A stretch of DNA of 32,060 bases, from assembly GCA_903883965.1 (NCBI GenBank), contig CAISCU010000036.1, positions 1 to 32,060 of the forward strand, written 5' to 3'. The notes below the pieces were generated by a model. That model made no database searches. It had not been told where the DNA came from and saw nothing but the letters and a program-made list of their open reading frames with translations. This stretch comes from an uncultured Bacteroidota bacterium (GTDB lineage Bacteria > Bacteroidota > Bacteroidia > UKL13-3). A program made the translations under genes and the position numbers. Below are positions 1-32,060 of the stretch, one piece after another (position 1 is the stretch's first letter; each line of letters opens with the position of its first letter).

Positions 1-556
1 AAAACAATTAAACCGTTCGCTACATGAGGCCCGAGAAGAGAGATGATGAAACTTTAGAAGTTACAGAATAGGGCCGAATTCATGAACGCAATAAAAAACA
101 ATCAACAAGTTCATAAATGAGACCTGAGAAGAGAGATGATGAATTGAATGAAGAAATTGTATAAAGGTCGAATTCACGAACACCCCTTAAAAACAATTAA
201 ATCGTTCGCTACATGAGGCCCGAGAAAAGAGATGATGAAACTATAGAGGTTTCTGAATAGGGCCGAATTCACGAACACCTTTAAAAATAATTAACTTCGT
301 TCGCTAAATGAGGCCGGAGCGTACTAATGACTCTGAAGAAAATAACGAAGGGCCGAATTCACGAACACCCCTTAAAACAATTAAACCGTTCGCTACATGA
401 GGCCCGAGAAGAGAGATGATGAAACTTTAGAAGTTACAGAATAGGGCCGAATTCATGAACGCAATAAAAAACAATTAAACCGTTCGCTACATGAGACCTG
501 AGAAGAGAGATGATGAATTGAATGAAGAAACTGTATAAAGGTCGAATCCACGAACA
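1..556. repeat. Tandem array of six ~93-bp hairpin/micro-ORF repeats
   Basis: Six imperfect tandem copies whose conserved ATGAG motif falls at 24, 117, 213, 308, 397 and 491, a period of 89-96 bp. Each copy opens with GTTC(G/A), then ATGAGGCC(C) or ATGAGACCT, then a purine-rich stretch, then GGGCC or AGGTC, GAATTCA (GAATCCA in copy 6) and (C/T)GAAC. The outer arms (GTTCG/CGAAC) and inner arms (GGCCC/GGGCC) can pair, giving hairpins at about 15-87, 109-181, 204-276, 299-366, 388-460 and 482-555. On the plus strand five copies read ATG plus 14 codons and a stop, beginning M-R-P-E-K-R-D-D-E. Copy 4 has diverged and lacks that stop. Bases 1-102 recur identically at 374-475. The array may extend beyond the left window edge. 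I do not recognise the family; it could be a non-coding intergenic repeat, a structured RNA, or decayed 3' ends of a duplicated gene. Confidence 0.85.
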
Positions 557-560
557 CCTT

Positions 561-616
561 GCTTCAACTACGCTCAGCAATCATGTTTCAATGGGTGGTT
601 GAGCCGAGTCGAAACC
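561..616. repeat. REP-like imperfect inverted repeat
   Basis: The left arm GCTTCAACTACGCTCAGCAA (561-580) and the right arm GGTTGAGCCGAGTCGAAACC (597-616) are imperfect reverse complements, with about 13 of 16 core positions pairing around a 16-nt loop. The motif resembles the common bacterial intergenic palindrome built on CTTCGACT..GCTCA. It lies between the tandem array and the regulator gene. It could act as a terminator or a REP element, but there is no T tract after the right arm. Confidence 0.5.
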
Positions 617-647
617 ACAGTTTCTTCCCTAATTATCCCCAACCACA

Positions 648-676
648 TTGAATTTACCGCAAAATAGATAAATTTG
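648..676 (+). promoter_or_regulatory. Bacteroidota-type promoter for the LytTR regulator
   Basis: TTG at 648-650, an 18-bp spacer and TAAATTTG at 669-676 match the phylum-specific consensus (TTTG, about 19 bp, TAnnTTTG). The -7 box ends only 4 nt before the ATG at 681. The transcript would therefore start at or next to the start codon and be essentially leaderless. Confidence 0.55.
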
Positions 677-680
677 CGGT

Positions 681-1457
681 ATGGTTAACCTAAATAAAAT
701 CAGATCGGTTGTAGTGGATGATGTGGATATGATTCGCATGACCATGAAAAAATTGTTACAGAATTTTCCTGTGATTGAATTGGTTGGTGAAGCTGCCGAT
801 TATGACAGTGCAAAAGAACTCATCAATAAAACCAAACCCGACCTGGTTTTCTTAGACATAGATTTAAATGGCATTACTTCTCTTGATTTAATCAATGAAG
901 TGAACTGCAATCCTAAAATTATTTTCATTACCGCTCATCCTGATTTTGCCTTGAAAGCTTTTGAGTTGAATGCGGTTGATTATATCATGAAACCCATTAG
1001 CATTGATAGAATTCGCAAGGCCATTGAACGCATTACCAGTAGCATGGTTGCAAATGCAATTGAAGAACAACCGGAAGAACCTGTAGCTGGTTTCAACGAA
1101 TCAGAAGAAGGTAAATTAGAAGCAGACCAATTGATCTTATTGAACTTCGACAACAAAATGAATTTCATTAAAATAAAAGACATTCATTACATTGAAGCGT
1201 TTGGAAATTACACCAAAATATTCATGGTAGACGGTAAGCTAAGTATTACCTACAATTCTATCAAAGGTTGGGCAAGCCGTTTACCAGAAGACCTCTTTAT
1301 TCAGATTCATAGAAGCACCATGGTAAACTTAACTCATATTACAAAAATTGAGAGAGCGGCAAACGATACCGGTCGTTTACAACTGAGCGGCATTGAAAAA
1401 CCATTTGAAATTAGCCGCAGCTATTTCTACCAAATGAAAAAGAAATATAAATTGTAA
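681..1457 (+). CDS. LytTR-family response regulator
   Basis: A 258-residue two-domain regulator. The N-terminal receiver domain (about residues 7-120) shows the acidic pair D13/D14, the phosphoacceptor D59 in VFLDID, T84 in FITAHP and K104 in MKPIS. A glutamate-rich linker (about 125-148) leads into a C-terminal LytTR DNA-binding domain (about 150-255), with the typical I-x-Y-I-E-A-x-G-N-Y segment and the IHRSTMVN motif. The family binds DNA as a dimer after phosphorylation by a membrane histidine kinase of the LytS/5TM type. No kinase gene is adjacent, so it is an orphan in this window. It ends 4 bp before the convergent lpd stop codon. The ATG at 681 is the only reasonable start. Confidence 0.93.
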   Translation: MVNLNKIRSVVVDDVDMIRMTMKKLLQNFPVIELVGEAADYDSAKELINKTKPDLVFLDIDLNGITSLDLINEVNCNPKIIFITAHPDFALKAFELNAVDYIMKPISIDRIRKAIERITSSMVANAIEEQPEEPVAGFNESEEGKLEADQLILLNFDNKMNFIKIKDIHYIEAFGNYTKIFMVDGKLSITYNSIKGWASRLPEDLFIQIHRSTMVNLTHITKIERAANDTGRLQLSGIEKPFEISRSYFYQMKKKYKL

Positions 1458-1461
1458 TTAC

Positions 1462-2856
1462 TTACATGTGAATGGCGCGGTTGGCAGTTGCGGCTAAAGC
1501 TGCTTCTTTTACACCTTCCGCGTAGGTTGGATGTGCATGACTCATTCTGGCAATGTCTTCTGCACTTGCTCTGAATTCCATAGCCACTACTGCTTCTGCA
1601 ATTAAATCAGCTACGCGAGGACCAATCATGTGAACACCCAATACTTCATCGGTAGCGGCGTCAGCAATGATTTTTACAAAACCATCTGTATCCATACTGG
1701 CCCTGGCTCTGCCTAAGGCACGCATTGGGAATGACCCTACTTTGTATTGAACGCCTGCTTTCTTTAATTCTTCTTCAGTAGAGCCAACACCAGCCACTTC
1801 AGGCCATGTATATACAACACCAGGAATTAATTTGTAATTGATATGTGGCTTTTGACCTGCAATGATTTCGGCTACAAATACGCCTTCTTCTTCAGCTTTG
1901 TGGGCCAACATTGGACCTACAACTACATCACCAATGGCATAAATGCCTTTAATGGCAGTTTCTAAGTGGGTATCTGTAGGGATACGACCTCTTTCATCTA
2001 ATTGAAGTCCTATTTTGTCTAAACCCAATGATTCGGTATATGGCTTTCTACCTACACTTACCAAGCAATAATCTCCGTTTAACACCACTTCTTCGCCTTT
2101 GGCATTGTCTGCAGTTACTATCACTTCCTTGCCTTTGGTAACTGCTGATTTTACTTTATGGCTGAAATGAAATTCAAAACCTTGTTTTCTAAGAACGCGT
2201 TGTAATTCTTTACCCAAAGCCGCATCCATAGTAGGAATAATGGTATCGGTATATTCAACAACAGAAACTTTGGCCCCCAAACGTGCATATACTGAACCCA
2301 ATTCCAAACCAATCACACCACCACCAATGATAATGAGGTGTTTTGGAATTTCTTTCATGTTTAATGCTTCAGTAGAAGTAATGATTCTTTTTTTATCCAA
2401 TTCAATGCCTGGTAAACTTGCAGGTTTTGAACCGGTAGCAATGATGACTTTATCGGTTTCTATTTCTTGGCTTTTATCACCACTAATTTGAATTTTATTG
2501 GCACTCACAAACGAACCCATTCCGTGGTACACATCTACTTTATTTTTCTTCATTAAAAAGTCAATGCCTTCGCAGGTTTGTTTGATGACCCCATTTTTTC
2601 TTTCGATCATTTTGGCCAAATTGATTTCAATACCTTTGACCTCTAGACCGTGTGCCTGAAAATTGTGTGTGGCGTTGTGGTAATGTTCTGAACTATCTAA
2701 CAATGCTTTTGATGGTATACAACCCACATTTAAGCAGGTACCTCCAAGTGTTGAATACTTCTCTATTAAGGCAGTTTTAAAACCCAATTGAGCCAGTCTG
2801 ATTGCAGCTACATAACCTCCAGGTCCAGAACCAATAACCGTTACATCGTATTTCAT
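1462..2856 (-). CDS. lpd: Dihydrolipoyl dehydrogenase (E3)
   Basis: A 464-residue flavoprotein that reoxidises dihydrolipoamide with NAD+ in 2-oxoacid dehydrogenase or glycine cleavage complexes. The FAD-binding motif GSGPGG is at residues 9-14. The redox-active disulfide lies in GGTCLNVGCIPSK (C41, C46). A second Rossmann fold, GGGVIGLELGSVYARLG, binds NAD. The AIGD motif precedes the dimer interface, and the catalytic H442-E447 pair sits in HPTYAEG near the C-terminus. Length and motifs are those of a complete functional enzyme. The E2 gene odhB lies about 850 bp away on the same strand, with a glycosyltransferase gene inserted between them on the opposite strand, so the two are probably transcribed separately. 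Confidence 0.97.
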   Translation of the reverse strand: MKYDVTVIGSGPGGYVAAIRLAQLGFKTALIEKYSTLGGTCLNVGCIPSKALLDSSEHYHNATHNFQAHGLEVKGIEINLAKMIERKNGVIKQTCEGIDFLMKKNKVDVYHGMGSFVSANKIQISGDKSQEIETDKVIIATGSKPASLPGIELDKKRIITSTEALNMKEIPKHLIIIGGGVIGLELGSVYARLGAKVSVVEYTDTIIPTMDAALGKELQRVLRKQGFEFHFSHKVKSAVTKGKEVIVTADNAKGEEVVLNGDYCLVSVGRKPYTESLGLDKIGLQLDERGRIPTDTHLETAIKGIYAIGDVVVGPMLAHKAEEEGVFVAEIIAGQKPHINYKLIPGVVYTWPEVAGVGSTEEELKKAGVQYKVGSFPMRALGRARASMDTDGFVKIIADAATDEVLGVHMIGPRVADLIAEAVVAMEFRASAEDIARMSHAHPTYAEGVKEAALAATANRAIHM

Positions 2857-2872
2857 GCGCTAAAAATTTGTA

Positions 2873-2880
2873 CAAAAGTA
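2873..2880 (-). promoter_or_regulatory. Possible -7 box for lpd
   Basis: Read on the minus strand the site is TACTTTTG, an exact TAnnTTTG match 16 nt upstream of the lpd ATG. No TTG is seen at the expected distance of 17-20 bp upstream, only a T-rich run, so this rests on the -7 box alone. Confidence 0.35.
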
Positions 2881-2970
2881 GGATATAATCAAATAGGATT
2901 TTAAAAAAAATAGCTGTGAAATTGAATATCTTTATGGTGAATTTGCAAAAATGCCGCTTAAACTTGCACC

Positions 2971-3720
2971 ATGCCAGAAATAGAACTTTCAGTTGTAATT
3001 ATCGCCAAAAACGAAGCACACCAAATAGTGCGTTGCATTGAAGCTGCTAAACGCGTCAGTAATGATATTTGGGTTATAGACAGCGATAGTTCTGACCAAA
3101 CGCCTGAATTGGTAAAAAGTGCTGGTGCAAATTATGTCAACCACGCATGGAAAGGATTTGCTGAACAAAAAAACTATGGAAACAGTTTGGCTAAATCTGA
3201 TTGGATCCTTTCATTGGATGCAGACGAATTGCTTACTTTAAATTTGGCACAAGAAATACGTCAGCTTGATTTGAGTAAAAAAACAAAAGTTTATGCGGTA
3301 AATAGGCTCAACCATGTTGGAGAAACCCCAATCTATCATGGTAACTGGAACCCTGATTGGCAAAACAGGCTGTTCAATAAACAAACTCACCAATGGAACT
3401 CTGCATTGGCAGTACACGAAACATTGCAACTTTCTGCTCACTCGGAAGTGGTTCAACTCAGCGAAAGGTTGTTGCATTATACCGTGCAAAATTTTGAAAG
3501 CTACCAACAAAAATTAAACAAATACGCTGCCTTGTATAGGAACAAAAACAAAAAACAACATGCCGTATTTAGAAGTATGAAACGCTTGTTTTCACCCCTA
3601 TTTGGATTGATCAAGGAATTTATTTTTAAGAAAGGATTTTTAGATGGCAAAGCTGGTTTCCAATTGGCCCTACTTCATTTCAAATACACTAAAAACAAGT
3701 ACAAGAAATTACAAGCCTAA
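2971..3720 (+). CDS. Family 2 glycosyltransferase, LPS-core (WaaE/KdtX)-like
   Basis: A 249-residue GT-A fold glycosyltransferase. It starts with the GT2 signature ([11 protein letters not shown], residues 6-16), continues with the nucleotide-binding [10 protein letters not shown] (35-44), and carries the metal-binding D83-A84-D85 in SLDADE. The overall pattern, including EQKNYG and the NRLF segment, is that of the single-domain transferases that add sugars to the lipopolysaccharide inner core. The substrate cannot be inferred. No membrane segment is visible, so it probably acts at the cytoplasmic face. Its last 12 nt overlap the 3' end of the convergent odhB gene. Confidence 0.88.
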
Positions 3721-4926
3721 AACCATTTTGTTAGGGTCTTGACCTCCAGTTAATAACAAAGTTGGATTTTCTAAACATTGCTTTACTTTTACTAAAAAGC
3801 CTACACTTTCTCTGCCATCAATGATGCGGTGATCATAACTCAAAGCCAAATACATCATTGGCCTGATAACGATTTGCCCTTCTCTGACAACTGGTCTTTC
3901 AACAATATTGTGCATGCCCAAAATAGCCGATTGAGGCGGATTGATAATGGGCGTACTCATCATGGAACCAAACACACCTCCATTGGTGATGGTAAAAGTA
4001 CCACCTGTCATTTCTTGTAAGGTTAATTTATTGTCTCTGGCTTTACCGGCTAAGGTAGCTACTTCTTTTTCAATCTCTGCCAAACTTAAACTTTCAGCAT
4101 TACGAATAACCGGCACTACCAAACCTTTTGGTGCACTTACTGCAATAGAAACATCACAGAAATCGTGGTAAATAATTTCTTCTCCATCTATGTATGCATT
4201 CACAGCAGGAAATTGTTTAAGAGCTACACAAACTGCTTTGGTAAAGAAACTCATGAAACCTAAGTTCACCCCAAATTGGTCTTTGAATTGTGCTTTGAAT
4301 TGGTTTCTCAAATCCATGATGGGTTTCATGTCAACTTCATTGAAAGTAGTTAACATGGCCGTTTCATTTTTAGCTGCCACCAATCGTTTGCTAACAGTTT
4401 TGCGCAAAGAGGTCATTTTTTCTTTTCTTTCTTCGCGGGTTTTGCTTTCGTTGCTTGCTACTTTTAAAGTGGCATTCATGGCATCTGATTTGGTGATGCG
4501 ACCATCTTTTCCCGAACCTTTTATATCATTGGTAGCAATGCCTTTTTCTGATAATATTTTAGCAGCAGCAGGGCTTGGCGTTCCGCTTGCGTAGCTGTCA
4601 TTCTTTTCTGTTTTGGCTGGTGCAGCAGGTTCTACTTTTTTAGCTTCAGCTTTTGGCTCGGCAGCAGGAGCAGTTCCAGCTGGTTTAGCAGCGCTTGTGT
4701 CTATATTGGCAATAACTGCTCCAATGGCAATGGTATCACCTTCATTAGCTATTACTGTTAAAACACCTGCTTTTTCAGCGTTTAATTCAAAAGTTGCTTT
4801 GTCTGATTCAAGTTCACAGATGAGTTCATCCATTTCTACATAATCTCCTGTTTTTTTGTTCCAGCGAGCAATGGTAACTTCATTGATAGATTCTCCAACT
4901 GTAGGTACTTTAATTTCTAATGACAT
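3709..4926 (-). CDS. odhB: 2-oxoglutarate dehydrogenase E2 (dihydrolipoamide succinyltransferase)
   Basis: A 405-residue three-part E2 enzyme that transfers the succinyl group from lipoyl to CoA in the TCA cycle. The lipoyl domain covers about residues 2-76, with the lipoylated K43 in ESDKAT. An Ala/Pro/Lys-rich hinge (about 80-110) follows, then the peripheral subunit-binding domain starting at SPAAAKIL (about 117-155). The C-terminal acyltransferase domain carries the catalytic H366 and D370 in SYDHRIIDG. The [10 protein letters not shown] segment at its start and the single lipoyl domain favour SucB/OdhB over pyruvate dehydrogenase E2. The E1 gene sucA is not in the window; in many genomes it sits next to sucB. 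Confidence 0.95.
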
Positions 4927-4945
4927 GCGCTTAATGTTATGGGCA

Positions 4946-4975
4946 CAAAAATAGGAAACTGAAGGCTTTTATCAA
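4946..4975 (-). promoter_or_regulatory. Bacteroidota-type promoter for odhB
   Basis: On the minus strand TTG (complement of 4973-4975), a 19-bp spacer and TATTTTTG (complement of 4946-4953) fit the TTTG/TAnnTTTG consensus with the canonical spacing. The -7 box ends 19 nt before the odhB ATG, leaving a short leader. Confidence 0.6.
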
Positions 4976-5159
4976 GGTACAAAATACAATTCGGACGATT
5001 TGATTTTTATTTTTAGGTATATATTTACAAATATTCTGACAATAAGACACTTACAATGCACTTCACCAATTCTAATAACAGCCTAAAAGCAATTTTAAAT
5101 TTAAACAGCTACATCTTTTCATATTCGCAAGTTTTATAGTATTTTGCAGGCTTACCAAT

Positions 5160-8018
5160 ATGAAAAGAGGATTATTCATCTTATTGATTTTTATCATCAG
5201 TAACCAATTGTTTGCACAAAATTTGGCTGGCATAACTGGAAAAATCATCGATAAAAAAGACCAATCAGAGTTGATTGGCGTAACTGTACTCATACAAGGA
5301 ACAAGTTTTGGAACTGCAACCAATGCAAATGGCCAATTCCTTATAAAAGGTGTAAAACCTGGAGAATACAACCTCGAAATATCTTATATCGGATATAAAA
5401 AAGTCATCCAAACAGGCATTCGTTTAAAAGCCAATGAAATAAAAGATGTTGGAAATATCCAATTATCAGAAGCAACTGCCAACATTGACGAAATAGTTGT
5501 AATTGGCAAAAAACCTTTAATTGATATTGAAAAAGGACAATCTGTGAATGCCATTTCGCAAGAAAATATTGAGTTGGCTCCAGCCCGTCAATTGCAAAAA
5601 ATCATCAATACACAACCTGGCATTATACAATCTCCGGCTGGAGTAAGTATTAGAGGCAGCAGAACCTATGAAACCGGAACATACATTGATGGGGTTTCTG
5701 TAACAGATCCAATGGCAGGTACAGGATTTGGTTTAGATATTGGCGCAAATGCCATTGGAGAAATTGAAATTACTACAGGCGGAATTGGGGCTGAAATTGG
5801 AGATGCAACTGCAGGTGTAGTGAGTGCAAAAACAAAAACAGCAGGAAACAAATTAGATGTAAGCGCTACATACAAACGCGACCAATTTGGCTTTAACAAC
5901 AATTACAGAAGTGCATTCAACAGCCAATTGGCCGAGCTTACCATGGGTTCTCCACTATTCAAAAAAATATTTGACAACCGACTCAAAGGCAATATGGCAC
6001 TAAGAGGAAGTTTTAGCGATGAATTTTACAAGAATCCAGCCAAGCAATTGAATTCTTCTTTGATGGCAGAAGAAGGCTATGGCGCAACTAACCTATCTCC
6101 TTACCAAGATAACCGTTGGAGTGCCTTGTTTAAATTGAACTATGATTTTAAAAAGGGTAAGATTTTAACTGCAACAGTCATGAAAAGTGTTACCATTAAC
6201 CAAGACTTAAACATGTTGCGGATTTTTGGAAACGATGCTCCTTATCAGCCAGGATACCAATATCCATTTAGTCAACAAATGGACAATGCCAATACTTTCA
6301 CGCACGATGCATCTATGCAAATGTTGAATTTCAAACATTCTGTTTCAAAAAGATTCAGCTACAATGCTACTGTTTCCAGGCTCTGTGTACAATTAAGAGC
6401 TGATGCCAATGGTTTGCCATGGAGACCACAATCGGTCAACCAAGTATTTGATCCTAGTTCAATCAATACCTACCCGGTAGAAATTTACCCTACTGGTTCA
6501 GGTTCGGTAGTTTGGGTGAGCAATCCTTCTGGTTTTTACAACAACAATGGAATAGCCACATTATGGCACCACCACTATTTGGAAGAATATGTAGTGAAAG
6601 CACAAGGAAACTTGTTCAGCAGAAATTCACTCAACAAACTGAGTTTTGGTTTTGAAATGAAATTCCAAGACATGCTATGGATAGATGTACAAAGACCTTG
6701 GATTGGTGCCCCATTGCAATTACCTGATGGCAGTTTTACGCAATCTGACAGGCTGGGCTCACAGAGTGATTTGTGGACCGTTAAACCAAGAAGAGGTGGA
6801 TTTTTCTTAACCGATCAAATTAAATACAAAGGCTTGGTAGCAAGCATAGGTGGACGCTTCGAATATTGGGCACCAGGCAAGTACATTGACGATGCCGTAA
6901 ATAACCCTAAATCTCCCATCTTAGAATCGATGCGACAAGATTATTTAAATTCTAGCACCCAAATTGGAGACCTGCGTTATAAGTTCAGATTTTTGCCAAA
7001 AATCAATGCTACTTTCCCAATTGCTGAAAATAAAATGTTGTATTTCAATTACGGACATACCACAATTTTACCGCATCCAAGTTATATTTATCCGGGTTTA
7101 GACCCCAATTACCAAGACCGATCTACCTTGGCAAAAGTGGGAAACCCCAATTTAAATCCTGAAGTAGATATCAGTTATGAATTGGGATTGAAAAGTCAAT
7201 TGACCAGCAATGATGCGTTGACAGTTGCTGCTTTTTGGAAAGACAAATATGATTTTGTAAGCTCTGCTTCAGTTGTTATACCAGACATTACTGGCCGTGA
7301 TGTTACCAGAACCATTCGTATCAATTCTGATTATGCCCGTTCAAGAGGTATTGAACTGAACTATATCAAACGTATTGGTACATTATACCAAGGACAAGCT
7401 GCTTTTACTTACATGATGACCAGTGGTCAGAGTGCATCTGCCAATGATAAATTAAAAGATTTATTGGCCAGTGGAAATTCAGAAGACACCAGAGAATATT
7501 ACCTTCCATGGGATGTTCCTTATGATTTTAAAACAAACCACATTTTTAAATTTGAAAACAAGCAAGGGTATTTTGGACAATCTTGGTTGAACCATTTTAG
7601 CATTTATTTAGAAACTGTTTTCCGTTCTGGTGTAAGGTATACTCCGTATGTATTTGACAGAACAGACCCCAACACTGGCAGACCTATTTACGTGATAGAT
7701 CCAGATCCAAATGCCAAATGGAGTAAGAGAGGAACCGATTGGTTTTGTGTAGATTTAACCATTTCAAAATGGTGGAAAACCAAGCATTATTATTTTGCAA
7801 TGAACATTCAAATTACCAATTTGTTTGACAATAAAAATGCATCAATTATTAACCCAGTTACTGGAAAAGCCTACCAAACCGGAGACAATGTACCTGATTC
7901 TTGGATGGACCCTCGCTACAACGACCCAAGATTGGGTTCGAGCGGCCCTCCTCCTAGTAACCCCGCAAGGTATTTAGAACAAAAGCATATCATGTTGGGA
8001 TTGAACTTGAAGTTTTAA
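5160..8018 (+). CDS. TonB-dependent outer membrane receptor with carboxypeptidase-like regulatory domain
   Basis: A 952-residue outer membrane receptor. A cleavable signal peptide (about residues 1-20, ending LFAQ) is followed by a CarboxypepD_reg-like beta-sandwich (about 22-105, GITGKIIDK to IQL), usual in Bacteroidota transporters. The plug domain (about 110-230) contains the VSIRGSR and YIDGVSV segments. The rest is a 22-strand barrel with many aromatic strand ends, closing with the terminal phenylalanine of LNLKF. No SusD-like lipoprotein gene adjoins it, so it does not look like a glycan SusCD pair. The substrate is unknown. It lies 38 bp upstream of rocD on the same strand and may or may not be co-transcribed. 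Confidence 0.93.
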   Translation: MKRGLFILLIFIISNQLFAQNLAGITGKIIDKKDQSELIGVTVLIQGTSFGTATNANGQFLIKGVKPGEYNLEISYIGYKKVIQTGIRLKANEIKDVGNIQLSEATANIDEIVVIGKKPLIDIEKGQSVNAISQENIELAPARQLQKIINTQPGIIQSPAGVSIRGSRTYETGTYIDGVSVTDPMAGTGFGLDIGANAIGEIEITTGGIGAEIGDATAGVVSAKTKTAGNKLDVSATYKRDQFGFNNNYRSAFNSQLAELTMGSPLFKKIFDNRLKGNMALRGSFSDEFYKNPAKQLNSSLMAEEGYGATNLSPYQDNRWSALFKLNYDFKKGKILTATVMKSVTINQDLNMLRIFGNDAPYQPGYQYPFSQQMDNANTFTHDASMQMLNFKHSVSKRFSYNATVSRLCVQLRADANGLPWRPQSVNQVFDPSSINTYPVEIYPTGSGSVVWVSNPSGFYNNNGIATLWHHHYLEEYVVKAQGNLFSRNSLNKLSFGFEMKFQDMLWIDVQRPWIGAPLQLPDGSFTQSDRLGSQSDLWTVKPRRGGFFLTDQIKYKGLVASIGGRFEYWAPGKYIDDAVNNPKSPILESMRQDYLNSSTQIGDLRYKFRFLPKINATFPIAENKMLYFNYGHTTILPHPSYIYPGLDPNYQDRSTLAKVGNPNLNPEVDISYELGLKSQLTSNDALTVAAFWKDKYDFVSSASVVIPDITGRDVTRTIRINSDYARSRGIELNYIKRIGTLYQGQAAFTYMMTSGQSASANDKLKDLLASGNSEDTREYYLPWDVPYDFKTNHIFKFENKQGYFGQSWLNHFSIYLETVFRSGVRYTPYVFDRTDPNTGRPIYVIDPDPNAKWSKRGTDWFCVDLTISKWWKTKHYYFAMNIQITNLFDNKNASIINPVTGKAYQTGDNVPDSWMDPRYNDPRLGSSGPPPSNPARYLEQKHIMLGLNLKF

Positions 8019-8056
8019 TCTGAATATTTTTTGATTACTCATACAATTTAACTTTT

Positions 8057-9286
8057 ATGAAAGAACAAGCTTCTTACTATATAGAACTTGAGCACCATTA
8101 CGGAGCTCACAATTACCATCCTATTCCTGTTGTCATAGAAAAAGCTGCAGGCATTCATGTTTGGGATACCGATGGCAATTGCTATTTTGATTTCTTGTCT
8201 GCTTATTCAGCGGTTAACCAAGGGCACTGCCACCCTAAAATTGTACAAGCAATGATTGATCAGGCCCAGAAAGTTACATTAACCAGCAGGGCTTTTCATA
8301 ACAACTTATTAGGAGAATACGAAAAATACATTTGCAATTACTTTGGATACGACAAAGTACTGCCTATGAATACAGGAGTTGAAGGAGGAGAAACAGCTAT
8401 TAAATTAGCAAGAAGATGGGGCTATCAGGTGAAAGGAATTCCTGAAAACAATGCAGAGGTTTTATTTGTAGAAGGTAATTTTTGGGGCCGTACAATGGCA
8501 GCCATTAGTTCTTCAAATGACCCAAGTTCTTATGCTGGATTTGGACCCTACATGCCGGGTTTTAGTTTAATCCCTTACAACAATATTGATGCCTTAGAAC
8601 AAGCATTTAAAAACAATCCCAACATTGCAGCATTTATGTTCGAACCTATTCAAGGTGAAGCTGGAGTGGTAGTTCCTGATGCTGGTTATTTACAAAAAGT
8701 AAGAGCGCTTTGCAGCCAATACAATGTGTTGATGATTGCTGATGAGGTGCAAACTGGCTTGTGCAGAACAGGAAAATTATTGGCCTGCGACCATGAACAA
8801 ATCAAACCAGATTTACTCATTTTAGGCAAAGCTTTGTCAGGTGGATTGCTTCCAGTATCGGCAGTACTTGCCAGTGATGAAATTATGTTAACCATTCAGC
8901 CTGGTGAACATGGATCTACATACGGAGGAAACCCATTGGCCTGTGCAGTTGCTATAGCAGCACTTGAAGTTTTAAAGGATGAAAAGCTGGCAGAAAATGC
9001 AGAAAAAATGGGCGAAATTTTCAGGTATCGCATGCAACAATTGATGCAAAAAACAAATTTGGTTTCAACTGTCAGAGGCAAGGGTTTGTTAAATGCCATC
9101 ATCATACAACCCTTTGGCGATAACAAAACCGCTTGGGATGTTTGTTTGAAACTAAAAGAACATGGCCTTTTAGCCAAACAAACGCACGGAGATATCATTC
9201 GCTTTGCACCACCATTGGTAATCAATGAATCTCAAATGCACCAGGCTTGTGATATCATTGAACAAACCCTATTAAACCTCCATTAA
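8057..9286 (+). CDS. rocD: Ornithine aminotransferase
   Basis: A 409-residue class III PLP-dependent aminotransferase that converts ornithine and 2-oxoglutarate to glutamate-5-semialdehyde and glutamate. The cofactor lysine is K258 in [10 protein letters not shown]229 in MIADEVQTG holds the pyridine nitrogen, and the phosphate-binding region [15 protein letters not shown] is at about residues 105-119. The N-terminal [10 protein letters not shown] and the [11 protein letters not shown] segment are characteristic of ornithine aminotransferase rather than acetylornithine or GABA aminotransferases. It is the first gene of a tight trio: fhs starts 2 nt after its stop, followed by an aldehyde dehydrogenase. 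Confidence 0.95.
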
Positions 9287-9288
9287 AG

Positions 9289-10953
9289 ATGAAATCTGAT
9301 ATTGAAATTGCTCATGAATGTGTGCTCAAACCCATTCAACACATTGCAGATTCTATAGGAATAGATGCTGATAAAATTGAACAATATGGCAAATACAAAG
9401 CCAAAGTTTTAGTTGATTTTGACGAAACTAAAATTGCCCAGAGCAAATTAATTTTAGTAACTGCTACCACCCCAAATAAAAGTGGATCAGGAAAAACAAC
9501 TACTTCTATATCACTTGCGCAAGGCTTACATAAACTAGGTAAGAATGCAATTCTAGCATTGAGAGAACCTTCATTAGGCCCCTGCTTTGGCATGAAAGGT
9601 GGAGCTGCAGGTGGTGGCTATTCACAAGTGTTGCCAATGGAAGATATTAACCTTCATTTTACAGGTGATTTTCATGCAATAACCAGTGCAAACAACACAT
9701 TGGCGGCTCTGATTGACAATTACAATTATTTCAATAAAGGAACAGCTCATGCCTTAAAACAAATTCTTTGGAGACGTGTGTTAGATGTAAATGACCGCTC
9801 TCTGAGGTACTTGGTATCAGGATTAAATGGAAGCACCAATGGCATACCAACTGAAACAGGTTTTGACATTACACCTGCAAGTGAAATCATGGCCATATTT
9901 TGTTTGGCTAAAAACCTCGACGATTTAAGAACCCGTATAGACAATATTTTAATTGGGTACACTTTTGCCAATACCCCTTTCTATGTAAAAGATTTAGGTG
10001 TTGGAGGTGCGTTGATTGCCCTATTAAAAGATGCATTTCAACCTAATTTGGTTCAAACGATAGAAGGGGGCGCTGCATTCATACATGGTGGACCATTTGC
10101 CAATATTGCACATGGTTGCAATTCTATCATTGCTACTAAATCTGCATTAAATTATGGTGAATATGCCATTACAGAAGCTGGTTTTGGAAGTGATTTAGGC
10201 GCTGAAAAGTTCTTGAATATCAAATGCAGAGAATTAGGAATAAAACCCGCTGCAAGTGTTTTGGTAACCACCACCCAATCATTGAAATTGCATGGTGGTG
10301 TTGATGAAAAACTCATCAAGCAACCAGATTTGAAAGGACTACAAGCTGGTTTGAAAAATTTAGAACGCCATGTAGAAAATCTGCTTGGGTTTGGACAAAG
10401 TGTAATTGTTTCATTGAACAAATTTGGATTTGATACTGCTGAAGAAATTAAATTCATACAAGAGTGGTGTACAGAAAAAGGGACTCATTTTGCCATTAAC
10501 GAAGGGTTTGCACATGGAGGATATGGAGCCGAACAATTGGCTCAAAAAGTGGTAGAAGTTTGTGAAAACAATCCATCTAAAGCCATTAACCATACATACG
10601 AATTAAATGACAGTATTGAATTGAAGTTACACAAAATTGTAACAAAAATTTATAAGGGAAATGGCATTACTTTGAGCAAACAAGCCAAATCTGCCCTTAA
10701 AAAAATACAAGAATTAGGCGCAGATAAACTACCTGTTTGTATTGCAAAAACTCAATTTTCATTCACAGACAATGCCGCTTTGGTGGGTGCTGCAGAAAAT
10801 TTTAACATTCACTTTGAAAACTTGGTACTGAACAATGGTGCTGGGTTTATTGTTGCAGTAGCTGGTGAAATTATGCGTATGCCTGGCTTACCCAAAGTAC
10901 CATCTGCTATGCAAATAGATGTTGTAAATGGTGAAATTGTAGGACTGAGTTAA
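9289..10953 (+). CDS. fhs: Formate-tetrahydrofolate ligase
   Basis: A 554-residue enzyme, the usual family length, that makes 10-formyl-tetrahydrofolate from formate, THF and ATP. The most diagnostic segments are ALREPSLGPCFGMKGGAAGG and PMEDINLHFTGDFHAI. The ATP-binding loop at residues 62-70 reads PNKSGSGKT. The family pattern I know is PxGEGKT, so the loop is one residue longer and has Ser in place of Glu. The start is 2 nt after the rocD stop, and an aldehyde dehydrogenase gene begins 10 nt downstream, so the three genes are almost certainly one transcript. Confidence 0.95.
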   Translation: MKSDIEIAHECVLKPIQHIADSIGIDADKIEQYGKYKAKVLVDFDETKIAQSKLILVTATTPNKSGSGKTTTSISLAQGLHKLGKNAILALREPSLGPCFGMKGGAAGGGYSQVLPMEDINLHFTGDFHAITSANNTLAALIDNYNYFNKGTAHALKQILWRRVLDVNDRSLRYLVSGLNGSTNGIPTETGFDITPASEIMAIFCLAKNLDDLRTRIDNILIGYTFANTPFYVKDLGVGGALIALLKDAFQPNLVQTIEGGAAFIHGGPFANIAHGCNSIIATKSALNYGEYAITEAGFGSDLGAEKFLNIKCRELGIKPAASVLVTTTQSLKLHGGVDEKLIKQPDLKGLQAGLKNLERHVENLLGFGQSVIVSLNKFGFDTAEEIKFIQEWCTEKGTHFAINEGFAHGGYGAEQLAQKVVEVCENNPSKAINHTYELNDSIELKLHKIVTKIYKGNGITLSKQAKSALKKIQELGADKLPVCIAKTQFSFTDNAALVGAAENFNIHFENLVLNNGAGFIVAVAGEIMRMPGLPKVPSAMQIDVVNGEIVGLS

Positions 10954-10963
10954 GCCACAAGCC

Positions 10964-12337
10964 ATGCAAATGTATCAAAGTATCAACCCGTACAGCGAAG
11001 CACTCAATGCGGAGTTTCAATTGAGTAGTGAAGTAGAAATAAATCAGGCATTGGTTCAAGCTCAAAAAGCTCAAAAAGAATGGGCCGAAACAGCATTTGA
11101 AGACCGTGCCATTTGTTTGATTCAACTTGCTGATTTGTTAAAAAAAGAAGCCAACAGATTGGCTGAAATTGCCAGCAATGAAATGGGTAAAACCTTAGAA
11201 CATGCCAAAGCAGAAATTTTAAAATCGGCGTCTGTTTGTCATTACTATGCACAACATGCTGCTTCAATTTTAGCTACAGAAAGAGAAAGCATTGAAAACA
11301 ATTTAAGCATAGAGCGAACATACAAACCAATGGGAATAGTTTTAGGTATTTACCCTTGGAACTTCCCTTTTTGGCAAATTATAAGAAGTGCAATACCGGC
11401 AGCAATGGGAGGAAACGCTATACTCATAAAGCCTGCTCCCAATGTACCAATGAGCAGCCTTGCCTTGCAGTTGCTTTTTGACAAAGCCGGTTTTCCTTCA
11501 GGAATTTTACAAACTTTATTCGCATCTAATGAGCAGATAGCTGAATTAATTTCCAACCCTGTTGTTGCAGCTGTTACATTAACAGGAAGCAACAAAGCAG
11601 GTTCTGCTGTAGCTGCATTAGCTGGTAAAGCAATTAAACCCATTGTTCTGGAATTGGGTGGCAGCGACCCGTTTATTATTTGTGAAGATGCTGATTTGGA
11701 AAGTATCATAGAACATGCCATTTTCTCTAGGTTTCAAAACAATGGCCAAAGCTGTGTTTCTGCAAAACGATTCATAGTACACGAATCATTGGTAGCAGCA
11801 TTTGAGACATTGTTGGTTCAGAAATTACAGCAGATGAATTATGGAGACCCTTTGAACCCAACTACCGATATTGGACCTTTAGCAAGAAGAGATTTAAAAG
11901 AAAATTTAGCACTTCAAGTTAAAAAAAGTTTGCTTTTAGGGGCTCAAGTAGTTTATCAACACAAAGCAATTCCAAGCAAAGGTTTTTTCTATCCAGCAAC
12001 AGTATTAAAAGACATTCCTAAAAATTCTCCTGCCTATACCGAAGAACTATTTGGACCTGTATTAAGTATTCTACCTTATCAAAAAATTGAACAAGCCATT
12101 GAATTGGCCAACGATACGATTTATGGTTTGGGCTGCAGTATATGGACTAAAAACATAGAAAAAGGCATACACATTTCTGAACAAATAGCATGTGGTATGG
12201 TTTACATTAACCAACTGGTAAAAAGTGATGTACGTTTTCCATTTGGAGGTTGCAAACAATCAGGATTTGGCAAAGAATTAGGTCCTGAAGGTTTGAAAGC
12301 ATTTTGTGTGTTAAAAACCAGATGGATTAAAACTTAA
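10964..12337 (+). CDS. NAD(P)-dependent aldehyde dehydrogenase, succinate-semialdehyde type
   Basis: A 457-residue aldehyde dehydrogenase. Catalytic residues are visible: the general base E230 in VLELGGSDP and the nucleophile C264 in NNGQSCVSAKR. The cofactor-binding PWNFPFWQ segment is at 131-138. The sequence pattern (IYPWNFPFWQ, LELGGSDPF, shorter than 480 residues) resembles the Sad/YneI group of succinate-semialdehyde dehydrogenases. Its position after rocD leaves open oxidation of another semialdehyde, such as glutamate-5-semialdehyde, though it is not the large P5C dehydrogenase family. An alternative start lies two codons in (10970). Its stop overlaps by 4 nt the stop of a convergent small membrane protein gene. 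Confidence 0.88.
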   Translation: MQMYQSINPYSEALNAEFQLSSEVEINQALVQAQKAQKEWAETAFEDRAICLIQLADLLKKEANRLAEIASNEMGKTLEHAKAEILKSASVCHYYAQHAASILATERESIENNLSIERTYKPMGIVLGIYPWNFPFWQIIRSAIPAAMGGNAILIKPAPNVPMSSLALQLLFDKAGFPSGILQTLFASNEQIAELISNPVVAAVTLTGSNKAGSAVAALAGKAIKPIVLELGGSDPFIICEDADLESIIEHAIFSRFQNNGQSCVSAKRFIVHESLVAAFETLLVQKLQQMNYGDPLNPTTDIGPLARRDLKENLALQVKKSLLLGAQVVYQHKAIPSKGFFYPATVLKDIPKNSPAYTEELFGPVLSILPYQKIEQAIELANDTIYGLGCSIWTKNIEKGIHISEQIACGMVYINQLVKSDVRFPFGGCKQSGFGKELGPEGLKAFCVLKTRWIKT

Positions 12338-12501
12338 ATTTTCCCTTTTTTTCTGAGCCAATACAAGAAAAAAACAATGGCTAAAATAAAAAACAAGTAG
12401 GCCTTACCGGCAACAAAATCTTCAAAAAAAGAGATCCAAAAACCTACTAGCAATGCGGCTATTGAAAGTACGAGCCAATTTCTGATTATCCAATTATCCA
12501 T
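12334..12501 (-). CDS. Small two-helix membrane protein (55 aa)
   Basis: A 55-codon reading frame begins at the ATG complementary to 12499-12501, only 3 nt after the lptC stop, and ends at 12334. The product has two hydrophobic stretches (about residues 9-24 and 33-49), separated by a short FFEDFVAGK loop, and a basic tail (LRKKGKI), suggesting an N-in/C-in inner membrane hairpin. Close spacing to lptC and the fact that this frame otherwise fills the gap support a real gene at the end of the birA-coaX-OMP-lptC operon. No family is recognised. Confidence 0.65.
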   Translation of the reverse strand: MDNWIIRNWLVLSIAALLVGFWISFFEDFVAGKAYLFFILAIVFFLYWLRKKGKI

Positions 12502-12504
12502 ACC

Positions 12505-13050
12505 TTATTTGTTGAGGTAAACAATTCCTTTGATATTAAATATTTTGGGCTGCTTGAAATCAGTTTTGGTTTCTAAACCTGTTCCATAGATAATTTTGTC
12601 TTTGCTGTGAATACTCACATATTTATCTGTAGAAATGAGGTCTCTGGTTTCATCCCAAATCAATTCGTCAGTTTGAATGGTATCTCCTTGGTCGTTAACA
12701 ACTACAACATTGTTTTTAACCAACATACTTAAATTTCGTTCATCTCTTCTGGCATACTTGGCTTTGATAAAACTAGAAACCTTTCCATTTGATTTATAAA
12801 AATAAGCTGTAATCCCTTTGTTCATTTCTGAATAGTTAAGTTCTTCGCTGCTGTATCTTTCTAACAAAGGGGCAAATACCCGGGCTTTTAAATAACCGCT
12901 ATCGGTATAATTGATACCAATATTGATGCCACGCTCTGTTGGAATCAATCCAGAATTGGATGAAATTTTCACTTTGTCTATTTCTTTGTTGGTACACGCA
13001 ACAAAAAAAAGGACAGTCGCTGCTAAAATTAAAGATACTTGCTTAATCAT
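12505..13050 (-). CDS. lptC: LptC-family LPS export lipoprotein
   Basis: LptC is the bitopic or lipid-anchored periplasmic protein that hands LPS from LptBFG to LptA. I place the start at the ATG complementary to 13048-13050, giving 181 residues. It opens MIKQVSLILAATVLFFVAC, a lipoprotein signal with a lipobox cysteine at residue 19. A longer in-frame start at 13092 would bury the signal behind 14 extra residues. The body shows the beta-jellyroll pattern of the family: IKAKYARRDERNL, VVVVNDQGDTIQTDELIWD and a final strand motif ending YGTGLETKTDF. The start overlaps the upstream OMP gene stop by 8 nt. No other lpt genes are in the window. Confidence 0.88.
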   Translation of the reverse strand: MIKQVSLILAATVLFFVACTNKEIDKVKISSNSGLIPTERGINIGINYTDSGYLKARVFAPLLERYSSEELNYSEMNKGITAYFYKSNGKVSSFIKAKYARRDERNLSMLVKNNVVVVNDQGDTIQTDELIWDETRDLISTDKYVSIHSKDKIIYGTGLETKTDFKQPKIFNIKGIVYLNK

Positions 13051-14353
13051 ACCTGTACCTATTGAACCAACGATCTGCAAAATTGATTCCAAGCACCAGT
13101 TTAAAATAATTTTCTTGAATTTGATTGCTAGTTAAATTACCCCTTTTCATCAATTCAACACCTATATTTAAAGTAGATCTAGAACGTCCCATGGGAAATC
13201 CTAAACCAAAACTGAATGCAATTTCATCCAATGATTGGTTGTTGATTTTAACCGCAGTTTGGTCGAACCTAAAACCAGCTCTGTAGGTAGTTCTGCTCAC
13301 CATATTTTTGTATTGATACGCATCAGCACAATAAGAAGTTCCTAAGCTAAATCCAAAAGCTTGTTGCAATGATGTTTCTTGGTTCCCAAACAATTTGTAT
13401 TGGGTCCAATCAGAAAACCTGATATCTGAAGCTACTAACCATTTGTCTGTATTACCAAAGCTAAATCCAACTTGAAACAAAGCAGGTAAAATGAGGCTAC
13501 CCGTTTGTTGTGTTTGGTTGCTGATGGTGTCTTTGGTTCCAATTCCTAAGCCCAATGGCAGAGTTCTAATGAGCAATTGTTGGTCTGCTTTCAAATCAGC
13601 TTCGGGTCTGAAATTTGCCCCTAAAACAAACTCAAAACTATCTGGCAAATTGCGCTTGGTTGAATAGTTAAAATACTTGTGGTATTGGGCCGCAATACTC
13701 ACCACTGACCCTGAGGCATAACTGTCTTTGTCTTGGTTAACTCCAAACATGTTGTATTGGCTTGGTATGATCAATTGGTTGGTATGCTTCAACTGTCCAA
13801 AAACATACTGATAATCTATGCCTATTGAAAGTTGTTTGTAGAGTCGCATACCCATGCCTAGATGAACTTTACTCAATCCACCTTTACCTGAAAATATTTT
13901 TGATACCGGAACCATGAACGTGTCATTTTTTACACTATCTATGGTATTAATTTGATACCCAATAGAAGAAAAAGGAGCTAGCCCAAAAGAAAGGCCAATT
14001 TCTCTTTTAATTGACAATGGCATGCCAAAATTGATATAAGAAAGCCAGGCATTGCTGTTGGTGGTTTTTTGATTAGCTGTTGAAATTTCTGCATTACTTA
14101 GTGCAGCACCTGCTTCAATATTGGTTTGCTTTAAAGCCCCAAAAGAGGCACTATTGCTCACATTGATTAAAGAATTCATACGAATTCCTTGGCCAATCTG
14201 ACCCATCGACAAAAAATTGGCGTTGCCAGTATACACCATTTCTCCAATGCCAAGCATTGAATAAGGAGAAGCCGTTATATTTTGAGCCTGCAAATACTGA
14301 GTAGAAATACCCAAAATACTTGCGAAAAACAACCAGAAACTATTTTTAAACAT
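13043..14353 (-). CDS. Putative outer membrane beta-barrel protein
   Basis: A 436-residue protein with a signal peptide (about residues 1-23, ending YLQAQ), followed by alternating amphipathic strands and glycine/aromatic turns through to the C-terminus, as expected of a FadL/PorV-like outer membrane barrel. An N-terminal SPYSMLGIGE segment recalls a conserved Bacteroidota barrel family often found between coaX and lptC. Its substrate is unknown. It overlaps coaX upstream and lptC downstream by 8 nt each, which implies translational coupling and perhaps a link to envelope assembly. Confidence 0.75.
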   Translation of the reverse strand: MFKNSFWLFFASILGISTQYLQAQNITASPYSMLGIGEMVYTGNANFLSMGQIGQGIRMNSLINVSNSASFGALKQTNIEAGAALSNAEISTANQKTTNSNAWLSYINFGMPLSIKREIGLSFGLAPFSSIGYQINTIDSVKNDTFMVPVSKIFSGKGGLSKVHLGMGMRLYKQLSIGIDYQYVFGQLKHTNQLIIPSQYNMFGVNQDKDSYASGSVVSIAAQYHKYFNYSTKRNLPDSFEFVLGANFRPEADLKADQQLLIRTLPLGLGIGTKDTISNQTQQTGSLILPALFQVGFSFGNTDKWLVASDIRFSDWTQYKLFGNQETSLQQAFGFSLGTSYCADAYQYKNMVSRTTYRAGFRFDQTAVKINNQSLDEIAFSFGLGFPMGRSRSTLNIGVELMKRGNLTSNQIQENYFKLVLGINFADRWFNRYRYD

Positions 14354-15059
14354 TCAAATCCAAAATTAAATGAAGCCCGTACATAAGCAAGTTCTTCTCA
14401 ACAAATAAAGGGCTTTTAAGTTGTTTTGACAAAAGTTCGGCATTTCCACCGCATAGTAAAACTTGTAAATCAGGATACTTGGCTTTGAGCGCTTGTATAT
14501 GGTATTCAATTTCTGCTATCATACCAAAATAAGCACCGCTTTGCATGCAATCGATGGTATTGGCACCTATTTTATTTTCTACAAAAGCAGCTGTGAGTTG
14601 TGGCAATTTCCCTGTAAAATAATGCATCCCGTTGAGCCGCATTTGTAAACCAGGACTGATGATTCCACCCAAATAAATTTGATCGGCTGTAACCAAATCT
14701 AATGTTAAACAAGTTCCTGCATCAAATACCACACAGGGTTTCCCTTTGAAATAATATTGAGTTGCAGCAGCCAATGCCATTCTATCTGAGCCCAATGTTT
14801 CAGGACTCTCATAGTAATTAACAAAGGGCAATTTCAGATGAGGGGTTAATTTTACAAAGCCTTCTATTTGTTCAAAAGTCAGAGTAGAAGCTGCCGACAC
14901 ATTGCTTGCAATTACATGTTTCACCTGATGGGTATGCATGAGCAATTGCAGCTGATTGGCTTCTAATTGATTGAAAGGCATACACCATTCCATTTCCGCG
15001 TCTTTGAACAGCGCTACTTTAATCAATGTATTTCCAATGTCAATGGTTAATTTATTCAT
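14346..15059 (-). CDS. coaX: Type III pantothenate kinase
   Basis: Catalyses the first committed step of coenzyme A synthesis, phosphorylation of pantothenate. I choose the ATG complementary to 15057-15059, giving 237 residues and opening MNKLTIDIGNT. The DIGNT phosphate-binding motif starts at D7, where it normally lies. The longer frame to 15086 adds nine unconserved residues. Other family motifs are GSDRMALAAA, VVFDAGTCLTLD and GGIISPGL, all intact, so an ASKHA-fold active enzyme is expected. The start overlaps the birA stop by 8 nt (ATGAATAA) and its own stop overlaps the OMP start by 8 nt (ATGTTTAA). Confidence 0.93.
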   Translation of the reverse strand: MNKLTIDIGNTLIKVALFKDAEMEWCMPFNQLEANQLQLLMHTHQVKHVIASNVSAASTLTFEQIEGFVKLTPHLKLPFVNYYESPETLGSDRMALAAATQYYFKGKPCVVFDAGTCLTLDLVTADQIYLGGIISPGLQMRLNGMHYFTGKLPQLTAAFVENKIGANTIDCMQSGAYFGMIAEIEYHIQALKAKYPDLQVLLCGGNAELLSKQLKSPLFVEKNLLMYGLHLILDLNV

Positions 15060-15813
15060 TGCCGCTTTTGAGGCTACAATATACAAGCTCTTTGTTCAAA
15101 AAACTGAATATCTCTCCATCAATCATCAAGAACAATTTTCCCTGATGACCAATGCCCATAATTTCTGCTTTTTTTTTCTGCCCATTGATGATAAATACTG
15201 CTGTTTCACCTTTTTGAAGCAAATGATTTTCGTATTGGTTTTTTAACCAGTCAAATTTCTTCAACTGCAACGCTGTATAATATTGGTCTAACAACTCATA
15301 AAGCCTTTTTCTGAGCACAGACAATTCATAATTTTTTCCTGTAATTTGAGCCAACGAAATTGCCTGATTGTATTGAAACTTCAACTGATTGACATTGATA
15401 CCAATGCCAACTATACTGGTTTTTAACTGACTGCCTGCTAAAGAATTTTCTATTAAAATACCACCGATTTTATGCCCATTCACCACCAAATCATTTGGCC
15501 ACTTAATGCGCAGGGTTTGTTCAGGCAGAAGCTCCGCTAAAAAATGCCTACAAGCAAGTGCCACTGCCAAATTCAAATACATTTGCGCTTCAATTTTTAA
15601 AAATTTGGGAGCATACAGTACGCTCAATAATAAATTTTGAGCAGGTTCAGATTCCCATTTGGCATCAAGCTGACCTTTTCCTTTATTCTGGTAATGTGTG
15701 TAAAGCACTGTCCCTTCTGGCAATTGATGAAACTGCTCTTCCAATTTTAAAGCTTCATTGGTAGACCCTGTTTCTTCAATAAAAATAATGTGATTACCTG
15801 TTATTGGGTTCAT
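15052..15813 (-). CDS. birA: Biotin-[acetyl-CoA-carboxylase] ligase
   Basis: A 253-residue biotin protein ligase that makes biotinyl-AMP and attaches biotin to carboxylase carrier domains. The catalytic core begins directly (ETGSTNEAL, residues 14-22). The biotinyl-AMP loop is QNKGKGQLDAKW (42-53), a Lys-containing variant of the usual GRGRxxRxW. KWPND is at 104-108, with K115 in GHKIGGIL, and a small SH3-like C-terminal domain covers about 205-250. There is no N-terminal winged helix, so it is a mono-functional ligase and not a repressor. It heads the minus-strand operon and is divergent from rsfS with only 45 bp between. Confidence 0.92.
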   Translation of the reverse strand: MNPITGNHIIFIEETGSTNEALKLEEQFHQLPEGTVLYTHYQNKGKGQLDAKWESEPAQNLLLSVLYAPKFLKIEAQMYLNLAVALACRHFLAELLPEQTLRIKWPNDLVVNGHKIGGILIENSLAGSQLKTSIVGIGINVNQLKFQYNQAISLAQITGKNYELSVLRKRLYELLDQYYTALQLKKFDWLKNQYENHLLQKGETAVFIINGQKKKAEIMGIGHQGKLFLMIDGEIFSFLNKELVYCSLKSGNE

Positions 15814-15858
15814 ATTGAGGAAAAAGGTTATTTTGCATAAATTTTAGTTCCTGTAAAA

Positions 15859-16389
15859 ATGGCCAAAAGCACCGAAAAAAAAACACCTTTGAAAAAAACA
15901 CCTGCAAAAAAAGTTGCTGCAAAAAAAACAACAGCAAGCAAAAAAGCAGTTTCAACCGCAGCTAAAACTGCAAAAACAGCCCCAAAAACAACCAAAGTCG
16001 TTCGCAAAAAATCTGAAGATACCATTGAGAAAATGGATGAGGGAACCTTGCTTGCTTTAACAGTAGCACAAGGTATGTTTGAGAAAAAAGCGGAAGACAT
16101 TCGCATTTTAGACATGCGCAAATTAAAAGGAGCTTCTGCCGATTTTTTTGTAATCAGCCATGCTACCAATGACAAACAAGTTGAAGCCATTTCTAAAAGT
16201 TTAGAAGATGAAGTAAAAAAGAACCTCAACCAAAGTCCATGGCACCGTGAGGGCTACGAAAACTTAGAATGGGTTCTTACAGACTATATTGATGTAGTAG
16301 CGCATGTTTTCCAAAAAGACTTAAGAGGATTTTATGACATTGAAGGATTGTGGGGAGATGCCATCGAGATTCCTTTTAAAGGTAAGTAA
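15859..16389 (+). CDS. rsfS: Ribosomal silencing factor RsfS with lysine-rich N-terminal tail
   Basis: The C-terminal part (about residues 60-176) is a full RsfS/Iojap domain: LAVAQGM-like helix, DIRILDMRKL, SADFFVISHA, and the conserved WHREGYEN and WVLTDYIDVVAHVF segments. The family binds ribosomal protein L14 (uL14) and blocks subunit joining in starvation. The first 58 residues are unusual, with about 18 lysines in AKK/TPAKK-type repeats like a histone H1 tail. An internal ATG (M59, MDEGTLL) would yield the ordinary ~118-residue protein, so the tail could be optional. The ATG at 15859 follows a short leader, and the reading frame is intact. A DUF6029 gene follows after 27 bp. Confidence 0.92.
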   Translation: MAKSTEKKTPLKKTPAKKVAAKKTTASKKAVSTAAKTAKTAPKTTKVVRKKSEDTIEKMDEGTLLALTVAQGMFEKKAEDIRILDMRKLKGASADFFVISHATNDKQVEAISKSLEDEVKKNLNQSPWHREGYENLEWVLTDYIDVVAHVFQKDLRGFYDIEGLWGDAIEIPFKGK

Positions 16390-16416
16390 CATACACATTC
16401 AATTTTTGCAATTACC

Positions 16417-18093
16417 ATGTTAAAAAAATACTTGTTTGTATTGGGTTTGGTTGTGATGACTATCAACGCAGTTTTTGGTCAAGAAGAGAAAGCCCAAGAA
16501 AAAGGAGAATTCTCCGGTAATTTTCAAACAAATAACCAGTTTTATGTAAAAGACAGCAGTATTGGCGCAAATACAACCCAATACCAGAAACAATTGTCAA
16601 GCACTGATGCCTGGTTGTTGCTCAACTACAAATACAATGGCTATGCGGTTACATTGAGGTATGACATGTTTAACAATTCTCCTCTGATGAACCCACAAGA
16701 AGCCTATACCAAAACTGGATTGGGCATGTGGAGCATTAGTAAAAAGTTCGACAAATTAGATGTTACTGCTGGTTATTTTTATGACCAAATAGCTTCAGGC
16801 ATGGTTTTCAGAGCTTATGAAGACCGTAATTTGGGCTTAGATTTTGCAGTTCAAGGAGCCCGACTCAGGTGGAACCCAACTGCCAACACCAGTTTTAAAG
16901 CATTTACTGGACTTCAAAAATTTAGATTTGATTTAAGACCCGTAGTCATTAAAGGTGCCAACTTGGAACATTTGTTTGAGATAAACGAGCAATTGAGTTT
17001 AAACCCAGGTATTGGTGTAGTAAATAGAACCATCGACAACAATACCATGGATGTGATGGCAGCAAGTATCAATAACTATGCTTTAGAAAACAGGTTTTTG
17101 CCAACCTACAACGTGTTTGCTGTAACCTTATACAATACGCTTCGCTATAGGAACATAACTTGGAGTGTTGAATATGCTCAGAAATCGGAAGAGGCAATTG
17201 TAAATCCAGATAACAGCAGAATGGAATTGCATGCGGGTAAAGTATTTTTAACCAGTTTCTCCTATTCGCAAAAAGGGTTTGGCCTAAATGCACAATACCG
17301 CTACATTGATAAGTTTTCATTGAGGACTTCGCCATTAGAAAACCAAAACTTAGGTATGATTGCCTATTTACCAAGTATTACCAAACAAAATGTATACAGG
17401 TTATTGGCAAGGTACAACGCATTTACCCAAGAATTTGGAGAAAATGGCTTACAGTTAGAACTGAGTTATAAACCTAAATTTTTGAAAAAACACCAAACTC
17501 AGTTGAACTTTAATTATTCATTGGCAACGGCTTTGAACAATATGAATTTACAAACCCTCGGATTTTCTTCATTAGACACCAAAAGGTATTTCAGAGAATA
17601 CAATATAGAAGTTCAACACAAGTTCAATAAATCATTTAAATTGAGTTTAGGCTATCAAACAATCAATTACGACCAACAATTGTATGAAGCCAAACCAGGT
17701 GTGCCTTATGTACAATCACAAACTTTTTTTGGGGAAGCCACTTACAAACTCTCTCCTACAAAGTCTATAAGAATGGAAGGACAATATTTAACTACTAAAC
17801 AAGATCTAGGCAGCTTTGTAAATGGTTTAGTTGAATTAAATATTGCCCCACATTATTCATTTAGCATTGGTGACATGGTAAACATTGAACCCGGATTTAG
17901 AAATAAACCTGCTTCTGGTAGTTCTTTTGAACTGGTACATTATTACACCTTTTTTGCGGCTTATACCTACAAAAACACCCGCTTAACAGGTGGTTATATT
18001 AGACAGGTAGAAGGCGTAAATTGTACTGGTGGTGTTTGTAGGGTTGAACCTGCTTTCAATGGTGTTAGAATTGGTTTGGTAACAAATTTTTAA
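16417..18093 (+). CDS. DUF6029-type outer membrane protein
   Basis: A 558-residue protein with a signal peptide (about residues 1-21, ending VFGQ). The FSGNFQTNNQFYV opening and the YKYNGYAVTLRYDMFNNSPL segment match the Bacteroidota DUF6029 family as I know it. The remainder is beta-strand-rich with many aromatic positions and ends in a strand closing with phenylalanine (IGLVTNF), consistent with an outer membrane barrel. The function is unknown. It is followed after 4 bp by an Omp28-like lipoprotein, a pairing that suggests a shared export or envelope role. Confidence 0.8.
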   Translation: MLKKYLFVLGLVVMTINAVFGQEEKAQEKGEFSGNFQTNNQFYVKDSSIGANTTQYQKQLSSTDAWLLLNYKYNGYAVTLRYDMFNNSPLMNPQEAYTKTGLGMWSISKKFDKLDVTAGYFYDQIASGMVFRAYEDRNLGLDFAVQGARLRWNPTANTSFKAFTGLQKFRFDLRPVVIKGANLEHLFEINEQLSLNPGIGVVNRTIDNNTMDVMAASINNYALENRFLPTYNVFAVTLYNTLRYRNITWSVEYAQKSEEAIVNPDNSRMELHAGKVFLTSFSYSQKGFGLNAQYRYIDKFSLRTSPLENQNLGMIAYLPSITKQNVYRLLARYNAFTQEFGENGLQLELSYKPKFLKKHQTQLNFNYSLATALNNMNLQTLGFSSLDTKRYFREYNIEVQHKFNKSFKLSLGYQTINYDQQLYEAKPGVPYVQSQTFFGEATYKLSPTKSIRMEGQYLTTKQDLGSFVNGLVELNIAPHYSFSIGDMVNIEPGFRNKPASGSSFELVHYYTFFAAYTYKNTRLTGGYIRQVEGVNCTGGVCRVEPAFNGVRIGLVTNF

Positions 18094-18097
18094 GCGT

Positions 18098-18994
18098 ATG
18101 AATTTCAAATTTATTTTTAGCATACTCGCTGTTTCTTTGGTGGTAACGGCTTGTAAAGAAACGCCACCATATATTAATTTAACCCCATCAAATGTCAATA
18201 CAGATACAACCTATATTGTACAGCAAATACCTGCGGCGCAAGCTTCAACGGTACTAATTGAAGACTTTACAGGTGTCAGATGCCCCAATTGCCCAGATGC
18301 CCAAGTTGAGGCTAAAAATTTAATGGCTAACAATCCGGGAAGAGTACATGTAATAACCATACACCCTTTGAATTTATTGAATTCTTTAACCAAGCCGCTC
18401 AGTATTGATATAGGCGATGAAATAAGTAGTAAATACGATTTTAGAACATTGGCTGGTAAAGAAATTTTCAGCTTAATTGGCATTACCAATGCATTGCCTA
18501 AAGGAGCTGTGAACCGCAGGTTATTTTCAGGCGAAACAGAAAGAGCCATTGATTACCAAAAATGGGCAGCAAATGTAAATGCTGAATTGACTAAAAATTC
18601 GCCAGTTAACATAGATTTGAATTGCTTTTTCACAGCCCAAGATTCTATAGCCATTGACCTAAATTTAACTTATACCGAAGCGCTCACTGACTCAAACTAT
18701 ATAACAGTGGCTATCATTGAAAATGAGTTAAAAGATGTACAAGAACGTAAAACAGGAGCAACAGTTATTAACGACACCGCTTATGTACATGAGCATGTGT
18801 TGAGGGCTGTGGTAACAGATTTTTATGGAGATTTATTAAAAGCCCCATTGGTAAGAGGACGTGTTTTTAAGAAAATATTACTCTACAAAAGAGACCCTAA
18901 TTGGAACAAAAATCATTTGAAAATTATTGCATTTGTGCATGGCAATACAACCATTAAAAATGTTATACATAGCAAAGAAGCTGACATTCAATAA
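18098..18994 (+). CDS. Omp28-related lipoprotein with thioredoxin-like CPNC motif
   Basis: A 298-residue lipoprotein. The signal ends VVTAC, with the lipobox cysteine C19. A thioredoxin-fold segment begins VLIEDFTGVRCPNCPDA, with C62 and C65 forming a CPNC motif like that of Omp28/TlpA-type proteins. HVITIHP and a later NALPKGAVNR (cis-Pro-like region) follow. The C-terminal half (about 200-298) is a beta-rich domain. It could be a periplasm- or surface-exposed thiol protein, but no redox partner is seen. It overlaps the DUF1684 gene downstream. Confidence 0.85.
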   Translation: MNFKFIFSILAVSLVVTACKETPPYINLTPSNVNTDTTYIVQQIPAAQASTVLIEDFTGVRCPNCPDAQVEAKNLMANNPGRVHVITIHPLNLLNSLTKPLSIDIGDEISSKYDFRTLAGKEIFSLIGITNALPKGAVNRRLFSGETERAIDYQKWAANVNAELTKNSPVNIDLNCFFTAQDSIAIDLNLTYTEALTDSNYITVAIIENELKDVQERKTGATVINDTAYVHEHVLRAVVTDFYGDLLKAPLVRGRVFKKILLYKRDPNWNKNHLKIIAFVHGNTTIKNVIHSKEADIQ

Positions 18995-19589
18995 TTGCTT
19001 ACTCATGGCAATGGCAACTGCCATTTTTCTAGCCTGTAACAATACTGAAAATGAGGCGTACATGAGAACCATATCCGCTGAACGCCTACAAGAACAAACT
19101 TTATTTATTGACCCTAAAAATAGCCCACTCGACAGTACAGAAAGAGCCCATTTTACCAGACTCAATTACTTTCCAATAGATGAAGTTTATAGAGTGAATG
19201 CTGTTTTACAAAAATTCCCAAATACAGATACATTTGACTTGCCACATTCCAATGCGTTTAAAAAACCTTATCAAAAATATGGGGTGGTTCAATTTGAACT
19301 CAAAGGCCAGCAATTTGAATTATTGGTTTTAGAACCTGTTAAACACAAACCAGGTTACGAAAATTCTTTGTTACTCTGTTTCACAGATGCTACTTCGGGT
19401 AAAACAACTTATCACAATGGGCGCTACCTTGATCTCATAAAACCAAATTCAAACCAAATAGAACTTGATTTTAACAAAGCATACAATCCTTATTGTGCAT
19501 TTAGCAATAGGTACCATTGCCCTATTCCACCTGCAATGAATAAACTAAATATTGCCGTTGAAGCCGGAATGAAATTTGAAAAGCATTAA
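18960..19589 (+). CDS. DUF1684 lipoprotein
   Basis: A 209-residue protein from the ATG at 18960, which overlaps the Omp28-like gene by 35 nt. This start gives a lipoprotein signal of two lysines, a hydrophobic stretch and AIFLAC. Internal ATGs at 19005 or 19011 would shorten the signal, and a longer frame from 18927 is less likely. The C-terminal signature of DUF1684 is clear: YHNGRYLDL, LDFNKAYNPYCAFSNRYHCPIPPAMNKL and a terminal AGMKFEKH. The family's biochemical role is not known to me. Its stop overlaps the convergent transporter gene by 4 nt. Confidence 0.85.
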   Translation: MLYIAKKLTFNNCLLMAMATAIFLACNNTENEAYMRTISAERLQEQTLFIDPKNSPLDSTERAHFTRLNYFPIDEVYRVNAVLQKFPNTDTFDLPHSNAFKKPYQKYGVVQFELKGQQFELLVLEPVKHKPGYENSLLLCFTDATSGKTTYHNGRYLDLIKPNSNQIELDFNKAYNPYCAFSNRYHCPIPPAMNKLNIAVEAGMKFEKH

Positions 19590-20938
19590 GCCTTTTTTTG
19601 TAGCCAATAATAAATGGGTATACCTGCCAAAACAATTCCCAAACCAGGATAACTGAATTCGGGCTTTAAAATTAACAAGCTGATACAAATACCCGTTGCA
19701 AAAAGCATATACAACAAGGGAATAATAGGATAAGCCAATACTTTGTAAGGCCTTAGCATTTGGGGTTGTTTTTTTCTCAAAACAAATACAGCTGCTACGG
19801 TTAATATATAAAACAAAAGCACGGCAAAAACCACATAATCGAGCAGGTCTCCGTAAGAGCCACTTAAGGTAAGTATGGCAGCCCAAATTCCTTGAATGAG
19901 TAAAGCAACCTGTGGACTTTGGTTCTGATTAAGAGTAGCCGCTTGTTTAAAAAACAAACCATCTTTAGCCATGGCATAATACACCCTTGCTCCACTTAAT
20001 GTAAGTCCATTGATACAACCAAATGTAGATATCATTATTAATACGGCCATTAAAACAGCACCAAACTCTCCAAATAATGTTTGCATAAAAACAGTTCCTA
20101 CTCTATCTGAAGGTGCTTGTTGAACCATATCAAATGGGAGTACTTTGAGGTACATGATATTGGCTAATACGTATAAGAGTGTAACACCACTCGTTCCAAT
20201 AACCAAGGCTTTAGGCAAGTTCTTTTCAGGCTGATTGATTTCTGATGCTGAAAAAGTAATGTTATTCCAAGCATCACTCGAAAAAATAGATCCAACCAAG
20301 GCTGCTGCAAATAAAGCAGGTGAAATTGTTGAAAAGGAAATTCCACTCCAACTAAAATTCCATTGACTGCTATTGCTTCCCATTAACCAATAAAAACCAC
20401 TGCCAATTAAAAAAAGCAAAGCCAATACTTTGCTTACAGTAAAAATATTTTGAAGCAAAGCCGCTTTTTTAATTTCTCTAAAATTAGATGCAGTTAATAA
20501 AAAAATAGTAAGTATGGCTAAAACTTGAACCGCTGATAGCTTAAATCCAGCTATTTGTAACAATACATTTTGCTCTGAAATTTGAGGAAACAACACCCCG
20601 GTGAATTTTGCAAAAGCAACTGCTACTGCCGCAATGGTTCCTGTTTGTATAACCGTAAATAATGTCCAACCGTATAAAAAACCGAATAGCTTTCCATAAG
20701 CAGCTTGCAAATAAACATACTGCCCTCCAGCTTTGGGCATGGCTGCACCTAATTCGGCGTAACTCAAAGCAGCGAGTAATGTAAACAAACCAGTTACCAC
20801 CCAAGCCAACAACAACATTTCTGGGCTCAACAATTCTCTGGACATACTTGCAGATACGATAAAAATTCCAGAACCTATCATACTGCCCATGACCAGCATA
20901 ACAGCATCAAAAAGGTTCATTTTTTGAATATTTTTCAT
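19586..20938 (-). CDS. APC-family amino acid transporter
   Basis: A 450-residue polytopic membrane protein with about 12 hydrophobic helices. The family opening NLFDAVMLVMGSMIGSGIFIV (the GSGIF substrate-binding loop of TM1) is followed by ALSYAELGAAMPKAGGQYVYL in TM3. The TM8-TM10 region (FGCINGLTLSGARVYYAMAKDG) points to the L-type amino acid/polyamine (LAT) branch. I choose the ATG complementary to 20936-20938, which overlaps the upstream phosphatase stop as ATGA. Longer in-frame starts at 20944 and 20968 would extend into that gene. The substrate is probably a neutral amino acid; this is inferred from the family only. Confidence 0.9.
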   Translation of the reverse strand: MKNIQKMNLFDAVMLVMGSMIGSGIFIVSASMSRELLSPEMLLLAWVVTGLFTLLAALSYAELGAAMPKAGGQYVYLQAAYGKLFGFLYGWTLFTVIQTGTIAAVAVAFAKFTGVLFPQISEQNVLLQIAGFKLSAVQVLAILTIFLLTASNFREIKKAALLQNIFTVSKVLALLFLIGSGFYWLMGSNSSQWNFSWSGISFSTISPALFAAALVGSIFSSDAWNNITFSASEINQPEKNLPKALVIGTSGVTLLYVLANIMYLKVLPFDMVQQAPSDRVGTVFMQTLFGEFGAVLMAVLIMISTFGCINGLTLSGARVYYAMAKDGLFFKQAATLNQNQSPQVALLIQGIWAAILTLSGSYGDLLDYVVFAVLLFYILTVAAVFVLRKKQPQMLRPYKVLAYPIIPLLYMLFATGICISLLILKPEFSYPGLGIVLAGIPIYYWLQKKA

Positions 20939-21420
20939 TGGCATATTTGTTGAGCGATGGGCACCCAATTTTCATTAGGTTCAATTAAAAATCCTTTTAC
21001 CCCTACAGCCATTCCACAATCAATGTCTCTTTGTTTGTCTCCAATAAAATAAGATTGAGAGGGGTCTATTTGGTATTTGGCCAAAGCTCTTTCCACTAAC
21101 AAAGAGGCCGGCTTCCTGCACAAGCATTTGCTTTGGTTAGGATGGTGTGGGCAATAATAAATATGATTCAAAACAATGTCTTCTTTAAACAAAGATTGCT
21201 TTAAATACTGATGCATGGATTCCATTTCGGAACGTCCATATTCTTGTTTTGAAATACCTCCTTGGTTGGTTACAACAATGAGCAAAAAACCATTTTCTTG
21301 GAATATTTTCAAACCCTCAACTACATGTGGTAAAATTTCAAAATCTGAAAGTTGTTTGACATAATCGCCCAATTCTTTGTTGATGACTCCATCTCTATCC
21401 AAAAATATTGCTTTGTTCAT
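20935..21420 (-). CDS. gmhB: HAD-IIIA phosphatase, heptose-1,7-bisphosphate phosphatase type
   Basis: A 161-residue HAD phosphatase. D8 and D10 of FLDRDGVI are the nucleophile and acid/base, TNQGG is motif II, and GDKQRDI holds the late acidic residues. The zinc-binding loop is present: C90, H92, C99 and C101 in CPHHPNQSKCLCRKP. This is the GmhB/HisB-N pattern, which in LPS synthesis removes phosphate from D-glycero-manno-heptose-1,7-bisphosphate. No other heptose genes are nearby, so the exact substrate is inferred. It is translationally coupled (ATGA) to the transporter gene downstream. Confidence 0.85.
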   Translation of the reverse strand: MNKAIFLDRDGVINKELGDYVKQLSDFEILPHVVEGLKIFQENGFLLIVVTNQGGISKQEYGRSEMESMHQYLKQSLFKEDIVLNHIYYCPHHPNQSKCLCRKPASLLVERALAKYQIDPSQSYFIGDKQRDIDCGMAVGVKGFLIEPNENWVPIAQQICQ

Positions 21421-21578
21421 GTTGTTAAAATCAGATTAAAATGCAAGTAAACAAATTAAGTGCAGAAACTGAAACTACATCAATTTCATGAATCAACTTA
21501 AAATTCTTTAACAGTAAACAGAAGGCTACAATTGCAATTGTTTGGCTTTTTAACTTGTATCAATTAATATTGAAGACT

Positions 21579-22316
21579 GTGTCTGAAAAAATAGTAATCA
21601 TACCAACTTATAACGAGAAAGAAAACATCAGAGAAATTCTGCTAGCTGTTTTTGGACTGAACCAAGATTTCCATGTGTTGGTTGTTGATGACAATTCTCC
21701 TGATGGAACGGCCAACATTGTTAGAGAAATTCAACTGCAATTTCAAAACCAATTGCACTTACTTAACAGAAAAGAAAAAAATGGTTTAGGGACTGCATAC
21801 ATTGATGGATTTAAATGGTGTTTGCAAGCGGGCTACCATTTTATTTTTGAAATGGATGCCGACTTTTCTCACAACCCTGCTGATTTACCCAAATTGCTTG
21901 AAGCTTGTAAAAACGGTGCGGATATGTCTATTGGGTCACGCTACAAAACAGGGGTAAATGTTGTAAACTGGCCCATGAGCAGAGTCATGTTGAGTTACTT
22001 TGCTTCGTCTTATGTACGCTTGATTACTGGCCTAAACATACATGATACCACAGCGGGTTTTGTTTGTTACCAAGCACATGTTTTGAAACATTTAGATTTA
22101 GACCGCATTAAATTTAGAGGGTATGCTTTTCAGATAGAAATGAAATATACTACGGCTATGCATGGATTTCTGATAGATGAAGTTCCCATTATTTTTACAG
22201 ATAGAACCAAAGGAGAATCAAAAATTTCAAGAGGCATTATCAAAGAAGCCATTTGGGGTGTATTAAGCATGAGGATCAAAAGCTTGTTTAGAAAGTACCC
22301 TGCTTACAAAAAATAA
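21579..22316 (+). CDS. Polyprenol-phosphate mannosyltransferase-like GT2
   Basis: A DPM1/Ppm1-type GT-A enzyme that transfers a sugar from a nucleotide donor to polyprenyl phosphate. Motifs are IVIIPTYNEKENI near the start, VVDDNSPDGT, the metal-binding DADFSHNP, DTTAGFVCY and the late FTDRTKGESKIS. There is no ATG at the right place. The GTG at 21579 gives (M)SEKIVIIPT, about 245 residues, matching family N-termini; upstream TTG codons at 21555 and 21570 are alternatives. No C-terminal membrane segment is present, so it is the short soluble form. It is divergent from gmhB. Confidence 0.88.
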   Translation: MSEKIVIIPTYNEKENIREILLAVFGLNQDFHVLVVDDNSPDGTANIVREIQLQFQNQLHLLNRKEKNGLGTAYIDGFKWCLQAGYHFIFEMDADFSHNPADLPKLLEACKNGADMSIGSRYKTGVNVVNWPMSRVMLSYFASSYVRLITGLNIHDTTAGFVCYQAHVLKHLDLDRIKFRGYAFQIEMKYTTAMHGFLIDEVPIIFTDRTKGESKISRGIIKEAIWGVLSMRIKSLFRKYPAYKK

Positions 22317-22321
22317 TTGTC

Positions 22322-22480
22322 CTATTTACAATTTGGATCCATCAGCTGATTGGTTTCAAAATGAGGGCTTAAATAAGGAATTCCTAAATTCAATCCTCTT
22401 AAAATAAAAACCAAACCCATCAACAACATCAGGTAAGGTGCTAATTTAATCACCTGATTTCTGATATTGGTTGGAATCAG
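22322..22480 (-). pseudogene. C-terminal remnant of a TauE/SafE-type membrane protein
   Basis: On the minus strand a 52-codon open stretch ends at TAG (complement of 22322-22324). It reads IRNQVIKLAPYLMLLMG, then LVFILRGLNLGIPYLSP and a short tail ending MDPNCK. This resembles the final helix and tail of the sulfite-exporter-like TauE/SafE proteins encoded beside cbb3 oxidase genes in many Bacteroidota. An in-frame stop lies 18 nt further upstream (complement of 22499-22501) and the patatin gene begins its 3' end at 22512. The other ~180 residues of the usual protein are therefore missing and no ATG precedes the helix. It is most simply a truncated relic. A small one-helix protein with an unusual start is the alternative. 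Confidence 0.55.
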
Positions 22481-22511
22481 TATGAATGAATGAGTGATTT
22501 ACAATTTTTCT

Positions 22512-23282
22512 TTAGCTATTGGAGGCAATATATGATTTAGCATATTCATATCCGCTTTCAAATATTTTTTTTGCAGCCGATAGCTTAAACAAATGGTATT
22601 GCATTAAACCCGGAGGTTCAATAAATAAGTCACAGCTAGCAATTGAATTTTGAATATTGGCTCTAATGCCTATGTGAATGAGCCTATCGGTGTAATTTCT
22701 GGCACTGTATTTAATTGGTTCAACTTTAACCGGATTTACATTTACCCCAATTACTTTATCTGCTTTTCCTAACAAGGGTTGTACTGGCAAATTATTCACC
22801 AAACCACCATCAACAAACAAAGTTCCTTCAATTTCATAAGGCCTGATCAACAAAGGAAAAGCCGTTGAAGCCATGATGGCATTTACCAAGCTTCCTGAGG
22901 TAAAAACATGGGCACTTGCATCAGACAAATTGGTTGCTGTTACAAACAATGGCAACTGCAAGTCTTCTATTTTTTTATCCTGCAAAATGCGTTCTAAATT
23001 TTTTTTAAGTCCATCAGGCTTAAAGATTCCAAGCCTTGGCCTTCTGATAGAAAGCAATTCAAACAAATCTAAATCTTGAATGAGTTCAAATATAGCATCG
23101 GGGCTATGTCCATCAGCATACAAAGCTCCTACAATTGCTCCTGCACTTACCCCTGAAACCAGTTTTGGATAAATGCCCGCTTCATTCAAGGCTTTTAAAA
23201 CGCCAATATGAGCTATTCCTCTAACACCTCCACCAGAGAGGGCAATACCTATTGTATGATTTCCGTTGTTAAACGGAGGCAT
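22512..23282 (-). CDS. Patatin-like phospholipase
   Basis: A 256-residue serine lipase-like hydrolase of the RssA/NTE branch. The oxyanion loop is SGGGVRG (residues 16-22). The nucleophile S46 sits in GVSAG and the catalytic D158 in VDGG, giving the Ser-Asp dyad intact. There is no signal peptide or membrane segment, so a cytoplasmic enzyme acting on phospholipids or lysophospholipids is expected. It overlaps the Fnr-like regulator gene upstream by 14 nt and is probably co-transcribed with it. Confidence 0.92.
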   Translation of the reverse strand: MPPFNNGNHTIGIALSGGGVRGIAHIGVLKALNEAGIYPKLVSGVSAGAIVGALYADGHSPDAIFELIQDLDLFELLSIRRPRLGIFKPDGLKKNLERILQDKKIEDLQLPLFVTATNLSDASAHVFTSGSLVNAIMASTAFPLLIRPYEIEGTLFVDGGLVNNLPVQPLLGKADKVIGVNVNPVKVEPIKYSARNYTDRLIHIGIRANIQNSIASCDLFIEPPGLMQYHLFKLSAAKKIFESGYEYAKSYIASNS

Positions 23283-23979
23283 GAGAAATCTTTTCTAAAG
23301 CAGCTCTGTTCAGAATTCTGATTTTTTTGCCTTCCATGTCAATGTATTTGTCATTTTTGAATTCTGACAATAGGCGTATCACAGTTTCTGTGGCAGTTCC
23401 AACAATGTTGGCTATGTCTTCTCGGGGAAGGGTAACAGCAATTAAATTTTCAGATTGTTGGGTGTCTTCATGGAATGTTTGGTGCAAAAACAACAATGTT
23501 TCTGCTAATCTTTCACGAACACTCTTTTGGGCCAAGCTTTGAATTTTTTCGTCGGCAATTCCTAAATCATGACACAATGATTTGAGCATCATTTTATTGA
23601 TTTGTGAATTTTTTTCAACCAATTCTAAAAACACCGCCTTGGGTATAAAGCAACAAACCGTGTCTTCAATACAAGTAGCTGTTGCCACAAATGGCTCATC
23701 AGCGATGATTCCGCGGTAGCCTAAAAATTCCCCGTCTTTTGCAAAACGCACAATTTGCTCTTTACCATCTTTATTAGAACGCGTTAATTTAATAGAACCT
23801 TTGCTAATGCAATAAATGCCTAGGGGCAAGTTGTCTTCATAAAAAATGGCTTGTCCTTTTTTATAATGACTGCATGTTTTTGAGATAGAAATTTTTTCTT
23901 TTTCTTCTGGAGTACAAAACTGAATAAAAGAAATTTTACCAGCATCACAATTTTGGCATTCTAAATGGATTTTTTGCAT
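23269..23979 (-). CDS. Crp/Fnr-family transcriptional regulator
   Basis: A 236-residue regulator with a cyclic-nucleotide-binding-like beta-roll (about residues 38-125, GIYCISKGSIKL and GEFLGYRGI), a long dimer helix (about 130-165) and a Crp-type winged helix (LPREDIANIVGTATETVIRLLSEFK, about 180-205). The N-terminus carries C8 and C11 (CQNC), C22 and C36, and the beta-roll has C103, C109 and C110. This is suggestive of an Fnr-like iron-sulfur oxygen sensor, though the spacing differs from E. coli Fnr. It is overlapped by the patatin gene and lies 43 bp after the M61 peptidase gene on the same strand. Confidence 0.92.
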   Translation of the reverse strand: MQKIHLECQNCDAGKISFIQFCTPEEKEKISISKTCSHYKKGQAIFYEDNLPLGIYCISKGSIKLTRSNKDGKEQIVRFAKDGEFLGYRGIIADEPFVATATCIEDTVCCFIPKAVFLELVEKNSQINKMMLKSLCHDLGIADEKIQSLAQKSVRERLAETLLFLHQTFHEDTQQSENLIAVTLPREDIANIVGTATETVIRLLSEFKNDKYIDMEGKKIRILNRAALEKISHASV

Positions 23980-24022
23980 AGGAGTATAAAGCTAATCAAA
24001 ACTGAGCAGTAAATTTAATTAT

Positions 24023-25498
24023 TTAAGCACTAGCAGTCAAGTTTAACCATTTTTTAAATAGCAATTCCTGCTCGGTTGATCGGTTATCTTTGATTTTAAG
24101 CTGGCAATCTATCAAACCCAAGTCATTGAAATGGGTTTCTAGTTCACAGCCAATCCACGAAAGGGCTTCAATAAGTGCATCTGTAAGCTTGCCTTTGCCT
24201 TCAATCAATTGGTTAAAATACCATTGCATGGATTGGCCACTCCATTTTTCGAGCAATTGTTGGTAGAGTGCTTTGGTATAGCCTTTTTGTTGTACGTATG
24301 TTAGTTGGTACATTTCTGACAGCACTTGGTCTAAACGGTACGCACCCTTGGTTTGTGAAAGTATAAATAAGTCGGCCACCAATGCTGCCACCAAACCCTC
24401 TGTGTAAATAGATATTTTTCTGCCGGGTACGCCAGGTACATAACCATCAACCCAAGTATCAAAACTTGAATCTTCTAAAGAATAATTGAAACGACCCTGG
24501 TTATTAAGGTGTTTTTTGAAGTCGTCAGACAATGATTTGAAATAAGTTGCAAGGTTCCAAACCCCTGCTTGTACCAAGGCCAAGTCGCCATAATAGGTTG
24601 TAATGCCCTCGTAAACATAACCCAGTTTGCTGTAATTTTCTTTGGTAAAATCATAAGGCAGCATTTCAACAGGGCGCATTCTTTTGATGTTCCAAACATG
24701 AAACAATTCATGCGAACTAATGGCCAATAAGTCGTTGTAGGCAATTGTTTCACACATAGATTTGCCAGGCCCCATGGCTATCACAGTTGAACTGGCATGT
24801 TCTACACCATGTCTAAATACATCTTCTCTGAACAAATACAGAAAATGAAAATCGGTCATGGGCAATACACCAAAAATGGCTTCCTGAATAGTGGCATACC
24901 GAATGGTATCTGATTTGAGTTGGTTCCAATCCAATTCAACTGGGCCCGCTGCCCAAAAATGAAACAAACAAGTACCATGTTGTATGGTATGGTGTTGCAA
25001 ATTTTCAGCTATAAAAAATGGGCTATCGGCTAACTCATCAAAATGCTTGGCCAATAGTTTGTTGCCATTTAAATTGAGTTGGCATGCAACTTTTGCAGTT
25101 GGTGTAAGCGGTAGTTCAACCTGACAAGGAAGCTGCTCCATGCCCTCTACATACAGCAAGCAATTAACCGGGTTGATATAACACAATTGTTCACTTACAA
25201 AGGAATTTCCAGCATCGGGTTGTTGGGCATAATACTCGTAACTCACCAGCACATTGGTATGGGGTGTTATGCTTACAGCCCACTTTTCTTTGTTTATTTT
25301 TGAGAAAGGAATGGCCTCTCCTGTTTCAGATTTAATGTTAAAATTTTTGATATTTCTGGCATAATTGGCCAGTTCATACCGGCCCGGTCTCCATGCAGGC
25401 AATTGCAAATACACTACATCGGTTGTAGCCCTAAATTGCATGTGAATCTGAACAAAGCCATTGCTTGGCTGCAAAGTTTGTATGCGGTAATGGGTCAT
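24023..25498 (-). CDS. M61-family metallopeptidase
   Basis: A 491-residue zinc peptidase resembling glycyl aminopeptidases. The zinc site is H263-E264-x-x-H267 in SSHELFHVWN, with E297 of YEGITTYYG as the probable third ligand. The N-terminal beta domain (about 1-200, with PAWRPGRYELANYARNI) is typical of M61. Many family members are near 600 residues with a secretion signal and a C-terminal PDZ domain. This one has neither a visible signal peptide nor a PDZ and ends about 195 residues after the zinc site. It is probably cytoplasmic. Confidence 0.88.
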   Translation of the reverse strand: MTHYRIQTLQPSNGFVQIHMQFRATTDVVYLQLPAWRPGRYELANYARNIKNFNIKSETGEAIPFSKINKEKWAVSITPHTNVLVSYEYYAQQPDAGNSFVSEQLCYINPVNCLLYVEGMEQLPCQVELPLTPTAKVACQLNLNGNKLLAKHFDELADSPFFIAENLQHHTIQHGTCLFHFWAAGPVELDWNQLKSDTIRYATIQEAIFGVLPMTDFHFLYLFREDVFRHGVEHASSTVIAMGPGKSMCETIAYNDLLAISSHELFHVWNIKRMRPVEMLPYDFTKENYSKLGYVYEGITTYYGDLALVQAGVWNLATYFKSLSDDFKKHLNNQGRFNYSLEDSSFDTWVDGYVPGVPGRKISIYTEGLVAALVADLFILSQTKGAYRLDQVLSEMYQLTYVQQKGYTKALYQQLLEKWSGQSMQWYFNQLIEGKGKLTDALIEALSWIGCELETHFNDLGLIDCQLKIKDNRSTEQELLFKKWLNLTASA

Positions 25499-25530
25499 GC
25501 TATTGAGTGAAGAATGAATAAATTAAAGAT

Positions 25531-25538
25531 CAAAAATA
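25531..25538 (-). promoter_or_regulatory. Possible -7 box for the M61 peptidase gene
   Basis: On the minus strand the site reads TATTTTTG, an exact TAnnTTTG match with a 32-nt leader to the ATG. No TTG lies at the usual upstream spacing, so support is partial. The rest of the 25499-25732 gap holds no gene I can support; its right end carries the repeat and promoter of the ATPase gene. Confidence 0.4.
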
Positions 25539-25684
25539 CTAAAACATTTTAGAGACACCTGCTCCAAACAAAGCAAAATCATTCTTTACAGTTTTTTTAA
25601 GTACAATTTTTAGACTTCAGCTGTTCAAAGCTATTACTGATTTATCATAAATTTAGGCTTCTCAATTAAATATATTCACCGGTA

Positions 25685-25716
25685 TTTGTCATTTTGATTG
25701 ACAATTTTCGGTATTA
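25685..25716. repeat. Left copy of the 32-bp repeat flanking the DUF4143 ATPase
   Basis: A 32-bp segment matching 26927-26958 at 30 of 32 positions in direct orientation. It contains the palindrome TTGTCA (25686-25691), 7 nt, TGACAA (25699-25704). Similarity continues weakly on both sides (about 25679-25724). It overlaps the -35 element of the ATPase promoter, so it may be an operator. Confidence 0.85.
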
Positions 25717-25726
25717 TTTTTATACT
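25698..25726 (+). promoter_or_regulatory. Promoter of the DUF4143 ATPase gene
   Basis: TTGACA at 25698-25703, a 17-bp spacer and TATACT at 25721-25726 nearly match the general sigma-70 consensus. The same bases can also be read as TTG, 20 bp, TATACTTG for the Bacteroidota type. The start codon at 25733 lies about where transcription would begin. The -35 hexamer sits inside the right half of the TTGTCA/TGACAA palindrome. Confidence 0.55.
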
Positions 25727-25732
25727 TGTATC

Positions 25733-26914
25733 ATGAAAATTAAGCGTATTGCAGAAGCAAAAGTGGAAAAACTATTAAAGCAGTTTCCAGCTGTCGGACT
25801 TGTTGGGCCTCGCCAATGTGGGAAAACAACCATTGCTCTTACTATTCAAAAGCAGTTAAATGCAAAAGCAGATTATTTTGATTTGGAGAGCCCCGCTGAT
25901 TTAAGGAAGTTTAATGACATAGAATTTTTTCTTTCACAACATCAAGATGCTAATTTGATTATTGATGAAGTACAACGATTACCCGAATTGTTTCCAGTTT
26001 TGAGGTCTGTTATTGATAAGAAAAAAAAAGCAGGTAGATTTTTGTTACTAGGTTCTGCTACTCCCGAAATGGTTAAAGGAGCTTCGGAGTCATTAGCTGG
26101 TCGAATCTACTATATTGAAGCACATCCATTTAACATAGTAGAGTTACCACAAAAAAATAATACACTAAATAAACACTGGTTTAGAGGCGGTTTTCCTGAT
26201 TCTTATATGGCAAAAAATGAAGAGGCACAATTTCTTTGGATGGATGGTTTTGCACGAACTTTTGTTGAACGCGATTTAAATTCATTATTTGGCACTACTT
26301 TTTCACCACAAGTTATGTTTAGATTGTGGAGAATGTTGGCTCATCATCATGCTGGTATTTGGAATGCCAATTCATTTGCAAAAGGTTTAGACATTAGTCA
26401 AACCACCACAAATCGCTATCTCGATCATCTCGAAGGAGCTTATATGGTTAGAAAACTAATGCCCTTTCATGTCAATACCAAGAAGCGTCTTGTGAAAAGC
26501 CCTAAAGTGTACATTCGTGACACAGGCTTATTACACTACCTGTTAGACATCAACAACATAAAAACTTTATTCAATCATGCTGCAGTTGGCAATTCTTGGG
26601 AGGGTTATGTTATTGAACAAATTATTCAACTGTTACCCAGAACCATTCAACCCTACTACTATAGAACTCATGACGGTAGCGAGGTGGATTTAATTTTAGT
26701 AAAAGGTATAAAACCAATTGTGAGTATAGAAATTAAGTATTCAACCTCTCCATCAGTTTCTCGTGGATTGACAGAAAGTATTAAAGACTTAGGAACAAAA
26801 CAGAATTTTATGATTACACCTTCTTCCGATGAAGCTTACCTTATCAATAAACAAGTGCATGTAGTTGGACTCATGCCATTTTTAACCAATATTTTACCCA
26901 ATATTTTAAAATAA
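25733..26914 (+). CDS. AAA ATPase with C-terminal DUF4143 domain
   Basis: A 393-residue protein. Residues 20-150 form an AAA_14-type ATPase: Walker A GPRQCGKT at 25-32, Walker B LIIDEVQRLP at about 75-84, and a sensor-like LLLGSATP. The FNIVEL and GGFP segments that follow and a winged-helix-like region (about 215-250) are usual in the family. The C-terminal DUF4143 domain has a PD-(D/E)xK-like pattern (SEVDLIL then SIEIKYS). The biological role of these abundant proteins is unsettled. The ATG at 25733 is preferred to the TTG at 25694, which lies inside the promoter and repeat. The gene stands alone between two 32-bp repeats, as in a cassette. Confidence 0.92.
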   Translation: MKIKRIAEAKVEKLLKQFPAVGLVGPRQCGKTTIALTIQKQLNAKADYFDLESPADLRKFNDIEFFLSQHQDANLIIDEVQRLPELFPVLRSVIDKKKKAGRFLLLGSATPEMVKGASESLAGRIYYIEAHPFNIVELPQKNNTLNKHWFRGGFPDSYMAKNEEAQFLWMDGFARTFVERDLNSLFGTTFSPQVMFRLWRMLAHHHAGIWNANSFAKGLDISQTTTNRYLDHLEGAYMVRKLMPFHVNTKKRLVKSPKVYIRDTGLLHYLLDINNIKTLFNHAAVGNSWEGYVIEQIIQLLPRTIQPYYYRTHDGSEVDLILVKGIKPIVSIEIKYSTSPSVSRGLTESIKDLGTKQNFMITPSSDEAYLINKQVHVVGLMPFLTNILPNILK

Positions 26915-26926
26915 TTATTACCGTAA

Positions 26927-26958
26927 TTTGTCAGTTTGATTGACATTTTTCGGTATTA
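26927..26958. repeat. Right copy of the 32-bp repeat flanking the DUF4143 ATPase
   Basis: Matches 25685-25716 at 30 of 32 positions, 1242 bp downstream in the same orientation. The inverted arms are TTGTCA (26928-26933) and TGACA (26941-26945). A TTGACA starts at 26940 but no protein gene follows on the plus strand. The copy ends 4 bp before the stop codon of the convergent TIGR02757 gene. Confidence 0.85.
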
Positions 26959-26962
26959 ATAT

Positions 26963-27721
26963 TTATATACCATAAGGCATAATACTCAAGCCAAATAGCG
27001 CAAAATCATATTTAATGGGGTCATTTTTATCCAGTAATTTTAAACTTTCAGTTAGTTCTAGAGCTGCTTTCCAATCACTTTGCTCTCTTTTTAATAAGCC
27101 TAATTGAATTGCTGATCGTTGAACATGCAAATCCAAAGGGCATATCAATTGTGCGGGACTTATGTTTTTCCAAATGCCAAAATCTACCCCTTGCAAATCT
27201 TTTCTAACCATCCACCTCAAATACATATTGATGCGTTTGCATGCCGATTTTTGGAGTGGAGATGACAAATGTTTGCGGGTTCTTTGAGGTGCATCAGGCA
27301 ATGAAAAAAACAATTGGTAAAAGTTGATCAAGCCATTTTCAACGCTAATATCGGTTGGCTTTATAGCTTCAGAAAATGCAGTTTCTAATGATGGATATTG
27401 TTGGTACCAATGCTTCAAAAAATGAACAAAATACAGCAAATCGGTATCGTTGAATGTACGGTGTTTAAAGCCTACTAATTTTTTCAGGTCTGATTCTTGG
27501 TGATGCAAAATAAAAGCATGCGGAGCATGGTCCATGCGTGCCAATAATTCTTTGCTTTTTTGAATGATGGTTTTGCGTTGACCCCAAGCAAAAACAGCAG
27601 CAAACAAACCTGCAATTTCAATGTCTTGTTGTTGGGTAAACAAATGCGGAATGCAAATAGGGTCGTTTTCTATAAAAGCCCGCTGATTGTATTGTTTGAC
27701 TAATTTATTAAGTTTATTCAT
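26963..27721 (-). CDS. TIGR02757 family protein (DUF2400)
   Basis: A 252-residue protein of a family common in Bacteroidota and spirochaetes. Recognised by FAAVFAWGQRKTIIQKSKELL near residue 40, FKHRTFNDTDL, the CKRINMYLRWMVRKD helix and the late CPLDLHVQRSA motif. The last two recall helix-hairpin-helix DNA glycosylase folds, but I know no demonstrated activity. Helical throughout, no signal peptide. The stop codon lies just outside the right repeat of the ATPase cassette, so an insertion could have occurred directly behind this gene. It is divergent from the lipoprotein cluster, 41 bp away. Confidence 0.85.
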   Translation of the reverse strand: MNKLNKLVKQYNQRAFIENDPICIPHLFTQQQDIEIAGLFAAVFAWGQRKTIIQKSKELLARMDHAPHAFILHHQESDLKKLVGFKHRTFNDTDLLYFVHFLKHWYQQYPSLETAFSEAIKPTDISVENGLINFYQLFFSLPDAPQRTRKHLSSPLQKSACKRINMYLRWMVRKDLQGVDFGIWKNISPAQLICPLDLHVQRSAIQLGLLKREQSDWKAALELTESLKLLDKNDPIKYDFALFGLSIMPYGI

Positions 27722-27762
27722 AATTTAATGATTATTTTCGAATACATAAACACTATATTAAA

Positions 27763-28290
27763 ATGAAACAATTTAATCTACCAACTACCTTACTATTTCT
27801 TTTAGTAATTACAAATTGTAAAAAAGAAAATTCTAAATCTCTAAATGAAAGCAGTAACTATTTCAAAGATAGTATCACTGTATCACAATCGGACCCAAAA
27901 TGTATTATTACACCATTTACATTAGTATGTGATTTTATGAATACTCCAATAATAATCAATGATCCATCTGGATGTTTCTGCCCAGGACCTTGTTTAAATT
28001 GTATGAGAGAAGCAGTCATCACTCCAAATATTTCAAAATTCATAGATGCGTATGATAATGATTCACTTAAACAATATTTTTCAAACTCAAATTGGAGAGA
28101 AGTCTTTCCAAATAACACAGTAAATGATAATTTTGCTGAAAATATTATTAATGGATCATTTAGGTTTGTTAAAAAAAATGGTATAAACCAAAATTCAGGT
28201 CAAGATATTTATTTTGCAATACCATCGAATTTAAATGATACAAATTTTATGAGTAATGATGTAATAATTGCATTACCTGTCATTAAATAA
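27763..28290 (+). CDS. Hypothetical lipoprotein with CxCxxxCxxC motif
   Basis: A 175-residue lipoprotein: signal with LVITNC, the lipid cysteine being C19. Four further cysteines are tightly spaced at C71, C73, C77 and C80 (GCFCPGPCLNCM), and two more lie at C47 and C56. The rest is Asn/Ser-rich and has no recognised domain. The cluster could bind metal or form disulfides in the periplasm or at the surface. It is visibly more A+T-rich than its neighbours. It is the first of three same-strand lipoprotein genes, with 2 nt to the next. Confidence 0.75.
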   Translation: MKQFNLPTTLLFLLVITNCKKENSKSLNESSNYFKDSITVSQSDPKCIITPFTLVCDFMNTPIIINDPSGCFCPGPCLNCMREAVITPNISKFIDAYDNDSLKQYFSNSNWREVFPNNTVNDNFAENIINGSFRFVKKNGINQNSGQDIYFAIPSNLNDTNFMSNDVIIALPVIK

Positions 28291-28292
28291 AT

Positions 28293-29447
28293 ATGAGTAA
28301 ATTTTTAATTTTGGCCGTAATCACAATTTTTATATCTTGTGGTATTAATAGTAACAAGGAAAATAAAATAAGAGCAACAAGGACTTATTATATTGAGTTA
28401 CCATATATTAAAACAAAAAGTGCTGCTGCATTTTCTTCTGTTGATTTGGTTTACGACAAAAAATCTAACAAACCCATACTTGCTTATTTGCTCAAAGCAG
28501 ATAGTCAATTTTATTATGTAGATGTATTTTCTAAAAAAATTATCAAGAAAATAAACTTCAAATCTATGGCCAAGAAGCTGGGCTTGAATGCTTACTTTTC
28601 ACCCTTTTATATTGGCCTTGATTCAATTCTAATTTTATCTGAAAATGACAAAAATATTTACTTGATTCACAACAATAAAATAGAATTTCAAACCAGTGTT
28701 TATGCAAATGAATATAGTCCACAAAACTATGAGCCCCTTTCTTTGAGCCAATTCAATATTTTGTACAGCAACAATTGCATATATGTTGTTACTACCTACA
28801 ACGACATGGTGTTGAACAACATGCAAAACATTAAAAAGTATTTCAATCGCTTGCCAGAGTTGGGCATTTCCATTACAAACAAGCAGTATTTTAGATTGGG
28901 TAAATTCCCATCAAACTACCTCACAAATTTTTATTACGATTGTTACCCTATTCGGTGCATTAACAACCATAACGAATTGGTTTACTCTTTTAGAAACAAC
29001 GACACCTTATTTGTTTACAACAAACAAAAATTAGTAAAATTTGTGTCAGCTAAAAGCAAGTATGACAATGCCCCACATGCAACCATGCCCATTGATGCAG
29101 TTGACAAAATAAGCAAAGTAAAAGAATACAATTTGGCCGCGGCCAGGTATGAAAAAATTGTGTATGACCCTTTTAAAAATTGTTATTACAGGGTATTTAA
29201 ACCCAGTCAAAATTTCTTGAATGAGCAGAATCAGATCAAACAAAAAAAAGAACTAAACTGGGTATTGATGGTTTTAGATTCAAATTTAAATGTGCAAGCT
29301 GAACATTTATTTACCAAAGGGGAATACAATTACAAATGGATGCTTCCTACTCAAAATGGTTTGCTTGTTTCTAGTACTTGCGAAAGCTGCCAAAACAGAG
29401 ATTTACTAAAATTTACATTATTACAAACCCATGAAAGTCAACCATAA
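28293..29447 (+). CDS. DUF4221-like lipoprotein, predicted beta-propeller
   Basis: A 384-residue lipoprotein: signal with TIFISC, lipid cysteine C16. The body has repeated beta-strand blocks with aromatic endings. The segment LVYSFRNNDTLFVYN, followed by KIVYDPFKNCYYRVF and WVLMVLDSNLNVQAE, resembles DUF4221 proteins of Bacteroidota, which are predicted six-bladed propellers. A CxxC (C363, C366 in TCESCQNR) sits near the C-terminus. The function is unknown. It starts 2 nt after the Cys-rich lipoprotein gene and overlaps the next gene by 17 nt, so the three are one transcriptional unit. Confidence 0.75.
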   Translation: MSKFLILAVITIFISCGINSNKENKIRATRTYYIELPYIKTKSAAAFSSVDLVYDKKSNKPILAYLLKADSQFYYVDVFSKKIIKKINFKSMAKKLGLNAYFSPFYIGLDSILILSENDKNIYLIHNNKIEFQTSVYANEYSPQNYEPLSLSQFNILYSNNCIYVVTTYNDMVLNNMQNIKKYFNRLPELGISITNKQYFRLGKFPSNYLTNFYYDCYPIRCINNHNELVYSFRNNDTLFVYNKQKLVKFVSAKSKYDNAPHATMPIDAVDKISKVKEYNLAAARYEKIVYDPFKNCYYRVFKPSQNFLNEQNQIKQKKELNWVLMVLDSNLNVQAEHLFTKGEYNYKWMLPTQNGLLVSSTCESCQNRDLLKFTLLQTHESQP

Positions 29448-29880
29448 ACTAACCCTTATATTTTTGTTTGGCTTGTTGTTATTGGCCTGCCAAGAAACAG
29501 AACTTCAAACACAAACCAAAACATTCAGTAATTATTTAGCAACTAACAATACCGCAATTAAAAAGGATCATTTTTATATTTTAATTCCTTCAGGTTCTTG
29601 CAAAGGCTGTTCAAAAATAGCATTTGAAAAAATAACAAGCCTTTTAAAAATAAATCATATTATTAATATCACATTTATAACTAGCAACCAATTGTATTCG
29701 AAAGAGATCCCAAATAAATTATGTATTTACGATTCACTTAAAAATTTAGACCTTTTGAATTTACACCTTGGCAATTTAAATATCATTCATACAAAAGACT
29801 ATCAAATTCAAGCCAACATTGAAATTTCAAGCACCAATATGCCTATCATTGATAGTTTATTTGGGAAAGCATTTAACTAG
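29431..29880 (+). CDS. Small lipoprotein with CKGC motif, possibly thioredoxin-like
   Basis: A 149-residue lipoprotein: signal with LLLLAC, lipid cysteine C20. A hydrophobic strand (FYILIPSGS) leads directly into C57-K-G-C60 and a helix, the arrangement of a thioredoxin active site, followed by strand-rich sequence (INITFITSN). The domain would be short and no cis-proline is obvious, so a thioredoxin fold is only a suggestion. It overlaps the preceding propeller-like gene by 17 nt and ends 122 bp before the DPP III gene. Confidence 0.7.
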   Translation: MKVNHKLTLIFLFGLLLLACQETELQTQTKTFSNYLATNNTAIKKDHFYILIPSGSCKGCSKIAFEKITSLLKINHIINITFITSNQLYSKEIPNKLCIYDSLKNLDLLNLHLGNLNIIHTKDYQIQANIEISSTNMPIIDSLFGKAFN

Positions 29881-29894
29881 CAGAATTATACAAC

Positions 29895-29916
29895 TACTTT
29901 AAGCTATTTTAAAGTA
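29895..29916. repeat. Short inverted repeat downstream of the lipoprotein cluster
   Basis: TACTTTAA (29895-29902) and TTAAAGTA (29909-29916) are perfect reverse complements around a 6-nt loop. The stem is A+T-rich and not followed by a T tract, so it is at best a weak terminator or a protein-binding site. The rest of the 29881-30002 gap shows no gene. Confidence 0.35.
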
Positions 29917-30002
29917 AAGTACCCTGTTTTACCGCTTATTTCAATTTTGTTTTTATCAAACATTGTGTTTCATTTGAAATCCATTCTGAAACATTTAAAA
30001 TA

Positions 30003-32057
30003 ATGAAAATAAAACAATTCATGTTGATTACAACATTAAGTGCAGGAACATTGATGTACAGCTGTTCTTCTAACCAAAACAAAGAGCATGGCAATTCCGA
30101 TTTCGATGTCAATTGCGACCAGTTTGCAGATTTGCAGGTTCTCCGTTATGAGATTCCAGGTTTCAACGAGCTTACGCCCAAACAAAAAGAGTTGGCTTAC
30201 TATTTATACGAAGCTGCCAATGCAGGCCGTGATATGATTTACGACCAAAACAACAAAAACAATTTATTGGTGCGCAAAACCATTGAAGCTATTTTTGAAG
30301 CCAATGCGTCACACGAACAAAGCGAAGATTGGAAAAACTTTGAAATTTATGCCAAACGCTTTTTCTTCTCAAATGGCGTTCACCACCATTACTCAAACTT
30401 AAAATTTGTACCTGCTTGTAGCTATGATTTCTTTGCGGGTTTGGTAAAAAAATTAGACCCAAGCAAATTGCCTTTACAAGGAAAAAATGCGGATGAATTT
30501 TTAGCTATTATCAAGCCAATTGTGTTTGATGTTAATTTTGAAGCAAAGAAAGTAGATTTGGCGTCAGGCATTGACAATGTTGCTGCTTCAGCGAATAATT
30601 TCTATGAGGGTGTTACCCAAAAAGAAGTAGAAGATTATTACAATGCCCGCATTAAAAAAGACGATGCAGAACCTATTTCATGGGGATTGAACAGCAAAAT
30701 GACCAAGGTTGATGGCAAAGTAATTGAACAAGTTTGGAAAGTAGGCGGCATGTATTCAGCAGCCATTGAAAAAATTGTTTATTGGTTAGAAAAAGCTGTG
30801 ACTGTTGCTGAAAACGACAAACAGAAAAAAGCCCTTGAATTGTTAGTTGAATACTACAAAACTGGCGACTTAAAAAAATGGGACGAATACAATATTGCAT
30901 GGGTAAATGATACCGAAAGCAGATTAGATGTAGTCAATGGTTTTATTGAAGTATATGATGATGCCATAGGCAAACGCGCCAGTTTTGAATCGGTGGTTTC
31001 TATCAAAGACATGGAAGCAACCAAACGAATTGCTGCCATTGCCAAGGAAGCACAATGGTTCGAAGACAATTCACCTATTGCAACAGAACACAAAAAGAAA
31101 GAAGTAAAAGGCATTACTGCCAAAGTCATTACAGTCATTCAAGAAGCGGGTGCAAGTGCACAGTCAACCCCTATTGGCATTAACCTTCCAAATGCAAATT
31201 GGATTCGCCAAAAGCATGGTAGCAAATCGGTTTCATTAGGAAACATTGTGCATTCATACAATATTGTGGGTGCTAAAAGCCCTGTATTGAAAGAGTTTGC
31301 TGAAAACGAGGCACAAATTGCAAGAGCCAAAGAATATGGCGCATTGGCTGGAGATTTGCATACCGACATGCACGAAGTAATTGGACATGCCAGTGGCCAA
31401 ATTAACAAAGGTGTAGGAGACCCTGACCAAACCTTGAAAAATTATGCCAGCACATTGGAAGAAGCGCGCGCTGACTTAGTAGCCTTGTACTATGTGCTTG
31501 ACCAAAAATTGGTGGATATGGGTGTAATGCCTAGCTTGGATTGTGGCAAAGCAGAATACGATGGTTATATCATGAATGGTTTAATTACCCAATTGACCCG
31601 TTTAAACATTGGCGAAAACTTAGAAGAAGCGCACATGCGCAACCGTCAGTTGAATGCCAAATGGGCTTATGAAATGGGCAAAAAAGACAATGTCATTGAA
31701 TTTGTTAAACGTGACGGCAAAACCTTTGTTAAAGTAAACAACTACGAAAAACTTCGCGATTTGTTTGGCCAATTATTAAAAGAAATTCAACGCATTAAAT
31801 CTGAAGGCGATTACAAAGCTGCAACAGAATTGGTTGAAGGCTATGGTGTAAAAGTTGACCAAGAATTATTGAAAGAAGTAAAAGAGCGTTTCAACAAATT
31901 AAATGTTGCGCCATACAAAGGTTTTATTCAACCTAAGTTGGTACCTGTAATGGAAGGCGAAAACATGGTAGATGTAAAAGTTGAATACCCTTCTGATTTC
32001 TTGAAAAACCAATTGGAACAAGGCAAGAACTATGGCTTGCTTCCGGTAAAAAACTAA
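30003..32057 (+). CDS. Dipeptidyl peptidase III (M49) lipoprotein
   Basis: A 684-residue zinc peptidase that removes dipeptides from peptide N-termini. The M49 motifs are both present: H457-E458-V-I-G-H462 (HEXXGH) and E486-E-A-R-A-D (the EECRAE-type motif supplying the third zinc ligand). Helical N- and C-terminal lobes and length agree with bacterial DPP III enzymes. An N-terminal signal ending LMYSC makes it a probable lipoprotein in the periplasm or outer membrane, whereas eukaryotic DPP III is cytosolic. The gene is complete, its stop codon ending 3 bp before the window edge. Confidence 0.93.
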   Translation: MKIKQFMLITTLSAGTLMYSCSSNQNKEHGNSDFDVNCDQFADLQVLRYEIPGFNELTPKQKELAYYLYEAANAGRDMIYDQNNKNNLLVRKTIEAIFEANASHEQSEDWKNFEIYAKRFFFSNGVHHHYSNLKFVPACSYDFFAGLVKKLDPSKLPLQGKNADEFLAIIKPIVFDVNFEAKKVDLASGIDNVAASANNFYEGVTQKEVEDYYNARIKKDDAEPISWGLNSKMTKVDGKVIEQVWKVGGMYSAAIEKIVYWLEKAVTVAENDKQKKALELLVEYYKTGDLKKWDEYNIAWVNDTESRLDVVNGFIEVYDDAIGKRASFESVVSIKDMEATKRIAAIAKEAQWFEDNSPIATEHKKKEVKGITAKVITVIQEAGASAQSTPIGINLPNANWIRQKHGSKSVSLGNIVHSYNIVGAKSPVLKEFAENEAQIARAKEYGALAGDLHTDMHEVIGHASGQINKGVGDPDQTLKNYASTLEEARADLVALYYVLDQKLVDMGVMPSLDCGKAEYDGYIMNGLITQLTRLNIGENLEEAHMRNRQLNAKWAYEMGKKDNVIEFVKRDGKTFVKVNNYEKLRDLFGQLLKEIQRIKSEGDYKAATELVEGYGVKVDQELLKEVKERFNKLNVAPYKGFIQPKLVPVMEGENMVDVKVEYPSDFLKNQLEQGKNYGLLPVKN

Positions 32058-32060
32058 TTG

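Follow-up and report, generated by a model that had tools for sequence, protein, structure and literature searches.

Tandem hairpin units at the 3′ end of lysS in Bacteroidia and their relation to a dispersed family of short palindromic elements

The array and its lysS locus

The window analysed here is a stretch of 32,060 nucleotides (positions 1–32,060) from the start of contig C36 of an uncultured Bacteroidota bacterium (genome G000; 2.48 Mb in 55 contigs). It opens with a series of hairpin units that a first-pass annotation could not assign to a family, which raises the question of what these units are and how they came to stand at this site. The array occupies positions 1 to about 556/558, comprises six units with a period of 94/189 (TRF) and extends to the edge of the contig. 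The arm GGGCC-GAATTC-CAYGAAC was found six times, compared to 0.07 occurrences expected in shuffled sequences. These results agree with the six tandem units and the contact with the contig edge given in the annotation, while its account of the coding content, the outer-arm pairing and the extent had to be revised.

In general, the first part of a unit repeats the terminal codons of lysS, ATG-MGN-CCN-GAR (‘MRPE...’), and two hairpins, HP1 and HP2, follow. Every unit in the window opens with the lysS codons ATG-AGR-CCN-GAG (M-R-P-E) and an acidic tail, and in five of the six a stop codon lies before or at the right hairpin arm. All features are on the forward strand. Positions 1–23 hold the right half of a linker (an A-rich stretch and the arm GTTCGCTAC) from a unit cut by the contig edge, matching the linker of the complete units. 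Unit 1 (24–116) consists of the lysS-like tail MRPEKRDDETLEVTE with its stop, HP1 with the arms GGCCC/GGGCC, and then the HP2 arm ATGAAC, the linker and GTTCAT. Unit 2 (117–212) has the tail MRPEKRDDELNEEIV with a stop, a compensated HP1 (GACCT/AGGTC) and an HP2 of CGAAC/GTTCG. The tails of unit 3 (213–307; MRPEKRDDETIEVSE) and unit 5 (397–490; MRPEKRDDETLEVTE, as in unit 1) likewise end in a stop. The tail of unit 4 (308–396), MRPERTNDSEENNE, is of a divergent type in which no stop precedes the right arm; related tail types are present in the congeneric genomes G001 and G003. The terminal unit 6 (491–558), with the tail MRPEKRDDELNEETV and a stop, ends at CACGAACACC without the second half of the linker. 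It is followed by a LytTR response regulator at 681–1457 (forward strand; Pfam PF00072 and PF04397, and synteny).

The arms had been annotated as the same in all units. GGCCC/GGGCC-like inner arms were indeed found in four units, but two have GACCT/AGGTC, a compensatory change, and unit 6 has GAATCC instead of GAATTC. The outer arms GTTCG and CGAAC had been read as a pair within one unit. Instead, the best pairing of an outer arm is with that of the adjacent unit, across the intervening linker (CGAAC/GTTCG and ATGAAC/GTTCAT; in G003 AAGAAC/GTTCTT and CAAAC/GTTTG), and pairing within one unit is ruled out for units whose arms differ.

When the array was searched against its own genome, one other site was found, on contig C39. 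The reverse strand of this contig encodes lysS (518 aa, tRNA-synt_2 and OB-fold), which ends in ...VLLFPQ-MRPEKRDDETLEVTE and a stop and is directly followed by further such units that continue to the edge of the contig. In total, C39 contributes six more units and the intact lysS end. The complete locus of lysS, array and LytTR regulator is assembled in two congeners, with ten units in G001 and five in G003 (the gene's own end counted), so that C36 and C39 most likely flank a single array. If the contigs join, it has at least 11–12 units, a lower bound given for contig ends that share only 10 bp. The LytTR regulator lies 3′ of the array in G000, G001 and G003, and after lysS in the array-free relatives L035 and L037. 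Tail types are common to the three genomes of the genus and occur in different order, indicating from the sequences that the array is older than the species split and that its units were reshuffled.

Conserved hairpins and the dispersed family

To determine how far such arrays recur, 395 genomes of the class Bacteroidia were searched for two MRP[E/K] codon copies 40–110 bp apart. The pattern was matched in 18 genomes, of which 15, in 11 families, have it at the lysS end or running into a lysS array. The other three were rejected: G037 has a coding repeat, the match in G193 is due to chance and that in G254 lies at an unrelated site. Arrays are also present in L079, L089 and L109 of the 80 named lysS loci, and L086 and L066 have partial forms. 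As most of the genomes are MAGs in draft state, with assemblies interrupted by arrays, all copy numbers are minima. In G002, G022, G238 and G171 the host's own lysS tail is repeated almost identically in the tail copies, and the units of G011 have the host's own lysS tail as well.

The lysS unit spans AAATG to GTGAR(C)T and sits directly 5′ of an (A)AAT sequence. In HP1 (AAATGN..GNCATT), the left arm is formed by the MRP codons (AATGMGNCC) and the right arm is located 3′ of the stop or spans it, while HP2 (TTCAYGAAC, A-rich stretch, GTGARTA) forms across the A-rich linker. Many changes in HP1 are synonymous (AGG CCC to AGA CCT) and have their counterpart on the opposite arm; the arms of HP2 vary by family, yet stay complementary (GCCAACT/AGTTGGC, AAGGAT/ATCCTT, AAGAAC/GTTCTT). 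Complementarity of arms from the same genome exceeded that in between-genome permutations (reached in 0 of 20,000 for HP1 and 2 of 20,000 for HP2), with relatedness and base composition only partly controlled. Copies outside lysS, described below, show the same for HP1 (AATGC/GCATT, AATAC/GTATT, AATCC/GGATT; 0 of 5000 permutations, likewise without the majority arm, and 0 of 500 shuffles). Two-sided changes in HP2 were absent from the dispersed set; for this hairpin, the covariation comes from comparing lysS units between families. The covariation thus indicates that both hairpins are maintained, for HP2 in the lysS units only.

A confinement of the family to lysS was rejected on the basis of weak BLAST matches of the same anatomy and of dispersed copies found with a covariance model. 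Dispersed copies have the anatomy AAATGC-GAA-GCATTCAYGAACWC, A-rich stretch, GTGARTAA, and the family consensus reads AAATGC-GAA-GCATTCAYGAAC-A-rich-GTGARTAA, describing palindromic elements of about 50–60 bp. This model, run over 44 genomes, yielded 47 copies for G114, 27 for G092 and 16 for G385, some of them in head-to-tail clusters, while in G000, G001 and G003 all copies are at lysS. The first-pass annotation had proposed that a covariance model and copy mapping would distinguish a dispersed REP/MITE-like repeat from arrays conserved at syntenic loci. Both are partly true: in the genome and genus of the window the units stand only at lysS, and the same family is dispersed in other Bacteroidia. 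For the genus of the window, with all its copies at lysS, the dispersed family is thus inferred solely from other genera.

As a safeguard against circularity, two sequence-only leave-out models were built, one from non-lysS copies alone (R2) and one from the lysS units of other families (R3). R2 recovered the window array (best E 1.9e-6) as well as other lysS arrays and gave a single marginal match in array-free loci. R3 matched the window (2e-10) and dispersed copies (best 4.7e-8). Within the window, unit 1 was matched by R2 at 76–109 (E 0.003) and by R3 at 70–118 (E 3.5e-5), and unit 3 by R2 at 265–294 (E 1.9e-6) and by R3 at 259–310 (E 2e-10). R2 also matched unit 2 at 171–201 (E 3e-5) and unit 4 at 356–385 (E 2e-4), both of which were found by R3 as well; unit 5 was matched by both models and unit 6 by R3 at 538–559. 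These reciprocal matches indicate that the window units are members of the dispersed family of palindromic elements of about 50–60 bp.

Most dispersed copies (71 of 81) lie outside ORFs, and some of the others are in frame within genes, as in an hsdM-like ORF of G103 and a toprim-like ORF of G163. The IS1182-type transposase gene of IMGVR_UViG_650377986 is interrupted by one copy, whereas a Myroides plasmid has this gene intact. A duplication of the whole left arm as target site was considered and rejected, because AATGC-GAA-GCATT is common to copies with different flanks, while on the right side just AAT is shared.

Several individual sites were also recorded. An element lies within an IS1182-family transposase gene (L374, 11775–13301) and another just beside an IS1182-like remnant (L301, 5315–6512). 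At about position 958 of L370 (G126), an element stands right at the beginning of a gene resembling peptidyl-tRNA hydrolase, and ATGAAACCGGAGGTTCATGAAC...GTGAGTAAA reads in frame into the gene. Five copies in G091 (L292, 6793–7631) belong to a separate tandem repeat with a period of 195–211 bp that is not at lysS. Several of the sampled dispersed copies were found beside or inside restriction-modification-like genes (hsdM, hsdR, hsdS and Eco57I-like methylases), an assignment made by eye from the ORF starts; these sites are L288 1142–2845, L289 from 10041, L293 from 8702, L298 2482–6438, L299 1979–6424 and L301 3893–5047.

Insertion at lysS and alternative explanations

The lysS frame of G272 reads FPQ-MRPEGSNSRAPEKNEKSEQ-MRPEVVKVAAPV... 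(downstream MRPEVVKV...), where a 57-bp unit, in frame, separates FPQ from the long native extension. In the congeners G187, G048 and G217 the same position is an empty site, indicating that the unit of G272 is an insertion. It is present in one of six lysS genes read in this genus (g28), which provides the one clean set of empty sites examined at lysS. In G414, G457 and G286, among others, the gene end displaced to the last position has no hairpin sequence; the unit therefore brings in sequence that was previously absent. Within genus g63, G458 is free of units, and only the first half of a unit is present in G459 and G340.

Based on these results, we consider it probable that a non-autonomous, short palindromic REP/RPE-like insertion element accumulated in tandem within the 3′ end of lysS and so gave rise to the array. 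The best reading of its coding part is that a lysS-adapted form supplies a replacement C-terminal tail. Three other explanations have to be weighed. In plain tandem duplication, the last lysS codons and the UTR would be duplicated through slippage during replication, and unequal crossing-over would spread the copies without any mobile element, the frames being kept by recombination with the functional first copy. The head-to-tail copies, the host's own tails in the units of G002, G022, G011, G171 and G238 and the reshuffling of tail types between congeners would all fit. However, the linker sequence of G272, G414, G457 and G286 is absent from their displaced last gene end, and slippage cannot account for closely similar HP1-HP2 sequence that recurs at one codon across 11 families and also at dispersed sites outside lysS. 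Plain duplication is therefore disfavoured as the sole cause and unlikely to account for the array as a whole, while it is a likely process of expansion once a unit is present. Fragments of a duplicated protein-coding gene, named in the first-pass annotation as an outcome that would speak against its reading, are recovered in so far as the units hold the lysS 3′ end, but the units contain a palindromic insert and are not plain gene fragments.

Tandem accretion is known for ICE/CIME-type elements. The units might be remnants of lysS-targeting integrative elements (ICE, IME or prophage), that is, minimal CIME-like attL-attR pieces accreted site-specifically by a tyrosine integrase. Streptococcal ICEs integrate at the lysS 3′ end with direct repeats in its last 13–17 bp (PMC4701971), using the same gene end as a safe site and restoring the coding end on insertion, as does each unit here. 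In contrast to these elements, the units are 57–96 bp in length, have two covarying hairpins and neither integrase nor cargo, reside in Bacteroidia and also occupy many non-lysS sites with only AAT in common. A motif search detected no integrase-like ORF within about 5 kb downstream of lysS in the 80 loci. No lysS relative was found in viral contigs (tblastn), the array gave only chance-level matches in phage or plasmid records, and ten matches of GARCTAAATGMGNCCNGAR in viral contigs are about what we estimate for chance. A phage or plasmid origin was thus rejected, and integrative remnants are an improbable explanation. A selected RNA function, with the hairpins kept as a regulatory or mRNA-stabilising array in the lysS 3′ UTR for their effect on expression, would be in line with the covariation of both hairpins, the position of HP1 across the stop codon and the persistence of arrays across species of one genus. 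Against it, units are sporadic within genera (G272 alone in g28), most lysS genes have no array, dispersed copies lie beside unrelated genes and inside ORFs, and Rfam gave no match, which makes this explanation very improbable.

Comparison with known repeats and proposed mechanism

The element resembles RPE/CGTC-tagged repeats, which are short palindromes partly located within reading frames (PMC3733652). For CGTC repeats no dedicated transposase is known, a trait shared here, and the genes recorded as hosts of intragenic REPs include tRNA synthetase genes (PMC3733652), to which lysS would correspond. In-frame elements were observed in the lysS gene of G272 (57 bp) and in the ORFs of G103 and G163. 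However, the CGTC tag was found in none of the 81 dispersed copies, and the lysS form differs in its single codon position in 11 families, its mimicry of the gene end and its long tandem arrays. With GTAG REP/REPIN sequences and their RAYT (PMC3733652, PMC2817692, PMC3116915), the family shares dispersed and clustered hairpin repeats that are probably non-autonomous mobile DNA. Unlike in these, where the tetranucleotide GTAG marks the hairpin foot, GTAG is near the hairpins in only 8 of 81 dispersed copies and 2 of 52 lysS units, and Y1_Tnp (PF01797) was not detected in the unit carriers G149, G113, G457 and G022, where past loss is possible. A RAYT/Y1 transposase was thus rejected as a required partner, and, as annotated, no transposase is next to the window array.

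Tandem units with two-arm hairpins are also typical of integron attC arrays (RYYYAAC ... GTTRRRY). Here, the AAC...GTT core orientation is absent, the outer arms GTTCG...CGAAC being in the opposite order, and neither an integrase nor cassette genes are present, confirming the earlier exclusion of attC sites. A CRISPR array was likewise rightly excluded, as the whole unit repeats and the linkers are homologous without unique spacers. The failure to recognise a family is in line with the Rfam 15 covariance models, none of which gave a match near gathering scores. In view of the negative GTAG/CGTC, attC, CRISPR and Rfam results, we class the element with the short palindromic repeats, but outside the named families tested; no published account of such a family was found in the open-access literature.

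As a mechanism, we propose that the element would be moved in trans by an enzyme encoded elsewhere, perhaps via a single-stranded folded form and with a preference for (A)AAT targets. Neither a transposition event nor a gene for such an enzyme was found in the analysis. Insertion in lysS would be tolerated because the left arm of HP1 would encode a substitute for the displaced codons; LysS would thereby retain the MRPE motif and gain a new acidic tail. Arrays might grow and be shuffled by new insertions at the regenerated AAATGMG site, by unequal recombination among units, or by both, and the near-identical tails in several genomes favour some share of unequal recombination. The last copy of an array may be a displaced or degenerate older gene end. 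In its widest form, which we put forward tentatively, the proposal would describe a class-wide hairpin family of about 50–60 bp in Bacteroidia, of which a sub-lineage targets one lysS codon through a gene-end mimic in its own stem, is moved by an enzyme new to short palindromic repeats, collects in polar tandem arrays where it joins lysS and continually replaces the LysS C-terminal tail.

A previously unexplained array is hereby tied to a family of short palindromic elements in Bacteroidia, in which mobile DNA would repeatedly rewrite, at a single site, the terminal part of an essential housekeeping gene. The order of units within an array may serve as a natural record of insertions and, together with the named empty sites, offers material for testing the mobilising mechanism. 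LysS C-termini of these genomes should be interpreted with caution, as they are probably in part mobile-element sequence.

The lysS array of G433 borders on an IS110-type transposase ORF (GADVSK motif; L237, 7742–8794) that starts about 150 bp 3′ of it. As a mobiliser this copy was rejected: it is absent from the G149 and G113 loci read and therefore probably a chance neighbour. The G433 array is followed by a GACTGGT-type heptanucleotide microsatellite (L237, 7577–7660), and a similar GATTGGT repeat is found in the same place in G417. The LysS proteins of L155–L157 and L056 have a conserved C-terminal extension of about 70 aa after MRPE (KTSVEILAEIGDTTLSKTKLEKFLNQL), possibly a small helix-turn-helix-like domain.
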